DNA of 64,000 nt from Gelidibacter salicanalis (GTDB taxonomy: Bacteria; Bacteroidota; Bacteroidia; Flavobacteriales; Flavobacteriaceae), in contig NZ_VORX01000002.1 of NCBI RefSeq assembly GCF_007997285.1, positions 310,001 through 374,000 on the forward strand, in the 5' to 3' direction. Below, piece after piece: positions 1-64,000 of this stretch (positions within the stretch are counted from its first letter, which is position 1; each line of letters starts with the position of its first letter). Position numbers and translations under genes: made by a program. The notes below the pieces were generated by a model. It was not told the origin of the DNA. It worked only from the letters and a program-made list of their open reading frames with translations, and did not search any database.

Positions 1-1
1 T

Positions 2-460
2 ACAATTTTGCTCGTAGACAAAGGCGAAAAACAGGTGAGTAGCACCATAGGTCATAATTTAATGCACAACCATCCGTATGCGAAAAATCGTTTTCAGCAG
101 GCGCATGACAATATGGGTCAACTGAAAACTATTCTAGCCACTGGCGATTTAGATGGATTTATTGCCTTGGTAGAATCTGAAGCTTTAACCTTGCACGCGA
201 TGATGATGACCAGTATGCCATATTTTATTTTGATGAAACCCAACACCTTGGAGATTATCAATAGCATTTGGAATTTTAGACAAAAAACAGGTTTACATAT
301 CAGTTTTACGCTTGATGCAGGTGCAAATGTGCACGTGCTTTATCCTGAAAAGGAACGCCAAGAAATATTGCAATTTATTAAGAGTGAGTTAGTTGCATAT
401 TGTCAAAACGGGCATTATATTTGCGACCAAATTGGTTTTGGCGCCACCCAAAACCAATAA
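2..460 (+). CDS. mvaD: Mevalonate diphosphate decarboxylase, C-terminal part (5' end outside window)
   Basis: This is the C-terminal 152 codons of a GHMP-superfamily enzyme whose start lies left of the window. The family decarboxylates mevalonate 5-diphosphate to isopentenyl diphosphate, using ATP, in the cytosol. The recognisable signature is TLDAGANVHVLYP near the end, matching the family's DAGPNV segment, which carries the catalytic aspartate; here the usual proline is alanine. The frame is open to base 2. A mevalonate kinase gene follows 60 bases downstream on the same strand, which supports the pathway assignment. Confidence 0.88.
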   Translation, partial: TILLVDKGEKQVSSTIGHNLMHNHPYAKNRFQQAHDNMGQLKTILATGDLDGFIALVESEALTLHAMMMTSMPYFILMKPNTLEIINSIWNFRQKTGLHISFTLDAGANVHVLYPEKERQEILQFIKSELVAYCQNGHYICDQIGFGATQNQ

Positions 461-467
461 TAATGCT

Positions 468-475
468 TATATTTG
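468..475 (+). promoter_or_regulatory. Bacteroidota -7 box (TATATTTG) before mevalonate kinase
   Basis: TATATTTG matches the Bacteroidota TAnnTTTG element and lies 45 bases before the mevalonate kinase start, in the gap after mvaD. No TTTG sits at the ideal upstream spacing, so this is a -7 match only. It suggests the kinase can be transcribed separately from mvaD. Confidence 0.45.
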
Positions 476-520
476 CTTATAATTTACTGCAGCCCTAAAC
501 TGTAAACTGAAATTTTCAAT

Positions 521-1450
521 ATGAAAGGACCTCTATTTTACTCTAAAATTCTACTTTTTGGCGAATACGGTATCATCAAAGATTCCAAAGGTCTATCCAT
601 TCCATATAATTTCTATAACGGGGCGTTAAAAACGGATGGTCTTGAATCTGAAATTTCCCGAAAATCTAACGAGAATCTTAAGAAGTATGTAGCGTACTTA
701 AAAACGATTAGTCCTGAGCTAGTAACTTTTGACGTTGATACTTTAGAAAAAGACGTTGAGGCAGGCATGTACTTTGATTCTTCCATTCCTCAGGGCTATG
801 GCGTGGGGAGCAGTGGGGCATTAGTGGCGGCCATTTATGACCAATACGCGTTCGATAGAATTACGGTTCTTGAGAATTTAACCCGAGAAAAATTAATGAC
901 TTTAAAGTCGATTTTTTCTGAAATGGAATCGTTTTTCCACGGAAAATCTTCCGGATTAGATCCTTTAAACAGTTATTTGAGCATTCCTATTTTAATCAAC
1001 TCACAAGATCATATTGAGGCAGCTGGTATACCTTCACAAAAGAGTGATGGTAAAGGTGCCGTGTTCTTACTAGACAGTGGCATTATAGGCGAAACAGCGC
1101 CGATGGTTAGCATTTTCATGGAAAAAATGAAACAGGAAGGCTTCCGTAACATGCTTAAAAACCAATTTATAAAACATACGGATGCTTGTGTGGATGACTT
1201 TTTGAAAGGAGATTTCAAATCATTATTCGGTAACACTAAAAAACTATCAAAAGTGGCATTGAACCACTTCAAACCTATGATTCCTCAGCAATTCCATGCA
1301 CTGTGGAAAAACGGTCTGGACACCAATGATTACTATCTTAAATTATGTGGTTCCGGCGGCGGCGGGTATATCTTAGGATTTACTGAAGATATTGAAAAGG
1401 CGAAACAGTCCCTTAAAGATTACAAACTAGAGGTAGTTTATAATTTTTAA
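521..1450 (+). CDS. Mevalonate kinase (GHMP kinase)
   Basis: A 309-residue GHMP kinase predicted to phosphorylate mevalonate in the cytosolic mevalonate pathway. Visible motifs in order: an N-terminal substrate-binding strand KILLFGEYGIIKD (residues 9-21), the ATP-binding loop PQGYGVGSSGA (90-100), and the C-terminal glycine-rich loop CGSGGGGYILGF (about 276-287). HGKSSGLDPL resembles the segment holding the catalytic Asp in mevalonate kinases. It lies between mvaD and a UbiA prenyltransferase. A second, different GHMP kinase at 45064-45984 is the better candidate for the phosphomevalonate step. Confidence 0.85.
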   Translation: MKGPLFYSKILLFGEYGIIKDSKGLSIPYNFYNGALKTDGLESEISRKSNENLKKYVAYLKTISPELVTFDVDTLEKDVEAGMYFDSSIPQGYGVGSSGALVAAIYDQYAFDRITVLENLTREKLMTLKSIFSEMESFFHGKSSGLDPLNSYLSIPILINSQDHIEAAGIPSQKSDGKGAVFLLDSGIIGETAPMVSIFMEKMKQEGFRNMLKNQFIKHTDACVDDFLKGDFKSLFGNTKKLSKVALNHFKPMIPQQFHALWKNGLDTNDYYLKLCGSGGGGYILGFTEDIEKAKQSLKDYKLEVVYNF

Positions 1451-1523
1451 AATTCTGTTGATGGGCTCCCGAGCAACCTTTAGCGGTTTTTCTGTCTTAA
1501 TGCTTTAAACTTTCCTGTCTTTT

Positions 1524-2426
1524 ATGTTATCCAGAAAACAAAAACATGTCTTACTTAAGTTTTTCAGCATGTTTTCTGTTATTAGAGGCTACAACATTTT
1601 GGTGGTGGTCATTGCCCAATATTTGACTTCAATTTATATACTAGCGCATGATTTACCGTTGCGTGAGGTGGTATTCGATTTGAATTTGTTCATGTTGGTC
1701 CTCGCTTCAGCATCCACAATTGCCGCTGGATACATCATCAATAACTTTTATGATTCTGAAAAAGATTTAATCAACCGGCCTAACAAATCGATGTTGGACC
1801 GATTGGTCAGTCAGAACACCAAATTATCTTTTTATTTTGTTTTGAATTTCTTGGCGGTCGTCATGGCCAGTTACGTGTCGTTCAATACCGTGGTGTTCTT
1901 TTCCCTCTATATTTTCGGAATTTGGTTCTACTCGCACAAGCTGAAACGACTGCCTTTTATAGGAAATCTTACGTCGGCAATTTTGACTATAACGCCTTTT
2001 TTTGCTATTTTTATTTATTACAAGAATTTTGAGACGGTCATCTTTTTTCATGCGATGTTTCTGTTTTTAATCATTGCCATGCGGGAGTTGACCAAGGATT
2101 TAGAAAATATTAAAGGCGATTTGGCCTTGGGCTATCATACGATTCCAGTGAGTTACGGAGAGCCCGTTTCAAAAGTAATGTTGACAGTATTGGCGGTGGT
2201 CACGCTATTGCCAACCTTGCTGCTCATTGCTTATTTTGATATCGGTCAGATGAATTATTTCTTTTATTTGAGCACGCTTTTATTAGTGGTATTTGTAATG
2301 ATGTTATGGAAATCAAAAACGAAAACGCATTATCTTATTTTGCACAACATTCTAAAATTTATCATTGTTGCAGGGGTGTTTTGCATCGTTTTAATCAATG
2401 TAGACGTTGTCTTGAATAGGATTTGA
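1524..2426 (+). CDS. UbiA-family prenyltransferase
   Basis: A 300-residue polytopic membrane protein with about eight or nine hydrophobic segments. The two Asp-rich motifs of UbiA-type aromatic/lipid prenyltransferases are present: N73-x3-D77-x3-D81 (NNFYDSEKD) and a second one in KDLENIKGD (about residues 190-198). These bind the Mg-diphosphate of the prenyl donor. Flavobacterial relatives are usually labelled geranylgeranylglycerol-phosphate geranylgeranyltransferase-like. The acceptor cannot be read from the sequence; menaquinone or lipid prenylation are alternatives. Its place after two mevalonate genes fits an isoprenoid-consuming enzyme. Confidence 0.82.
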   Translation: MLSRKQKHVLLKFFSMFSVIRGYNILVVVIAQYLTSIYILAHDLPLREVVFDLNLFMLVLASASTIAAGYIINNFYDSEKDLINRPNKSMLDRLVSQNTKLSFYFVLNFLAVVMASYVSFNTVVFFSLYIFGIWFYSHKLKRLPFIGNLTSAILTITPFFAIFIYYKNFETVIFFHAMFLFLIIAMRELTKDLENIKGDLALGYHTIPVSYGEPVSKVMLTVLAVVTLLPTLLLIAYFDIGQMNYFFYLSTLLLVVFVMMLWKSKTKTHYLILHNILKFIIVAGVFCIVLINVDVVLNRI

Positions 2427-2469
2427 CGAAAATCGCCATTTCAAGCTCTAAAATAGTGATATAATAAAG

Positions 2470-2477
2470 TATCTTTG
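2470..2477 (+). promoter_or_regulatory. Bacteroidota -7 box (TATCTTTG) before the pseudouridine-synthase-like gene
   Basis: TATCTTTG matches TAnnTTTG 17 bases before the ATG at 2494, implying a very short leader. No good TTTG was found 19 bases upstream. Confidence 0.45.
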
Positions 2478-2493
2478 CCTAAAATTTTAAGTC

Positions 2494-3405
2494 ATGAGTA
2501 GACATCAAGGGAGTAGTGGAAAAGGAAAATCTTCAGGAAGAGGTCAGAGCAAAAGTGGTTCAACCGCTGCAGGAAGAGGAAGTGAAAGTCCTAAAAGCAA
2601 AAGTTATGCTAGAGGGAATGCTCCAGTGAAAAAGGATTCAAAAGATGTTGCAAAACCTTCTTTTGATAAAAAACCAGCGGCTAAAAAATCAAATCTAGAT
2701 GAAATCCGATTGAATAAATACATTGCCAATTCTGGCATTTGTTCACGTCGTGATGCAGATATGCATATTTCTACCGGAAACGTTACCGTTAACGGGAAGA
2801 TCGTTTCGGAAATGGGGTATAAAGTGAAATTAGAGGATGATGTGCGTTTTGATGGCGCCCGAATTAATCCAGAAAAGAAGGCTTACGTGTTGTTGAACAA
2901 GCCTAAAGGTTTCGCGACGACCACTAGTGAAGGCAAGGGTAGAACGGTTATGGATTTGGTAGCAAATGCTACCACGTCACGTATAAAGCCAATTGGCCGA
3001 TTGGGAAGAAACTCATTAGGTTTAATTTTATTTACCAACGATGATGTGTTGATGCAGAAATTCACCAACTCGAAAAAAGGTGTGCCTCGTGTGTTTCAAA
3101 TTGAATTGGACAAGAATTTAAAGTTTGAAGATTTAAAGAAAATCCAAGACGGATTAAATATTGAAGGTAAATTTGTCAGTGTTGAAGAGATCAGTTTTGT
3201 AGACGGTCAGTCCAAGAATTTTATTGGTTTGAAAATTAAAAACACGGGAAGTACTATTATTCGGTCAATTTTTGATCATTTAAACTATGAGATTGTTAAA
3301 TTGGACTGTGTGGCAATTGCAGGATTAACGAAGAAAGATATTCCTAGAGGCCATTGGAAACACCTTACGGAACAAGAAATAAACACCTTAAAGATGCTTC
3401 CGTAA
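2494..3405 (+). CDS. RluB/RsuA-like pseudouridine synthase homologue lacking the catalytic Asp
   Basis: A 303-residue protein with three parts: a low-complexity basic Ser/Gly/Lys tail (residues 1-67), an S4 RNA-binding domain (about 68-125, with RLNKYIANSGICSRRDAD), and an RsuA/RluB-type catalytic fold (from about 130, LNKPKGFATTTSEGKGR). The family converts uridine to pseudouridine in 23S rRNA using the Asp of GRLDxxTxGLLLLTND. Here the motif reads GRLGRNSLGLILFTND, so residue 171 is Gly (codon GGA at 3004). The usual RQVRRMF stretch is also degraded (GSTIIRSIFDHL). RNA binding is probably kept, but pseudouridylation by the standard mechanism is unlikely. It may act as a ribosome-assembly or RNA-binding factor. 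Confidence 0.8.
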   Translation: MSRHQGSSGKGKSSGRGQSKSGSTAAGRGSESPKSKSYARGNAPVKKDSKDVAKPSFDKKPAAKKSNLDEIRLNKYIANSGICSRRDADMHISTGNVTVNGKIVSEMGYKVKLEDDVRFDGARINPEKKAYVLLNKPKGFATTTSEGKGRTVMDLVANATTSRIKPIGRLGRNSLGLILFTNDDVLMQKFTNSKKGVPRVFQIELDKNLKFEDLKKIQDGLNIEGKFVSVEEISFVDGQSKNFIGLKIKNTGSTIIRSIFDHLNYEIVKLDCVAIAGLTKKDIPRGHWKHLTEQEINTLKMLP

Positions 3406-3466
3406 TTAACGAAGATCTTATAAGAGCTTTAGATAAATTTGGGGAAATCAAAATAGAACGATAAAA

Positions 3467-3498
3467 GGCTTAAATACAATATTTTAAGCCATTTTTTT
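3467..3498 (+). terminator. Rho-independent terminator after the pseudouridine-synthase-like gene
   Basis: GGCTTAAA (3467-3474) pairs with TTTAAGCC (3483-3490) across a short loop and is followed by seven T residues (3492-3498). Confidence 0.7.
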
Positions 3499-3851
3499 AT
3501 GCAATAAACTGTGGCGGTTTTGGAACTTCAGTAATGAGGTCATATTTTTATCTTTTGCATCTTGTTTTTCTGATTTTTTATAGTTCTTTTGCACTTCATT
3601 TACTGAATCCTTGAATCGTGTTTTTACGTTTGGGCTTTTGGGATTTAAGAAGTCAATTTCAAAAGCAACTTATAAGATAAGTCACCAGATTTTAAAGCTT
3701 ACTTCTAATTATAAACTAGCACACAGAAAGCACCTCGTTTTTGTGAGCATGCCTTCGCATGAACAGATTCAGGTTTGAATATCATTATTTATCAGGAATT
3801 TATTACTCTAATTGATTTTTTTTTCAGAATTTTAAAACTTAATAATTTATA
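3499..3851. other. Intergenic region without recognised gene
   Basis: About 350 bases between a terminator and the arginine decarboxylase gene. It is AT-rich with scattered short ORFs that show no coding character. No clear TAnnTTTG box, hairpin or RNA gene was found, so the promoter of the polyamine operon presumably lies here but was not identified. Confidence 0.5.
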
Positions 3852-5273
3852 ATGAATACAAAATATATTGATCTCATCAATCAAACATTTTATTTCCCAC
3901 AAGATGAATTCAAACTGGAGGATAAAACCCTTCAATTCCATGATATTGATTTAATGAAGTTGGTAGAAGATTATGGGACACCTTTAAAGTTTACCTATTT
4001 ACCTCAAATATCAAATAATATAGGACGTGCCAAAACCTGGTTTAACAAAGCCATTAAAAAGCACAAATACAAGGGAAAATACCACTATTGCTATTGTACC
4101 AAAAGTTCTCATTTTAAGCATGTTTTAAATGAAGCTTTAAAAAATGACATCCATATTGAAACCTCTTCAGCATTTGATATCGATATTGTTGAAAAACTTA
4201 AGGAAGAAGGCAAGATTACGGATAAAACTTATGTGATCAGCAACGGCTTCAAAAGGGCACAATACGTGACCAATATTGCGCGATTGATCAACAGCGGCCA
4301 TAAAAACTGTATTCCAATCATTGACAATTACGAAGAAATTGATTTGCTGTCTCAGGAGATTAAAGGCAAATTCAACATCGGGATTCGGATTGCATCAGAA
4401 GAGGAGCCAAAATTTGAGTTTTATACTTCTCGTTTAGGGATTGGTTATAAAAACATTTTGCCTTTCTACAGAAATCAAATCAAGGAAAATAAAAAGGTAA
4501 AGTTGAAAATGCTACACTTTTTTATCAACACCGGAATTCGCGATAATGCCTATTACTGGAACGAACTTTCTAAATGTTTAAAAGTATACACCAGTTTAAA
4601 ACGCATCTGTCCATCATTGGATAGTTTGAATATTGGTGGCGGCTTTCCAATAAAAAATTCGTTGGCATTCGATTTTGACTATGAGTATATGGTGGATGAA
4701 ATCGTTAACCAAATTCAATTGTTCTGTGAGCAAGAAGAAGTAGACGTGCCAAACATCTTTACAGAATTTGGAAGTTTTACAGTTGGCGAGAGCGGCGGTG
4801 CTATTTACGAAGTATTGTACCAAAAACAGCAAAATGACAAGGAGAAATGGAACATGATCAATTCGTCGTTCATTACTACCCTTCCTGATACTTGGGCTAT
4901 TAACAAACGTTTTGTAATGTTGCCAATTAACCGTTGGAACGACAGTTACGAGCGTGTGTTGCTAGGTGGTTTAACTTGTGATAGTGATGATTATTACAAT
5001 AGTGAGCAGCATATGAATGCGATATACCTACCTAAGTATAATAAGGATAAACCTTTGTATCTTGGCTTTTTTAATACGGGAGCGTATCAAGAAACAATTG
5101 GTGGATTTGGCGGCTTGCAACACTGTTTGATTCCATCACCAAAACACCTTCTGATCGATAAAGATGAAGACGGTAATTTTACTACTAAAATTTTTAGTGA
5201 ACAACAAAAGAGTGAAGACTTATTAAAAATTTTAGGTTACAACGACACGGATGAGAGCACAGCTACTCAATAA
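3852..5273 (+). CDS. speA: Biosynthetic arginine decarboxylase (alanine-racemase fold, PLP)
   Basis: A 473-residue fold-type III PLP decarboxylase, much shorter than the roughly 650-residue SpeA of E. coli and of the size seen in other Bacteroidota. The PLP lysine is K84 in YCTKSSHF, near the start of the TIM barrel. NIGGGFPIKN is the glycine-rich phosphate-binding loop. C376 in GGLTCDSDDYY is the C-terminal catalytic cysteine typical of the family. Predicted to decarboxylate arginine to agmatine. The agmatinase gene directly downstream supports arginine over diaminopimelate or lysine as substrate. It heads a four-gene polyamine operon. Confidence 0.85.
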   Translation: MNTKYIDLINQTFYFPQDEFKLEDKTLQFHDIDLMKLVEDYGTPLKFTYLPQISNNIGRAKTWFNKAIKKHKYKGKYHYCYCTKSSHFKHVLNEALKNDIHIETSSAFDIDIVEKLKEEGKITDKTYVISNGFKRAQYVTNIARLINSGHKNCIPIIDNYEEIDLLSQEIKGKFNIGIRIASEEEPKFEFYTSRLGIGYKNILPFYRNQIKENKKVKLKMLHFFINTGIRDNAYYWNELSKCLKVYTSLKRICPSLDSLNIGGGFPIKNSLAFDFDYEYMVDEIVNQIQLFCEQEEVDVPNIFTEFGSFTVGESGGAIYEVLYQKQQNDKEKWNMINSSFITTLPDTWAINKRFVMLPINRWNDSYERVLLGGLTCDSDDYYNSEQHMNAIYLPKYNKDKPLYLGFFNTGAYQETIGGFGGLQHCLIPSPKHLLIDKDEDGNFTTKIFSEQQKSEDLLKILGYNDTDESTATQ

Positions 5274-5328
5274 AATCAATATATTTAAACACCAATTGCA
5301 TTTACTTTAAAATAATAATTATTACACA

Positions 5329-6273
5329 ATGAACAGTAATATAACGTATGCGGGAATACCTGAGGAATATTCCAAATTAGACAATGCCAAAATCGTATTG
5401 ATTCCTGTGCCTTATGATGGTACAAGTACTTGGCAAAAAGGTGCTGACCAAGGTCCGAAAGCTTTTCTTGATGCTTCTGAAAACATGGAGCTTTATGATA
5501 TTGAGACAGAGACTGAGGTTTACAAACAAGGTATTTATCTTGCAGATGCCGTTACGGAGAATTCATCACCAGAAAAAATGGTTGATGCCGTACACCAAAC
5601 TGTCAAGAAATACATTACTCGCAATAAATTTGTAACCGCTTTTGGTGGCGAGCATTCCATCTCTATCGGAACCATTCGTGCTTTTAACGAGTGTTTTGAT
5701 AACTTGACCGTGCTTCAAATTGATGCACACGCTGATTTGCGTAAAGAGTATCAAGGTTCAAAATGTAATCATGCTTGTGCCGTGTACGAAGCTAGTCAAA
5801 CTACCAATCTGATTCAAGTAGGCATCAGAAGTATGGATGTTATTGAAACTACAGTAATGGATAAAGACAAAACGTATTTTGCCCATGATATGGTCAACGA
5901 TGAGTTTTGGATGGACAGCGCGGTAGACCAAATGACGGAAAACGTTTTTATTACTATTGATTTGGATGCTTTTGATCCGTCAATTATGCCATCAACAGGA
6001 ACGCCGGAACCAGGTGGACTGCTTTGGTATGAAACCTTAGACTTTTTAAGAAAAGTTTTTGCAGAGAAAAACGTGGTAGGATTTGATATTGTTGAGCTTT
6101 GCCCAGATCCAGAAGAAAAATCGTCAGATTTTCTTGCCGCTAAATTATATTACAAAATGTTATGCTATAAATTCTTGGACGATAATGTAGAAGATGGGTA
6201 CGAGAGTACTTTTAACGAATCAGCTTCAAGTACAAACAAAATTTCTAAATTTGATAATGATGAAGACAACTAA
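5329..6273 (+). CDS. speB: Agmatinase / ureohydrolase
   Basis: A 314-residue arginase-family manganese hydrolase. All metal-ligand motifs are present: GGEHS (H109), DAHAD (D132, H134, D136) and DLDAFDP (D211, D213). The length is normal for the family, with a short acidic tail. It most likely splits agmatine, made by the upstream decarboxylase, into putrescine and urea. The 3' end overlaps the start of the deoxyhypusine-synthase-like gene, indicating translational coupling. Arginase or another guanidino-hydrolase activity cannot be excluded from sequence alone. Confidence 0.87.
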   Translation: MNSNITYAGIPEEYSKLDNAKIVLIPVPYDGTSTWQKGADQGPKAFLDASENMELYDIETETEVYKQGIYLADAVTENSSPEKMVDAVHQTVKKYITRNKFVTAFGGEHSISIGTIRAFNECFDNLTVLQIDAHADLRKEYQGSKCNHACAVYEASQTTNLIQVGIRSMDVIETTVMDKDKTYFAHDMVNDEFWMDSAVDQMTENVFITIDLDAFDPSIMPSTGTPEPGGLLWYETLDFLRKVFAEKNVVGFDIVELCPDPEEKSSDFLAAKLYYKMLCYKFLDDNVEDGYESTFNESASSTNKISKFDNDEDN

Positions 6274-7240
6274 TAAAGGACATATTTCTAATTTTATTGA
6301 GAAATATTATTTACATTTTAACGCTGCGGCGTTGGTAGATGCTGCTAAAGGCTACGAAGCTCAATTAGAGAAAGGCTCAAAGATGTTAGTGTCTTTGGCT
6401 GGTGCGATGAGTACGGCGGAAATAGGTAAAATTTTTGCTGAAATGATCCGTCAGGACAAAGTTCAGATTATTTCCTGTACAGGTGCCAACCTAGAGGAAG
6501 ATATCATGAACTTGGTGGCACACTCACACTACAAACGTGTGCCTAATTACCGCGATTTGACGCCTCAAGAGGAGTGGGATCTGATGGAAAAAGGACTGAA
6601 CCGTGTTACTGACACCTGTATTCCTGAAGAAGAAGCGTTTAGACGTTTACAGGAGCATATCTTTAAAATTTGGAAAGATGCTGAAGAGAAAGGTGAACGT
6701 TATTTACCGCATGAGTATATGTACAAAATGCTTTTGAGCGGAGTGCTTGAACAGTATTACGAGATTGACCTTAAAGATTCTTGGATGTATGCCGCGGCAG
6801 AGAAAAATTTACCTATAATTGTTCCAGGTTGGGAAGACAGTACAATGGGTAATATTTTTGCCAGCTACGTGCTTAAAGGAGAGTTGAAGGCAAGTACAAT
6901 GAAATCTGGAATAGAGTACATGACCTTCTTGGCCGATTGGTATACCGAGAATTCTAAGGACGGCATTGGTTTCTTCCAAATTGGTGGTGGTATTGCGGGA
7001 GATTTCCCAATATGTGTCGTACCAATGTTATATCAAGATATGGAACGTACAGATACACCATTCTGGAGTTATTTCTGTCAAATCAGTGATTCTACAACAA
7101 GTTATGGCTCGTATTCAGGAGCTGTTCCTAATGAAAAGATTACTTGGGGAAAATTAGATGTAGACACCCCAAAATTTATTATTGAAAGTGATGCTACAAT
7201 TGTTGCACCGCTTATATTTGCCTACCTATTAGACATGTAA
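6260..7240 (+). CDS. Deoxyhypusine-synthase-like enzyme (possible homospermidine synthase)
   Basis: A 326-residue homologue of deoxyhypusine synthase, an NAD-dependent aminobutyl transferase. The start is set at the ATG at 6260 (6257 is also possible), overlapping speB by 14 bases; the open frame upstream to 6194 lies inside speB and is not used. The catalytic lysine is conserved as K298 in ITWGKLDVD. The His-His pair that follows GGG in eukaryotic enzymes (GGGLPKHH), which contacts spermidine, is replaced by GGGIAGDFP. With arginine decarboxylase and agmatinase directly upstream, it probably moves an aminobutyl group onto putrescine to give homospermidine, not onto an eIF5A-type protein. That product is inferred. 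Confidence 0.8.
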   Translation: MKTTNKGHISNFIEKYYLHFNAAALVDAAKGYEAQLEKGSKMLVSLAGAMSTAEIGKIFAEMIRQDKVQIISCTGANLEEDIMNLVAHSHYKRVPNYRDLTPQEEWDLMEKGLNRVTDTCIPEEEAFRRLQEHIFKIWKDAEEKGERYLPHEYMYKMLLSGVLEQYYEIDLKDSWMYAAAEKNLPIIVPGWEDSTMGNIFASYVLKGELKASTMKSGIEYMTFLADWYTENSKDGIGFFQIGGGIAGDFPICVVPMLYQDMERTDTPFWSYFCQISDSTTSYGSYSGAVPNEKITWGKLDVDTPKFIIESDATIVAPLIFAYLLDM

Positions 7241-7242
7241 TT

Positions 7243-7581
7243 ATGAGTAACAAAAGAGACAATCTAAAACGCGTAATCGTCGACTTTAAAAAATTGACAC
7301 CTGAAATCCTCTCGTTATTGGTTGAAAAATATCCTGACGGTTATGATGATGACAATATCATTACCTTCAGGAATGCCAATAATGAAATTGTGGAAGCTGT
7401 TGAAGTGACGACCAAAGACACCAAGTATTTAGTGAAGGTCAGCACGAAACTTCAGGTGACTATGGAGAATTATGACGAAGATGACTATGAAGATTTTGAA
7501 GGCGATGATCCGGATGCAGTTGTAGACCCTGAGTTGGGCGAAGACGATCCTGAAGTTGAGTTAGACGAAGACATAGATTAG
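7243..7581 (+). CDS. Small acidic protein at end of polyamine operon, function unknown
   Basis: A 112-residue protein starting two bases after the stop of the deoxyhypusine-synthase-like gene, so almost certainly in the same transcript. Residues 1-75 look like a compact alpha/beta domain (VIVDFKKLTPEILSLL, then alternating strands). Residues 76-112 are a very acidic tail of Asp and Glu with prolines. There is no signal peptide or membrane segment. Similar short flavobacterial proteins are sometimes mislabelled DNA primase; no primase motif is visible. A regulatory or partner role for the polyamine enzymes is possible but unsupported beyond position. Confidence 0.75.
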   Translation: MSNKRDNLKRVIVDFKKLTPEILSLLVEKYPDGYDDDNIITFRNANNEIVEAVEVTTKDTKYLVKVSTKLQVTMENYDEDDYEDFEGDDPDAVVDPELGEDDPEVELDEDID

Positions 7582-7590
7582 TCGATATTA

Positions 7591-7627
7591 ATGGGGATGC
7601 TGCCAATGACATTGGCACTATCCCCAA
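7591..7627 (+). other. Imperfect hairpin after the polyamine operon
   Basis: GGGGAT (7593-7598) pairs with ATCCCC (7620-7625), and TGCCAA (7601-7606) with TTGGCA (7612-7617), separated by a small internal mismatch. It has no T tract, so it could protect the mRNA 3' end or carry a regulatory site ahead of the terminator at 7641. Confidence 0.4.
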
Positions 7628-7640
7628 TACAATCACATAA

Positions 7641-7671
7641 AAAAAGTTGCCTATACATGGGCAACTTTTTT
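7641..7671. terminator. Bidirectional-type terminator after polyamine operon
   Basis: An 11-base stem, AAAAAGTTGCC (7641-7651) with GGCAACTTTTT (7660-7670), around a short loop, with a T tract on the plus strand. Confidence 0.8.
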
Positions 7672-7849
7672 GGTTTGAGAGGTTAAATTGCCCTTCAAAT
7701 AAAAATAAGTTACGCCTAATTTTGCATTCATAAATAATGTAACTTTAACAAGCCAGCCAGTATTGAACTTCCTAGAAAACTGTTTTAAAAGTGGCTAATA
7801 ATTATAGTGCATAGCAAGGTTAATTAATGGAGGACTAAATACGCTTCTT

Positions 7850-8263
7850 ATGGCAACACAATTTCATTTAGCTTTACCATGTATCAATATTCATAATACC
7901 AAGATGTTTTATAAGGACACGCTTGGTGCTGAAATTGGACGCTCAGACGTTAAATGGGCAGATGTCAATCTATTTTCACATCAGATTACCTTTACGGAGT
8001 GTGGGCCTTTTAAATTTGACTGTAAGAGTTATAATTTTAATGGTGCTATTTTACCGTCATTTCATTTTGGAGTCATTTTATCGACCGATGAATGGCGCAG
8101 GATGCTAGGAAGTATTACAGCCCAAAAGATCCCTATAACTTCCAACGTGAAGTTTTTGGAACATAAGGTGGGCGCGCACGATTCGTTTTTTGTCCAAGAC
8201 CCCAATGCCTATACTGTAGAGTTTAAATGTTTTCACAAATCTTCAGAAGTTTTTAAATCGTAA
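7850..8263 (+). CDS. VOC-family (glyoxalase-like) protein
   Basis: A 137-residue protein of the vicinal-oxygen-chelate superfamily. The two beta-alpha-beta-beta modules are visible: residues 1-60 begin FHLALPCINIHNTKMFYKDT, and residues 65-130 end with SFFVQDPNAYTVEFKCF, the typical last strand containing the glutamate metal ligand. Family members bind a divalent metal and act on small molecules (glyoxalase, dioxygenase, antibiotic binding); the substrate here is unknown. A purine-rich stretch (GGAGGA, 7829-7834) precedes the ATG. It is transcribed alone. Confidence 0.8.
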   Translation: MATQFHLALPCINIHNTKMFYKDTLGAEIGRSDVKWADVNLFSHQITFTECGPFKFDCKSYNFNGAILPSFHFGVILSTDEWRRMLGSITAQKIPITSNVKFLEHKVGAHDSFFVQDPNAYTVEFKCFHKSSEVFKS

Positions 8264-8385
8264 TATATTCATTAGCAGTTAACGCCCACGTGTAGACCTC
8301 ATCAAATGGGGTTGCTAAAAGCATCGGACTTGTTGTGGTTAAAATCCGAAACTCAATTAAGCTTTTTACTAAACTAAAAATCACT

Positions 8386-8745
8386 ATGAAAACAAAATTA
8401 ATAATGTCACTATCAGTGTTTTGTCTTTTTTTAATGTCGGTTCAATCATTACAAACCATTTCTGCAACAGCTAATCAAGAATCTAAAGTCAATGCAGTAT
8501 ATGACGGAAATGAGGGCTATGGTTACAATTTCATCGCCCAACATAAAGATGATGCCACTGAATACACCATGACGTTTCAAAAAGTTAATGAAAACGTGAT
8601 GAAAGAATTTGATTTGGATGGGGAAGTATATCTCAATCAGCAATTTGAGGTTACATATACCGTTAAAAAAGTGGTGACCAAAGATGAAAATGGATTTGAT
8701 GAAGAAGATGAAGTCTTTACCATCACAGGCTTAAAAGCACTATAA
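8386..8745 (+). CDS. Small secreted protein of unknown function
   Basis: A 119-residue protein. The ATG at 8386 is preferred over the upstream frame start because a clear signal peptide (MKTKLIMSLSVFCLFLMSVQ) begins there. The mature part is about 95 residues, rich in acidic residues and beta-prone (EVYLNQQFEVTYTVKKVVTK), suggesting a small periplasmic beta-sandwich. No family was recognised. Its stop lies six bases inside the 3' end of the convergent glycosyltransferase gene. Confidence 0.65.
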   Translation: MKTKLIMSLSVFCLFLMSVQSLQTISATANQESKVNAVYDGNEGYGYNFIAQHKDDATEYTMTFQKVNENVMKEFDLDGEVYLNQQFEVTYTVKKVVTKDENGFDEEDEVFTITGLKAL

Positions 8746-10173
8746 GAAAACAAAACTTTTCAATTTAAAGGACTGCCATTGGGCGGTCTTTTTTTTAAAT
8801 AGTTCCCAAAAGAATACAGCATACACTACCGTATACTCGAGTGCTATAATCCACAAATTTTCCGTGTTTCTGGAATTAGCATACGCTAGGTAACTCAAGA
8901 TAATCACAAACGACCAAACCAACGGAAATTTGTAGTTGGTAAAAACGGATAGGATTATAAGGGTGGCCAAATACCATGGATGAATGGTCGTAGACATAAA
9001 AAAATAAATACTTACCACAAATAACATGGAAACCATTAGGTCTTGAAGTGGATTGTTCTTTCTTGAAAAGGTAAATAATAAGACCATTAGCAGCGTTAGG
9101 AATGGAATGAATTTACCAATTATAGCAATCTGATTATATCCTGTAATTGCAAAACCAATTTCTCTGGCAAGATAGTATAGACTGGCGTTAAACTCAAAAG
9201 TACTAAACCATAGACCTACGGTTTCAGCGTAGTTGTGTACAAATTCAGAAGAATAGAACGGAGCAAATAAGAGTAAAATTGTGATGCCGATAATACTGTA
9301 AAACCCTAATAAATGTGCAAAATTTAAATTTGGACTATCTACTTTAAAAGTCTCTAGGTCAGGTGCAGCATGCAACGCATTTTTTCTGACGAAAAATTTA
9401 AAAAATAAGGGTAAAATTAAAAGTGGGAGCAGTTTAACAGCTACCGATACTGCAAAAACTACTGCAGCAGTTTTCCAGTCGCCGCGCTGTAATAGATATA
9501 AACTCAGCACTAAAAAGAAAATCATGATGCCTTCAAAATGAAGATTTCCAGTAAGCTCAATAATGATAAATGGGTTCAACGCATACCAGAAGATGTGTTT
9601 GGTAGGCATGTTTAATCGTTTTAAGAGCTTCATTCCGATCACGAGTGTGCCAATATCTGCGAGAATGATAAAGACCCTGAAGACCACGGCAGCTCCTAAG
9701 ATGTTCTCTCCTGAAATTAGTCCGGCAATCATAAAAATGAATTGTTTAACAGGAGGGTAATTGGTAAAATGACTAGCGTTGAGCGCCCCCATGCCATTAT
9801 AGAGTTCTTGAGCCTGGGCCACCGGAAATCTACCAAGACTTATAAAAGATTCTGGTGTAAATAGATAGGGATTAAATCCTTCTAGAATCATTCGTCCGTC
9901 CCATATAAACCGATAAAAATCTTGTGACAGGTTTGGTGTTGCCCCTAAAAAAACCAATCGAAATACGACCGTAAGCACGATCAAAACCTTTAAGTTGGCG
10001 TTTGTGCTCTGTACTAATTTATAGAACAGAACAAATAGGCCTGTATATATTAGCATTAGTTTGGTGTAATCCGTTCTTACCAAATCGTACGCAAATAGTG
10101 CATAGAGCACCAAGCTTAACAGCGCCATGAGCACTGGCGTTCTGTATAATTTTAAAGATGTTGGATTAAACAT
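8740..10173 (-). CDS. Multipass polyprenol-phosphate-sugar-dependent glycosyltransferase (GT87/MptB-like)
   Basis: A 477-residue integral membrane protein with about twelve hydrophobic segments. The extracytoplasmic loop after the second or third segment carries SQDFYRFIWDGRMILEGFNP, matching the acidic D/E motif loop of GT-C enzymes such as mannosyltransferase MptB and GT87 proteins. These take a sugar from a polyprenol-phosphate donor and add it outside the membrane. The donor could be made by the dolichol-phosphate-sugar-synthase-like protein at 11837. A hairpin terminator at 10281 separates it from the upstream glycosyltransferase operon, so it may have its own promoter. Confidence 0.8.
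   Translation of the reverse strand: MFNPTSLKLYRTPVLMALLSLVLYALFAYDLVRTDYTKLMLIYTGLFVLFYKLVQSTNANLKVLIVLTVVFRLVFLGATPNLSQDFYRFIWDGRMILEGFNPYLFTPESFISLGRFPVAQAQELYNGMGALNASHFTNYPPVKQFIFMIAGLISGENILGAAVVFRVFIILADIGTLVIGMKLLKRLNMPTKHIFWYALNPFIIIELTGNLHFEGIMIFFLVLSLYLLQRGDWKTAAVVFAVSVAVKLLPLLILPLFFKFFVRKNALHAAPDLETFKVDSPNLNFAHLLGFYSIIGITILLLFAPFYSSEFVHNYAETVGLWFSTFEFNASLYYLAREIGFAITGYNQIAIIGKFIPFLTLLMVLLFTFSRKNNPLQDLMVSMLFVVSIYFFMSTTIHPWYLATLIILSVFTNYKFPLVWSFVIILSYLAYANSRNTENLWIIALEYTVVYAVFFWELFKKKTAQWQSFKLKSFVFL
8763..8799 (+). terminator. Terminator of the small secreted protein gene, inside the opposing gene
   Basis: GGACTGCC (8770-8777) pairs with GGGCGGTC (8781-8788) with one G-T pair, followed by eight T residues. 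It lies within the last codons of the convergent gene at 8740, so the two genes share this DNA. Confidence 0.6.
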
Positions 10174-10280
10174 GCTACAACTTTTGTACTTTGAAAAACG
10201 GTTACGCTTTGAGATGAATTTGCAAGATAAGTTGTTTTAAGCATGTAATAAACAACAGAAGTTGTCAAAGTTTATAAATC

Positions 10281-10333
10281 AAAAAGACCTGAAAGAAGCG
10301 CATTTAAAGTGCGATTATCTATCAGGTCTTTTA
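10281..10333 (-). terminator. Terminator of the glycosyltransferase operon (minus strand)
   Basis: AAAGACCTGA (10283-10292) pairs with TCAGGTCTTT (10322-10331). A second inner stem (CGCA/TGCG) lies within, and read on the minus strand it ends in a T tract. It sits just downstream of the processive glycosyltransferase. Confidence 0.7.
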
Positions 10334-10349
10334 AAATTTTATATAATGA

Positions 10350-11840
10350 CTATACTTTAGAAGTCAACGATTTAAAAAACACATATCCAAATCCTGTGAA
10401 TAACATCAAGTGAAATGGAAACAATCCAAAATCGCCACCTTGGTCACCCACCACAAAAGCGCTGTAGAGGCCAAATCCGAAATAGAGCATTAATGCACCT
10501 TCAAAAATCACGTTCATGGACACTTTTTTACGCAAGTATTTATTGCCTTTCCAAGTGTCTTTTAAGGTGCTTATATTAAATTTTGGTGTTCTGATAAATT
10601 CACTACGTTTCCCAATATGTCCTTCAATTACTGCAATAGAATTATGGAGTGAAAAGCCCATCGCAATAGAGAAAAATGTAAAAAATAGTCCCACATAGGT
10701 GAAGAAGTTTTTAAAACCATTGCCATAAATCTCTTTATACATGATCCAATAACACACAAAAAAGATGATGGTGCTCAATACGAAAAAGCTCATAAAGTAG
10801 AAGTAAAATCTCAAATGCGCATATTCATTTTTAATGTACAACATAGGGATGCTCAACACGGCCACCAAAAACACATTTAAAAACATGGTACTGTTTAAAA
10901 GATGCAGTAATCCGTGAATCTTGGTCTTTGGAGAGATGTTTTTCGATTTTAAAACGCGCCACATCATTTTCCTGAAGTTTTCAGCGCCACCTTTATTCCA
11001 GCGGAATTGTTGTGATCGTGCAGCACTAATGACCACGGGTAATTCTGCAGGCGTTTCTACATCTTCCAAATACTTAAACTTCCAGTTTTTAAGCTGCGCT
11101 CTATAGCTTAAATCTAAATCTTCAGTAAGTGTATCGCCTTCCCAGTTACCGGCATCAATAATGCAGGATTTGCGCCACACACCAGCTGTCCCATTAAAAT
11201 TAATAAAATGTCCTTTGCTGTTTCTGCCCACTTGCTCTAATGTAAAATGTGCATCCAAGGCAAATGCCTGAATTTTAGTAAGTATGGAATAATTTCTATT
11301 GATATGTCCCCATCGGGTTTGGACCACACCAATTTCTTTATCCTTAAAATAGGGGATGGTCTGTTTTAGCCAATTTGGTTTCGGTAAAAAATCGGCATCA
11401 AAAATGGCAATATATTCGCCTTTGGCTATTTTTAAACCTTCTTTCAAAGCTCCCGCTTTAAAGCCACTACGGTCAGTTCTTCGGATATGTTGAATATCCA
11501 AACCGGTAGCTTTTAATTTTTCGACATGGTGAAATGTAGTCTCTACGGTCTCATCAGTAGAATCGTCCAAAACTTGTATTTCAAGTTTGTCTTTAGGGTA
11601 ATCCATCAAAGCGATGTTTTCTAAAAGACGATCCATAACGTACATTTCGTTATAAACGGGAAGCTGAATGGTGACAAAAGGAATTTCCTCAGGATTGGAG
11701 AAATCAAAAACTTCAGAGGTATCTTGTTTCTTTTTAGCGGATATATAATTAATTAATAGGTTCAGTTGTGCTAATGAATATAATAAAATAAGGATAAGAG
11801 CAATGGTGTAAACAACTATTATTAAGTATTCTAGAATCAT
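10350..11840 (-). CDS. Processive family 2 glycosyltransferase (cellulose-synthase-like)
   Basis: A 496-residue membrane glycosyltransferase. One N-terminal membrane helix precedes a GT2 catalytic domain with LDDSTDETV (first Asp), FDADFLP (DxD), TEDLDLSYRA (catalytic TED) and QQFRWNKGG (the Q/RxxRW motif of processive enzymes), and four or more helices follow. The organisation resembles glucomannan or cellulose synthase-like enzymes that both polymerise and extrude a beta-glycan. No PilZ domain is visible. It overlaps the preceding GT2 gene by four bases (ATGA), so the two are translationally coupled. The polymer is unknown. Confidence 0.85.
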   Translation of the reverse strand: MILEYLIIVVYTIALILILLYSLAQLNLLINYISAKKKQDTSEVFDFSNPEEIPFVTIQLPVYNEMYVMDRLLENIALMDYPKDKLEIQVLDDSTDETVETTFHHVEKLKATGLDIQHIRRTDRSGFKAGALKEGLKIAKGEYIAIFDADFLPKPNWLKQTIPYFKDKEIGVVQTRWGHINRNYSILTKIQAFALDAHFTLEQVGRNSKGHFINFNGTAGVWRKSCIIDAGNWEGDTLTEDLDLSYRAQLKNWKFKYLEDVETPAELPVVISAARSQQFRWNKGGAENFRKMMWRVLKSKNISPKTKIHGLLHLLNSTMFLNVFLVAVLSIPMLYIKNEYAHLRFYFYFMSFFVLSTIIFFVCYWIMYKEIYGNGFKNFFTYVGLFFTFFSIAMGFSLHNSIAVIEGHIGKRSEFIRTPKFNISTLKDTWKGNKYLRKKVSMNVIFEGALMLYFGFGLYSAFVVGDQGGDFGLFPFHLMLFTGFGYVFFKSLTSKV

Positions 11841-12529
11841 TTTTTAAAACTATATTTAAAAATCCAACCTAGGATTTTTACGCCCGCAAAGATAGAACCT
11901 TTTATGGTTCCTGATACTTTTGAGACGCCAATTCTTTTTTTATATTTTACGGGGACTTCAGTGTAGGATAATTTGTGTTTGAGCGCCTTTAATTGCATCT
12001 CGATCGTCCACCCGTAGGTCTTGTCCTCCATTTGTAAATCTAGGAGTTTGTCATATGTAATGGCTCTAAACGGACCAAGATCAGTGAAGGTGGCGCCAAA
12101 CAAAACGCGCATTAAAAACGTAGCTAACCAATTCCCGAAATGCTGTTGAGGGGTCATGGAGCCTTTTTCTTGTAATCTTCTGACACGGGAGCCTACGACA
12201 AAATCAATATTATCTTCTAGAATTGGTTGAATTATCTTATCTAATTCTTCTGGATAATCACTGTAATCGCCGTCCATAAAGACCACAATATCTGGTTTTT
12301 GGGAAAGCTGTGCAATATAGTCCATGCCTTTAAGGCAAGCGTAACCATACCCCATTCGAGATTCAGTTAATACCGTGGCTCCGGCCCGTTGCGCCACTTC
12401 AGCGGTACGGTCAGTAGATTGGTTATTGACCACAATCACTTCATCCACATGTTTCGGAATGTCCTTTATGACAAGCCCAATAGAATCAGCTTCATTGTAA
12501 GCGGGAATAATGACTTTAATAATAGACAT
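11837..12529 (-). CDS. Family 2 glycosyltransferase, dolichol-phosphate-sugar-synthase-like
   Basis: A 230-residue cytoplasmic or peripheral GT2 enzyme. The start at 12529 (MSIIKVIIPAYNEAD) is chosen because the family begins right at this strand; the longer frame to 12634 adds 35 residues with no family character. Motifs: PAYNEADSIG, VVNNQSTDRT and MDGDYSDYPEEL (the DxD metal site). Relatives move mannose or glucose from a nucleotide sugar to a polyprenol phosphate. The stop overlaps the start of the processive GT2 gene. It could supply the lipid-linked sugar used by the GT87-like protein at 8740. Confidence 0.85.
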   Translation of the reverse strand: MSIIKVIIPAYNEADSIGLVIKDIPKHVDEVIVVNNQSTDRTAEVAQRAGATVLTESRMGYGYACLKGMDYIAQLSQKPDIVVFMDGDYSDYPEELDKIIQPILEDNIDFVVGSRVRRLQEKGSMTPQQHFGNWLATFLMRVLFGATFTDLGPFRAITYDKLLDLQMEDKTYGWTIEMQLKALKHKLSYTEVPVKYKKRIGVSKVSGTIKGSIFAGVKILGWIFKYSFKK

Positions 12530-12649
12530 TGGTTGATTTAAGGTGTGGCAAAAGTAACGTTTGTTTTTTAAAATGCTGGTAAACATCCTGACGGTATGTG
12601 TTGCCGCTTGAAACACCAAATCTGTCTTTATCAAATGAACACTTCACGG

Positions 12650-14248
12650 TTATTTCTGATTTACCAAATCCATTAAATCCACATCGTTACCTAATAGAAT
12701 ATCGTTGCTATTGATGCGTCCGTTCATGGAGTCATTCTCCAGTTTCAAGACCCCTCTTGGGCACACCGCGGCACAAATACCACAGCCTACACAACTGCTT
12801 CTTACAATGTTTTCGCCCTTTTGTGCATAAGCACGTACATCAATACCCATTTCGCAATAGGTAGAACAGTTGCCACACGAAATACATTGGCCACCGTTAG
12901 TGGTAATTCTAAATTTTGAAAACAAACGTTGTTGGAAACCTAACATGGCGGCCATTGGGCAGCCAAAACGACACCAAACGCGATTCCCAAAAATGGGATA
13001 AAATCCAACACCAATCACGCCGGAAAATATGGCGCCTATTAAAAAGCCGTAAGATGATTTAAGGAAGTAGGTGTCCACCAAAAAGACATTTTTAGTGCCG
13101 CTAAAATAATGCATCCCAATGAGTACCATAATAATCACAAAATAGCCAATGGCACCATATTGGGCATCCTTTGCCAATTCTTTTCGTTTAAATAGCATCA
13201 CCAAAGCGAAGACAACGGTGAGTAATCCGGCAACGCCAAGGAGAAACACATCTTTTGTTAGCCAATATTTACTGGAATCATTTCCTAAATACGAATAAAT
13301 AACCGCAGTGGTCATTAAGGTAACAAACACGACCACACTGTGCACTACCCAGCGTTCAACTTTCCAGGCAAATTGACTTTTATCGCTCAAATGACGAAAT
13401 GGATCTCCTGCGGTTTCAGCAAGTCCGCCGCAACCACACACCCAAGAACAATACCATCGTTTACCGTATTTATAAGTCAAAATTGGAGAGATCACAAAAA
13501 TTGAAACAATTCCGAAAATTAAAAATGCCAAACCGATATCTCCCGCTTCAATCATGGAATCTACACGATACTTGTCAAAATTGTAAAAGTTGAGAGGCCA
13601 AATATTCTTTAAATCATAATACGGTAGGCTAAAAGTTTCTGAATTTAATCGCGCCATAAATTCCGGAATCAGGAAGGCGAAGGCCAGTTGAAAGAACATC
13701 ACTGAAATGGTGCGTAACTGCTCGTAACGGTTATGGCGGTATTTGAGCATAAATTTATAGCCAAAAACTAAAATAGCGACCGTATACAATGTGCCATACA
13801 CGAACCATTGACTGGCGGGACCGCCGTTCAGCAATCGGCTTAACGGGTCAAATAAGGCTACCAATCCGCCGTTCGCGCCTCCGTCAGCGGCAAGTCCGAG
13901 CCATTCAGCCTTAAAATATAGAACGATATAAAAAAGTGTGAGTACAATCCCTAAGGCCCAACCCCAAAGTCCGCGCGAGGCAATGGATTTAAACCACACC
14001 CCATCATTTTTAATCCCTGCCTGTTTGGTTAAATAAGCGTTGTTAGAGAACATAATGGTGCCCGCCGTAATTAATCCTAAGGAGAGGGATAGAAATAGAG
14101 GTTTATTAGGAAAATCAACATTAAAAAGTGTCAAGGCCATGATAAACAGTCCCACAATTCCTAATGCCACAGCAATTTTTTGGGTTTTAGAAAGCGTCTG
14201 CGAATCTGGTTTCGCTAGAGACATGCTTGAATTTGTTTTGGTACTCAT
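12650..14248 (-). CDS. Membrane-bound 4Fe-4S protein, NapH/NosR/CcoG-like
   Basis: A 532-residue protein with about ten or more hydrophobic segments. It has a cytoplasmic Cys motif (CSWVCGCGG), a second (CRFGCPMAA), and a C-terminal pair of classical 4Fe-4S binding motifs, CISCGNCSTYC and CVGCGICAAVCP. This is the layout of NapH/NosR-type quinol-linked electron-transfer proteins. The start at 14248 (MSTKTNSS) is preferred over the frame start at 14272 because the extra residues lie in a palindromic repeat. The gene lies 120 bases upstream of the glycosyltransferases and, apart from a RAYT insertion, downstream of an FAD oxidoreductase that may be its electron partner. Confidence 0.82.
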   Translation of the reverse strand: MSTKTNSSMSLAKPDSQTLSKTQKIAVALGIVGLFIMALTLFNVDFPNKPLFLSLSLGLITAGTIMFSNNAYLTKQAGIKNDGVWFKSIASRGLWGWALGIVLTLFYIVLYFKAEWLGLAADGGANGGLVALFDPLSRLLNGGPASQWFVYGTLYTVAILVFGYKFMLKYRHNRYEQLRTISVMFFQLAFAFLIPEFMARLNSETFSLPYYDLKNIWPLNFYNFDKYRVDSMIEAGDIGLAFLIFGIVSIFVISPILTYKYGKRWYCSWVCGCGGLAETAGDPFRHLSDKSQFAWKVERWVVHSVVVFVTLMTTAVIYSYLGNDSSKYWLTKDVFLLGVAGLLTVVFALVMLFKRKELAKDAQYGAIGYFVIIMVLIGMHYFSGTKNVFLVDTYFLKSSYGFLIGAIFSGVIGVGFYPIFGNRVWCRFGCPMAAMLGFQQRLFSKFRITTNGGQCISCGNCSTYCEMGIDVRAYAQKGENIVRSSCVGCGICAAVCPRGVLKLENDSMNGRINSNDILLGNDVDLMDLVNQK

Positions 14249-14264
14249 AGTTCGGTATTTATTA

Positions 14265-14295
14265 GACCTCACAGGTTTTTGATACCTGTGAGGTT
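14265..14295. repeat. REP-like palindrome, copy 1
   Basis: ACCTCACAGGT (14266-14276) and ACCTGTGAGGT (14284-14294) form an 11-base inverted repeat with a seven-base loop. The same sequence family recurs at 14887-14917, on the other side of the RAYT transposase remnant. It also overlaps the leader of the 4Fe-4S gene. Confidence 0.8.
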
Positions 14296-14303
14296 TTGTA
14301 TAG

Positions 14304-14864
14304 TTATTCTAAAAGAAATCTTTCTTTAATTCTTAATTCTTTATCGTTGTGGACAAATTCAAAATTCTCTCTGTTCTCAAACAAATTAAGCACAAAATCT
14401 CTATTCAATAATGTAGGTTGCTTTGATAAAGTTGACTTATAAGAAGAATATTTATATCCTCTGAAATCATCAGTAAATTAGTGATGTGTTGGATTTGTGT
14501 GGATATATACAATCAAAGATTTTAAATATGTTTTATCAGTTATTTTAATTCTTGAAAATCTGTCTTTAAATAAACTCCCAGTTCTATCATATGACTTGTT
14601 GATCGCTTTTGCATACGCGTTAAAGAGATTTGAGTAACATTGCGAGATTGTTTTTGTCTCAAGATTTTCCTTTAAATAAACCAGCAAATGAAAATGGTTT
14701 TTCAAGAGACAGAAGGCCAAAACATCTGAACAAGGGAGAACGTGTTTTTTTAGTAACATCAAAAAATACTCATAATTCCTGTCCTCAATAAAAATAGTCT
14801 CTTTATTGTTCCCACAATTATAAATATGATAGTAATTACCTTCTATGAGTGGTTCGTAATTCAT
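14304..14864 (-). pseudogene. REP-associated (RAYT, Y1/IS200-like) transposase with in-frame stop
   Basis: A 187-codon frame encoding a Y1 HUH-type transposase: metal-binding HxH in KNHFHLLVY (H57, H59), GSLFKDRFSR, and the catalytic-tyrosine helix region LIVYIHTNP (Y120). At codon 129 a TAA (14478-14480) interrupts it directly after NPTHH. The same frame then continues for 57 codons (FTDDFRGYKYSSYK, then a charged tail) to a second TAA at 14304. The continuation matches the usual RAYT C-terminus, so this is a full-length gene broken by one nonsense codon. Flanking palindromes at 14265 and 14887 support the REP/RAYT assignment. A sequencing error is the alternative. Confidence 0.85.
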
Positions 14865-14886
14865 ACGTATTTTTTAGATGTTGGAA

Positions 14887-14917
14887 GACCTCACAGGTTT
14901 TCAAAACCTGTGAGGTC
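14887..14917. repeat. REP-like palindrome, copy 2 (perfect)
   Basis: A perfect inverted repeat with 15-base arms, GACCTCACAGGTTTT (14887-14901) and AAAACCTGTGAGGTC (14903-14917), around a single C. It lies between the RAYT start and the stop codon of the FAD oxidoreductase gene, where it may also act as a terminator. Confidence 0.85.
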
Positions 14918-14918
14918 T

Positions 14919-16223
14919 CTATCGATACGCCATTTTAAATTGATATTTATAAGCATTATTAATCTCCTCCTCAAAAGTTTTATAAAATTCAGGATCAAAG
15001 TTGGCTTCTTTTAAATTTTTGATGACATAATCCGTCGTTCGTTGTTCCGTCAGCCATCGGTCAAACACCTCGTGTCGCATGCGGATTCCAAAGGTATTGA
15101 TGCCTAAAAAAATGTTGGACGCTTCCTGATATTCTATAGTAATACATTTTTGACCATCGTCATGTTTCCAATGAAAATGCGCATAGCCTTTTTTTGGGGT
15201 GGCAAACACCCATCCATACGTTTGATATTCAATATCAAAAAACTTGGCAGAATTAAACCAATGTCCAGGATTATAGGCCATCCGATTTCCGCAGATCGTT
15301 TGTGCCAAGGCTTCACCCATCATTCTGCCTGTATACCACACGGCCTCAATTGGCTTGCGATTCCCTATGGGTTCGCGTTGTTGCGCGCAATCGCCTATGG
15401 CATAAACATCTTTTACATTGGTTTCTAAATATCTATTGACCAATACGCCGCGGTCTGTTTCAATAGCTGTGGACTTTATCAGGCCAATATTAGGAGAGAC
15501 GCCTGCGGTCAATCCTACCAAATTGCAAGAAATTGTTTCACCCGTTTCGGCAATGATCACGCCATTGGCATTTCCATGCGCATCAGAAGTGATTTCGCTT
15601 AAATTTGAGTTTAAGCGTAAATCGATGCCGTGACTTAAAATATGCCGACCCAGCATGTCTGCATCACCCCTTGGTAAAACGCCATCCCAAAAACGCTCTT
15701 CCCGCACTAAAAACGTTACCGGAATCTTACGGGTGTGCAACATCTCAGCCAATTCAATACCAATTAATCCACCTCCAACCACAACTGCGCGTTGGCAAAC
15801 CTCATTGTTGGGAGCAATAGCTTCTAGCTGGTCCAAATCTTGCTTGCTATACAAGCCAATAACACTTTTTAAGTCTTGACCTTTCCATCCAAATTTATTG
15901 GAGATACTTCCAGTGGCAACAATAAGTTTGTCATATTGCATATTTTCGTTATTCTCCAATTGAAGTGATTTGTGCTCCGTATTGATGGCGGTCACCAAGC
16001 CAAATTTTAAATCTATCCGATTTTTTTTCCAAAAGGAATCTTCGTAAGGTTTGGTATGCTCGTATTTCATATGGCCCATATAAATATACATCAGGGCGGT
16101 TCGTGAGAAAAAATGCTCGGTTTCTGCAGAAATAATGGTGATTTTCTTATCGGATAGTTTTCGGATGTGACGGGCTGCCGTAATACCTGAAATCCCATTG
16201 CCAATAATAACGATGTGTTCCAT
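14919..16223 (-). CDS. NAD(P)/FAD-dependent oxidoreductase
   Basis: A 434-residue flavoprotein of the pyridine-nucleotide-disulfide reductase type. It has an N-terminal FAD Rossmann motif GNGISGITAA (residues 8-17), a second dinucleotide fold VVVGGGLIGIELAE (147-160) for NAD(P)H, and the FAD-contacting VYAIGDCAQ motif. There is no redox-active CxxxxC, so it is closer to ferredoxin, rubredoxin or nitrite reductase-type reductases than to disulfide reductases. The gene is divergent from the GH113-like gene and probably heads a minus-strand transcript that includes the 4Fe-4S membrane protein. It could pass electrons from NAD(P)H to that protein (inferred). Confidence 0.83.
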   Translation of the reverse strand: MEHIVIIGNGISGITAARHIRKLSDKKITIISAETEHFFSRTALMYIYMGHMKYEHTKPYEDSFWKKNRIDLKFGLVTAINTEHKSLQLENNENMQYDKLIVATGSISNKFGWKGQDLKSVIGLYSKQDLDQLEAIAPNNEVCQRAVVVGGGLIGIELAEMLHTRKIPVTFLVREERFWDGVLPRGDADMLGRHILSHGIDLRLNSNLSEITSDAHGNANGVIIAETGETISCNLVGLTAGVSPNIGLIKSTAIETDRGVLVNRYLETNVKDVYAIGDCAQQREPIGNRKPIEAVWYTGRMMGEALAQTICGNRMAYNPGHWFNSAKFFDIEYQTYGWVFATPKKGYAHFHWKHDDGQKCITIEYQEASNIFLGINTFGIRMRHEVFDRWLTEQRTTDYVIKNLKEANFDPEFYKTFEEEINNAYKYQFKMAYR

Positions 16224-16314
16224 ATGGTGACTTTTAGGCTTGATTTGTCGTAGTTTTTTTCAAAACTTAATATTTTAAATTGAGTTTGTTTAAATTTAGG
16301 GATAAATAACACGA

Positions 16315-17337
16315 ATGAAATCGGTTTTACATTTTTTATATTTTAGTTTGATAGGATTATTCGCTTCGTGCAGTGCTACAGTAGAGAAACCACAGAAGAT
16401 TAATGGGGTAAGTTTTGTAGCTTCAAGAGTTGCGGTTGACGATACGCATATGGCACCCTTGCTGCAGATTAATGCTAATTACGCTGCGGTGATGCCTTTT
16501 GGCTTTATCCGCGAATTGTCACATCCTGAAATAAATTTTAATAGCGAACGTCAATGGTTTGGTGAAACGGATAAAGGCGTGAGACAGTATATCGAAACGC
16601 TGCAAAAAAATCATATGAAAATTATGATGAAACCCCAAATTTGGGTGCGGAAAGGCGAATTTACCGGATTCATTAAGATGGCTCATGAAGAGGATTGGAG
16701 ACTCCTGGAAGACACCTATCGTAATTTTATTTTGACCTACGCCGAAGTTGCTGAGACTACTAACGTCGACATTTTTTGCATCGGCACAGAATTGGAAGGT
16801 TTTATAGCCGCTAGACCGGATTATTGGAAACAGCTGATTGTGGAAATTCGTAATATTTATAATGGAAAGCTCACTTATGCCGCTAATTGGGATGAATATC
16901 CCAAAACTCCCTTTTGGGCAGATTTAGATTATATTGGTGTTGATGCGTATTTCCCGTTGAGCGATCAAAAAACGCCGACTATTGCTGAGTGCAAGGCGGC
17001 TTGGCAACCCTACCAGCAACAGCTAAAAGCGGTGTCGGAACGGCATCAGAAACCTATTTTATTTACGGAATATGGGTATCGAAGTGTGGACTATACGGCA
17101 AAAGCCCCTTGGAAATTTGATCGAGATATGACCGTGGTGAATATGGAAGCACAGTCCAATGCCATGCAAGCCTTGTATGATGCAAATTGGAGTGAAGATT
17201 GGTTTGCCGGAGGGTTTGTTTGGAAATGGTTTCATGATCACAACAATGCAGGTGGCGTGAGTGATACGCAGTTTACGCCCCAAAACAAACCAGTAGAAGC
17301 CATCATCAGCGCCACTTATAAAAACCATCAACAATGA
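16315..17337 (+). CDS. GH113-like glycoside hydrolase lipoprotein
   Basis: A 340-residue protein with a lipoprotein signal (LIGLFASCSA, Cys19) followed by a TIM-barrel domain of glycoside hydrolase clan A. The two catalytic glutamates are visible: the acid/base in FCIGTELEGF and the nucleophile in LFTEYGYRS. Characterised GH113 members are beta-1,4-mannanases; the true substrate here is unknown. It may trim the glycan made by the adjacent minus-strand glycosyltransferases. Its stop overlaps the start of the phosphoesterase gene by four bases (ATGA), so the two are co-translated. Confidence 0.8.
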   Translation: MKSVLHFLYFSLIGLFASCSATVEKPQKINGVSFVASRVAVDDTHMAPLLQINANYAAVMPFGFIRELSHPEINFNSERQWFGETDKGVRQYIETLQKNHMKIMMKPQIWVRKGEFTGFIKMAHEEDWRLLEDTYRNFILTYAEVAETTNVDIFCIGTELEGFIAARPDYWKQLIVEIRNIYNGKLTYAANWDEYPKTPFWADLDYIGVDAYFPLSDQKTPTIAECKAAWQPYQQQLKAVSERHQKPILFTEYGYRSVDYTAKAPWKFDRDMTVVNMEAQSNAMQALYDANWSEDWFAGGFVWKWFHDHNNAGGVSDTQFTPQNKPVEAIISATYKNHQQ

Positions 17338-18089
17338 GAACATTGGCAATAGGAGATATTCACGGCGGATTAAAAGGCCTGCAGGAAGTATTAGAAACGG
17401 CGAAGGTTATTCAGGGCGACAAGTTGATCTTTATGGGCGATTATGTGGATGGCTGGAGTGAATCTGCACAAACCGTCCAATATTTAATGGATTTGTCTCA
17501 AACCAATGATTGCATCTTTATAAAAGGAAATCATGATACGTGGTGCCAAAGTTGGCTTCTGAATAAAAAGGCGCCAAAAGTATGGTTGGATCACGGGGGA
17601 GAAGGCACTATTGAGAGCTATGCTCATTTTTCCAAGGAGGCAAAGAAATTACACTTGGAGTTTTTTAAACAGATGAAGTATTACCATTTGGATGAGGAGA
17701 ATCGGTTGTTTCTTCATGCAGGATTTACATCGCTTCACGGTGTCAATCAGGAGAATTCTAAAAGTACGTTTTATTATGACAGAACCCTTTGGGAAATGGC
17801 CATTACGGTAGATAAACGTATTGATGAAGACTCTGCATTTTTTCCAAAACGCCTAAAACATTATCACGAAATATATATAGGGCATACGCCTACCCTGAAT
17901 TTCAATTCGGAAGAACCCATGAATGCTATAAACGTTTGGAATGTGGATACCGGTGCCGCATTTTACGGGAAATTATCCGCCTTGGATATTCATTCCAAAG
18001 TGTTTTATCAAAGTAAAGCGTTAAGAGAACTGTATCCCAATGAGACGGGAAGAAATCAACAATCTTTAAACGACATTCTAGGCAAGTAA
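17334..18089 (+). CDS. Metallophosphoesterase (PPP-like serine/threonine phosphatase fold)
   Basis: A 251-residue protein with the full calcineurin-like metal motifs: GDIHG (residues 7-11), GDYVDG (about 36-41), GNHDTW (about 66-71) and a C-terminal GHTPT. This pattern is closest to bacterial PrpA/PrpB and ApaH-like phosphatases. Protein, dinucleotide or other phosphoester substrates are all possible. There is no signal peptide, so it is cytoplasmic, unlike its lipoprotein neighbour, with which it overlaps by four bases. It converges on the TIGR04283-type glycosyltransferase with only two bases between the stops. Confidence 0.83.
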   Translation: MRTLAIGDIHGGLKGLQEVLETAKVIQGDKLIFMGDYVDGWSESAQTVQYLMDLSQTNDCIFIKGNHDTWCQSWLLNKKAPKVWLDHGGEGTIESYAHFSKEAKKLHLEFFKQMKYYHLDEENRLFLHAGFTSLHGVNQENSKSTFYYDRTLWEMAITVDKRIDEDSAFFPKRLKHYHEIYIGHTPTLNFNSEEPMNAINVWNVDTGAAFYGKLSALDIHSKVFYQSKALRELYPNETGRNQQSLNDILGK

Positions 18090-18091
18090 TC

Positions 18092-18844
18092 CTAAGAAAT
18101 GTTTCTCCTGTAATATGCCAACAATTCTTGAGCGTCGGCGCCAAACCATTTCTTGATATAGATCATCCAAAAATGGTACTGTAATGTCCAAACCCCGTGT
18201 TTGCGATACCGTCTTGCTGAAGTTTGGAGTTTTTTATTGATCACCACAAATTGATTTCTCTCAAATAGCTGATTGATCAAGATGTTATCCTCATAAATGA
18301 TGTAGTTTTCATCATAACCACCAATATCATCAAAAAGCTGTCGGGTAATAAATTGGCTCTGATCGCCACCTCTGCAAGCGCGCCAGCGGAATTGCGTAAG
18401 CCAACTCGCCAAACTTAACCACCAATGTGTACTATCAAATTGCATTCTAAAACACCCAGCAGGATTGCCGTTTTTAACTTCGTTAATAATGTAGCGGTCA
18501 AAGTGTTTTGGAGGAAAGGAATCCGCATGTAAAAAGTAGAGAATGTCTCCTGTTGCAAGTTGCGCTCCACTATTCATTTGCTTGGCGCGTCCTTTTCCTG
18601 ATGAAATTAATCGAATGTCGATTTTTAAACTAGTACTATTTGGAAGCGTTTTAGTAGCGTTTGAAAGAGCGTTTAAAATAAACTGTTGAATGACGTCTTG
18701 GGACCCATCGGTGCTTCCGCCATCCACTAGAATAATTTCGGAAATAGTCGCATCAATTGCATTACCTACCAAATGTTGAAGCAATCCCGTTATGGTTTCG
18801 GCTTCATTTAAAATGGGAATAATGATGGAAATCCTGTCATTCAT
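18092..18844 (-). CDS. TIGR04283-type glycosyltransferase (arsenosugar cluster)
   Basis: A 250-residue GT2 protein: ISIIIPILNEAETI at the N-terminus, ILVDGGSTDGS, and FLHADSFPP as the metal-binding acidic motif. The GSGKGRAKQMNSGA-type segment (here SSGKGRAKQMNSGAQ) is characteristic of the TIGR04283 glycosyltransferases found in arsenosugar clusters. It probably joins a glycosyl group to the arsenoribose product. It is the last gene of the minus-strand block that begins with the peroxidase-like gene at 24704, and follows the DUF547 gene after 70 bases. Confidence 0.85.
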   Translation of the reverse strand: MNDRISIIIPILNEAETITGLLQHLVGNAIDATISEIILVDGGSTDGSQDVIQQFILNALSNATKTLPNSTSLKIDIRLISSGKGRAKQMNSGAQLATGDILYFLHADSFPPKHFDRYIINEVKNGNPAGCFRMQFDSTHWWLSLASWLTQFRWRACRGGDQSQFITRQLFDDIGGYDENYIIYEDNILINQLFERNQFVVINKKLQTSARRYRKHGVWTLQYHFWMIYIKKWFGADAQELLAYYRRNIS

Positions 18845-18914
18845 AAGTTGAAAACCACCATTAAGTAGTTATAGTATAGAATAGCTTAAACACAAAATAC
18901 TATGAATGTTTTAA

Positions 18915-19715
18915 TTAGTCTTGTTCATTCAATCTCCAATCATAGTCCTTAAAGCTATATCTAGCCTTCGGATTAATTTGAATGTGGCTGTATTGGTTAA
19001 TAAATCCTATCAGATCAGTTTTGCCATTTAGCTCAAAATCGGAGGTATAAAAATCAAATATTTTAGACAATTTAGGATTATTTTCTGAGATATCATTTTG
19101 ATTACTATTGATAAATTCCACGGTTGCTTTTTCCAACTGCTCCTCAATTTTTTCTGCAGTAAAAGCATCACGTAGTAATTTAGGACAAGAAATGGAAGCA
19201 CAGTTGATGGCGAAATGAATTCTCGGTTCGTGTATTTTTCGCAATATACCATGTTCAATGGTGTTCAGCGAGACTACTTTATCTCCAACGTTCACAAAGT
19301 CTTTTCCCCAAGGACGACTGATGTCTTTGATACTTTTAATCGGATAATTATCCAAAATCAAATCCACCGTAGCCGCATTGTACAGATTGATGTAATAAGC
19401 CAATAGTTCCTCAACGGTCCATTCTGAACTAGGCGCTGTCTTTGCAAGTGTGGTCAGGTAGGCTTTAAGTTGGTCATGATCCTTTTTAAATCCATTATAA
19501 TCAACAAAACCTTGAGCGTCGACATGTTTTTTCAGTAAAATATCCCAAGCCTTGTGATCCAATTTAATATTAGAATTTGGTGATACCGAACCCAATTTGC
19601 CATCTACTTCTTTAACTGTCAATCCTTGGTTACCTATAATTGCGGTGGTCAAATTGCAACTGCTTAAAGTGAATACAATTAGTATTGAAAAGATACATGT
19701 GTTGAAGTATTTCAT
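18915..19715 (-). CDS. DUF547-domain lipoprotein
   Basis: A 266-residue protein. The start at 19715 (MKYFNTCIFSIL) is chosen because a lipoprotein signal ending in FTLSSC begins there. The mature part carries the DUF547 domain: AYYINLYNAATVDLIL, then INCASISCPKLL with conserved cysteines, and a C-terminal YDWRLNEQD. Biochemical function is unknown in the family. The lipid anchor puts it in the envelope. It sits between the sterol-desaturase-like gene and the TIGR04283 glycosyltransferase in the arsenosugar-type cluster. Confidence 0.85.
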   Translation of the reverse strand: MKYFNTCIFSILIVFTLSSCNLTTAIIGNQGLTVKEVDGKLGSVSPNSNIKLDHKAWDILLKKHVDAQGFVDYNGFKKDHDQLKAYLTTLAKTAPSSEWTVEELLAYYINLYNAATVDLILDNYPIKSIKDISRPWGKDFVNVGDKVVSLNTIEHGILRKIHEPRIHFAINCASISCPKLLRDAFTAEKIEEQLEKATVEFINSNQNDISENNPKLSKIFDFYTSDFELNGKTDLIGFINQYSHIQINPKARYSFKDYDWRLNEQD

Positions 19716-19752
19716 AGGTCTTAGCATTATTGTGTTATAGTTACGCAAAAGA

Positions 19753-20640
19753 TCACAAGTCAGTTTTTATCGGATAGATACTTTGTTTGAGAAAGGTCTT
19801 GGGGAATTTATGATCGTCCTCAAACCCTAACTCAATGTCTCTTCCATCATGCGGAATGTAATCGGTCTTAAATAGATAATCCCAAGTACTTAAGGTCAAT
19901 CCGTAGTTCATACCGTATTTTAAATGGCTTGGCAATTGTTTAGCATGGTGCCAGATATGCATCTTCGGATTGTTCAAGATGTATTTTAAAGGTCCATAAT
20001 TCCACCCCACATTGGCATGATTTAAATGTCCGATGGTGATGGCGAAAAAGTAAACAATGGCTACATCTTGGGCGTCAAATCCGCCAATTATCGCAATAGG
20101 AATGTATTGTAAAGATTTGTAGAGGATGGGTTCCATCCAATGGTAACGCAAATGCCCAGCAAATCCCATTTCTTTAATAGAGTGGTGGACCTTATGGAAA
20201 TTCCAAAGGCAGGGCACGCGGTGTAAAAGCCGATGGGTGTTCCACTGCACGAAATCAGTGATTAGGAAAAAGAGGAGCAATCCTAACCAACGTGGTAATT
20301 CATCCACGTCAAAAACTTGTAAACTGTCTACGTGCCATCCAAAAAATCCGAGGATATCATTGAAAAACTCAGCCGTCGTATTGGAAAGTGCAATCAGGAC
20401 AATTAAATTCAACAGAAAGAAATTGAAGAACATATAAAACGTGTCCAACCAGAAATCTTTTCTAAAAATCGACTGATCTTTACGCCACGGGAAGGCAATT
20501 TCCAAACCCCAAACCACTAATGAAATGATGATTAATCCGTAAAAATAGTTATCCCAGTGGTAGATGTCAATGAGCTCATATTTTAGATAATTCCAATAGC
20601 CCGTATAGGATTTTACAATAATGTCGAGGTATTTTTCCAT
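19753..20640 (-). CDS. Sterol-desaturase/fatty-acid-hydroxylase family membrane protein
   Basis: A 295-residue integral membrane di-iron enzyme. The histidine clusters are HRLLH, HKVHHS and a later HHAKQLPSH, with a further His in GHLNH, which together form the di-iron site of the fatty acid hydroxylase superfamily. Four to five hydrophobic segments are visible. The ATG at 20640 is preferred to a GTG two codons upstream. The substrate is unknown; sterols, carotenoids, fatty acids or alkylglycerols are used by relatives. Its place in the arsenosugar-type cluster raises the possibility that it acts on an arsenolipid or related lipid (inference). Confidence 0.85.
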   Translation of the reverse strand: MEKYLDIIVKSYTGYWNYLKYELIDIYHWDNYFYGLIIISLVVWGLEIAFPWRKDQSIFRKDFWLDTFYMFFNFFLLNLIVLIALSNTTAEFFNDILGFFGWHVDSLQVFDVDELPRWLGLLLFFLITDFVQWNTHRLLHRVPCLWNFHKVHHSIKEMGFAGHLRYHWMEPILYKSLQYIPIAIIGGFDAQDVAIVYFFAITIGHLNHANVGWNYGPLKYILNNPKMHIWHHAKQLPSHLKYGMNYGLTLSTWDYLFKTDYIPHDGRDIELGFEDDHKFPKTFLKQSIYPIKTDL

Positions 20641-20683
20641 AGTCACAAAACCTCCTGATAAATTCGTTTGAGAGGTTTAAAAA

Positions 20684-21499
20684 TTATAAGCTTTTAATCA
20701 ATTCCTTAAACAGAACAATCATGTTTGGCTCTGCTTTTTCCGCCATTGCGATAATCTCAGAGATATCTACGGGCTTCAGGTTGTTTGGGTCGCATTCATC
20801 GGTCAAAACTGACACCGCTGCCACTTTTAATTTTAAATGGTTGGCCACGATAATTTCTGGAACCGTACTCATGCCCACCGCATCAGCACCTATAATTTTC
20901 AGCATTCGATATTCTGCTCTGGTCTCCAATTGCGGTCCTACCACTGAGGCATAAACACCCTTATGAAGCGTCATATTATGAGCAGCAGCAATGCTTTCAA
21001 ACTTAGAATTGATGTTCGCATCGTAAGGTGCGCTCATATCTGCAAAACGCTCGCCTAATTGCCCAACGTCTTTAAAAGCTAGTGGCGAACTGCCTTGCAG
21101 GTTAATATGATCATCAATCAGCATCAATTCTCCTTTTTTATAATCGAGGTTGATGGCTCCTGATGCATTCGAAACGAGTAGGGTATGGATACCTAATTTT
21201 TCCATGATTCGTACTGGATAGGTCACATCTTGCAGAGAATATCCTTCATAAATATGAAAACGGCCCTGCATCACAATCACTTTCTTGCCTTCTAAAATTC
21301 CATATATTAATTTTCCTTTATGAAACTCGACTGTGGCGGTTGGGAAATTAGGAATGTGATTATAGCTGACTTCGTGCAGAATTTCTACTTCATTGACCAA
21401 TTGTCCCAGCCCAGTACCCAAAATGATGCCTATTTCTGGCTTGTCAAAACCTTTATTTATTAAGTAATTGGTAGTTTCAATTATATTTTTAATCATCAT
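20684..21499 (-). CDS. Purine nucleoside phosphorylase
   Basis: A 271-residue PNP of the trimeric class I type. Motifs: the phosphate-binding GIILGTGLGQL (residues about 24-34), QGRFHIYEGYS with the catalytic His, SNASGAIN, and VGMSTVPE in the purine site, plus a late TDECDPN. It removes purine bases from nucleosides by phosphorolysis. In arsenosugar clusters a PNP is thought to remove adenine from the arsenic-substituted adenosine made by ArsS. The 5' end overlaps the stop of the upstream TIGR04282 gene, so it is translationally coupled to that gene rather than a free-standing salvage gene. Confidence 0.88.
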   Translation of the reverse strand: MMIKNIIETTNYLINKGFDKPEIGIILGTGLGQLVNEVEILHEVSYNHIPNFPTATVEFHKGKLIYGILEGKKVIVMQGRFHIYEGYSLQDVTYPVRIMEKLGIHTLLVSNASGAINLDYKKGELMLIDDHINLQGSSPLAFKDVGQLGERFADMSAPYDANINSKFESIAAAHNMTLHKGVYASVVGPQLETRAEYRMLKIIGADAVGMSTVPEIIVANHLKLKVAAVSVLTDECDPNNLKPVDISEIIAMAEKAEPNMIVLFKELIKSL

Positions 21500-22167
21500 A
21501 TGTTGTGAAATTTTTTAAGTTGTTGATAATGCTGCATGTCTTCAAAGGTATCAATATCATTCAATTCTTTCAAAAGGTGAAATTTTGATGCCTGCAAATC
21601 TTTCAAGGTGTCCTTTAGAACGGTATCCGTACCCCAAGATTTATTCTGAAACACCTTATGATAAAGTGTTTTCATTCCCAATAAATAATAGCCGCCATCC
21701 ATTGCAGGTCCTATCACCACATCATTGGCTTCAAGTTGTAAGTAGGCCTCTAAGATAAGATCCGCGTTCAAGTCTAACAGATCGCTACCAATAATCATTA
21801 CTTTGTTATAGCCCATGACTAATAATTCTGAAAAGGCGTTGTGCATGCGCGCACCCAAATTATCTCCGTGTTGGAGTTTTTTTCTGAATATGGAAGCATC
21901 CCACAAATCATCTTTTTCGATATTTTCTGAGTAGAACACATATCTATCCGCTTTAATTTCTTTGGAAATGGTAGCGGTATGCACCAGTAAGAATTTATAA
22001 ACTTCCAACGCATTTTCATTGCCAATGTTGGCTGCCAAACGCGTTTTGCACTTTCCTAATTCAGGATTCCGAGTAAAAATAATAAGCGCGTTTTTTGAAC
22101 TTGGAAAATGAAAATCAGTAGCCATTTCATTAGCCTTAGCAGTATCTTTTGAAGAAAGTATGCCCAT
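21496..22167 (-). CDS. TIGR04282-type glycosyltransferase (DUF2064, arsenosugar cluster)
   Basis: A 223-residue nucleotide-sugar-transferase-like protein. The N-terminal LIIFTRNPELGKCKTRLA is the hallmark of the DUF2064/TIGR04282 family, and IIGSDLLDL and AMDGGYYLLG are the other conserved blocks (metal and substrate binding in MobA/CofC-like folds). It has no membrane segment. In arsenosugar clusters it occurs together with TIGR04283, and that pairing is seen here. The stop codon overlaps the PNP start. Confidence 0.87.
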   Translation of the reverse strand: MGILSSKDTAKANEMATDFHFPSSKNALIIFTRNPELGKCKTRLAANIGNENALEVYKFLLVHTATISKEIKADRYVFYSENIEKDDLWDASIFRKKLQHGDNLGARMHNAFSELLVMGYNKVMIIGSDLLDLNADLILEAYLQLEANDVVIGPAMDGGYYLLGMKTLYHKVFQNKSWGTDTVLKDTLKDLQASKFHLLKELNDIDTFEDMQHYQQLKKFHNI

Positions 22168-22245
22168 ACAATAAGGGGTGTAGTTAAAAGTTTTATTCGG
22201 TATTCAAAGTTAGTCTTTAGGAGAGTGTATCACGCGAACCCAAGG

Positions 22246-22758
22246 TTAAATTTTATTTAAAATTGGACCGTATACCTTGGTGCCTTTAAGTAGCCATTTA
22301 CTCCAGGCTTCTGAATAAGCATGCACATTGTCAGTAGGATAACCGTCACTATCAACAATGGTGAAATCTGCATTTTTCCATTCAAAAATACCACCGTAAA
22401 GATTGTACACACTAGTGTAGCCTGCTTTTTGCAATTGTTGGGCAATCTTTTCAGAACGGATTCCCAATGAGCAATAGACAACGATAGCTTGGTGTTTGTC
22501 TTTAAGATGTAAAGTGGCTTGGTTGATATCAAAAGTGTTATAGCCAACGAAAATTGAATTAGCGATACGGCTTATTTGGTATTCTTCAAACTCGCGTGTA
22601 TCAAAAATAATAGTATTTGTTTTAGGCATCGCCAATTCCTGTACTGAGATATAAGGTACGTTGTGGTTATTATGCTGTTGTAATAATTCTGCCAAATCAT
22701 TCTGAGAATGCATTACACAGCTTAATAGTATTAGAATTAATGAGAAAAAAAAACGCAT
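22246..22758 (-). CDS. Secreted rhodanese-like protein
   Basis: A 170-residue protein with an N-terminal signal peptide (MRFFFSLILILLSCVMHS) and one rhodanese domain. The active-site loop is VVYCSLGIRS with the catalytic cysteine, followed by the usual GYTSVYNLYGGIFEW segment. It could transfer sulfane sulfur, or bind arsenite or arsenic thiol intermediates; the latter is suggested only by its place directly downstream of ArsS. It is periplasmic or membrane-attached, unlike most of its cytoplasmic cluster neighbours. The gap to ArsS is 39 bases. Confidence 0.82.
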   Translation of the reverse strand: MRFFFSLILILLSCVMHSQNDLAELLQQHNNHNVPYISVQELAMPKTNTIIFDTREFEEYQISRIANSIFVGYNTFDINQATLHLKDKHQAIVVYCSLGIRSEKIAQQLQKAGYTSVYNLYGGIFEWKNADFTIVDSDGYPTDNVHAYSEAWSKWLLKGTKVYGPILNKI

Positions 22759-22797
22759 AGTATTTATTTATGAATTTGTTTTATAGCAAGTTATGGT

Positions 22798-23850
22798 TTA
22801 GGTGACGCTTCCTTGGCAGCTGCTTCCTGCGCCTGCGGTACAGCCGTAACAATGTTGAGAGATCATAATGGTACGGCCTTCTAAAAGTTCTTCATTATAG
22901 TCAGAAATGTGCTTCACTTTACTATTGACGGGAAGGTTTAACATCTGATTAAAATCACAATCGTATAAATAGCCATCCCAAGAAATGGACAGTGTGTTAG
23001 TACACATCACATTTTTAACCGCATTCGGATTGTAAGCTTCTACCAAAGCAAACATATAGTCTTCATAGTTTTCCGAAGCAATCAAATAATCCAAAAATCG
23101 GGCAATAGGTAAATTTGTTATCGCAAAAAGGTTGTGAAAATGAATGTCAAAATCCTGTTTTAAGACCTTTTTAAAATCTTTTTCCATGCTGTTTTGATCG
23201 CCTGGTAAGAAGGCACCTGAAGGATTGTAGACCAAATCCAATCGTAATTCGCTGTCGGGCATGCCGTAACCTATAGCATTCAAATCTTGTAAAGCGCGAA
23301 TGGATTTGTCAAAAACACCATCGCCACGTTGTTTGTCAGTTTTGCCTTTAGTCCAATGCGGCATTGAAGAAATGACATGAACATTATGAGCTTTGAAAAA
23401 ATCAGGGAGATCGTAATACTTTTTGTTTGCCCTAATAATGGTCAAGTTAGAACGAACGATAAAATCTTTAATGCCTGCTTTAGACGCTTCGTCCACAAAC
23501 CATCTGAAATCAGGATTCATTTCAGGGGCGCCACCAGTTAAATCTAAGGTGTGTGCTCCTGTGTTTTTGATTACTTCCAAACATTGCAACATCGTGTCGC
23601 GAGTCATAATTTCCTTACGATCTGGCCCAGCATCCACATGACAATGTTCGCACACTTGGTTACACATATAGCCAAGGTTGATTTGTAATATTTCGAGTTT
23701 CTTGGCTTTTAATGGGAATTGGCCTGTTTCAGAAATCTTATCTTTAAACGTGGGTAGCTCTCCGTTCTTAAAAATACCATTTGATAATATTTCAACTTGT
23801 CTATTGCTGTTTGCTAATTCGCTTTCGCGATTTTTTAAGGACTTGATCAT
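22798..23850 (-). CDS. arsS: Arsenosugar biosynthesis radical SAM protein ArsS
   Basis: A 350-residue radical SAM enzyme. The 4Fe-4S cluster motif is CNQVCEHC (C63, C67, C70) in the family context GYMCNQVCEHCHVDAGPDRK. The GGAPEMNP motif and a C-terminal cysteine-rich tail, CYGCTAGAGSSCQG, are typical of ArsS. The family is linked to adding the 5'-deoxyadenosyl group of SAM to methylated arsenic. The start at 23850 (MIKSLKNRES) is preferred; 23862 is possible. It is followed by rhodanese and TIGR04282 genes. A 500-base region of tandem repeats separates it from the upstream peroxidase-like gene. Confidence 0.9.
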   Translation of the reverse strand: MIKSLKNRESELANSNRQVEILSNGIFKNGELPTFKDKISETGQFPLKAKKLEILQINLGYMCNQVCEHCHVDAGPDRKEIMTRDTMLQCLEVIKNTGAHTLDLTGGAPEMNPDFRWFVDEASKAGIKDFIVRSNLTIIRANKKYYDLPDFFKAHNVHVISSMPHWTKGKTDKQRGDGVFDKSIRALQDLNAIGYGMPDSELRLDLVYNPSGAFLPGDQNSMEKDFKKVLKQDFDIHFHNLFAITNLPIARFLDYLIASENYEDYMFALVEAYNPNAVKNVMCTNTLSISWDGYLYDCDFNQMLNLPVNSKVKHISDYNEELLEGRTIMISQHCYGCTAGAGSSCQGSVT

Positions 23851-23950
23851 GTATATATTCAAATTTTAAAGTTTAAGCGTGTTAAGCTTTTACTTTATTC
23901 TGTCTGCAACCAACGTTAAGTTGATGGCTGTATTGTTTTAATTCTGAAAA

Positions 23951-24358
23951 TTCCGATTTGCATCGGGATGAGCGATTCACACAAATCTCATAAGTTGTGT
24001 GTCTCTAAAAATAAACACTATGTTCTTATTTCAATTATGAGATCCCGATTTGCATCGGGATGAGCGATAATTCGGATTTGATAAATTGGATTGTTCCAAA
24101 TCAGTTAATCGCTCTTGTCTATTTATAGATCCCGATTTTCATCGGGATGAGCGATAATCCGGATTTGATAAATTGGATTGTTCCAAATCAGTTAATCGCT
24201 CTTGTCTATTTATAGATCCCGATTTTCATCGGGATGAGCGATAATTCGGATTTGATAAATTGGATTGTTCCAAATCAGTTAATCCCTCTTGTCTATTTAT
24301 AGATCCCGATTTTCATCGGGATGAGCGATTCACACACTCCCGATGAAAAATCGGGAGT
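23951..24358. repeat. 87-bp tandem repeat array with nested hairpins
   Basis: Three complete, near-identical 87-base units start at 24041, 24128 and 24215, with a partial fourth from 24302. The units differ at only a few bases. Each contains a hairpin, ATCCCGAT with ATCGGGAT, and a larger inverted pair, AGCGAT..GATTTG with CAAATC..ATCGCT. Extra degenerate copies of the first hairpin flank the array at 23951 and at 24338-24356 (CTCCCGAT..ATCGGGAG). No ORF runs through it. It fills the gap between arsS and the peroxidase-like gene. Confidence 0.9.
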
Positions 24359-24368
24359 GGTTCTCTGC

Positions 24369-24704
24369 TCACATTTCTAATTTATTTACTTTGTTCATCA
24401 TCTGCACCCCATGCACGAGTGTTGCGCCAGCTTTTATGGCAGCACCAACATGCAAGGCTTCCATCATTTCCTCTTTGGTAATACCACGTTGTAAACCATC
24501 TTGTGTGTAGGCATCAATACAATACGGACATTGCTCCGTATGGGCGACAGCCAAAGCAATTAGCGACTTCTCACGGGCTGAAAGTTTGCCTTCTTCAAAA
24601 ACCTTAGCGTAATAATCGAAGAATTTGCTGCCAAGTTCTTCGTTCCATTCGGAAATTTTTCCGAATTTTTTAAGGTCTGCTGGATCGTAATAAGTTTTTT
24701 GCAT
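24369..24704 (-). CDS. Arsenosugar-cluster-associated peroxidase-like protein (AhpD-like, CxxC)
   Basis: A 111-residue carboxymuconolactone-decarboxylase/AhpD-fold protein. The redox-active pair is in EQCPYCIDA (CxxC), with the proton-relay residues preceding it (LAVAHTEQC) and the usual second helix AALHVGAAIKAGA-like segment (here EALHVGAAIKAG). Small proteins of this subfamily occur in arsenosugar clusters. It could act as a peroxidase or thiol reductant. It is upstream of arsS on the same strand, separated by the tandem repeats, so it may be transcribed separately. Confidence 0.85.
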   Translation of the reverse strand: MQKTYYDPADLKKFGKISEWNEELGSKFFDYYAKVFEEGKLSAREKSLIALAVAHTEQCPYCIDAYTQDGLQRGITKEEMMEALHVGAAIKAGATLVHGVQMMNKVNKLEM

Positions 24705-25069
24705 AGATATTATGGTGTTGGTTATACGTACGATAAAAATTAAGATTCGGTTTTCAGTCGTGAATCTGTGGAAAACTTAACAGGCCTCATGAGTTAATCC
24801 ACAACGCATGAGCGATTAATCCATCGGACAGTTTAAGCTTTCATCTGTTAATTGTGTTGCCTCGGATGGGGAGAATCCTATTGAGTAACTGTACTTCGAG
24901 TTTTTGGGGTGAGTGCATCATGATGTTAAAGTTTTCGATACCATTCCGATACATCAAAACCGTGTGGTTCTTATCACATTTTTGAAACCATTGTTTAAAA
25001 ATCGGAATCACTCGGTTCTCGCTACAATTCCGATAAAAATCGGAATCACTCGAACGGAGGACTGGGTGG
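24705..25069. other. Intergenic region with scattered hairpin repeats
   Basis: About 365 bases with no convincing gene. ATTCCGAT (25027-25034) and ATCGGAAT (25039-25046) form a perfect hairpin, and ATCGGAATCACTCG is repeated directly at 25001-25014 and 25039-25052. These resemble a diverged form of the hairpins found on the other side of the peroxidase-like gene, so that gene is bracketed by related repeats. Confidence 0.6.
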
Positions 25070-25549
25070 TTAATACACTGTTTTGTGCTCTTTTTCGCTC
25101 CATTTTTGAAACGGTTCTAAAGCGATGTCTCGTGCCACTTGCTCAAAATGGATGCTTCGCTTGGCGTAAGGCAATTCTATCTCTTTGTAGATAAATTCGT
25201 CGTCAAAATCGATATCTGCCGCATCTTGCTGGCTACACCCATAAAACACTTTGTCTGGCCTGGCCCAATAGATGGCGCCAAAACACATCGGACATGGCTC
25301 GCATGAGGTGTATATTTCACAACCTTCCAATTGAAAAGAATTAAGATTTTGGCAAGCATCTCTTATGGCAATGACTTCAGCATGTGCTGTTGGGTCGTTA
25401 TTGGAAGTGACCTTGTTGTTGCCTCGGCCTACTATTTTGCCATCTTTTACTATTACGCAACCAAAAGGGCCGCCTTCATTGTTATCCATGCCTTTTAAAG
25501 CTGCGTTAACCGCTTCTAACATGAATTTATTTTTCTGATCAGTATTCAT
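25070..25549 (-). CDS. guaD: Guanine deaminase (cytidine-deaminase-like fold)
   Basis: A 159-residue zinc deaminase. The start at 25549 (MNTDQKNKFML) is taken because the 21 residues before it have no family character. The zinc site is complete: TAHAEVIAI (His and catalytic Glu) and EPCPMC (two Cys). The segment DIDFDDEFIYKEI and the C-terminal FQKWSEKE are typical of GuaD rather than of the tRNA adenosine deaminase TadA. It converts guanine to xanthine in purine salvage. It lies upstream of the arsenosugar-type block on the same strand but is separated by repeats, so a functional link is not implied. Confidence 0.83.
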   Translation of the reverse strand: MNTDQKNKFMLEAVNAALKGMDNNEGGPFGCVIVKDGKIVGRGNNKVTSNNDPTAHAEVIAIRDACQNLNSFQLEGCEIYTSCEPCPMCFGAIYWARPDKVFYGCSQQDAADIDFDDEFIYKEIELPYAKRSIHFEQVARDIALEPFQKWSEKEHKTVY

Positions 25550-25635
25550 TTTGTTTTTCGAGTTAATGCCCCCTGTTCTGTAGGGAGTCAATTTTTTAAT
25601 TATAACAAACATAGTACATGTAAAACGAAACCATG

Positions 25636-27918
25636 TTAAAATGGATAGCCGATTGCAAAGTTGAGGATGGGCTTGCTCACATCAAAATTAAAACGTTCGC
25701 CTTTTGGAAGCGACGGGTCATGAAACGGAGCGGCCAAATCAAATCTGATAACAAAACTCTGAATGTCCACGCGCAAGCCGACGCCCGCGCCCATACCTAA
25801 TTCACTAATAAAACTACTTGAAAATTTATCCTTGCCATCAAAAACTGGATTTTCTTTAGAATTCCAAATGTTTCCAGCATCAGCAAATACGGCGCCTTTA
25901 AAGAATGAGACAATTGGGAAACGGTATTCTAAATTGGCTTCCAATCTGATATTACCTGTTTTGTCAAAATAATTATCAGAAGTGTTGTTCGTATCTTCAT
26001 TAACATTATAGGTTCCTGGTCCTAAGGAACGAATCCTGAAAGCCCGTATACTATAAGGCCCACCTGCATAATATTGTTTAACAAAAGGCACCACATCAGA
26101 ATTGCCATAGGCCAAACCGTAACCTGCAAAAACACGTGCAGCAATGGTTTGTTCTTTGCCAAAGTTGAAGTGGTATCTCAAGTCAACATCGGCCTTTGCG
26201 TATTGTGCATATTCCAAACCAACAAATGTCTTTGGACCCCCGTTTTCTTCCGACTTTCCGAACAAGCTGATGGAGTTCCCTGCGACATCTAAAGTAAAGT
26301 TAAGATATTTTTGATGCGTTTTTTGTACGTCTACCAATTCGTTATAAATAAAGGAATAAGTAAGCCCCGAAATAAATTGCTGTTCAAAACTGCGTTTCAG
26401 AAATGGATTTTCAGAGAGGATCGCTTCAAATTCTGGTGAGGAATTCCTTAAATCCGTATAGCTCACCGAAATAGGGTTAATTTGATGTGTCACGTATCTA
26501 TTGGCATCCCAGGCATATCCAAATAGGGCAGTACCCGAGAGTAACGTGTATAATTTTGTACGGTCTAAATAATCAATACTTACGGAGATCTTTGTTTTTG
26601 GGATGGAGTATTTAAAAAAGTCGTCATTAATTTTAATTGGGAAAATGACTCTTGGAAAAATGATCTCGTTTTTCAATCCCAATTCTAAACTGCTATCGCC
26701 GAGATTTTTTTCTCCTCCTACTTGTGCTTCATAGCCTATTTTTAATGTGGTATTATAGAGTTCGCCACCACCAAAAACATTGCGGTTGCTATAGGTGAGC
26801 GCCAAAGCAGGACCGGTAAAACTATTTGATTTGGTAACCACTTGCAACTCCGCCATGAACGCACGCTTGTTTAATGGCGATAAATAAATATTGGCGTCCA
26901 ATAGGCCTAAAGTGTCTGTGGCCAAACTGTCAATTTCCTTATATTGAATGTTAACAAATTTATAAGCCCCAATAGTGGAGAGTCGCCGGGCGGTGTTACG
27001 CGAAGTTTCAGGATTATAGAGTTCACCTTCTTCCAGTCTTACAAATGGATCTAAATATTTTGGTTTGAAGAAAACTTCTTTTTGAATAAAGTTTTTTTCA
27101 TTGTAGCGAATGCTGGTTGTAGTGATAGAATCTGCTGTTTCGTAATTAGGATAAATATTGACGTTCGCAATGCGGTAGGGAACGGTTGATTTTTTCGGGA
27201 CTGCCTTTTTAAGTTTCAGAAATAGATCAAAGCTCTTATTGTCATACCTATTTGTATCTGCTTCAAAAAGCAAAAAACTATCATCAAAATTATAATAACC
27301 TTTACTTTTAAGGTTGGTATCTATGCGAAGACGCTCTAATTTCATACTGCTCAAATCAAAACGCATGCCTTTTGTAAAGGGAGTAGTAGCGACCAACCGC
27401 TCAATTTCTTGATGGATTGGAGGAGGTAAGGAGTCCAGTTGGTAAGTTTCCATGCGGTAAGGTGTAGGCACATTTACTGTATAAGCTACCGATGCTTTTT
27501 GTTCTTCTTCTTCAAATTTAGAGGCAGCTTTACTATAAAAGAAGCCTCTGTTTTCTAATCTGTTCAGTAAAAGTTCTTCTACATCAAAAGCTGAGACATC
27601 CGATTGGTAAACCGGCTGCTCTCCAAATTTTTTATACAGCCATTTGTTGATGAACCCTGGATGTTCTTTTTGATTTTTAAAGTAGTAATACAAGCCAGGA
27701 TACATCCCAAGGATCTTAGAATTAGGCTCCGGACTGATCACGGTTTCCAATTCTAGACGTAAACGATCTTCATTTTTAATTAGAGAATCTGACTCGATAA
27801 TTAAGTTTGCTCCGGTATATAAGCGCTCCTCCTCAGGTATAAATTTGGCAATACTGCACGAGTAGAAACTTCCTAATATGAAAGTGCTAATGAGAATGTA
27901 TTTAAGATGTAATTTCAA
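25636..27918 (-). CDS. tamL: TamL: lipoprotein TamA/BamA-family outer membrane barrel
   Basis: A 760-residue outer membrane protein with a lipoprotein signal ending in GSFYSCS (Cys about 22), POTRA-like domains in the first roughly 380 residues, and a C-terminal Omp85 beta-barrel whose last residue is Phe (NFAIGYPF). The barrel contains the conserved segment YYAGGPYSIRAFRIRSLGPG, the (V/I)RG(F/Y)-type loop of the family. Lipid-anchored TamA homologues (TamL) are a Bacteroidota feature. The gene lies 87 bases after tamB on the same strand. Together they should form a complex spanning the periplasm for outer membrane protein assembly or lipid transport. Confidence 0.88.
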   Translation of the reverse strand: MKLHLKYILISTFILGSFYSCSIAKFIPEEERLYTGANLIIESDSLIKNEDRLRLELETVISPEPNSKILGMYPGLYYYFKNQKEHPGFINKWLYKKFGEQPVYQSDVSAFDVEELLLNRLENRGFFYSKAASKFEEEEQKASVAYTVNVPTPYRMETYQLDSLPPPIHQEIERLVATTPFTKGMRFDLSSMKLERLRIDTNLKSKGYYNFDDSFLLFEADTNRYDNKSFDLFLKLKKAVPKKSTVPYRIANVNIYPNYETADSITTTSIRYNEKNFIQKEVFFKPKYLDPFVRLEEGELYNPETSRNTARRLSTIGAYKFVNIQYKEIDSLATDTLGLLDANIYLSPLNKRAFMAELQVVTKSNSFTGPALALTYSNRNVFGGGELYNTTLKIGYEAQVGGEKNLGDSSLELGLKNEIIFPRVIFPIKINDDFFKYSIPKTKISVSIDYLDRTKLYTLLSGTALFGYAWDANRYVTHQINPISVSYTDLRNSSPEFEAILSENPFLKRSFEQQFISGLTYSFIYNELVDVQKTHQKYLNFTLDVAGNSISLFGKSEENGGPKTFVGLEYAQYAKADVDLRYHFNFGKEQTIAARVFAGYGLAYGNSDVVPFVKQYYAGGPYSIRAFRIRSLGPGTYNVNEDTNNTSDNYFDKTGNIRLEANLEYRFPIVSFFKGAVFADAGNIWNSKENPVFDGKDKFSSSFISELGMGAGVGLRVDIQSFVIRFDLAAPFHDPSLPKGERFNFDVSKPILNFAIGYPF

Positions 27919-28005
27919 ATTTATTTGTTTTTATGATTAGCTAGCGCTGATGAAATGACTGTACCATTACTTTGATTAAATTTTCCTCTTAATGCATCGC
28001 GAGTG

Positions 28006-31000
28006 CTATTGCTTTTTTTCCTCAATACTTTCATCAACTTCTTCCTCTTTCGCCTTTAATGCTTCCTTAGCAGCTTTCCTATCTTTCTCAGCTTGTTTTT
28101 CTTGTTTGGTCTTGGAGTTTACCAAAGAATCCCAAAGCTCATTAAACTTATTAAACTCCTGTGTAAAAATCAAGGCAATTCCACTGATAACAATCTGCCC
28201 ATCAATGACATTTTCGAATTCATTACGGTGAAATCCTTTGATCCTATAACGACCATTTTCGGTCAATATATATTCAATGCTGACATTGCCAATAATCGGT
28301 GCTGCTTCGCCGTTAGGGTTACTGCCCTGCACATCCACTTCACTACCTACACTGACAATTAAACGATCATTAAATAATTTCTTTTGGGCAGCAATATCCA
28401 ATTGGGTACGGTCTTGCGGCGTACTTCCTTGATAATCCGTATAACTGTCCAATCCGAAATTAAGATCAAAGCCAGAATTGGCAAATAATTTATCTGAGAA
28501 CACATTCAGTTGGTCTGAAACAGCATCATTTAAATTGTCTCGGGCAATAGAAGCTACACCACCAGTACTTCCGTCGCTGCCAGGGTCTGGATAAAAACGG
28601 TTTAAAACCAACAATGAAAATACCTGTCTGTTTAACTCGTCTTCTTGCTGATTAAGTTGTTGCACCCTGCCGTAAACCTGCCCGCCAACAGCACCTTGCT
28701 CATCTTTTGGCATGTCGAGGTTAAAGTTGATTTTTGGTTGTAATAATTGGCCATCTATATTAAGATACACGTAAAATGGGAGCACCTGACGGTATTTGCC
28801 TTTAGAAGAGGGGTCGAGATTGGAAGACGTTGGTGCCATTAAAGATGATGCAGAGGTCTCAACCTTATAGAGCGCCTTTACATCTAATTTGGCATCAAAA
28901 GGGTCTCCTGACCACGTGATACGGCTGCCTGAAACCAAATCGAATTTCCGGTTGACCAAACTGTAAAGATTCAATTCATAATGTCCGCTCTCTACTTCAT
29001 AAACTCCTGAAAGCGTCAAGTTGCCGTTTGGATTCATGCTGAAATTTAAATCCCCGTCGCCCATGACTTTAAAATTGTCCCCAGTTTTTTCATCAATCAC
29101 AATAGTGACAGCGGCATCTTTACTAATCTTTAGTAGGGCAGCAATATCAAACCCCGTAATGGTAGCGGTTTTTTCTTCCGTTCGGGTTAGAATAGCATCT
29201 GGATTTTCACGATTTACAAAGACGACTACACCATCGCGTTCTTCTACATTAACGGTGGCTGAAGGCATCACATAGGTCACATCAGTATCCGAGCCCACGG
29301 TGGCATTCATTGTGATTTTAGGAATCTGTAAATCGCCGGAGATTTTTGCTTCGGCATCAAAAGTAACCTTACCGTAAAGAAAATCGTTGTCTTCTTTTGT
29401 GGCATTCAATACTTGAAAGTTATCCGCGGTTAACTGCAAGTCGAAAGTTGGATTGATAAATGAGGCTGTGCCAATATTGCCCGTGGCCACAAGAGTATTT
29501 TGGTTTTCATCTACAATGGTGAATTGAGACATGGAAAGACCTTCGTTGTTGATGCTGAGCGTTTCATTGGGAAGTGTAAAAGCAGTATTAAATCTTTTAA
29601 TCTTAAAATCAGCATCACTAAATTTTAAGTTGCCCGAATATTGTGGAGCGCTTAAGGTACCATTCAATTTAAAATTGCCTGAAAAACTTCCGTCCGTTTC
29701 TATTAATTCACCTTGAGAGAAACCGGTTAAGGCGGACATGTTGAATTTGGTAATATCTAAGTTCATATCAAGTACCGCATCTCCAGATTGCGCTACATAA
29801 TCTCCTAAAAGATTCATATCTATTTCGCCACCCGCGATATCGACATTAAAATCATAACTGTCCATGCCTAATGATTTTGCATCCAGACTGAGGGTGCCCA
29901 TGTCAACCTGCATAAAGCTCAACTGCTGTATGTCTAGGTCAGCAACAATGCCCGTATTTGTAAATGGATCTTCCAATACAAAAGAGCCATTCAAATTACC
30001 AGTAGCCAATTCTTCCGTAGGATTGAGATAATTTAAAAATTCGCTCAATTTAAAGTTTTTAAAATCTGCCGCAATATGTTCCTTGGAGATGGAAGCAAGC
30101 TTATCTGTAAGTTCAAAAGATTGATTGTCTCTGCTGAAAAGAAAATCGTTGAATTCTAATTTTTGATCTCTAATCAAAATTTCATTGCTTTCAGGAATGT
30201 TCCAGGGCGTTTTATTTAAAACTAAATCTTCGGTCAACACATGAAATCGCAGTTCCTCTCTATTTCCGGTGATTTTACTGCGTATCTGGGTTAAAATCTC
30301 GTCTTGATGGTAAGCTGTAAAGCCTAATGACAATTCGTTGTTGGCCTGACTGCCTTCAACTCTAGTTTTCTGTATGTTAAATGGCCCTGCCTTTATGCGA
30401 TTGAAACCCAAATTAAAGATAAATTTGTCTTTGTCAGTTTCCATAGAAAAGGCCAAACTATCCAATTCATAGCCGCTATAATTAATATGGGGGGCGGTAA
30501 TGTTGGCGCTAAGTTGGCGCTCTTTCTCATTGAAGTCTACAGATAATTTTACGGTGTCAAGATCTTTAACATTCACTAAAAAAACTTCATTTAAAATAGG
30601 CGCTTCAATAATGCGACCTCTTAATTTTAAATTGACCGGATCTGTGATACTATCCGGTAGTTTTTCATCTCGGTAGAAGTAACTAAACACATGACGTTTT
30701 AAAGCTTTGGTGAAACTTTGTGGATCTGAATTGGACTGCAATAGGAGATCTACCAATTTATTTTTGATAGATACAGACGTCGTGTCTTTACGCACATGTG
30801 CCAAAGCATTCAGGTCGCCAATGAGGTAGGTTTTATTGTCATAAACAACGACACCTTCATCTACAATTGCCGCAACATCATAATTGGTGGCATTACCTTT
30901 AAAATCGGCATAGATTTTCATACCAGTCCTAACTTCGCGTTGCATAAGTCCTAAAGCCTGTAAGTCGGCGCCAATAATATTGAGTTCCACATTGGCTTCG

Positions 31001-33093
31001 GGCGACACAGAATCTAAAATCACCGTACCGTACAAATCCATATTGAGGTTGTAATCTTTATAACTAGACGTCACTTTACCACGGCCATTCTTCACGGCAC
31101 CTACAATCTTTAAATCAGTAATATCATAATTGTTGTAGGTAAAACTCGAGATATTGGCCTCAATATCGGCATCCAAGTCGTTAATGGTTGTGCCCGTTCC
31201 TTTCGTTTTTATGGAGAGGCTTAAGGCTCCTAATTGTTCATTTTGGAGTAGTTCATTCAGTTGATAACCATCAACAGCAATATCTGCATCAAACGCGAGT
31301 GTTGCTCCATTTGTTAAATGTCCTTTTACTGAGGCGACTCCTTGAGAAGTGGTCAATACAGCATCAGCATTAAGATCGTTTGGATTGCCTTTAAGATTCC
31401 CAACCAACTTAACGTTATCAGGGAGACTTACACCTAAGTCTTGTTCATTAACAAACTTAGTAAGATCTGTACGGGTTGAGATGGCTGAAAAATTTGGAAT
31501 ATCAAACTCAATGTGTTCTGGGTGCATCGCGTTTTTGATTCTCCCATTTGCGGAGATGTGCGTATTGGCCCAATGCGCAGTCATCGTCGCAATATTAATA
31601 TCAGATAGATAACCACTTGCTTTGGCATTACCAGTCAATAGATTTTTACTCAGTGTATTGAGATACGGATTCTTTTTAAGTTCAGGCTGAATTAAAAAGA
31701 CATCCTTTAAAGCCACTTGAAAGTTAGACACGCTGAGGTTTATTTTTGAATTTTCTGGGGCTTCGATGAGGGCGGACAATTTGGGGTATTCTAACTGTAA
31801 TTGCGCCTGAAGTGTATTGTTATTGAGCGCCGTTCTCAGATCAGTTACCTTTAAAGTGGTATCATCAGCCTCAAATTGAAGTTGCAATTCTTTAAGGTCA
31901 AATCCGGAAATTTCTTTAAACGTGGAATTTTCAATATGTAGCGTTGCTTTTTTATCTTGGAGGCGAATATTATCCGCCTGTAAGTTCAGGTCGTTAAGAA
32001 CAATGGCATTCGGATTAAAACTTCCTTCTTTTGCTTCTGCGCCGGCGACAAAATAGCTGAAATTGTTATCCTTAAAATCAATAGATCCAATAGAAATACG
32101 CAATTCTGGCCATTCAAAAGCTTGTATGTCTTGCTTAATATCTTGGGTGACCTCCACTACTTTCTGTGTCACAACATTGGTTTCCGTTTGGGTCCGTAAA
32201 ATTATGGAGGAGTTTTTAAGATTGAAGGTGCTGATTTCAAACCGTAAGGAAGCTAAATCCGCCTGTTGAACTTCCGCATATAGTTCCTTGATGTCCACTT
32301 CTGCGGCAATTCGATCGCCATAAGATTGATAGTCAGCGTACACATTGCTCAGAGTAAATTTCTCAAAAGTTAAGGATGGTAATGGTACCTCTTCAGCGTT
32401 CGGATCAATAGGGATAGGTTTTTGAATGTATGTAATGTTGGCATCAGTAAGTTCGAGGTTTTTAGCTTCAAAGACCATATGCTCTAAATCTGTAGTTTTC
32501 ATTTGTGCTTTTAGGGTACCAATTATAAATCGGCTATCAATTCCCGCAACTGCATCGTCAAAAACAACGTCAAAATTTTTAAAATTCAGTTTTCCCAAAA
32601 CAATATCTAGGGCCGTAGTATCAGTGGCTACAACTGTGGTGGTATCGGCAACAGCAAAAGCATCGATCAGAAATTGAAAATTATAGCCCGAAATGGTGTC
32701 TTTTCGACGAATATTAGCGCGAACACCCTCCCAATTCATAGACTCTACTCCAAAACCTTTGCCTTTAATCATTGCCCAAAGTGGCACGTTGGCTTCCAAA
32801 GATTTTGAGTACACTAAAGTATCGCCCTGTGTGTCTTCCAAATACAATCCTTCCACTTGAAGATTGCCGCTGAAGGTGAGGAACAGTCTTTCGATAGCTA
32901 CTTTGGTATTGGTCTTATCGGAAATGTATGAGGTTGCCTTGTTGACAATAATACCCTGCCCCCACGGACTTCTAATAAATAGGATTAGGAGAAATAGAAA
33001 CAGCAGAATGCCAAGAATAATCCTACCAAGTATTCTAAGGGCTCTAAACTTTTTGCGTTTAGTTGTTTTATTATCGTCGTTGTTCTCTTCCAA
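28006..33093 (-). CDS. tamB: TamB: translocation/assembly module protein
   Basis: A 1695-residue protein, the longest in the window. An N-terminal membrane anchor (IILGILLFLFLLILF, about residues 27-41) is followed by a long series of beta-rich repeats with AsmA-like character and a C-terminal DUF490/TamB domain (from about 1300, with TGFDIAALLKISKDAAVT and GDLNFSMNPNGNLTLSGVYE). It ends in a charged Lys/Glu tail. Such proteins bridge the inner and outer membranes and assist outer membrane assembly or lipid transport. It is co-transcribed with the TamL gene immediately downstream. Confidence 0.9.
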   Translation of the reverse strand: MEENNDDNKTTKRKKFRALRILGRIILGILLFLFLLILFIRSPWGQGIIVNKATSYISDKTNTKVAIERLFLTFSGNLQVEGLYLEDTQGDTLVYSKSLEANVPLWAMIKGKGFGVESMNWEGVRANIRRKDTISGYNFQFLIDAFAVADTTTVVATDTTALDIVLGKLNFKNFDVVFDDAVAGIDSRFIIGTLKAQMKTTDLEHMVFEAKNLELTDANITYIQKPIPIDPNAEEVPLPSLTFEKFTLSNVYADYQSYGDRIAAEVDIKELYAEVQQADLASLRFEISTFNLKNSSIILRTQTETNVVTQKVVEVTQDIKQDIQAFEWPELRISIGSIDFKDNNFSYFVAGAEAKEGSFNPNAIVLNDLNLQADNIRLQDKKATLHIENSTFKEISGFDLKELQLQFEADDTTLKVTDLRTALNNNTLQAQLQLEYPKLSALIEAPENSKINLSVSNFQVALKDVFLIQPELKKNPYLNTLSKNLLTGNAKASGYLSDINIATMTAHWANTHISANGRIKNAMHPEHIEFDIPNFSAISTRTDLTKFVNEQDLGVSLPDNVKLVGNLKGNPNDLNADAVLTTSQGVASVKGHLTNGATLAFDADIAVDGYQLNELLQNEQLGALSLSIKTKGTGTTINDLDADIEANISSFTYNNYDITDLKIVGAVKNGRGKVTSSYKDYNLNMDLYGTVILDSVSPEANVELNIIGADLQALGLMQREVRTGMKIYADFKGNATNYDVAAIVDEGVVVYDNKTYLIGDLNALAHVRKDTTSVSIKNKLVDLLLQSNSDPQSFTKALKRHVFSYFYRDEKLPDSITDPVNLKLRGRIIEAPILNEVFLVNVKDLDTVKLSVDFNEKERQLSANITAPHINYSGYELDSLAFSMETDKDKFIFNLGFNRIKAGPFNIQKTRVEGSQANNELSLGFTAYHQDEILTQIRSKITGNREELRFHVLTEDLVLNKTPWNIPESNEILIRDQKLEFNDFLFSRDNQSFELTDKLASISKEHIAADFKNFKLSEFLNYLNPTEELATGNLNGSFVLEDPFTNTGIVADLDIQQLSFMQVDMGTLSLDAKSLGMDSYDFNVDIAGGEIDMNLLGDYVAQSGDAVLDMNLDITKFNMSALTGFSQGELIETDGSFSGNFKLNGTLSAPQYSGNLKFSDADFKIKRFNTAFTLPNETLSINNEGLSMSQFTIVDENQNTLVATGNIGTASFINPTFDLQLTADNFQVLNATKEDNDFLYGKVTFDAEAKISGDLQIPKITMNATVGSDTDVTYVMPSATVNVEERDGVVVFVNRENPDAILTRTEEKTATITGFDIAALLKISKDAAVTIVIDEKTGDNFKVMGDGDLNFSMNPNGNLTLSGVYEVESGHYELNLYSLVNRKFDLVSGSRITWSGDPFDAKLDVKALYKVETSASSLMAPTSSNLDPSSKGKYRQVLPFYVYLNIDGQLLQPKINFNLDMPKDEQGAVGGQVYGRVQQLNQQEDELNRQVFSLLVLNRFYPDPGSDGSTGGVASIARDNLNDAVSDQLNVFSDKLFANSGFDLNFGLDSYTDYQGSTPQDRTQLDIAAQKKLFNDRLIVSVGSEVDVQGSNPNGEAAPIIGNVSIEYILTENGRYRIKGFHRNEFENVIDGQIVISGIALIFTQEFNKFNELWDSLVNSKTKQEKQAEKDRKAAKEALKAKEEEVDESIEEKKQ

Positions 33094-33111
33094 TTAGCTG
33101 TAATGAAGCTA

Positions 33112-33119
33112 CAAATTTA
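33112..33119 (-). promoter_or_regulatory. Bacteroidota -7 box before tamB
   Basis: On the minus strand TAAATTTG (plus-strand CAAATTTA at 33112) matches TAnnTTTG, 19 bases upstream of the tamB start. No -33 TTTG is found at good spacing. Confidence 0.4.
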
Positions 33120-33242
33120 TCAAATAAAGCCATTTGGTATGTAGTTAAACCCAATTATTAATGACTCAATTCTCATCCTGACTTAAAATTAACATTTTTA
33201 AGGAAATTTCATATTTTTAAGTTAAAGTTCTATTAATATTAT

Positions 33243-33273
33243 TTTGAAGTGCCGTTTGCTACGTATATCTTTA
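33243..33273 (+). promoter_or_regulatory. Promoter of the fasciclin lipoprotein gene
   Basis: TTTG (33243-33246), 19 bases, then TATCTTTA (33266-33273): a one-mismatch fit to the Bacteroidota promoter TTTG-N19-TAnnTTTG, 26 bases before the start codon. Confidence 0.65.
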
Positions 33274-33298
33274 CATAAACCAATAAAATAATTAGATT

Positions 33299-33940
33299 AT
33301 GATTTTTAAGAAGACTAGTATATTATATGCAGTTGCATTAACAGCATTTGTTTTTGTATCCTCCTGTGAAGATGGGAAGAAGAAAGAGGAACAGATGAGA
33401 ATTGAAACTGAACGCGTAGAAATGGAAGCTGCGGAAGAAGCACGTATGGAAATGGAGGCCGAAGAGGTCAGAATGAAAGAAGAGGCTAGAGAAAACAGTA
33501 TTGCAGGTCAGGCGATGAAAAATGAAGATTTAACCACTTTAATGAGTGCATTACAATCTGCAGAGTTAGCAACCATGTTGTCTGAGCCAGGAGAGTACAC
33601 GGTGTTTGCACCGTCAAACCAAGCTTTTGAAAAGTTGTCACAAAAACAACGTGACAATTTGATGAAGCCAGAAAACAAACAAATGTTGTCTGATGTGTTA
33701 ACCTATCATGTTGTTAAAGGTGCGATCACTTCAGATAAGTTTGCAGAAGCTATTAAAGGTGCTAACGGATCCTATAAATTCAAAACAGTTAAAGGTGATG
33801 AATTGACAGCCATGATGAATGGTGATCAATTTGTGATTAAAGATGCTACTGGTAAGAAAGCGCAAGTAATTTTAGGTAACGTTGAGGCTTCTAACGGTAG
33901 AATATATATTATTGATACCGTTTTGATGTCTAAAAAATAA
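33299..33940 (+). CDS. Fasciclin (FAS1) domain lipoprotein
   Basis: A 213-residue protein with a lipoprotein signal (FVFVSSCEDG). A charged, probably coiled-coil stretch of Glu, Met and Arg follows (about residues 30-65), then one FAS1 domain (about 70-213) with the typical YTVFAPSNQAFEKL and LTYHVVKGAIT motifs and a terminal IYIIDTVLM. FAS1 domains mediate adhesion or protein interaction at the cell surface. It has its own promoter and is followed by a terminator. Confidence 0.88.
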   Translation: MIFKKTSILYAVALTAFVFVSSCEDGKKKEEQMRIETERVEMEAAEEARMEMEAEEVRMKEEARENSIAGQAMKNEDLTTLMSALQSAELATMLSEPGEYTVFAPSNQAFEKLSQKQRDNLMKPENKQMLSDVLTYHVVKGAITSDKFAEAIKGANGSYKFKTVKGDELTAMMNGDQFVIKDATGKKAQVILGNVEASNGRIYIIDTVLMSKK

Positions 33941-33962
33941 AGTGCATTTTAATTTATAGTGT

Positions 33963-33996
33963 AAAAAGATCCGACGATAAGTTGGGTCTTTTTTGT
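33963..33996 (+). terminator. Terminator after the fasciclin gene
   Basis: AAAAAGATCCGAC (33963-33975) pairs with GTTGGGTCTTTTTT (33981-33994) with G-T pairs, ending in a T tract. Confidence 0.65.
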
Positions 33997-34086
33997 TTTT
34001 GATTATCCCTGGGTTAAGATGAGTTCTATTCTTCAATTGAATAAAAATTTTAGTGTCCATTTGGTAGTTTAAGTCTTTTCCAAACA

Positions 34087-35070
34087 CTAAACATTAGGAT
34101 TTTTATGCGCTCTTCCTTTTTTAGCAGCAATAGCACTAATGATCAAAATTTGAAGCGCATGATAAAACATCAATGGCAGGAGCATGATGCCGACAATGGT
34201 AGTCTGACCAAATAAGGCTTCAGAAAACACCGTGCCATGAACCAAAGATTTTTTTGTACCACAAAACTGATTGGTAATTTGATCAGCCTGATTAAATTTT
34301 AAAACTTTTCCTATCCAGCCGGTTAAGATGTATACCACAAAAAATAATATCATTACCAATACGAGCATTGCGAGCAACTCTAATATACTTACGCTACTGA
34401 AAATGTCATCCTCAAATGATTTTACAAAGCTTTTGTAAATGATTAAAAGAATGACAGATTTATCAAATTTGTTGAGCGTGCTTTTACGTTTCTGTGCCCA
34501 AGCTCCAAGAAAGCGCCGCAATATTAAACCTAATACTAGCGGTATAACTATTTCAGTGAAGAGTTGAAAATAAATAGAGGAGAATTCAAACGGAACTTCG
34601 GTTTGTTTTACAAAAGACAACATCCATAGTGGCGTGAGGAGTATTCCTATAATACCCGAAATACTCGCATTAAAGATAGCTGCCGGTAAATTGCCTTTGG
34701 CCATAGAGACCATAACTACAGAGGAAGATACCGTGGAGGGTAGGGCGGCCATAAATAAAAATGCCAACCATAATAATTCGTGCGGGGTGTCCTTTACCAA
34801 AGGATAGAATGGTAAAATCAGTAACGGAAACAATAGGAATGTAGAAGCCTGCACAGAGACGTGGAGTTTCCAATTCTTTAACCCGTTTTTTATGGCTTCA
34901 GTGCTAAGGCTTAGACCGTAAAAGAAAAAAATTAAAGAAATCCCTAAGCTACTGATTACGCTCATGGGCACAGGACTATCTGAGTTCCCGAGCTGTGGAA
35001 ATAAATAGGCAAGGAGGATACTTATGATAATAGCAATGACGAAGGGATCAATTCGTAATTTTTTCAGCAT
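34087..35070 (-). CDS. Bile-acid:sodium-symporter-like transporter (YfeH/SLC10A7 type)
   Basis: A 327-residue membrane protein with about ten hydrophobic segments. The segment NQFCGTKKSLVHGTVFSEAL matches the conserved motif of the SBF-like (PF13593) branch, distinct from true bile acid carriers. Substrate is unknown. The gene stands alone; on the minus strand TATATTTG (35091-35098) lies 21 bases before its start and may be the -7 element. Confidence 0.85.
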   Translation of the reverse strand: MLKKLRIDPFVIAIIISILLAYLFPQLGNSDSPVPMSVISSLGISLIFFFYGLSLSTEAIKNGLKNWKLHVSVQASTFLLFPLLILPFYPLVKDTPHELLWLAFLFMAALPSTVSSSVVMVSMAKGNLPAAIFNASISGIIGILLTPLWMLSFVKQTEVPFEFSSIYFQLFTEIVIPLVLGLILRRFLGAWAQKRKSTLNKFDKSVILLIIYKSFVKSFEDDIFSSVSILELLAMLVLVMILFFVVYILTGWIGKVLKFNQADQITNQFCGTKKSLVHGTVFSEALFGQTTIVGIMLLPLMFYHALQILIISAIAAKKGRAHKNPNV

Positions 35071-35090
35071 GTAAAGTCTGTAGTTTGCTG

Positions 35091-35098
35091 CAAATATA
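35091..35098 (-). promoter_or_regulatory. Bacteroidota -7 box before the symporter-like gene
   Basis: TATATTTG on the minus strand (CAAATATA on plus), 21 bases upstream of the ATG at 35070. The -33 element is not clear. Confidence 0.45.
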
Positions 35099-35324
35099 AT
35101 GCGTCGGAATTTGATTTATATGTAAAGCTGAAATGTTTTAAAAATTTTGTAGTTACTTCTAATTATGATTCGTAGAACGAAAAGTTATGGGAAATAAAAG
35201 CTAATAATGGCGCATATTCAATGCTAAATGAGGTAGGGAAGGGCTTTTAAGCGCAACAAATTTTTGTTTCAGTTAATTTTAATAGGGCCACGGGTTTAAT
35301 TTTAGCCCATAAAGCTATGACATC

Positions 35325-35507
35325 ATGCCCTATTATAATTTAGAAAAAAGACCTCCAAGAGATAACGGGACCTACATTGTTCAGGTGCTGACAATGCAAG
35401 GATATATCAGAAAAGCCAAAGCGGTTTGGGAGGATCAAAAAGGATTTAATGTGATCTCTGCACCATTACAGGCAAACGAATTCATTAAAGCGTGGTGGCA
35501 ATATTAG
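35325..35507 (+). CDS. Small protein of unknown function (60 aa)
   Basis: A 60-residue frame with ATG start: basic N-terminal part, then IVQVLTMQGYIRKAKAVWED and a C-terminal IKAWWQY. The composition is protein-like, with no signal peptide or membrane helix. Its stop overlaps the stop of the convergent esterase gene by four bases (TTAG). No family was recognised and coding status is moderately supported only. Confidence 0.5.
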   Translation: MPYYNLEKRPPRDNGTYIVQVLTMQGYIRKAKAVWEDQKGFNVISAPLQANEFIKAWWQY

Positions 35508-35998
35508 ATATGTAATGCGGCCATAAATTTCGCAACTTCCTCCTCAAAAGCAGTAATTGGGATTCTGTGTTCCAGATCATGACGTATTGAAATGCTATAA
35601 TCTTGTGATGTGTGCAATAGGTTTGCTAAGAAATCTAACGTTCCTTTAGGATTAACCACAGAGTCTTGAGACCCCAAAACGAGATGTAGCGTATGTTTAC
35701 TCGACTCTCCAGTTGTAGGAATGGTTTGATACACGCTTCTATCGGCCAGTGCCGGATTAAATATCAAGCAAGGCAATCGCAGCAATTTAGACAGGTGATA
35801 GCCTGCAAATCCGCCCATACTACTTCCTATAATCATATCAATATGAGCATCTTTAAAATGAGTATATAATGAATTGATGCTGTCCGCGTTATTTTCATAA
35901 TCCAAACTTGGCGATTTCACCGTGCCAAAATGTTCCAGAATGGTTCGTTTCTCTGGGGTTAAGCTGCCATTTAATCCGTGAATGTATAAAATGTTCAT
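35504..35998 (-). CDS. YqiA/YcfP-type alpha/beta hydrolase (putative esterase)
   Basis: A 164-residue short alpha/beta hydrolase. The N-terminal MNILYIHGLNGS is the oxyanion region, and MIIGSSMGGFAGYHL is the nucleophile elbow with Ser in GSSMGG. LHLVLGSQDSVVNPK carries the Asp, and the catalytic His is probably in HDLEHRIP. This compact fold is the UPF0227/YqiA family of esterases. Substrate is unknown. It stands alone between two small genes. Confidence 0.82.
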   Translation of the reverse strand: MNILYIHGLNGSLTPEKRTILEHFGTVKSPSLDYENNADSINSLYTHFKDAHIDMIIGSSMGGFAGYHLSKLLRLPCLIFNPALADRSVYQTIPTTGESSKHTLHLVLGSQDSVVNPKGTLDFLANLLHTSQDYSISIRHDLEHRIPITAFEEEVAKFMAALHI

Positions 35999-36081
35999 GA
36001 GGTTAATTCTGTATTGTGGCGTTTTAAATGATGAACAACGTTTGTGTTTAAGACTCAGTATATGCGATAGATGATTGAAGG

Positions 36082-36189
36082 TTAGTTTTTGTCGGCCTTA
36101 TCGTAAGCTTTAATAATGAGCACCGCCCAAATGATCACACAAATTGCTACAAAACCAGAAAACCAAAAAACAATAGCATTAACGTCCAT
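36082..36189 (-). CDS. 35-residue membrane micropeptide
   Basis: A short frame, MDVNAIVFWFSGFVAICVII and on to a charged tail KAYDKADKN, with one strong transmembrane helix and a positive/polar C-terminus. It starts at the ATG at 36189, 11 bases inside the end of the upstream 61-residue gene (36179-36364), so it is likely translationally coupled to it. Its size and single-helix form are typical of small assembly or regulatory subunits; no family was recognised. Confidence 0.55.
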   Translation of the reverse strand: MDVNAIVFWFSGFVAICVIIWAVLIIKAYDKADKN

Positions 36190-36364
36190 TCTTAATCTGT
36201 TTTATAAAGATCGCAATTCCCAAGAGCGTTGGTGCCCAAAGTCCAACAAATATGGCGTGCATTTGATAGCCTTTCAAAAACAGATACTCTGCAACAATAA
36301 TAATTAAGGCGCATAGTGCTAACATAAAAAGGTTGGGGACTCCAATTTTTTTAATAAAATCCAT
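36179..36364 (-). CDS. Small two-helix membrane protein (61 aa)
   Basis: A 61-residue protein with two hydrophobic segments (NLFMLALCALIIIVAEYLFL and AIFVGLWAPTLLGIAIFI) and a basic end (KQIKNGR). It is followed by and overlaps the 35-residue membrane peptide. A plus-strand frame across the same DNA lacks such features and is taken to be a shadow. Function is unknown. Confidence 0.65.
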   Translation of the reverse strand: MDFIKKIGVPNLFMLALCALIIIVAEYLFLKGYQMHAIFVGLWAPTLLGIAIFIKQIKNGR

Positions 36365-36803
36365 GATGAGGGTTTTGATAGGCTCTAAAATACTAAAAAT
36401 ATAAGGAGTTAAGGTGTGGGGAGTACAAAAACAAGTTTATGATATTTTAAAGGTCCATAATTAGATGTTAGCCTAGACTCGTAAAGCGGAACGGTGCTGA
36501 TATGGGTTACCTCCTGAACGTCGTAATGATAAAACCACATGGTCGATAGTGAACGTCATTCACGTTTTTGTCATGTCGAATGTAATGAGACATCACATCA
36601 TCTTTTACCATAGGCCTCCCCTGTAATGGGATTCCTCCTAACGTCGGAATGACAAATTGGAATGGAATGACAGAGCGTATAAATCCCCCAATTTTTAATA
36701 TTAATCCCAATTTATGCGTAATCTTGATCCTTTAAAATCCCACAACAATTGTTCTTAATCCCATAAACCACAAGGAAGTATTGGACAAACCTTCTAAAAA
36801 CCG
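36365..36803. other. Intergenic region with a decayed dispersed repeat
   Basis: About 440 bases without a convincing gene. Two similar, imperfect copies of a repeat lie at 36505-36530 (GGTTACCTCCTGAACGTCGT) and 36628-36653 (GGGATTCCTCCTAACGTCGG), each followed by AATGA. The minus-strand frames seen here look like shadows of this repeat. Confidence 0.5.
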
Positions 36804-36831
36804 AAAAACCCGAACATAAGTTCGGGTTTTT
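36804..36831 (-). terminator. Terminator of tRNA-Phe
   Basis: AAAAACCCGAAC (36804-36815) pairs perfectly with GTTCGGGTTTTT (36820-36831) around a four-base loop. On the minus strand it ends in a T tract directly after the tRNA 3' end. Confidence 0.85.
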
Positions 36832-36833
36832 GA

Positions 36834-36909
36834 TGGTGGTGCCTCCAGGAATCGAACCAGGGACACAAGGATTTTCAGTCCTTTGCTCTACCAACTGAGC
36901 TAAGGCACC
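36834..36909 (-). tRNA. tRNA-Phe (anticodon GAA)
   Basis: A 76-base cloverleaf read on the minus strand. The acceptor stem GGTGCCT pairs with AGGCACC. The D arm is GCTCAGTTGGTAGAGC, the anticodon loop CTGAAAA gives anticodon GAA (plus-strand 36874-36876), the T arm is CCTGGTTCGATTCCTGG, and the CCA end is encoded. A strong promoter (36970-37000) and terminator (36804) flank it. Confidence 0.97.
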
Positions 36910-36969
36910 AGTCGCTAATTTGCGAACTTGTCAGATTAAAATATCATATTTCAATCATCCAAGCGGGTG

Positions 36970-37000
36970 CAAATATAAAGGCATTTTTATTATTCGCAAA
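36970..37000 (-). promoter_or_regulatory. Consensus Bacteroidota promoter of tRNA-Phe
   Basis: On the minus strand: TTTG (36997-37000), 19 bases, TATATTTG (36970-36977). This is an exact match to TTTG-N19-TAnnTTTG, about 60 bases before the mature tRNA. It is the best promoter match found in the window. Confidence 0.8.
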
Positions 37001-37051
37001 AATAAAAGATATAAAAATTGCTTTCGTAAATTTACAGCTTTAATTTTTGAT

Positions 37052-37780
37052 ATGAATTTAATTGTAGATGTTGGCAATACACTTGTCAAAATTGCTGTTT
37101 TTCAGAACGATACCCTTGTAGAAAAACAAACGGTGGAAATTTCTGAAGTTGATGATTTACAGAAAAATTTTTTTCAGGACTACCCAAATATTCAAAAATC
37201 CATCCTTTCTTCGGTAGGAAAATTGCCAAAAGAGGTGCTTGAGAACCTCAAAAACCAATGCGACGTGATGATTTTGGACGCCAATTTAAAGTTTCCATTC
37301 AATAATCTTTACGCTACACCTAACACATTAGGTGTAGACCGGATGGCGCTTGTATCGGCCTCCGTGAAACATCATCCCAATCAGAATGTACTTATTATTG
37401 ATTCAGGGAGTTGTATTACGTATGATTTTATAACTAAGGATAATGACTATTTAGGGGGCGCCATTTCTCCCGGCATCCGGCTGCGTTACAAAAGTTTGCA
37501 CGACTTAACGGCGAATCTGCCCTTGTTAGATACGGAGATGCCAAAAGCAATCATTGGTGATACTACGGCGGCGGCAATTCACTCAGGCGTTGTGTTGGGA
37601 ATTATCAAAGAAATTGACGGAGTCATAGAGGATTATCGCGAAAATTATTCAGATTTAACAGTTATTTTAACAGGTGGTGACGCCATTTTCTTGTCAAAGC
37701 AATTAAAAAATAGCATATTTGCCAACTCGAATTTTCTTTTAGAGGGATTGAACTTTATATTAGAATATAACACACACTAA
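37052..37780 (+). CDS. coaX: Type III pantothenate kinase
   Basis: A 242-residue protein of the ASKHA fold. The start at 37052 (MNLIVDVGNT) is taken because the family begins with this phosphate loop; the longer frame from 36920 runs back into the tRNA leader. Motifs: DVGNTLVK (residues 5-12), TLGVDRMALV, the DSGSCITYDF motif and GGAISPGI. It phosphorylates pantothenate in the first step of CoA synthesis, in the cytosol, without feedback by CoA. It overlaps the following outer-membrane protein gene by one base and may head that operon. Confidence 0.9.
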   Translation: MNLIVDVGNTLVKIAVFQNDTLVEKQTVEISEVDDLQKNFFQDYPNIQKSILSSVGKLPKEVLENLKNQCDVMILDANLKFPFNNLYATPNTLGVDRMALVSASVKHHPNQNVLIIDSGSCITYDFITKDNDYLGGAISPGIRLRYKSLHDLTANLPLLDTEMPKAIIGDTTAAAIHSGVVLGIIKEIDGVIEDYRENYSDLTVILTGGDAIFLSKQLKNSIFANSNFLLEGLNFILEYNTH

Positions 37781-39084
37781 TGATAAAAAAACTTGTAATA
37801 GTTTTCATCACCGTTTTCGCCATTCAGGCGCACGCTCAAACGGGAACAGCATCACCTTATTCTTTCTACGGAATTGGATCTTTGAAATTTAAAGGGACAG
37901 TTGAAAACAGGAGTATGGGCGGACTGAGTATTTTTACGGACAGTATTCATGTCAACTTGCGTAACCCTGCGGGATATGCCGGGAACAACCTTAAGATTTG
38001 GAACAATGAAAGTAGACCTGTGAAATTTACGGTAGGTGGGAGCTCCAGTAATTTGAATTTGAAGTCAGATGATGGGAGCCAAAAAGCAAATTCAACAACT
38101 TTTGATTATTTAGCACTGGCTGTACCCATGGGGAAATTCGGAATGGGCTTTGGTCTATTGCCGTATAGCGCTGTAGGTTATAAATTGGAGTCCTCTAATT
38201 CTGATGGTAATTTAGAAAACCGTTATAGAGGAGAAGGCGGTCTTAATAAAGCTTTTTTAGGATTGGGCTACCAAATAACATCTGGTTTAGGAGTTGGTGT
38301 TGATGTCAATTATAATTTTGGAAACATTCAGAACAGTGCCCTTCAGTTTGGTTACTTAGATGGAAAGCCACTGCAATATTCAACCAAAGAGAACAACCGC
38401 TCTGATTTGAGTGGGATGAATATGAACTTCGGCTTGAGTTATAAAACAATGGTAACGGACAAGTTGCAATTGACCACAGGAGCCACCTATATGCCAAAGA
38501 GCACTTTAAGATCTGACAACAAGCGGGCTTTTTCAACTGTTGTGGTCAACCCTGAAACCGAACAGGAAATTACCGTAAATTCTCTAGAAGCTAATTTGGG
38601 TGAAAAGAATTTAGCACGTACTGATTTAACTTTGCCATCCCAATATTCTTTTGGTGCAGGTCTTGGTCAACCACAAAAATGGTTTGTGGGCGCTGAATAT
38701 ACTTTACAAAACACCAGCGAATTCGATAATCCTATCTTTAGTATCACAAATGCTAAATTTGTAAATGCCTCAACTATCGCTTTGGGCGGATTTTATATTC
38801 CACAATATAATTCTTTTTCAAGCTACTGGGATAGAATCGTTTATAGAGCTGGGGTTCGCTTTGAGAACACAGGGCTAGAGATAAATAATGAGACCATTAA
38901 TGAGTTTGGCATATCTTTTGGAGTTGGGTTACCAGTTGGAAACGTTTTCTCTAATGCCAATATAGGTTTTGAGGTCGGTAAGAAGGGAACAACAGATGCA
39001 AATTTGATTCAAGAAAATTTTATGAATTTGCAAATTAGTTTATCTTTAAACGACAGATGGTTCCTAAAACGAAAATATAATTAA
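37780..39084 (+). CDS. Outer membrane beta-barrel protein (FadL/PorV-like fold)
   Basis: A 434-residue protein with a Sec signal (MIKKLVIVFITVFAIQAHAQ). The mature start, SPYSFYGIGSLKF..SMGGL, is shared by flavobacterial outer-membrane proteins of this kind, and the rest alternates polar and hydrophobic residues with frequent Gly and aromatic positions, as in beta-barrels. It lies in the operon coaX - this gene - TPR - lptC, so it probably acts in the envelope. Exact function is unknown. Confidence 0.75.
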   Translation: MIKKLVIVFITVFAIQAHAQTGTASPYSFYGIGSLKFKGTVENRSMGGLSIFTDSIHVNLRNPAGYAGNNLKIWNNESRPVKFTVGGSSSNLNLKSDDGSQKANSTTFDYLALAVPMGKFGMGFGLLPYSAVGYKLESSNSDGNLENRYRGEGGLNKAFLGLGYQITSGLGVGVDVNYNFGNIQNSALQFGYLDGKPLQYSTKENNRSDLSGMNMNFGLSYKTMVTDKLQLTTGATYMPKSTLRSDNKRAFSTVVVNPETEQEITVNSLEANLGEKNLARTDLTLPSQYSFGAGLGQPQKWFVGAEYTLQNTSEFDNPIFSITNAKFVNASTIALGGFYIPQYNSFSSYWDRIVYRAGVRFENTGLEINNETINEFGISFGVGLPVGNVFSNANIGFEVGKKGTTDANLIQENFMNLQISLSLNDRWFLKRKYN

Positions 39085-39102
39085 CTGAATAAAAATAAGA
39101 CG

Positions 39103-40485
39103 ATGAAAAAACAAGTTACTTTAATCCTACTTACATTGTTCATGGGTTTCAATGTTGGGTTTGCACAACAGGATGAAGAATGTATGCTGAACTTAACCTT
39201 GCTAAACGATTACGCAAAAAGCAAGAAATACGATGAAGCTTACGAGCCCTTCAAAAAACTTCGTAGCAAATGCCCAAAATTCAATTATGCAATCTATTAC
39301 TATGGTGAGAGAGTTTTAAAGCATAAAATTGAAAACACTTCAGGTACAGAGCAAGTTACTTATGTTAATGACTTGATGAAACTTTGGGATGAAGGTCTTG
39401 TAAACTTTCCTAACAAATACCAACCTGGAGATATTCTACAGGATAAAGCTATGTTGAAGTATGACAATAGAGAAGCTTTAGGCTTAGGCAACAAACAAGT
39501 GTATGATGCTTTTGATGAGGTTTACAAAACAGCACCTGAAAGCTTTACAAATCCTAAAGGTTTATATGTGTATTTTTCAACTATCGTTGATATGCATGAT
39601 GCTAAAGAAGTAGAAGTATTAGATGTCTTTAATAAATATGACGACGTTTCTGATAAGATTGGTCAAGAAATTGACAACTATACTTTAAAGTTAAACCCTC
39701 TTGTTGAGAAAGAAGAAGCTGGTGAAACTTTAGATAAAAAATCTGAGCAATACAAAAAGCAATATGAAAGCTATTTAGAAGCTTACGATAAAATTACTGG
39801 TAGTATTGATGCAAAGCTTGGTAAATTGGCTAACTGTGAAGTGTTGATTCCCTTATACAATAGAGACTTTGATAAGTATCAAACTGATGCAGTGTGGTTG
39901 AAACGTGCGGTAAGCAGAATGTACAATAAGGAGTGTACTGATGATCCGTTATACACGAAGTTGGTAAAAGCTTATGATGCATCGTCGCCATCAGCAGATA
40001 CGAAATTCTTTGTATACAACTTGTTAATGAAACAAGGAAAGGAAAAAGAAGCGAAACCATATTTAGATCAATCTTATGATTTGGAAAAAGATCCATTGAA
40101 AAAGTCTAAATTGGCAATGAATTTTGGTAAGAGTTTAAAATCTCAAGGCAACTACGGTGCTGCAAGAAATTACTTCCAAAAGTCGTTAGCTTTAAACCCA
40201 TCAAACGGTAGAGCTCATATTGAGATAGCCAACATGTATGCGGCAAGTGCAAACAACTGTGGAGATACCCAATTTAATAAGAGAGCAGTATTCTGGTTAG
40301 CTGCCTCTGAAGCAAGAAAAGCAGGTAGAGTTGATGCCAACTTACAATCTTATGCTGAAGGTTTAGCCGCGAATTTTGAAGGTAAGGCACCACAAAAATC
40401 GGAGATCTTTGCTGAAGGTAATGGTGGGTCTACGATTAGAATTGGATGTTGGATTGGTTCAAGTGTGACCGTCCCAAAAATCTAA
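39103..40485 (+). CDS. Secreted tetratricopeptide repeat protein
   Basis: A 460-residue protein with a signal peptide (LILLTLFMGFNVGFA). The C-terminal half holds helical repeats, with PLKKSKLAMNFGKSLKSQ and YGAARNYFQKSLALNPSNG the clearest TPR unit. The N-terminal half is a long helical region rich in Lys and Glu. TPRs bind proteins, so it may be a periplasmic scaffold. It follows the outer-membrane protein by 18 bases and is one base from lptC, which points to one transcript and an envelope role. Confidence 0.82.
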   Translation: MKKQVTLILLTLFMGFNVGFAQQDEECMLNLTLLNDYAKSKKYDEAYEPFKKLRSKCPKFNYAIYYYGERVLKHKIENTSGTEQVTYVNDLMKLWDEGLVNFPNKYQPGDILQDKAMLKYDNREALGLGNKQVYDAFDEVYKTAPESFTNPKGLYVYFSTIVDMHDAKEVEVLDVFNKYDDVSDKIGQEIDNYTLKLNPLVEKEEAGETLDKKSEQYKKQYESYLEAYDKITGSIDAKLGKLANCEVLIPLYNRDFDKYQTDAVWLKRAVSRMYNKECTDDPLYTKLVKAYDASSPSADTKFFVYNLLMKQGKEKEAKPYLDQSYDLEKDPLKKSKLAMNFGKSLKSQGNYGAARNYFQKSLALNPSNGRAHIEIANMYAASANNCGDTQFNKRAVFWLAASEARKAGRVDANLQSYAEGLAANFEGKAPQKSEIFAEGNGGSTIRIGCWIGSSVTVPKI

Positions 40486-41052
40486 ATGAAATATTTTTCG
40501 TCATATAAATTATTCAACATAGTCATAGCTTTCGCTATGACTATGTTTTTTTCGTGTAAAAACAACTTTAAAGAGGTGCAGCAAATAGGTGTGCTCCAGA
40601 ATGAACCTATTGGTGTAGCGGAAGACATGAATTTGAGATATACCGATTCTGGACGCTTAAAGGCCAATTTAATAAGTCCTAAAATGTTGGATTTTTCTAA
40701 TCGGGATTTCTCCTACAATGAATTTCCGGACGGCGTCATTCTCAATATTTACGATGAGCGCAACAAGAAAAGTGTCATTGTTGCTGATTATGCGATTGTG
40801 TATAATGACACAGATTTGATCGATTTAAGAGGCAATGTCCTTATTACGACAGAAACCAAAGACAGTATTTTTGCGCAGCAGTTGTTTTACGATCAAAAGC
40901 GCGATTGGGTGTTTTCTAATAAACCTGTTAAGTATGTTTCAAAAAAGGAAATAATTACGGGTAATGCATTTGATGCAAATCGAGACTTTAATAAATATGG
41001 AATTTCAGAAGTTACAGGTATTCACTATTTAGACGATGATTCCGAGCAGTAA
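40486..41052 (+). CDS. lptC: LptC, LPS export periplasmic protein
   Basis: A 188-residue protein with a lipoprotein-type signal (AMTMFFSCKNN). The mature part is a beta-rich LptC/OstA-like domain with segments such as LIDLRGNVLITTETKDSIF and YVSKKEIITGNAFDAN, typical of Lpt-fold proteins that pass lipopolysaccharide across the periplasm. Most LptC proteins have an uncleaved membrane anchor rather than a lipid. It follows the TPR gene with no gap. Confidence 0.82.
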   Translation: MKYFSSYKLFNIVIAFAMTMFFSCKNNFKEVQQIGVLQNEPIGVAEDMNLRYTDSGRLKANLISPKMLDFSNRDFSYNEFPDGVILNIYDERNKKSVIVADYAIVYNDTDLIDLRGNVLITTETKDSIFAQQLFYDQKRDWVFSNKPVKYVSKKEIITGNAFDANRDFNKYGISEVTGIHYLDDDSEQ

Positions 41053-41103
41053 AATTTCTTCCCATTAACTATTCTTCCATTTATAAATTCGTTTGTTTTA
41101 TAG

Positions 41104-41134
41104 TTTACTTCAGATAAATAAATAGTTATCTTTG
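41104..41134 (+). promoter_or_regulatory. Promoter before the small membrane protein/CorC-like pair
   Basis: TTTA (41104-41107), 19 bases, TATCTTTG (41127-41134). The -7 element is an exact TAnnTTTG and the -33 has one mismatch. The ATG at 41160 follows 25 bases on. Confidence 0.6.
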
Positions 41135-41159
41135 CTTTTAATTATAAGGATTCATTAAA

Positions 41160-41342
41160 ATGCTTCAAAAAATTATTCAGTACGTCTATTTGTTTATTGC
41201 GGTCTTCTTTATTTACGAGACAGTTAGGTTATGGAATGAAGACCGATCAAAGGCATATATGCTATTGTTCTTCTCAGTTTTAGCTGTTGGAATGTATTTC
41301 TTTAAAAAGCATTTCAGGAAAAAAATGGATAATAACCAGTAA
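41160..41342 (+). CDS. Small two-helix membrane protein (60 aa)
   Basis: A 60-residue protein with two hydrophobic segments (IIQYVYLFIAVFFIYETV and AYMLLFFSVLAVGMYFF) and a very basic C-terminus (KKHFRKKMDN). It ends three bases before the CorC-like gene and has its own promoter, so the two probably form one transcript. Function is unknown. Confidence 0.7.
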   Translation: MLQKIIQYVYLFIAVFFIYETVRLWNEDRSKAYMLLFFSVLAVGMYFFKKHFRKKMDNNQ

Positions 41343-41345
41343 CCT

Positions 41346-42635
41346 ATGGACAGTAATGCCCTTATCATTATTTTGTCCCTTATTTTATCAGCGTTCTTCT
41401 CAGGCATGGAAATTGCCTATGTGTCCTCTAACAAGATTCACATAGAAATTGCTAAAAAGCAAAATGATTTTCTAGCTAAAACCCTTACTAAACTTACGGC
41501 TAAGCCATCAAAATTTATAGCGACCATGCTTATTGGAAACAATATTGCTTTGGTAGTTTATGGGTTTTTAATGGGTGATAAATTAGTCAATTGGTTCAAA
41601 TCTTTGTTGCCAACGGATTATGGTTTTTTAAACTACATGTTGAACGATTTGAGTTTGTTATCCCAAACCATCATTTCAACCTTATTGATCTTAATTACTG
41701 CCGAATTTCTTCCAAAAGTATTCTTTCAAATTTATGCCAATTCACTGCTGAAGATACTAGCAGTACCCGCCTATTTTTTTTACGGCCTATTTTCTTGGGT
41801 CTCAGATTTTATCATTTGGATTTCCAATATGATCTTAAAACGTTTCTTTAAAACTGGCGGCGATGATGTACAATTGGTAATGACAAAAGTAGAGCTGGGC
41901 AATTACATCAGTGAGCAAATGGAATCAGTTGAAGAGCACGATGAAATTGATAGTGAAATACAAATTTTTCAGAATGCACTTGATTTTTCTGAAGTAAAAG
42001 CCAGAGAAGTCATGTTGCCCCGTACTGAAATTATTGCCGTAGACATTAATGATTCCATTAAAAATCTGAATGGTTTGTTTACCTCATCTGGTTTATCCAA
42101 AATTGTGGTGTATAAAGACTCCGTAGATGATATTGTGGGGTACGTCCATTCCTTTGAGCTCTTTAAGAAGCCTAAAGACATTAAATCTGTAGTGATGGCG
42201 GTGGAGTTCGTGCCCGAAACAATGTTGGTTAAGGACGTTTTAAATGTGCTGACTAAAAAACGCAAAAGTATTTCTGTGGTTATTGACGAGTACGGAGGCA
42301 CTTCAGGGATCATTACGGTAGAGGATATTATTGAAGAGTTGTTTGGTGAAATTGAAGACGAGCACGATACTATTGAATTGATTGAAGAAAAGATAGATGA
42401 TACCAATTATAAATTTTCAGCCCGTCTGGAAGTCGATTATATTAATGAAGCATACAAATTGGACCTTCCTGAAGGTGAAAATTATGAAACTTTGGGCGGC
42501 TTAATTGTAGACGAAACTGAAGAAATCCCGCATGTTAACGATCAAATTCAGATTGAAAATTATTTGTTCACAATTTTAGAAGTCTCTACCACAAAAATTG
42601 ATTTGGTATCTCTGCGAGTTCTCGATGAAGATTAG
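41346..42635 (+). CDS. Hemolysin-family (CNNM/CorC) membrane protein
   Basis: A 429-residue protein. The N-terminal DUF21/CNNM transmembrane domain (residues 1-175, four helices, with SAFFSGMEIAYVSSNKIHI) is followed by a pair of CBS domains (about 205-335, with EVMLPRTEIIAVD and VVIDEYGGTSGIITVEDII) and a C-terminal CorC_HlyC domain (about 345-429). Relatives are involved in divalent cation (Mg, Co) efflux. In gliding Bacteroidota a paralogue, GldE, has the same architecture, but the operon here gives no gliding context. Confidence 0.88.
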   Translation: MDSNALIIILSLILSAFFSGMEIAYVSSNKIHIEIAKKQNDFLAKTLTKLTAKPSKFIATMLIGNNIALVVYGFLMGDKLVNWFKSLLPTDYGFLNYMLNDLSLLSQTIISTLLILITAEFLPKVFFQIYANSLLKILAVPAYFFYGLFSWVSDFIIWISNMILKRFFKTGGDDVQLVMTKVELGNYISEQMESVEEHDEIDSEIQIFQNALDFSEVKAREVMLPRTEIIAVDINDSIKNLNGLFTSSGLSKIVVYKDSVDDIVGYVHSFELFKKPKDIKSVVMAVEFVPETMLVKDVLNVLTKKRKSISVVIDEYGGTSGIITVEDIIEELFGEIEDEHDTIELIEEKIDDTNYKFSARLEVDYINEAYKLDLPEGENYETLGGLIVDETEEIPHVNDQIQIENYLFTILEVSTTKIDLVSLRVLDED

Positions 42636-42663
42636 TTTTTTACTGAAATCGGAATTCGTACAT

Positions 42664-42712
42664 CACCAATCACCAATCACCAATCACCAATCACCAATCC
42701 CCAATCCCCAAT
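42664..42712. repeat. 7-bp microsatellite (CACCAAT)5(CCCCAAT)2
   Basis: Five exact copies of CACCAAT are followed by two of CCCCAAT, in the intergenic space before the PpiD-like gene and upstream of its presumed promoter. The repeat could vary in copy number between strains and change promoter spacing. Confidence 0.9.
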
Positions 42713-42835
42713 CCTCATATTTCAAGGGCTAGGACAAACAATTCAATATTAAATTAATAAAATAGACTTCTACTTTTATTATTTGATAGAAATTGGTATT
42801 TTCGCGCACTTATATTTTCTAACTTATACAATAAA

Positions 42836-44980
42836 ATGGCAGTTTTAAATAAAATTAGACAACGCTCAATTTTCCTTATTGCAATTATTGCAATGGCCTT
42901 ATTTGCTTTTGTACTTTCTGACTTGTTCAGAAACAGCAGCGCGTTTGGTCCTCAGGATACCATTGCTACAATTAATGGTACTGATATTAAGCGTGATGAG
43001 TTTATGAGCAACGTTGAAAACATGCAACGTCAAATGGGCCCTAGCGCTACATCTACTCAAACAATGAACAGAGTTTGGGAACAGGAGTTAAGACGTGCTG
43101 TGTTGGAAAACCAATTCGACGATTTAGGACTTTCTGTGGAAAAAGATCAAATGAGAAATCTTTTGAGAAACAGTTTTTCTACTTATCCTGAATTCACCAA
43201 TGAAGCTGGAATTTTTGACGAGAATAGATTGAATGAATTTATTGTCAATTTAAAGGCTATTGCTCCTGAAAGAGCTCCCTTGGGTAATTTTCAAATTAAT
43301 TATGCCGAATGGGTAAATAATGAAAATGCCATTGCCGTTGGTGCAAAAGAGCAAGCGTATTTCAATATGATCAAAGCTGGAGTAGGAGCAACTCTTGCGG
43401 ATGCAGAAGTTGATTACAACATGGAAAATGCTACGGTGGATGTTAAATTTGTAAATGTACCTTATACCTCTATTGATGATAGTGCAGTGAAAGTTTCAAA
43501 ATCTGAAATTTCTGATTATATCAGTGCTCACAAAACAAAATATCAAGTTGAAGCTTCAAGAGATATCAACTTTGTTCAATTTGCAGAAGCTGCTTCTTTG
43601 GAAGATGAAAATTCAGTAAAGGACAATGTGCTCGCCATGATGGATACTAGAGTTGAATATAACGAAGTATCTAAATTGAATGACACGGTTGTTGGTTTTA
43701 AAGCCACAAAGGATGTTGAAGGATTTATCAACGCAAACTCTGATGTAAAGTACACCAATAGTTTTGTGACTAAATCAAGCTTACCAGATGTTGCTCAGGA
43801 TAGTATTTTTAATCTTGGTATAGGTCAATATTACGGACCTTACAAAGACAACAACATGTATAAAATCAGTAAAGTTGTTGAAGAAAGATTTATGCCAGAC
43901 TCGGTTAAGTCTAGACATTTATTAATTCCTTTTGTTGGATCGCGTGCTGCTGATGCGTCTACCGTACAAACAGAAGCTGAAGCAAAAGCTACGGCAGATA
44001 GTTTATTGAATGTCATTAAAGGTAACCGTTCAAAGTTTGTCGATCTACTTGATTTCTCTATTGATAAAGTAAGTAATGAAAAAGAAGGTGTTTTAGATTG
44101 GTACGCTTACAACTCAATGGTACCTGAATTTAGAGACTATACGTTTGAAAATAATAAAGGCGATTTAGGTATTGTTAAAACTGATTTTGGTTTCCATGTT
44201 GTAGAAATCTTAGATCAGAAAGAAAAATCCCGTATGGTAAAAGTGGCAACACTTGCTCAAACAGTTCAACCATCTGAAAACACCATTGACGATGTCTTTA
44301 ACAGAACTTCAAAATTTGAAATTGCCCTACAGGATAAAGATTTTCAAGCAGTAGCTAAAGAAAATGATGTTGTGGTGAGACCAGTAAATAATATTAAAGA
44401 ATTAGACGAAAACATCCCAGGATTGGGAAGCCAAAGAGCAATCGTTCGTTGGGCATTTGAAAATGGCACTAAAGTAGGAGACTACAAACGTTTCTCTATC
44501 CCAGGTTTAGGCTACGCAGTGGTACAAGTGTCTGCAGTTAATAAAAAGGGTTTAATGACTCCAGAAGCTGCTTCAGCATCTGTTATTCCTGAAATTAGAA
44601 AAGAGAAAAAAGCAAAAATGATCCGTGAGAAAATCTCTGGCTCTACAGTAGATGCCGTTGCAAAAAGTCAAAATGTTGCAGTGTCAAATGCGAGTGCTGT
44701 AAACATGAAAAACCCAACCCTTTCTGGCGCAGGTTTAGAGCCTAAGGTTGTTGGAGTTGCTTTCGGATTAAAAGAAGGAGAGACTTCTAAATTAATCGAT
44801 GGCAATAAAGGTGTCTTTATGGTGCAAGTTTCTAAAAAGACGGCTGCTCCTAAATTGGACAATTACCAAGCTATTGTAAACCGTATAAACGGTGCTCGTT
44901 TAAATACGTCGCAAATGAAAGCTTATGAAGCGTTAAAAGAAATTGCTGAGATTGAAGATAACAGAGCTACGTTTTACTAG
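42836..44980 (+). CDS. ppiD: Periplasmic peptidyl-prolyl isomerase, PpiD/SurA-like
   Basis: A 714-residue protein. One N-terminal membrane anchor (IFLIAIIAMALFAFVLSDLF) and a SurA_N-type chaperone domain (to about 200) are followed by a parvulin rotamase domain (about 360-465, with SRHLLIPFVG and FGFHVVEILDQ) and a long C-terminal region. This is the layout of PpiD, which folds exported proteins at the inner membrane. It forms its own transcript, with a terminator at 45001. Confidence 0.87.
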   Translation: MAVLNKIRQRSIFLIAIIAMALFAFVLSDLFRNSSAFGPQDTIATINGTDIKRDEFMSNVENMQRQMGPSATSTQTMNRVWEQELRRAVLENQFDDLGLSVEKDQMRNLLRNSFSTYPEFTNEAGIFDENRLNEFIVNLKAIAPERAPLGNFQINYAEWVNNENAIAVGAKEQAYFNMIKAGVGATLADAEVDYNMENATVDVKFVNVPYTSIDDSAVKVSKSEISDYISAHKTKYQVEASRDINFVQFAEAASLEDENSVKDNVLAMMDTRVEYNEVSKLNDTVVGFKATKDVEGFINANSDVKYTNSFVTKSSLPDVAQDSIFNLGIGQYYGPYKDNNMYKISKVVEERFMPDSVKSRHLLIPFVGSRAADASTVQTEAEAKATADSLLNVIKGNRSKFVDLLDFSIDKVSNEKEGVLDWYAYNSMVPEFRDYTFENNKGDLGIVKTDFGFHVVEILDQKEKSRMVKVATLAQTVQPSENTIDDVFNRTSKFEIALQDKDFQAVAKENDVVVRPVNNIKELDENIPGLGSQRAIVRWAFENGTKVGDYKRFSIPGLGYAVVQVSAVNKKGLMTPEAASASVIPEIRKEKKAKMIREKISGSTVDAVAKSQNVAVSNASAVNMKNPTLSGAGLEPKVVGVAFGLKEGETSKLIDGNKGVFMVQVSKKTAAPKLDNYQAIVNRINGARLNTSQMKAYEALKEIAEIEDNRATFY

Positions 44981-45000
44981 TAGTTATCATACTATCCTAT

Positions 45001-45037
45001 AAAAAAAGAGGGCTTAAATTTTAAGACCTCTTTTTTT
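45001..45037. terminator. Bidirectional terminator between ppiD and the GYDIA kinase
   Basis: AAAAAAAGAGG (45001-45011) pairs with CCTCTTTTTTT (45027-45037) and an inner CTTAAA/TTTAAG stem, with A and T tracts on either side. It lies between convergent genes. Confidence 0.8.
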
Positions 45038-45063
45038 ATGTTGCATTTTTCTACGTTTTACGT

Positions 45064-45984
45064 TTATAAAACCATTTCAGCGTAAGGAATGATAGTGTGA
45101 TAGCCCTTATCCTTAAAATAGGCTTCAGGTTGCGCCTTGGACGCTACCAATACAAAATCACCGCCCCATGCTCCCAAACTTTTAATGCTCCCCTTAAAGT
45201 CGCTAAAAAGGCGCTCCTTTACGGGTTGTTGCTTAATGATGTTGGCAATTATGCTTTCGTGGCTGTCCATTAAAAACTGAAATGTTTCTAAGGTGGTGCT
45301 GCTTAGCATCGCATTCGTGATTGTAGTGATTTCAGAAATGGCCTTTGAAATGTTATTTTTTTGGTTTTGGTAAGCCGCAATACCGTCTCTACTGTTCTGT
45401 TTCTTATTTAAAAACACAAAATACAAATGCTGTTGAAACACCGGATTAAAAGTGCGTTCAATGATGGTTCTGTCCTGAGCTTCCAGCTGGTAGGTTAAAG
45501 GAGCGTTGTGCTTGGCACAGGCAATATCATAGCCACTCCCACCAAAAGTAGCTTTTAAAAGCGTATAGGCATCTATTTCTGACCATTGCGCGATATTGTT
45601 GATCAGCGTGGAGGACGTTCCCAAACCCCAATTTTTAGGAAAATCGTTTTTGGTAACAATGGTGATTCCTTGTTGTTCACCTAAAATTTCAGGATTTTGA
45701 TTTTTGGCTGCATTCAATATCTGCAGGAGACGTGCCGCAATAGCATTGTCGTTGGTCGTCTTTACTTTTAAAGCGTCGTCTATTATCAATTCCGCTTCAA
45801 ACCAAACCTTACCTTGATGATCCAAACTTTTCCATTCCAAATATTTCTGATCATTCGGTTCCACGGTCAGCGATTGGCCGTATGAGGTAGGGATTGCCAA
45901 GGCCAAGGCACCATCCAAAATCACATATTCTCCTGTTAGGAGTAATTTGCCGTTGCTATAAAAAGTGTTGCTTGTAGAGTTCAA
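45064..45984 (-). CDS. GYDIA-family GHMP kinase (candidate phosphomevalonate kinase)
   Basis: A 306-residue GHMP kinase. It has the N-terminal strand KLLLTGEYVILDGALALAIP, the phosphate loop WGLGTSSTL, and the eponymous GGSGYDIACA. The last is placed like the GxGxDVA segment of phosphomevalonate kinases. The reaction is not proven for the family, but with HMG-CoA reductase next to it and mevalonate kinase and mevalonate diphosphate decarboxylase at the other end of the window, it is the obvious candidate for the phosphomevalonate step. The gene follows HMG-CoA reductase by 47 bases on the same strand. Confidence 0.82.
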   Translation of the reverse strand: MNSTSNTFYSNGKLLLTGEYVILDGALALAIPTSYGQSLTVEPNDQKYLEWKSLDHQGKVWFEAELIIDDALKVKTTNDNAIAARLLQILNAAKNQNPEILGEQQGITIVTKNDFPKNWGLGTSSTLINNIAQWSEIDAYTLLKATFGGSGYDIACAKHNAPLTYQLEAQDRTIIERTFNPVFQQHLYFVFLNKKQNSRDGIAAYQNQKNNISKAISEITTITNAMLSSTTLETFQFLMDSHESIIANIIKQQPVKERLFSDFKGSIKSLGAWGGDFVLVASKAQPEAYFKDKGYHTIIPYAEMVL

Positions 45985-46031
45985 AGTATTTTACTAATGT
46001 AATGAATATGACTATAAACCGAAGTGGTGTG

Positions 46032-47360
46032 CTAGTTGTTGCGCATCATTCTAAGGTTGCTGAGTGCCGCTTCAACCGCGCTATGAGTTACGGTGTTATT
46101 TTTAAAATGCGCGACGATTGTTTCTTTCTCCTGTGCAGTTGCGTTCTGTTGGTTTAGCATGTTCATCAAATGCATTTTCATGTGTCCTTCCTGTATGCCG
46201 GTTGTGGTTAATGATCTTAACGCCGCAAAATTTTGGGCCAATCCTGCTGCTGCGACAATTTGCATCAATTCTTTTGCCGTAGGATGATCAAGCATTTCTA
46301 AGGCCACTTTAACCAGAGGATGTAAATTGGTCAAGCCTCCAACTGTGCCAAGTGCTAACGGAATTTCCATCCAAAATCTAAACACATCATCTACAATTTC
46401 AGCATGGGAAAGGCTGCTGTAAGCGCCCTGTCGTGAGGCGTAGGCATGTACTCCCGCTTCTACCGCTCTAAAATCGTTGCCTGTGGCCAACACGACAGCA
46501 TCAATACCGTTCATGATACCTTTGTTATGGGTAACGGCTCTATAAGGTTCAATTTCTGCAATCTTTACCGCTTGTACAAATTTCTGGGCAAAATCGTGAG
46601 GAGCAATAGAGTGATCTTCACTTAAATCTTTCACCGGGCAGGATACTTCAACTTTGACCAAGCAATCTGGTACATAGTTAGAGAGAATGCTCATCACAAT
46701 TTGAATATGGCTTTCTGCCTCTAGAAAATCGTCAAAATGCAATGCTTCCGACTTAAAGGTTTTGGCAAACTGTTCCAAACAGGAATTGATAAAATTAGCA
46801 CCCATCGCATCCAACGTTTCAAACGTGGCGTGAAGTTGGTAATAATCCTCTAAGGCTTCCGTTTTGTTGATCAATTTGATATCCAAAATACCACCACCCC
46901 GCTTTTTCATACTCTTAGTGATGTGCTGGGAGTCTTCAAAAAGTTTCGGTTTCACCGTTTTAAAAAACTTTCGTAGCTTATCAAAATCACCATTGTACAT
47001 AAAATGGACCTGACCAATCTTGGTGGTAGAAATCACTTCGGTTTTAAATCCGCCACGGTCCAACCAAAATTTAGCGGCCTTACTTGCTGCGGCTACCACT
47101 GAACTTTCTTCAATGGCCATTGGGATGGTATATAGCTTTCCGTTGATTAGAAAATTAGGAGCAACGCCAAACGGTAAGTAATAATTGGTTATAGTGTTTT
47201 CAATAAACTCATCATGAAGCTGTTGTAGCTTTTGGTCTGTATTCCAGTATTGTGTAATGGCTTGTTTAGCGGAATCTGCATCTGTGAAGTAAGTGGCAGC
47301 AATCCATTCAATTTTATCTAATTTTGAAAGTTTGGAAAAGCCTTTAATTGGTTTACGCAT
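46032..47360 (-). CDS. HMG-CoA reductase, class II
   Basis: A 442-residue class II 3-hydroxy-3-methylglutaryl-CoA reductase without a membrane domain. It has the catalytic Glu segment MAIEESSVVAAASKAA, the Lys/Asp region THNKGIMNGIDAVVLATGND, and the His-bearing LAQNFAALRSLTTTGIQEGH. It reduces HMG-CoA to mevalonate; class II enzymes were first studied as degradative, but here the mevalonate kinases in the window argue for a biosynthetic direction. The start is at 47360, and a minus-strand -7 box lies at 47379-47386. Confidence 0.88.
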   Translation of the reverse strand: MRKPIKGFSKLSKLDKIEWIAATYFTDADSAKQAITQYWNTDQKLQQLHDEFIENTITNYYLPFGVAPNFLINGKLYTIPMAIEESSVVAAASKAAKFWLDRGGFKTEVISTTKIGQVHFMYNGDFDKLRKFFKTVKPKLFEDSQHITKSMKKRGGGILDIKLINKTEALEDYYQLHATFETLDAMGANFINSCLEQFAKTFKSEALHFDDFLEAESHIQIVMSILSNYVPDCLVKVEVSCPVKDLSEDHSIAPHDFAQKFVQAVKIAEIEPYRAVTHNKGIMNGIDAVVLATGNDFRAVEAGVHAYASRQGAYSSLSHAEIVDDVFRFWMEIPLALGTVGGLTNLHPLVKVALEMLDHPTAKELMQIVAAAGLAQNFAALRSLTTTGIQEGHMKMHLMNMLNQQNATAQEKETIVAHFKNNTVTHSAVEAALSNLRMMRNN

Positions 47361-47378
47361 AAGGAATGTTTATAAATA

Positions 47379-47386
47379 CAAAGATA
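47379..47386 (-). promoter_or_regulatory. Bacteroidota -7 box before HMG-CoA reductase
   Basis: TATCTTTG on the minus strand (CAAAGATA on plus), 18 bases before the start codon. The -33 element is not clear. Confidence 0.5.
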
Positions 47387-47506
47387 GTATTCTAGTTATG
47401 ATTATGAAGCGGCAATCTCTAGCTTTACGTTTTTAACTATTAAAGGTTAGTGTTTTTGCAGAATTTTTAGTAAACTTGACAGCATTTTATAAGAAATAAT
47501 CCCCTA

Positions 47507-49675
47507 ATGAAGTATTTAAAAAGTTCCTTGTTTTTCTGCCTATTGGTAACTGTTTTAGCATCAGCCCAAAACAAGGAAATCACCCTCGATGCCATTTGGA
47601 ATGGTACGTTTAGAACCGAAGGAATGCAGTCCTTACATTCCATGAATAACGGCAAACAATATTCGGTTCTCAATAATGAAAAAGGTTCGACCGCCATTGA
47701 CGTGTATGATTATAAAACACTGTCTAAAGTTGAAACTTTAGTGAATTCTTCAAATTTAGACGGCATTACAAGTTTTTCTGATTATACGTTTAGCAACGAC
47801 GAAAGCAAAATCATCTTGGCGACTGATGTAGAATCTATCTTTAGACATTCTACTTTAGGTGTATTTTATGTGTATGACACATCAACCAAGTCAGTGGTAA
47901 AGATTGCGGATGAGAAAATTCAGGAACCTACATTTTCTCCTGACGGCACTAAAGTAGCTTATGGTTTAAATAATAATCTGTATATCAAAAACCTTCAGAA
48001 CAATCAAACCACCCAAGTGACTACGGATGGCGAAAAGAATAAAATCATCAACGGCATTACGGATTGGGTGTATGAAGAAGAATTCGCCTTTGTGCGGGCC
48101 TTTGAATGGAATGCTGACGGAACACATCTGGCGTTTATCCGTTTTGATGAAACTGCTGTGCCTGAATTTTCTATGGATATTTATGGAACGGAACTCTATC
48201 CAGATCAGTTAGTGTTTAAGTATCCAAAAGCTGGTGAAGCGAATGCATTGGTTTCATTGCATATTTACGATTTACAATCGAAAAAGGTAAACGATGTAAA
48301 AGTCACAAAACCGTATTCAGATTTCTATATTCCACGGATTAAATGGACCAATGACGCTCATGTGTTGAGTGCGCAATACACCAACAGACATCAAAATGAA
48401 CTAGATTTATGGATGATTAACGCTTCTGATATGTCTTCTAAATTGGTATTGGAAGAAAAGGATGCTGCCTATGTGGACGTTACGGATAACCTCACCTTTT
48501 TAAAGGACAACAGTTTTATATGGACTTCAGAAAAAGATGGCTACAATCATATCTATCTCTATTCAAAAGAGGGTAAGTTGATTAATCAAGTTACTAAAGG
48601 CCCATGGGAAGTCACAAATTACTACGGATTTGACGAAAAGAATAATACCATCTTTTACCAATCAGTAGAAAATGGATCTATAAATAGAGATGTCTATTCC
48701 ATAAAAACTAACGGTAAGAACAAAAAGCGCTTAAGCCAACAAGACGGAACTAATTCTGCCGATTTTAGTTCAGATTTCACTTATTTTATCAACACCTATT
48801 CCAGTGCTAGCACAGCCCCAACCTATACGCTACATACTGCAAAAGATGGGAAGTTGGTAAAAGGAATTAAGGATAATGTGGCATTAGAACACAAGTTAGA
48901 GGCCTATAAGCTTCCGGCCAAAGAATTTAGCACCGTTCAGGTTAACGGAAACGTATTGAACATGTGGATGATTAAACCGGCGGATTTTGATGCCTCTAAA
49001 ACCTATCCATTGTTCATGTTTCAATATTCAGGACCTGGATCGCAATCTGTAAAGAATTCATGGAATAGTGCCAATGATTATTGGTATTACTTTTTAGCGC
49101 AGCAAGGCTATATTGTAGCATGTGTAGACGGTAGAGGAACCGGATTTAAAGGTGCTGAATTTAAAAAAGTTACTCAAAAGGAATTAGGTAAATATGAAGT
49201 AGAAGACCAAATTGAAGCCGCTAAATTATTAGGGTCACGTCCTTATATTGATCAAGATCGTATGGGAATTTGGGGATGGAGTTACGGCGGATTTATGAGC
49301 AGTAATGCCTTATTTAAAGGAAATGATGTGTTCAAAATGGCCATTGCCGTTGCTCCGGTGACCAGCTGGCGTTTTTACGATTCCATTTATACGGAACGGT
49401 ACATGACTACGCCTCAGGAAAATCCTTCAGGATATGACGAGAATTCACCAATACATCACGTTGATAAATTAAAAGGAAACTTTTTATTAATCCATGGTTC
49501 AGGTGATGATAATGTGCATGTTCAAAATACGATGCAAATGGTTGAAGCTTTAATTCAAGCCAACAAACAATTTGAATGGATGATTTATCCGGATAATGAC
49601 CACGGTATTTACGGTGGTAATACCCGTCTGCATCTGTATACCAAAATGACGAATTTTATTAACAACAACCTATAA
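47507..49675 (+). CDS. Dipeptidyl peptidase IV-type S9 serine peptidase
   Basis: A 722-residue secreted peptidase with a signal peptide (SLFFCLLVTVLASAQN). A beta-propeller (about residues 30-460) is followed by an alpha/beta hydrolase domain. The triad is visible: Ser in GWSYGGFMS, Asp in GSGDDNVH and His in DNDHGIYGG. The WVYEEEF segment in the propeller is the Glu motif that binds the peptide N-terminus in DPP-IV enzymes. It releases dipeptides from peptides, probably in the periplasm. The two peptide transporters directly downstream could import the products. Confidence 0.9.
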   Translation: MKYLKSSLFFCLLVTVLASAQNKEITLDAIWNGTFRTEGMQSLHSMNNGKQYSVLNNEKGSTAIDVYDYKTLSKVETLVNSSNLDGITSFSDYTFSNDESKIILATDVESIFRHSTLGVFYVYDTSTKSVVKIADEKIQEPTFSPDGTKVAYGLNNNLYIKNLQNNQTTQVTTDGEKNKIINGITDWVYEEEFAFVRAFEWNADGTHLAFIRFDETAVPEFSMDIYGTELYPDQLVFKYPKAGEANALVSLHIYDLQSKKVNDVKVTKPYSDFYIPRIKWTNDAHVLSAQYTNRHQNELDLWMINASDMSSKLVLEEKDAAYVDVTDNLTFLKDNSFIWTSEKDGYNHIYLYSKEGKLINQVTKGPWEVTNYYGFDEKNNTIFYQSVENGSINRDVYSIKTNGKNKKRLSQQDGTNSADFSSDFTYFINTYSSASTAPTYTLHTAKDGKLVKGIKDNVALEHKLEAYKLPAKEFSTVQVNGNVLNMWMIKPADFDASKTYPLFMFQYSGPGSQSVKNSWNSANDYWYYFLAQQGYIVACVDGRGTGFKGAEFKKVTQKELGKYEVEDQIEAAKLLGSRPYIDQDRMGIWGWSYGGFMSSNALFKGNDVFKMAIAVAPVTSWRFYDSIYTERYMTTPQENPSGYDENSPIHHVDKLKGNFLLIHGSGDDNVHVQNTMQMVEALIQANKQFEWMIYPDNDHGIYGGNTRLHLYTKMTNFINNNL

Positions 49676-49705
49676 ACTAAAAAACCTTTAAACTAAATTT
49701 TAAGT

Positions 49706-51286
49706 ATGAATCAAGATAATGATCCAGGATTAATCGTTCACCTTCATAAGCAGGGTATTGATGATAAAATGGTAATGGGACACCCTGCCGGGTTATTCGT
49801 ATTATTTTTTACAGAGATGTGGGAGCGTTTCAGTTACTACGGAATGCGTGCATTGTTGACGATATTTTTAGTAAGTGAATTGATCAGCGGAGGCTGGGGA
49901 TGGAGCAATGAAGAAGCTTTAAAGTTATATGGACTATACACTGGATTGGTCTATTTGACGCCGTTATTGGGTGGTTTTATTGCCGATCGTTTTACGGGGT
50001 ATAGAAAAGCGATCCTTATTGGTGCAGCAATTATGACCTTAGGTCACGCCTCTATGGCGCTCGAAGGTTTTACGTCTTACTTCTTTTACTTAGGATTAGG
50101 GCTTATGATTTTAGGTAATGGAATGTTTAAACCGAATATTTCTTCAATGGTCGGCCAATTATACCCGGATAACAGCAATAAAAAGGATGCAGGCTATACG
50201 ATTTTCTATATGGGAATTAATGCCGGTGCATTTTTAGGAATGTTACTGTGTGGGTATATTGGCGAGAAAGTCGGATGGCATTTTGGCTTCGGTTTAGCCG
50301 GGGTTTTTATGTTCTTCGGAATGTTGCAATTCTATTTTGGGCAAAAAATATTTGGAAGTGTTGGAACACATGCTACACAAGAGCAGAAATTGGCCATCGC
50401 TGAAAGAGAAAAGGATGACGAAGTATTAGCGCCACACATCGTAAAAGACCGTCTGATTGTTGTATCAGTCTTAATGATCGCCAGTATATTTTTCTTTTTC
50501 GCCTTTGAACAGGCAGGGGGGTCGATGTCATTGTTTGCTAAAGATTATACACAAAGAGCTTTAACGGGAAGTTCAGGAATCATCTTTAAATGGGTTGATG
50601 CCTTACTTACCATTTTCCCGATGGCTATAGTTACTTATGTGCTCTATGGTTTAGGTAAGAAGATTTACGCAAAATATCCGATGTCCATCATCTTTACCAC
50701 CATTTCATTTGCAATTATCTGGGGCTTGGGAATATGGAAAGTGTACCGTGAATTCTCTTTAGAGGCTACAGAGGTAACAGTTTCTTGGTTTCAAATATTA
50801 AATTCCTTCTTTATTATAACATTGGCATCTTCCTTCAGCAAGCTCTGGGAAAAAGTATGGGATCCTTCCGGACCGGTTAAATTTGCTTTGGGGCTTATTT
50901 TAGTGGCTGTTGGTTTCTTTGCACTTTCTTACGGAAGTATGAGTATACCGCAAGGTGCTAAAACGGCATCAGTGAGTATGATTTGGTTAATTATCGCGTA
51001 CTTCTTCCATACGATGGGAGAATTGTGCTTATCTCCTGTGGGATTATCATACGTGAGTAAACTGTCACCAAAAAAATTCGTAGGAATGTTATTTGGTCTT
51101 TGGTTTACTGCCTCAGCAATTGCCAATTTTATCGCTGGTTGGACAGGTGCCTATATAGACAAGATTTCACAAACTTATTCTCTATCCACATTTTTTATAC
51201 TCATTGCCGCCATTCCTTTATTTGCAGCGGTAATGTTGTTAATATTCAACGGTAAATTGAAGAAAATGATGCATGGAATTAATTAG
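49706..51286 (+). CDS. POT-family peptide:proton symporter 1
   Basis: A 526-residue major-facilitator transporter of the PTR2/POT branch, with about 14 hydrophobic segments. The proton-coupling ExxERFxYY motif appears as EMWERFSYYG near the N-terminus, and FYMGINAGAFLGMLLCGYI is the conserved PTR2 signature. It likely imports di- and tripeptides across the inner membrane. It lies 30 bases after the dipeptidyl peptidase gene, and a terminator follows at 51334. Confidence 0.9.
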   Translation: MNQDNDPGLIVHLHKQGIDDKMVMGHPAGLFVLFFTEMWERFSYYGMRALLTIFLVSELISGGWGWSNEEALKLYGLYTGLVYLTPLLGGFIADRFTGYRKAILIGAAIMTLGHASMALEGFTSYFFYLGLGLMILGNGMFKPNISSMVGQLYPDNSNKKDAGYTIFYMGINAGAFLGMLLCGYIGEKVGWHFGFGLAGVFMFFGMLQFYFGQKIFGSVGTHATQEQKLAIAEREKDDEVLAPHIVKDRLIVVSVLMIASIFFFFAFEQAGGSMSLFAKDYTQRALTGSSGIIFKWVDALLTIFPMAIVTYVLYGLGKKIYAKYPMSIIFTTISFAIIWGLGIWKVYREFSLEATEVTVSWFQILNSFFIITLASSFSKLWEKVWDPSGPVKFALGLILVAVGFFALSYGSMSIPQGAKTASVSMIWLIIAYFFHTMGELCLSPVGLSYVSKLSPKKFVGMLFGLWFTASAIANFIAGWTGAYIDKISQTYSLSTFFILIAAIPLFAAVMLLIFNGKLKKMMHGIN

Positions 51287-51333
51287 TAATTACTGTTGAA
51301 GATTGCAAGAAAACTAAATATTACAGAGAAGAG

Positions 51334-51364
51334 AAAGAGTCTATAACAGCAATAGACTCTTTTC
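51334..51364 (+). terminator. Terminator after the first POT transporter
   Basis: AGAGTCTA (51336-51343) pairs with TAGACTCT (51353-51360), followed by a short T run. Confidence 0.5.
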
Positions 51365-51489
51365 TCAATATTATAAAGACCTTTAAAAATTTCACCTGTT
51401 TAGGTTTCTGAACATGAAATAATATTAGTATCATGAGGTATGTAAGTGTACCTAAACGAGTTTATAATCACTAACTAATCTATAATCTT

Positions 51490-53058
51490 ATGTCAAGTAC
51501 AGCAACAATTCAACCTAGTCAAAGAGAACTTTGGGGCCACCCCATTGGACTTTACATCTTATTTTTTACGGAGATGTGGGAGCGTTTCTCATACTATGGC
51601 ATGAGAGCTTTATTAACATTGTATCTAGTGCAGAAAACCACTGCTGATAATCCTGGTTTAGGTTGGTTGGATTCACAATCGATCATGTTATATGGTTGGT
51701 ATACCATGTTGGTGTACGTGATGTCAATTCCCGGTGGCATGCTTGCTGATAAAGTGTTTGGCCAGAAAAAAGCAGTGCTTTACGGCGCCCTGATTTTAGT
51801 GGCGGGTCACGGCATCTTAGCGTTTGATCAGATGTGGGCGTTTTACACGGGACTAGGATTAATTATCTTAGGGGTTGGCTTGTTGAAACCTAATATTTCT
51901 ACAATGGTAGGGGGTCTTTATAAAGATGGTGATATCAGACGTGATAAAGGATTTAGCATCTTTTACATAGGAATCAACTTAGGCTCCTTATTAGCTACAT
52001 TTATTGTGGGCTATGTAGGGGAAACCATCGGATGGCATTACGGATTCGGTTTGGCCGGAATTGCAATGTTATTCGGATTAGCCGTATATCTCTACGGTCA
52101 AAAGTATTTGGTGCATGTAGGTAACAAACCTACCGAACAGGAAAAGAAAGAGGATGTGTCTTTAGGACAGTTGTTTTCAAAATTAAGCCAATCGCCTTTA
52201 CAATTGGGTGTGGTATTACTCATTTGTGCTTACGCCATCTATGCTGGTTTCACCTATGACGGCGTGGATAATTGGGCATACACAGCACTTTACATCTTTA
52301 TTGCATTGGTGGCCGGCGTAATGATGATGATTTATAAAAATCTAAATACTCAAATACTAAAAGATAGATTTCTGGTGCTTTTATTATCCTTTTTGATCGT
52401 CATCGTATTTTGGGGAGCTTTTGAGCAAGCTGGTGGTTTGATGAGTATCTATACTAGTAAAAATACAGATAGAATGTTATTTGGCTTTGAAATTCCTGCA
52501 ACTTGGTTTCAAGGGTTAAATGCAGGATTCATCATCATTTTTGCAACGCTAGTAGCGGGCTATTGGGCGAAACGAAAATTAAAAGGCAAAGAAGCCTCTT
52601 CACTGTTCAAAATGGCAGTAGGGACCATGATTATGGGTCTGGGTTTCGTATTTATGATTTTCGCAGCTAGAGAATACAGTGCCAATGGAAGTTCCGCTAT
52701 GTATTGGTTAGTGTTTGCTTATTTATTCCATACTATTGGAGAGTTGTGTTCGTCTCCAGTGGCTTTATCTTTTATCACCAAATTGGCGCCCGTAAAGTAT
52801 GCGTCCCTAATGATGGGGGTCTATTTCGCAGCTACCGGATTGGGTAATAAAGTGGCGGGTATTTTAGGTGAAAATGCATCTGAATATGGCGAATATGCTG
52901 TATTTTCAGGAATTACAATTTTTACGGTGCTCTTTGGAATCTTAGTGTTGGCGATGTTAAAACCTCTCAAACGTTTAACCCACGGGGCAGAAGATAATGA
53001 ACGGGAAATTAAAGAACAGGAGAAATTTGATTTGGCACAAAATGAAAATCACAATTAA
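51490..53058 (+). CDS. POT-family peptide:proton symporter 2
   Basis: A 522-residue paralogue of the preceding transporter, with the same EMWERFSYYG motif and the signature FYIGINLGSLLATFIVGY. The two share family features but differ clearly in the loops and termini, so they are not recent duplicates and may prefer different peptides. A charged C-terminal tail (EDNEREIKEQEKFDL) is cytoplasmic. A terminator separates it from the first transporter, so it may be regulated on its own. Confidence 0.9.
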   Translation: MSSTATIQPSQRELWGHPIGLYILFFTEMWERFSYYGMRALLTLYLVQKTTADNPGLGWLDSQSIMLYGWYTMLVYVMSIPGGMLADKVFGQKKAVLYGALILVAGHGILAFDQMWAFYTGLGLIILGVGLLKPNISTMVGGLYKDGDIRRDKGFSIFYIGINLGSLLATFIVGYVGETIGWHYGFGLAGIAMLFGLAVYLYGQKYLVHVGNKPTEQEKKEDVSLGQLFSKLSQSPLQLGVVLLICAYAIYAGFTYDGVDNWAYTALYIFIALVAGVMMMIYKNLNTQILKDRFLVLLLSFLIVIVFWGAFEQAGGLMSIYTSKNTDRMLFGFEIPATWFQGLNAGFIIIFATLVAGYWAKRKLKGKEASSLFKMAVGTMIMGLGFVFMIFAAREYSANGSSAMYWLVFAYLFHTIGELCSSPVALSFITKLAPVKYASLMMGVYFAATGLGNKVAGILGENASEYGEYAVFSGITIFTVLFGILVLAMLKPLKRLTHGAEDNEREIKEQEKFDLAQNENHN

Positions 53059-53127
53059 ATGGGTTAACCCATAGGTAAATGTGTAAATGATGGCATCATA
53101 TAGATCTGCATTCGTTAAATAAACGTG

Positions 53128-53154
53128 AAATGCTCCATTTTTGGAGCATTTTTT
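53128..53154 (+). terminator. Terminator after the second POT transporter
   Basis: TGCTCCA (53131-53137) pairs with TGGAGCA (53142-53148) around TTTT, followed by six T residues. Confidence 0.75.
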
Positions 53155-53174
53155 GTATTAACTTTCTAAATTTG
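53140..53174 (+). promoter_or_regulatory. Promoter of the thioredoxin-like gene
   Basis: TAAATTTG (53167-53174) is an exact -7 element. A TTTG (53140-53143) stands 23 bases upstream, at the far end of allowed spacing and inside the preceding terminator hairpin. The start codon lies 15 bases after the -7. Confidence 0.45.
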
Positions 53175-53189
53175 TAAAAAATATTGAAT

Positions 53190-53738
53190 ATGAAGAAAAT
53201 TGGATTGTTGGTGGTATTAGTTATGTTAATGTCATTTAACAGTATCGCACAACAGATTAAATGGGTCACTTTTGAAGAAGCACTAGCCCTTCAAAAAAAG
53301 AATCCTAAAAAAATCATGATGGACGTGTATACCAATTGGTGTGGTCCGTGTAAAATGTTGGATAAAAATACGTTTCAGAATCCTGATGTCGCCAAATATG
53401 TGAATGCTAATTATTATGCCGTAAAGTTTAATGGTGAAGGAAATGAGATGGTTAAGTACAAAAATAATAGTTATGCCAATAAAGGGTATCGACCTGAAAA
53501 TGCCAACGGCAGAAACAGTGTTCATGATCTCACCCGTGCGCTACAGGTTAATGCGTATCCAACAATCGTTTTTTTTGATGAAAATGGCGATTTAATTTTT
53601 CCAGTTAGAGGTTACCAAAAACCTCAACAATTGGAACTTTACCTTAAAATGTTCTTAAAGGATACTCATAAAGAAATGAAAACCCAAGAGGATTTTAACG
53701 CCTATTATACCGCCTTCCAACCTCAGTTTAAAGGATAA
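53190..53738 (+). CDS. Periplasmic thioredoxin-family protein
   Basis: A 182-residue protein. The ATG at 53190 (MKKIGLLVVLVML) starts a signal peptide ending near NSIAQQ; the frame's upstream TTG is not needed. The mature part is a thioredoxin fold with the active site NWCGPCKML (CxxC) and the cis-proline segment NAYPTIVFFDENG. An insertion between them (NKGYRPENANGR) is longer than in simple thioredoxins. It is likely to be a disulfide reductase in the periplasm. Its terminator lies within the end of the convergent comEC gene. Confidence 0.85.
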   Translation: MKKIGLLVVLVMLMSFNSIAQQIKWVTFEEALALQKKNPKKIMMDVYTNWCGPCKMLDKNTFQNPDVAKYVNANYYAVKFNGEGNEMVKYKNNSYANKGYRPENANGRNSVHDLTRALQVNAYPTIVFFDENGDLIFPVRGYQKPQQLELYLKMFLKDTHKEMKTQEDFNAYYTAFQPQFKG

Positions 53739-53754
53739 ATTGTAGAGTTAGAAA

Positions 53755-55794
53755 TTATCTTTTTAAAATAAAAGCACCCTTTTCACTCGTTTTGTGAAAA
53801 GGGATTTTTTTTGCCGCACAGGTTGCTTCCCATCTTTGGATATAGGATTTGTAATTACTTCCATCGGCGATGATCATTTTTGGTGGTGAGGTTTCAATCA
53901 GTCGGGTTAAATTAATCTTAGGTGAATCCCTCAATAGTACATAATCGGGATGCAATTTGGGGATCCTGAAAACACCTAAACTGTCCACCACTAAAATAGT
54001 ATGATGGTCAAGCCTATAAATATTTTCTAAGCTATCGTAATGTATGGCCCGTATCGCGTTACCAATTTTGTAATTTCTTATGGAAGTGTTGTTAGAAATT
54101 TCATCAGCATTTAAGTTGTGATGCACTTCAAGTCTGGCATTCGACTTGATGGCGATCAATGAGTTTCTGTTTTTATGGAACACCACAAAGGCTTCCGATT
54201 GATTGCTGTAGTTGTCGTAAATAGCTGCCAACTGAAAACAGAGCACGCCCACCATTACAAACGCTAAACGCCTAAAATTTTGTCGCCTTATCAGTAACAC
54301 GAATCCAAAGATGAAGACATAAGCTGCTACGACTTGCAGTAAGCTAAAAGCGATGTCCTTAAACACAAAGCGTTCCTGCAGCGAAACCCAGCCCACAAAA
54401 TGATTCATGTAGCTAATGATGCTTCCGTACACTTCGGAAAACCACAACGGAAGGAGGTTTACTAAGGCCAAAAAAATGACAATGATTCCCAATCCTAAAA
54501 TAAGTCCCAAAAATGGTATAATCACCAAATTAGATAAAAAGAATAATCCCGGAAATTGATGAAAGTAAAACAAACTTATAGGGACAACACCAATCTGTGC
54601 CGCTAAAGTAACGCTGAGTATTTGCCATATTTTCTTTAAACTTCGAGATTCCGGTTGCCATAGTTTAGCCAGCCATGGTTGAATACTGACAATGGCCAGA
54701 ACCGCCAAATAACTCATTTGAAATCCGACATCAAATAAAAACATAGGTTTGAAAAGCAAGAGGAAAAACATGGAAATTACCAAGGTATTGTAAATGTTGG
54801 CTGGTCGTTTTAAATTCATCCCAATGGCCACCACACTAAACATCATCACGGCTCTGGTTACTGAGGCCGATAGTCCGGCAATGACTGCAAAACTCCATAA
54901 TAGAAGGACGATTAGAATGGTTTTTATCAGTTTTCCGTGCCGTATATAGTCTAAGCGTTTAAACAGCAAATTGAGCAAATATAAAATTACCCCGACGTGC
55001 AAGCCCGACACTGCAAGAATATGAATGGCGCCCGCCCGGGAATAACTGTCATAAATTTCCGAACTGATGTCCTGACGTTGTCCCAAAAGTAGCGCATTGA
55101 TTAAAGCTAACTCATCAGCTTTAAAGTGTTTAGAATTTAATTCTGTGTTGATGGAACGCCGTAAATTGGCGGCATAACCAAGAAGCGTATGTATTTCTGA
55201 ACTTATGGGGAGCAGTTGATCACGTTCCGCAAAAATTTGATGGTAGATGTATTGTTTTTCGAGGTGGGCCTTATAATCAAACTGGTTCGGATTGACTGGC
55301 GCCTTCAAATCTTGTAATCCAGTAGCAGAAACCAGTATATCATCAACCTGTAATGGGTCATAAAGGGCGTCTTTAGGTAGATTTAAAAGGGTTTTACCCG
55401 TTAAGGATTGGTTGTTAATTTGTAAGTTGTCTACACTATATTTGTCGTGATAGGTCGTAGATTTAAGCACTTCCCGGACGCGAAACATCACAGTGGCCGT
55501 CGCTTTTTCTGAGGTGTCGAGATGATGTGTATAATGGGTCTTAAAGTTTTTATGATCATGAAATTGGTAGGTGAAGATGCCGATAACAAAAAACGTAAGA
55601 AGTGCCACTATTCCAAAACCAACCGATTTGACCAATTGGCCTTTTTCAATAATAAGGATCGCAGCTAGCGCCAAGACTAGTGCACTCAGGATGCCAAGTA
55701 TGAGCGTTACAGAAACAGAAATATAAGCTGCAAACAAAATGCCTAAGATTAAACTTAGGGTCAGCTTAATGAGCGCGAAATTAAGTAACTTCAT
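53755..55794 (-). CDS. ComEC/Rec2-family DNA uptake channel
   Basis: A 679-residue polytopic protein. The start at 55794 (MKLLNFALIKL) is chosen because the longer frame to 55860 runs into the neighbouring gene. It has an N-terminal OB/DUF4131-type region, then the Competence domain (about residues 215-480) with IHILAVSGLHVGVILYLL, the conserved channel motif. The last 170 residues follow where many ComEC proteins have a metallo-beta-lactamase domain, but no HxHxDH motif is visible. It should translocate single-stranded DNA in natural transformation; other competence genes are not in the window. Confidence 0.85.
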   Translation of the reverse strand: MKLLNFALIKLTLSLILGILFAAYISVSVTLILGILSALVLALAAILIIEKGQLVKSVGFGIVALLTFFVIGIFTYQFHDHKNFKTHYTHHLDTSEKATATVMFRVREVLKSTTYHDKYSVDNLQINNQSLTGKTLLNLPKDALYDPLQVDDILVSATGLQDLKAPVNPNQFDYKAHLEKQYIYHQIFAERDQLLPISSEIHTLLGYAANLRRSINTELNSKHFKADELALINALLLGQRQDISSEIYDSYSRAGAIHILAVSGLHVGVILYLLNLLFKRLDYIRHGKLIKTILIVLLLWSFAVIAGLSASVTRAVMMFSVVAIGMNLKRPANIYNTLVISMFFLLLFKPMFLFDVGFQMSYLAVLAIVSIQPWLAKLWQPESRSLKKIWQILSVTLAAQIGVVPISLFYFHQFPGLFFLSNLVIIPFLGLILGLGIIVIFLALVNLLPLWFSEVYGSIISYMNHFVGWVSLQERFVFKDIAFSLLQVVAAYVFIFGFVLLIRRQNFRRLAFVMVGVLCFQLAAIYDNYSNQSEAFVVFHKNRNSLIAIKSNARLEVHHNLNADEISNNTSIRNYKIGNAIRAIHYDSLENIYRLDHHTILVVDSLGVFRIPKLHPDYVLLRDSPKINLTRLIETSPPKMIIADGSNYKSYIQRWEATCAAKKIPFHKTSEKGAFILKR
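53777..53812 (+). terminator. Terminator of the thioredoxin-like gene, inside the 3' end of comEC
   Basis: CCCTTTTCAC (53777-53786) pairs with GTGAAAAGGG (53794-53803), followed by eight T residues. It overlaps the last codons of comEC on the opposite strand. Confidence 0.7.
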
Positions 55795-55820
55795 GCGCTC
55801 TAAATTACTAAAAATAAGTC

Positions 55821-56336
55821 TTATAGCACACGTCTTGCCTGTACAAAGGCAAAGTACCAATATTTCTCGGCTAGGTTGGATACGATGACCCCACTACTGG
55901 TGCTAGCGTGAATAAATTCGACATTGCCATTTCTGGCTTCCGTTACAATGCCAACATGGCTCACTTTACGACTGTTGCCTTGGGTCGCGAAAAATAGGAG
56001 ATCTCCTTTTGCTACTTTCGGTAAATCAATCCAATCTCCCGTAACGGCCAAATCGCCCGTTGTTCTGGGTAACGGAATATTTTCACTGTTAAATGACGTT
56101 ACTATTAAGCCCGAACAGTCCATTCCTTTTTTTGTGGTGCCCCCATATTTGTATTTGACACCTTCAAATTTCATAGCATAATCCAGAACATTTTCTGCAA
56201 CTTGATTTGTCGCTCCTGAAGTTGTGGATCTTGAATCTATTCGAGACGACTTAGATTTTGTGGTGACAATGCGTTTTGAACTTTTGCAACTGCTAAAGGC
56301 AACCAAGAGAAGTAGGATTAGGGCAATCTTTTTCAT
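55821..56336 (-). CDS. NlpC/P60 (C40) peptidoglycan endopeptidase lipoprotein 1
   Basis: A 171-residue lipoprotein (start at 56336, MKKIALILLLL, signal ending VAFSSCKSS). The NlpC/P60 domain has the catalytic Cys in KKGMDCSGLIV, the His in VSHVGIVTE, and a third polar residue in FIHASTSSGV. It cuts within stem peptides of peptidoglycan. It is a paralogue of the next gene upstream, and its stop lies 27 bases before the comEC start on the same strand, so the two are probably co-transcribed. Confidence 0.87.
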   Translation of the reverse strand: MKKIALILLLLVAFSSCKSSKRIVTTKSKSSRIDSRSTTSGATNQVAENVLDYAMKFEGVKYKYGGTTKKGMDCSGLIVTSFNSENIPLPRTTGDLAVTGDWIDLPKVAKGDLLFFATQGNSRKVSHVGIVTEARNGNVEFIHASTSSGVIVSNLAEKYWYFAFVQARRVL

Positions 56337-56519
56337 TTGTGAGCTAATTTTTGATAAAAATATCAATTTCTGATCACAATAGCTTGTGTCGTCACTGTTT
56401 TATAACAATTAACTTTTGAGAGAAGTGGAGCATCTGTATGTCGTAGATGCCATAATTTTGATGAGTCTTCAGGAAGTTGTCCTCAATCATCATAAATTTT
56501 TAAGTGTAAAAACAAATGC

Positions 56520-57101
56520 TTAGATGACCCGTCTTGCTTCAATAAAGGCATAATGCCAATATTTTTCCGCCATATTGCTCACGATAACCCCATTGCTGGT
56601 GCTAGCATGTATAAATTCAACAAAACCATCATGTGCGGTAGTCACTATTCCTACATGACTGATAATTCGGCTATTTCTTCTGGTAGCAAAAAAGAGCAGA
56701 TCGCCTCTGTCAACTTGCTTGATGTCAACTTTGTCACCCGTAAGTGCGATGTCTCTAGAAATTCGTGGTAAAAAGATGTTTTCACTTTCAAAAGTAGTCA
56801 CCACCAATCCTGAGCAGTCCATCCCTTCTTTTGAAGTGCCACCGCGTTTATATTTGACACCGTCAAAGGCAAAGGCATAGTCAATAATTCTATCGGCTCT
56901 GGAGTAAATGTTTGGAAACGTATCTTCTAAAGGAAATAAATCGATGGTTTGAGGCTCATTGTAAGTAGAAAGCGATGCGCTTAAAGCGATGGGTTTTAAA
57001 TCTAATTTAAGGGGTTCAGATTTGAATGTTGCAATGCTCTGTGAGGATTTACAACTGCTTAGCGTGATTGCTACAAGCAGAAAGAGGATATTCGATTTCA
57101 T
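56520..57101 (-). CDS. NlpC/P60 (C40) peptidoglycan endopeptidase lipoprotein 2
   Basis: A 193-residue lipoprotein (start at 57101, MKSNILFLLVAITLSSC). Its catalytic domain is closely related to the previous one: Cys in KEGMDCSGLVV, His in ISHVGIVTT, and FIHASTSNGV. The linker between signal and domain is different and longer. The pair is a tandem duplication that has diverged. All catalytic residues are present in both copies. Confidence 0.87.
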   Translation of the reverse strand: MKSNILFLLVAITLSSCKSSQSIATFKSEPLKLDLKPIALSASLSTYNEPQTIDLFPLEDTFPNIYSRADRIIDYAFAFDGVKYKRGGTSKEGMDCSGLVVTTFESENIFLPRISRDIALTGDKVDIKQVDRGDLLFFATRRNSRIISHVGIVTTAHDGFVEFIHASTSNGVIVSNMAEKYWHYAFIEARRVI

Positions 57102-57221
57102 CTGACTAGAACTACATTTTGATAAAAGTATTGTTGATCGTAACACGATTTCCAAAAATAGCGAAATTTAGTTATGGTTCATGTTTTTTTTAAAAGAATT
57201 AACCAAACTCACAAAATTAAA

Positions 57222-58343
57222 TCAGGAAATAGTTTGTAAGTCTGTGTAAATCAACTTTGCGGTTTTTGCACTCGCGCCTTTCCCTCCTAATTTCTTTTCC
57301 AATTCAAAATACTGCATAAAAAGAGTGTCGCGTTTCTTAGTTTCCAATATGGCGTGGAGTTCTTTTTTTAAACGTTTGGTATTAAAATCGTCCTGAATTA
57401 ACTCCGTCACCACGGGCTGATCCATTATTAAATTCACTAAGGAAATATAATCGAGGTTGATGATTCGCTTAGCGATTTGATAGGAGAGCCAACTGCCTTT
57501 ATAACAAACTACCTCGGGCACTTTAAATAAGGCGGTTTCTAAAGTTGCCGTTCCTGACGTGACCAGGGCAGCGGAGGACAAGCTGAGCAAATCATAAGTT
57601 TGGTTGTCCACAAAGGAGACGTTTTCATTGTTTATGAAGCTCGTGTAAAATTCGTAATCTTGGCTCGGTGCGCCTGCGATTACAAATTGATAGTCTTCAA
57701 AATCTTTGACCACGCTCAACATGACGGCCAGCATTTTTTGAATTTCCTGCTTTCTACTTCCCGGTAGCAAGGCAATAATCGGTTTATCGGAAAGCTTATG
57801 CTGGATTCTGAATTGTTTTTCCGTCACTTGTGTACGGTTAGCAATGGCGTCAATTAAAGGGTGTCCTACAAATTCAACAGGATAGTTGTGTTTGTCTTCG
57901 TAAAATGATTTTTCAAACGGGAGAATGACGTACATTTTATCAACATCTCGTTTGATATCATGAATCCTATTTTCTTTCCAAGCCCATATTTGTGGAGAAA
58001 TGTAATAATGGGTTTTAAAACCTTTTTGTTTGGCCCATTTTGCGATGCGTAAATTAAAGCCAGGATAGTCGATGAAAATAATCACATCTGGTTGATAGCT
58101 CTCAATATCTTTCTTGCAGAATGCCAAGTTTTTAGTTATGGTTTTTAAATTCATCACCACCTCTAAAAAACCCATAAATGCCAAGTCGCGGTAATGTTTA
58201 ACTAAGGTAGGACTTACAGCTTGCATCAAATCGCCACCCCAAAACCTGAACTGTGCATCGCTATCCTGCCTTTGTAATGCTTTCATGAGATTGGCGCCGT
58301 GGAGATCTCCTGAGGCTTCACCTGCAATTATATAATATTTCAT
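57222..58343 (-). CDS. lpxB: Lipid-A-disaccharide synthase
   Basis: A 373-residue glycosyltransferase (GT19). The N-terminal IIAGEASGDLHGANLM is the LpxB signature, and LLPGSRKQEIQKML and TSGTATLETALF are the conserved C-terminal blocks for UDP-sugar binding. It joins UDP-diacylglucosamine and lipid X to make lipid A disaccharide at the inner face of the inner membrane. It is third in a minus-strand set surE - small membrane protein - lpxB. Confidence 0.93.
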   Translation of the reverse strand: MKYYIIAGEASGDLHGANLMKALQRQDSDAQFRFWGGDLMQAVSPTLVKHYRDLAFMGFLEVVMNLKTITKNLAFCKKDIESYQPDVIIFIDYPGFNLRIAKWAKQKGFKTHYYISPQIWAWKENRIHDIKRDVDKMYVILPFEKSFYEDKHNYPVEFVGHPLIDAIANRTQVTEKQFRIQHKLSDKPIIALLPGSRKQEIQKMLAVMLSVVKDFEDYQFVIAGAPSQDYEFYTSFINNENVSFVDNQTYDLLSLSSAALVTSGTATLETALFKVPEVVCYKGSWLSYQIAKRIINLDYISLVNLIMDQPVVTELIQDDFNTKRLKKELHAILETKKRDTLFMQYFELEKKLGGKGASAKTAKLIYTDLQTIS

Positions 58344-58396
58344 CTTCGTTAAATGCCGATTAGAGTATTAGGAAAATAATATAGATTCTATTTTTT

Positions 58397-58681
58397 CTAT
58401 TTGTAATTTACTAAAAATGTGACAATTGTTACCACTATGGTAGCAAAAATCACCCCTCTAGCCCGGTAATCACGTTTCACTTTAATAAACATAAAAAATG
58501 CTACAAGATTGAGTAGGGCTCCCATACTTACCAACTTACTAAAGAAACCTTGGGCCAGTGATTGTCTAAATGCGGTCGCAATGTCTTCGCCATTTCCGAA
58601 AATGAGAATAGCGATAATAAATCCGATGGTATTGGCGATCAATCCAACCAAAAACCCGATAAAAAGTTCCTTTTTAATCAT
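58397..58681 (-). CDS. Small membrane protein between surE and lpxB
   Basis: A 94-residue protein with three hydrophobic segments (ELFIGFLVGLIANTIGFIIA, LVSMGALLNLVAFFMFI, and GVIFATIVVTIVTFLVNY). Its start overlaps the stop of surE by eight bases, so it is co-translated with it. Function is unknown; a role in the envelope is suggested by lpxB downstream. Confidence 0.78.
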   Translation of the reverse strand: MIKKELFIGFLVGLIANTIGFIIAILIFGNGEDIATAFRQSLAQGFFSKLVSMGALLNLVAFFMFIKVKRDYRARGVIFATIVVTIVTFLVNYK

Positions 58682-59447
58682 TTAAATTCCAGGAGTTTAA
58701 GTTTTGTATGTAATGGTGTGCGGTTAAATCAAATTGTACGGGAACCACAGAAACATAACCGTTTTCCAAAGCCCATTCATCAGTATCTTCTCCCTGGTCT
58801 AAATTGACAAATTTTCCGGTCAACCAATAGTAATCGCGGCCTTGAGGATTCTTTCGCTTGTCAAATTCCTCTTCCCAATTGGCTTTCGCCTGGCGGCAAA
58901 CTTTGATGCCCTTAATCTCTTTTTGGGGTAATTTAGGGATGTTGACATTCAGTACGACGCCTTCGGGTAAACCGTGTTGCAATACATTTTCAACAATGGT
59001 TTTAACGTAGGGCTTACAGGCTTCAAAGTCTGCATTCCAGTTGTAATCGCATAGCGAAAAACCGATGGCCGGAATACCTTCAATTCCTGCTTCCAAAGCA
59101 GCACTCATCGTACCGGAATAAATAACATTTATAGACGAGTTGGAGCCGTGGTTAATGCCGGAAACGCAAATGTCAGGACGTCTTCCCAAAATTTGTTTGA
59201 CCGCCAGTTTTACACAGTCGGCAGGGGTGCCAGAACAACTGTATTCTAAGTCATCCGTATCAATTTGAACTTTTTCAACATGCAACGTAGAGTTGATGGT
59301 TATGGCATGGCCCATCGCGCTCTGCGGGCTGTCCGGAGCAACTACAACTACTTCGCCAATGGTTTTCATAACTTCAATTAATGTTCGCATTCCTGGGGCG
59401 GTTATGCCGTCATCATTTGTTACTAAAATCAATGGTTTTTTATTCAT
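58674..59447 (-). CDS. surE: 5'/3'-nucleotidase SurE
   Basis: A 257-residue metal-dependent phosphatase. The N-terminal LVTNDDGITAPGM holds the two metal-binding Asp residues. SGINHGSN and YSGTMSAALEA are the other conserved motifs of the SurE fold. It removes phosphate from nucleoside monophosphates and is often linked to stationary-phase survival. It overlaps the small membrane gene downstream. Confidence 0.92.
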   Translation of the reverse strand: MNKKPLILVTNDDGITAPGMRTLIEVMKTIGEVVVVAPDSPQSAMGHAITINSTLHVEKVQIDTDDLEYSCSGTPADCVKLAVKQILGRRPDICVSGINHGSNSSINVIYSGTMSAALEAGIEGIPAIGFSLCDYNWNADFEACKPYVKTIVENVLQHGLPEGVVLNVNIPKLPQKEIKGIKVCRQAKANWEEEFDKRKNPQGRDYYWLTGKFVNLDQGEDTDEWALENGYVSVVPVQFDLTAHHYIQNLNSWNLND

Positions 59448-59634
59448 TCTGTCATCGTGTTAAGAGTGCTAAAATACATAAAATAGACGTTATTATCCTA
59501 TTACGGGAGGTTTAACAAAAAATTAGTAGGCATTGATTTTATTGGCATGGTTTTTTCTTTTACTTTAGTACAAAATAATAAAGCGTCTAGTCCCATTAGA
59601 CTGAATAATGCCACTATTACATATGAAAGATATT

Positions 59635-61836
59635 ATGAAAAGGAATTATAAAATTTTATTGTTGGCGCTTATGTTGGCATTCGCGTCATGCAGTTTTACT
59701 ACTAAAACTTTTGAAGATCCAGATAAAGATAAGTTATTAATGCAGCTTATTACCTATGTTTTGGGTGAAGGTCACTTTAGTCCGAAAGAAATAAACGATG
59801 AATTTTCTGAGCAGGTTTTTAAAAGTTATTTAGATCAATTAGATCCCTTCAAACGGTATTTCTATGCCTCAGATATTAAAGAATTTGAAGCCTATAAAAA
59901 TCAAATTGATGACCAGTTGAAAAATCAAGATTTGGCATTTTTTAATTTAACGCATCAACGCTTGTTGAAACGTTTGGCAGAATCTAAAGACATGTACCAA
60001 GAAGTGTTGGCAAATCCGTTCGATTTTACGATTGATGAAGAAATAAATACAGAATATAAGAACCTCGATTACGTAAACTCTAAAAAGGAAATGCGGGAGC
60101 GATGGAGAACCCAACTTAAATTTTCTACCATTGCAAATTATGACGACTTAATTTCACAACAGGAAAATACACTTTCCAAAAAGAATAAAGTGAAAGATAT
60201 GACCACTATTGAAGGTGAAGCAGAGGGGTTTACGGTTTCTGAAAAACTTGTAGAAACTAAAGAGAAAAAGTCTTTGTCAGAATTGGAAAAAGAATCACGT
60301 GAAACCACCTTGAATTCCTTGAATGAACTTTATGATTATATTGAAGAGCGTCAGCGTGAAGATTGGTTCGCGATGTATTTGAACGCAATTGTTGCCGAAT
60401 TTGATCCACATACTTTTTATTATGCTCCTGAAGACAAAGAACGTTTTGATGTGGCAATGTCCGGAAAATTTGAGGGAATTGGTGCACGACTACAAAAGAA
60501 AATGGATGTGATTACCATTACTGAAATTATTAGTGGAGGACCAGCTTGGAAACAAAATAAACTAGAGGTTGGTGATCAAATTCTAAAAGTAAAACAAGAA
60601 GATGATGAACCTTCCGTAAATGTGGTAGGGATGCGTTTGGAGGAGGCCGTTAAATTGATTAAAGGCCCTAAAGGAACCGACGTTATTTTAACCACGAAGA
60701 GAGTAGATGGTACTATTGAAGACTTGACCATTACCAGAGATGTGGTAGAATTGGAGGAAGTGTACGCCAAATCGACCACAGTCAATAAGGATGGTAAGAA
60801 GTTTGGGGTTATTAATCTTCCTGGATTTTATGTGACCATGGATGACTATAATGAACGCAATGCGGCAACTGACGTCAAGCAAGAAATTGAACGTTTAAAG
60901 AAAGAGAATATTGAAGGATTGGTTTTAGATCTTCGAAATAATGGAGGTGGATCTCTGCAAACGGTAATTGATATGGCTGGATTGTTTATAAAAGAGGGTC
61001 CTATTGTTCAAGTGAAAACTACCGGAGGTCAAAAAGAAGTACTTAAGGATAAAGATAAATCAATAACCTGGGATGGACCGTTGGTGATTTTGGTAAACGA
61101 AAACTCCGCTTCAGCATCAGAAATTTTGGCCGCAGCAATGCAAGATTATAAACGCGCTTTAGTTATAGGAAGTGAGCAAACATTTGGTAAAGGAACCGTG
61201 CAAACGGTGTTGGACTTAAACCGTATGGTGAAGAACAATACAGGTGGCGATATGGGGGCGCTTAAATACACCATCCAAAAATACTACCGGATCAATGGTG
61301 GCTCAACCCAATTGGAAGGCGTGAAAAGTGATGTGGTCGTTCCGGACCGTTACAGTTATATCGCATTAGGCGAAAAAAACCAAGATAATCCCATGGCCTA
61401 TGACAAAATTGATGCTACAGATTACAATGTTTGGAGCAATTATGTTGATTATAAGAAGGCTATCGAAAATAGCAATGCGAGAATCTCGCAAAATGAACAT
61501 TTAAAACTTATTGATGAGAATGCCAAATGGGTAAAGCGCATTAGAGATAAAGAACAGTATTCTTTAAATTATGACAACTATAAGGCGGCTCTGAAATTAA
61601 ACGAAGATGAAGCCAAACAATTTGAGAAGTTGACAGATTATAAAACCAATCTGACCTTTACCTCGCTACCTTATGAAAATAAGTTAATGGCAGCAGACAG
61701 TGTGTTGCGAGTAAAACGCGAGCGCTGGCACGAGGCTTTAAGTCATGATGTTTATGTTGAGGAGGCTCTAAATGTATTGAACGATCTTAAATCGACATAT
61801 TTAGTAAAGAAAGTTGCAAATAATGTAAAAGAGTAA
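59635..61836 (+). CDS. Tail-specific (C-terminal processing) protease, Tsp/Prc type
   Basis: A 733-residue periplasmic protease. The start at 59635 (MKRNYKILLL) begins a lipoprotein signal (LAFASCSF); ATGs at 59623 and 59608 are alternatives. Order: an N-terminal helical domain, a PDZ domain (about residues 250-330, with GGPAWKQNKLEVGD), and the S41 protease domain with the catalytic Ser in ENSASASEIL and Lys in TFGKGTVQ. A C-terminal DUF3340-like region follows. It degrades proteins by their C-termini. Confidence 0.9.
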   Translation: MKRNYKILLLALMLAFASCSFTTKTFEDPDKDKLLMQLITYVLGEGHFSPKEINDEFSEQVFKSYLDQLDPFKRYFYASDIKEFEAYKNQIDDQLKNQDLAFFNLTHQRLLKRLAESKDMYQEVLANPFDFTIDEEINTEYKNLDYVNSKKEMRERWRTQLKFSTIANYDDLISQQENTLSKKNKVKDMTTIEGEAEGFTVSEKLVETKEKKSLSELEKESRETTLNSLNELYDYIEERQREDWFAMYLNAIVAEFDPHTFYYAPEDKERFDVAMSGKFEGIGARLQKKMDVITITEIISGGPAWKQNKLEVGDQILKVKQEDDEPSVNVVGMRLEEAVKLIKGPKGTDVILTTKRVDGTIEDLTITRDVVELEEVYAKSTTVNKDGKKFGVINLPGFYVTMDDYNERNAATDVKQEIERLKKENIEGLVLDLRNNGGGSLQTVIDMAGLFIKEGPIVQVKTTGGQKEVLKDKDKSITWDGPLVILVNENSASASEILAAAMQDYKRALVIGSEQTFGKGTVQTVLDLNRMVKNNTGGDMGALKYTIQKYYRINGGSTQLEGVKSDVVVPDRYSYIALGEKNQDNPMAYDKIDATDYNVWSNYVDYKKAIENSNARISQNEHLKLIDENAKWVKRIRDKEQYSLNYDNYKAALKLNEDEAKQFEKLTDYKTNLTFTSLPYENKLMAADSVLRVKRERWHEALSHDVYVEEALNVLNDLKSTYLVKKVANNVKE

Positions 61837-61852
61837 TCCACTTTAAACCATT

Positions 61853-61892
61853 AAAAAAGCTCCAAGGTTCTAAATACTTTGGAGCTTTTTTT
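61853..61892. terminator. Bidirectional terminator between the protease and engB
   Basis: AAAGCTCCAA (61856-61865) pairs with TTGGAGCTTT (61879-61888), with A and T tracts outside, between convergent genes. Confidence 0.8.
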
Positions 61893-61910
61893 ATGTGATA
61901 AGTTGAAAGT

Positions 61911-62525
61911 TTAATGTTGTCTTAAGGTATTAATTTCATGATTGGTTTCGTCAATAAATTGCAACACTTCATCACGTCCTACGGCAGATGTAGAAGATGT
62001 GATAAAATAATTAGGAGTTTCTTCCCAGGTTTTTAAAAGCTCTTTCATATAGGCTTCTGCGTTGCGCGCAATAGCCTTCGGTTTAAGTTTATCGGCCTTG
62101 GTAAAAATGATGGAAAACGGTATGCCGCTTTCGCCCATATATTCCATAAATTCCAAATCAATTTTTTGAGGTTCATGACGTAAGTCGATCAAAACAAATG
62201 CAGACACCAATTGTTGGCGTTTTTCAAAAAAATCAGTAATAAATTTCTGAAATTTTTTCTTAGATGATTTTGAAACACGTGCGTAACCATACCCCGGTAA
62301 ATCGACCAAAAACCAACTTTTATTGATTAAAAAATGATTGATAAGCTGGGTTTTTCCAGGTCTTCCAGAGGTTTTTGCTAAATTTTTATGGTTGGTCAGC
62401 ATATTGATCAATGACGACTTTCCAACATTGCTTCGACCAATAAATGCATATTCAGGTAAGGTATCCTTTGGGCACTTGTCCACATCGGAATTGCTCATTA
62501 TAAATTCGGCAGTTTTAATGATCAT
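61911..62525 (-). CDS. engB: Ribosome biogenesis GTPase EngB (YihA/YsxC)
   Basis: A 204-residue GTPase. The G1 motif is GRSNVGKSSLIN, G3 is in DLPGYGYA, and G4 is TKADK. The length and the N-terminal AEFIMSNSD-type start fit EngB. It is needed for 50S subunit assembly. It is followed downstream on the minus strand only by the terminator shared with the protease gene. Confidence 0.93.
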   Translation of the reverse strand: MIIKTAEFIMSNSDVDKCPKDTLPEYAFIGRSNVGKSSLINMLTNHKNLAKTSGRPGKTQLINHFLINKSWFLVDLPGYGYARVSKSSKKKFQKFITDFFEKRQQLVSAFVLIDLRHEPQKIDLEFMEYMGESGIPFSIIFTKADKLKPKAIARNAEAYMKELLKTWEETPNYFITSSTSAVGRDEVLQFIDETNHEINTLRQH

Positions 62526-62637
62526 GATGTTCTAATTTTAAACGCAAAGGTCGCGAAGAATAGCTTATGTAGCGCTAGATTATTCTAATTTGTCATCTAA
62601 TAGTTCACAGAGACGCGTATTTAAGATTTCGAGATCT

Positions 62638-63402
62638 TTAGAGATTCCGTTTTGTTAGCCACGCATCAAGTATGGCATTAAACTCATCCGGATGCTCCAT
62701 CATGGCCGCGTGTCCGCATTTATCAATCCAATACAAGTCTGAATTTGGTAAAAGCTGATGAAATTCTTCAGCAACTTCCGGAGGGGTAACACTATCATTT
62801 TTTCCCCAGATGATGCACACTGGTAAATTCATTTTTGGAAGGTCTTTAGCCATATTATGTCTAATGGCACTCTTGGCAATGGCTAAGGTTTTTATGAGTT
62901 TGTTTCTGTCGTTGACGGTTTCGTAAACTTCATCAACAATGTCCTTGGTCGCAACTGCTGGATCGTAAAACACGTCTTGTGCTTTTTTTTTGATTACTTC
63001 ATAGTCGCCACGTTTGGTGTACCCACCACCCATGGCACTTTCATATAATCCTGAACTTCCTGTAATAATAAGTGCTTTTACTTTGTCTGGATAGAGTTTG
63101 GTGTGGTAAAGACCGATGTGTCCGCCTAGAGAATTTCCCAATAAAATAACGTCGTCCAGCTGTTTATACGCTATAAAATCATGCAGATATTTTGCAAAGC
63201 TTCGCACATTGGTTTTGAGCAAAGACATAGAGTAAATCGGTAATTCCGGAATAATTATCTTATAACCTTTGTTTCCAAAATAATGTAACACAGCATCAAA
63301 ATTACTCAATCCGCCCATTAATCCATGCAGAACAATGATGGGTTTGCCTTCGCCTACTTCAATATAACGGTAATTTTTTTCTTTTTTTAAGAGGTGTCTC
63401 AT
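62638..63402 (-). CDS. Alpha/beta hydrolase
   Basis: A 254-residue hydrolase. The oxyanion loop is VLHGLMGGLSNF, the nucleophile elbow is LLGNSLGGHIGLY (Ser in GNSLGG), the Asp is in IWGKNDSVTPP, and the His in DKCGHAAMMEHP. A full catalytic triad is therefore present. There is no signal peptide. Substrate is unknown. A minus-strand -7 box (TATATTTG, 63430-63437) lies 27 bases upstream. Confidence 0.87.
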   Translation of the reverse strand: MRHLLKKEKNYRYIEVGEGKPIIVLHGLMGGLSNFDAVLHYFGNKGYKIIIPELPIYSMSLLKTNVRSFAKYLHDFIAYKQLDDVILLGNSLGGHIGLYHTKLYPDKVKALIITGSSGLYESAMGGGYTKRGDYEVIKKKAQDVFYDPAVATKDIVDEVYETVNDRNKLIKTLAIAKSAIRHNMAKDLPKMNLPVCIIWGKNDSVTPPEVAEEFHQLLPNSDLYWIDKCGHAAMMEHPDEFNAILDAWLTKRNL

Positions 63403-63429
63403 TAATGGTTAGCAGTTAATCATAAAAAA

Positions 63430-63437
63430 CAAATATA
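63430..63437 (-). promoter_or_regulatory. Bacteroidota -7 box before the alpha/beta hydrolase
   Basis: TATATTTG on the minus strand (CAAATATA on plus), divergent from mraZ. The -33 element is not at ideal spacing. Confidence 0.45.
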
Positions 63438-63622
63438 GTTATTTCATTCAAATTTTATTTCTTTTTGAACAGTTTCCAAACATTACTTCTACAATAGTTG
63501 TTTACAGCGTCATCTCCAGTTTTATCCCACTTTTTAAGCACTTGAAAAACAAGGTCTTGTCATTTTCACTATAATGTATTTTGTCGAAAATAAGCTACGA
63601 AATTCTAAACTTATCAACAAAT

Positions 63623-63649
63623 GTGGTAAATTGTGGTAAAAGGTGGTAA
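63623..63649 (+). promoter_or_regulatory. MraZ-type operator: three GTGGTAA direct repeats at 10-bp spacing
   Basis: GTGGTAA starts at 63623, 63633 and 63643, exactly one helical turn apart. Known MraZ operators are three or more GTGGG/TGGGN repeats spaced 10 bp apart upstream of mraZ, so this is a variant with T in place of the third G. It lies just upstream of the -7 box at 63659, where repressor binding would block the -33 region. Confidence 0.75.
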
Positions 63650-63658
63650 TATTTTCAA

Positions 63659-63666
63659 TATATTTG
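63659..63666 (+). promoter_or_regulatory. Bacteroidota -7 box of mraZ
   Basis: TATATTTG, an exact TAnnTTTG match, 33 bases before the TTG start of mraZ and 9 bases after the last operator repeat. Confidence 0.55.
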
Positions 63667-63699
63667 AATCTTAGTCGTTACTAAAACAAACAAAAGCTT

Positions 63700-64000
63700 T
63701 TGAACTCATTGATAGGGACATACGAATGTAAAGTTGATGCCAAAGGTAGGCTTATGTTACCTGCTGCGATCAAAAAACAGCTGTTACCTGCACTTCAAAA
63801 CGGTTTTGTTTTAAAAAGAGCGGTTTTTCAGCCCTGTTTAGAATTGTATCCAATGACCGAATGGGAAACGTTGATGCAAAAAATGAACAAGCTTAATCGC
63901 TTCAAAAAGAAGAACAACGATTTTATCAGACGATTTACTGCAGGAGTGAAAATGGTGGAGGTAGATAGCGCAGGTCGTTTATTGATTCCGAAGGACTTAA
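63700..64000 (+). CDS. mraZ: Transcriptional repressor MraZ (3' end outside window)
   Basis: The first 100 codons of MraZ, the AbrB-like regulator at the head of the division and cell wall cluster. LIGTYECKVDAKGRLMLPA is the first SpoVT-AbrB-like motif, and VEVDSAGRLLIPKDL at the window edge is the second DxxGR repeat. No ATG fits; the start is probably TTG at 63700 (another TTG is at 63709). It is preceded by its own three-repeat operator, which suggests autoregulation. Confidence 0.92.
   Translation, partial: MNSLIGTYECKVDAKGRLMLPAAIKKQLLPALQNGFVLKRAVFQPCLELYPMTEWETLMQKMNKLNRFKKKNNDFIRRFTAGVKMVEVDSAGRLLIPKDL

Follow-up and report, generated by a model that had tools for sequence, protein, structure and literature searches.

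The window, by which we mean the whole stretch of 64,000 nucleotides that was analysed, contains at 2494-3405 on the forward strand an ORF of 303 amino acids, which starts with ATG and has no internal stops. Its product is a putative pseudoenzyme of the RluB type, and its nearest named relatives are the proteins of Gelidibacter species, with 94% protein identity to G. salicanalis. The ORF, its parts and its two conserved upstream neighbours, here called mvk and ubiA, are listed in Table 1. Downstream, from 3852 to 7240, lie arginine decarboxylase-, agmatinase- and deoxyhypusine-synthase-like genes, named from the sequence as read.

Table 1. Features of the RluB-like gene and its upstream neighbours; coordinates are those of the window.
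Feature	Coordinates	Strand	Remarks
Mevalonate-kinase-like (GHMP) gene, conserved upstream neighbour	521..1450	+	name from sequence as read
UbiA-like prenyltransferase gene, conserved upstream neighbour	1524..2426	+	name from sequence as read
RluB-type pseudoenzyme (putative), 303 aa, single copy	2494..3405	+	
N-terminal tail, residues 1-69, basic, Ser/Gly/Lys-rich, loosely constrained (dN/dS about 0.25)	2494..2700	+	
S4 RNA-binding domain, residues 72-117	2707..2844	+	Pfam; R85 = E. coli RluB Arg17
Motif II, GRLGRNSLGLILFTNDD	2995..3045	+	R169 (Arg108) retained, Gly171 for Asp110
Equivalent of the bulge-binding loop of RluB, last residue Phe201	3067..3096	+	loop function from PMC3919597
Motif III	3226..3279	+	Thr254 for Arg194, Ser258 for Arg198, R257 retained

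Besides the S4 domain at residues 72-117, Pfam recognises a partial PseudoU_synth_2 domain at residues 131-223. The score of the protein with TIGR00093, which describes the RsuA/RluB/RluE/RluF subfamily, is 82.2 bits and thus under the curated cut-off of 109.3; Asp-bearing Bacteroidota homologues score 153-155. An AlphaFold2 model built with 65 homologues reached a pLDDT of 90 and a pTM of 0.79. The solved structures closest to this model are RluF with RNA (3dh3), RsuA (1ksk), RluB with RNA (4lgt) and 9cl9, the last of which is RluB on an E. coli pre-50S intermediate. By Pfam, AlphaFold and Foldseek, therefore, the S4 domain and the overall RsuA-type fold are retained, as the earlier note had proposed.

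The residues were numbered against RluB of E. coli MG1655, and their roles were taken from PMC3919597. Motif II of the ORF reads GRLGRNSLGLILFTND, and in the alignment Gly171 (codon GGA at 3004-3006) occupies the position of the catalytic Asp110, which bears out the previous claim that this Asp is missing. A third change, absent from the earlier note, is Phe201 (codon 3094-3096) at the position of the catalytic Tyr140. In motif III, Thr254 (codon 3253-3255) stands at the position of Arg194, and the RNRIVRRIF of Asp-type relatives has become GSTIIRSIF, Thr254 replacing the first Arg and Ser258 the last. The RQVRRMF stretch had been described as replaced altogether; its first and last Arg are indeed changed, but R257, the Arg between them, and the Phe are still there. 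In the bulge loop, Asn192-Ser193 are found where RluB has His131-Pro132. Two residues that contact RNA are retained, namely R169, the equivalent of the base-flipping Arg108, and R85, the equivalent of Arg17, which anchors RNA in the S4 domain. In E. coli RluB the Y140F mutant has 3% activity and the R108A mutant 0.6% (PMC3919597). On sequence grounds the Gly171 protein appears excluded as a normal pseudouridine synthase, in agreement with the first reading of this DNA. The basic N-terminal tail, in contrast, cannot count as the added feature for which it had been taken: Asp-type Bacteroidota homologues have similar or far longer tails, and basic N-terminal tails are general in Bacteroidota RluB.

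The conservation of Gly171 was checked in flavobacterial relatives, and the Gly is kept in the other eight Gelidibacter genomes searched as well as in every named close relative compared (L028-L107). It is also present throughout one clade of 102 genera (SH-aLRT 99), where it is encoded by GGA (41), GGT (30), GGG (19) and GGC (12). As the Gly is thus fixed in many genera and all four of its codons are in use, a strain-specific mutation or a sequencing error is ruled out.

The whole genome contains six PF00849 genes: three of the RluA type, one RluE-like (motif GRLDKNS), one RluF (motif GRLDKPS) and the RluB-like gene at 2494-3405. The RluF is a separate, intact gene, with 324 bits against an NCBIfam RluF cut-off of 318. 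No second, intact RluB is found among the six, and this inventory rules out that the gene is a paralogue beside an intact RluB at another locus. The order mvk-ubiA-RluB is common to homologues with Asp, Gly, Glu, Asn, His or Ser at residue 171, with the three genes on one strand in every genome for which the flanks were available, and the single Gln-type RluB retains its ubiA neighbour. Since this order is the same across residue types, the window gene is an orthologue and not, as had been suggested, a paralogue; gene order and trees agree that it is orthologous to the Asp-bearing RluB-like enzymes of Bacteroidota. Because E. coli RluB, on a long branch with a support of only 88/64, is not placed by the tree, we infer the identity as RluB, as against another RsuA-type enzyme, from the GKNR/GRNR and HP loop signatures of the Asp-type orthologues, which favour RluB, and the identity of the target from these signatures and the association with RluF described below. 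On the downstream side, arginine decarboxylase- and agmatinase-like genes follow RluB in most of those Gly-type genomes whose flank is long enough, and in only a few Asp types.

From the Flavobacteriaceae, 200 genomes, sampled evenly and covering 199 genera, were searched by profile and the genes found were then aligned. RluB was detected in 188 of them, the other 12 giving no match or an RluF-level match only. Residue 171 is Gly in 114 of these proteins, Asp in 56, Glu in 10, Ser, Asn and His in two each, and Lys and Gln in one each; the equivalent of Asp110 is thus missing in 132/188. Nearly all Asp-less proteins (131/132) also lack the equivalent of Arg194, and 108/132 have Phe for Tyr140. 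The Arg194 equivalent is missing in 17 of the 56 Asp-bearing proteins as well, and R108, D110 and R194 are all present in only 36/188. The S4 Arg (Arg17, R85 in the window protein) is Arg in 188/188. A search of the available literature found no account of inactive RluB in Flavobacteria, no pseudouridine maps of the group and no essentiality data.

Two further groups were noted. In five small Flavobacteriaceae genomes (L391-L394 and L396) the RluB-like protein reads GDMGRP or similar; even the base-flipping Arg is lost here, yet the gene has an open frame and the S4 Arg is retained. In a species-rich genus (g127; L358, L371, L373, L374 and L378-L381) Asp110 is present, the Gly of TNDG is replaced and Arg194 is Lys (NVKVVRAIF), which is possibly a weakened or intermediate state of RluB. 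Outside the Flavobacteriaceae, 24 of the 30 sampled genomes have an intact RluB, and the six exceptions fall in three families (f8, f11 and f20); a further f11 genome (L141) also has Gly. The erosion in these families (L141, L422 and L435 in f11; L429, L432 and L433 in f8; L434 in f20) is independent, and every one of the genomes bears RluF.

The RluB tree was made without the trait columns, and a second tree was made from the neighbouring mvk and ubiA proteins. The presence of Asp requires at least 13 changes by parsimony on the RluB tree, of which 6 are forced by supported branches, and at least 10 on the mvk and ubiA tree, of which 3 are forced. If loss is taken as irreversible, 15 Asp losses are counted on the RluB tree. 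Several independent losses of Asp are thus secure, in agreement with the variety of the replacing residues (G, E, N, H, S, Q and K), although their exact number (10-15 events by parsimony) is uncertain because the branches are long and many forks are weak.

Among nine Gelidibacter sequences the median dN/dS of the RluB core (residues 70-303) is 0.024, next to 0.032 for mvk, 0.032 for ubiA and 0.014 for speA, the flanking genes, and 0.25 for the RluB tail, all of them rough values because synonymous sites are near saturation. Purifying selection on the Gelidibacter RluB core is strong. Across the 102 genera of the Gly clade, Gly171, R169 and R85 are each invariant (102/102), and the clade has its own conserved motif III (KNTGNTIIRTIF) and C272. 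Its column entropy exceeds that of intact relatives at motif II, in the bulge loop and at motif III, and slightly so in the C-terminal part; it falls below theirs in the S4 domain, in the linker behind this domain and in the central part of the synthase domain. The active site is freed from constraint, whereas the RNA-binding part is still constrained, and RluB appears to have been retained for some non-catalytic task. The 23S segment AGAACGTCGTGAGACAGTTCGGTC, which holds U2604 and U2605, is identical in 31/31 genomes with an assembled 23S, with Asp-type and with eroded RluB alike; the window's own genome, the assembly of which lacks the 23S, is not one of the 31. An altered rRNA target was rejected, the loop being identical across the genomes compared.

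The state of RluB was then set against the presence of RluF, for which the profile splits the genomes sharply (present at E below 1e-80, otherwise absent). Intact RluB (R108, D110 and R194) is found in 18 of the 21 Flavobacteriaceae genomes without RluF versus 18 of the 167 with it (Fisher p = 1.5e-12, not corrected for relatedness). The three exceptions without RluF are G073 (80% complete), G200 (78% complete), which keeps the Asp and has Met for Arg194, and G012, which is small and strongly diverged. Outside the family, among the 30 genomes, RluB is intact in 14/14 without RluF versus 10/16 with RluF (p = 0.019). In the reconstruction on the RluB tree, all 15 Asp losses occurred on RluF-bearing lineages, and 15/17 losses of RluF occurred on Asp-bearing lineages, versus 46% predicted from branch length (p = 4e-4). 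Tests on independent pairs had too few informative pairs and therefore low power to confirm the association. RluF without RluB was found in ten of the 200 genomes, including G130 (a single contig, 99% complete); loss of the whole RluB gene occurs in this sample only alongside RluF, and the protein is therefore dispensable in some lineages.

The reading that we favour, with moderate confidence, is that the window gene is an RluB orthologue turned pseudoenzyme, which has probably been retained to bind H90, a stem-loop in 23S rRNA, during 50S assembly. Catalysis would have been lost through the changes of Asp110 to Gly, Tyr140 to Phe and Arg194 to Thr. As the protein retains its fold, its S4 anchor and the Arg that flips the base, docking on H90 (nucleotides 2588-2606, in the peptidyl transferase centre) most likely persists and would take place in pre-50S particles, where a Gly-type RluB may act as a non-catalytic binder or folding factor. 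The loss of RluB catalysis would be tolerated mainly in the presence of RluF, an enzyme of this same stem-loop. The dispensability of RluB in some lineages speaks against this reading.

The confinement of eroded RluB almost entirely to RluF-bearing genomes, within and outside the family, the course of the Asp and RluF losses on the tree and the presence of RluF in all ten genomes without RluB would also be expected if RluF made or replaced the modification at 2605, the redundant catalysis of RluB then eroded and the leftover protein, nearly functionless, were now being lost. E. coli RluF does modify U2605 in vivo to a small extent (PMC3919597). We nevertheless think this unlikely, since such decay is at odds with the low dN/dS of the core and with the invariance of Gly171, R169 and R85 over 102 genera, and since the independent pairs lend the association itself little power. 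Moreover, when 15 genomes with intact RluB and 26 with eroded RluB were compared, no RluF residue tracked the state of RluB except at a single position with a Val/Ile preference, and an adaptation of RluF to take over U2605 was rejected on this ground. RluF has been described with a conserved Asp that faces the A2602 bulge (PMC3919597). In flavobacterial RluF (L436-L475 and L005) this site is mostly Asn or His, with few Gly, Gln, Lys or Tyr and Asp in one; such substitutions might bear on which of U2604 and U2605 is modified.

Between the Gly clade and the intact enzymes, 18 core positions are fixed differently, as might be seen if the clade had been recruited to another ligand or protein instead of the old rRNA site. 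This appears quite improbable, as R85 in the S4 domain and R169 in motif II, both known contacts to the H90 stem-loop, are invariant and the target loop is unchanged. That the enzyme is still active, with its catalytic carboxylate moved to another site or with a new chemistry, we consider very improbable: residue 184 (window 3034-3051), the Gly of TNDG in Asp-type enzymes, has become acidic (Asp or Glu) in 101/102 members of the main Gly clade, but it lies 13 residues on, past the beta strand behind the catalytic loop, and so is probably far from the active site, it is acidic in only 3/30 of the lineages that lost the Asp independently, and Arg194 and Tyr140 were lost along with the Asp.

Retention of RluB as a non-catalytic binder can be compared with known systems. 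The window protein resembles E. coli RluB, the 23S pseudouridine(2605) synthase (4lgt, 4lab and 9cl9), in its S4 domain and RsuA-type fold, in the equivalents of Arg17 and Arg108 and in its single copy; it differs in that Asp110, Tyr140, Arg194 and His131-Pro132 are replaced and its score lies below the TIGR00093 cut-off, and activity would not be expected. Its best PDB match by both sequence and fold is RluF (3dh3), the 23S pseudouridine(2604) synthase of the same stem-loop. Catalysis-independent roles in 50S assembly have been shown for E. coli RlmB and RlmKL, modification enzymes that act near the peptidyl transferase centre and whose protein aids assembly without the chemistry (PMC11194073). 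These are methyltransferases with an engineered inactivity, whereas in RluB the predicted inactivity is natural, repeated and fixed. In E. coli, 50S assembly is not restored by an RluC that has been made inactive (PMC11194073), and therefore such a non-catalytic role is not general. The growth effect of E. coli RluD is reportedly independent of its own pseudouridines, as cited in PMC10117853. RluD is, however, natively active, of the RluA type and directed to another rRNA site. A role of Gly-type RluB in ribosome assembly, which the earlier note had put forward, would still be plausible.

E. coli is little affected when single rRNA modification enzymes are deleted, which raises the question whether cells keep such enzymes for the base that they modify or for the action of the protein on the pre-ribosome. 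In the case described here the catalytic residues have been removed many times from a protein that is itself strongly selected, and the presence of RluF is the condition to which the pattern points. We are about evenly divided on the broader proposition that most Flavobacteriaceae genera lack RluB catalysis and that RluB has turned repeatedly, and always in the presence of RluF, into a conserved non-catalytic factor of ribosome assembly. The annotation 'RluB / pseudouridine synthase' in Flavobacteriaceae would often denote an enzyme that is unlikely to be active. The question of base versus protein is made testable in marine bacteria that are culturable and non-pathogenic, and, if the proposed reading is true, these bacteria would provide a natural separation of the protein role of an rRNA-modifying enzyme from its chemistry.
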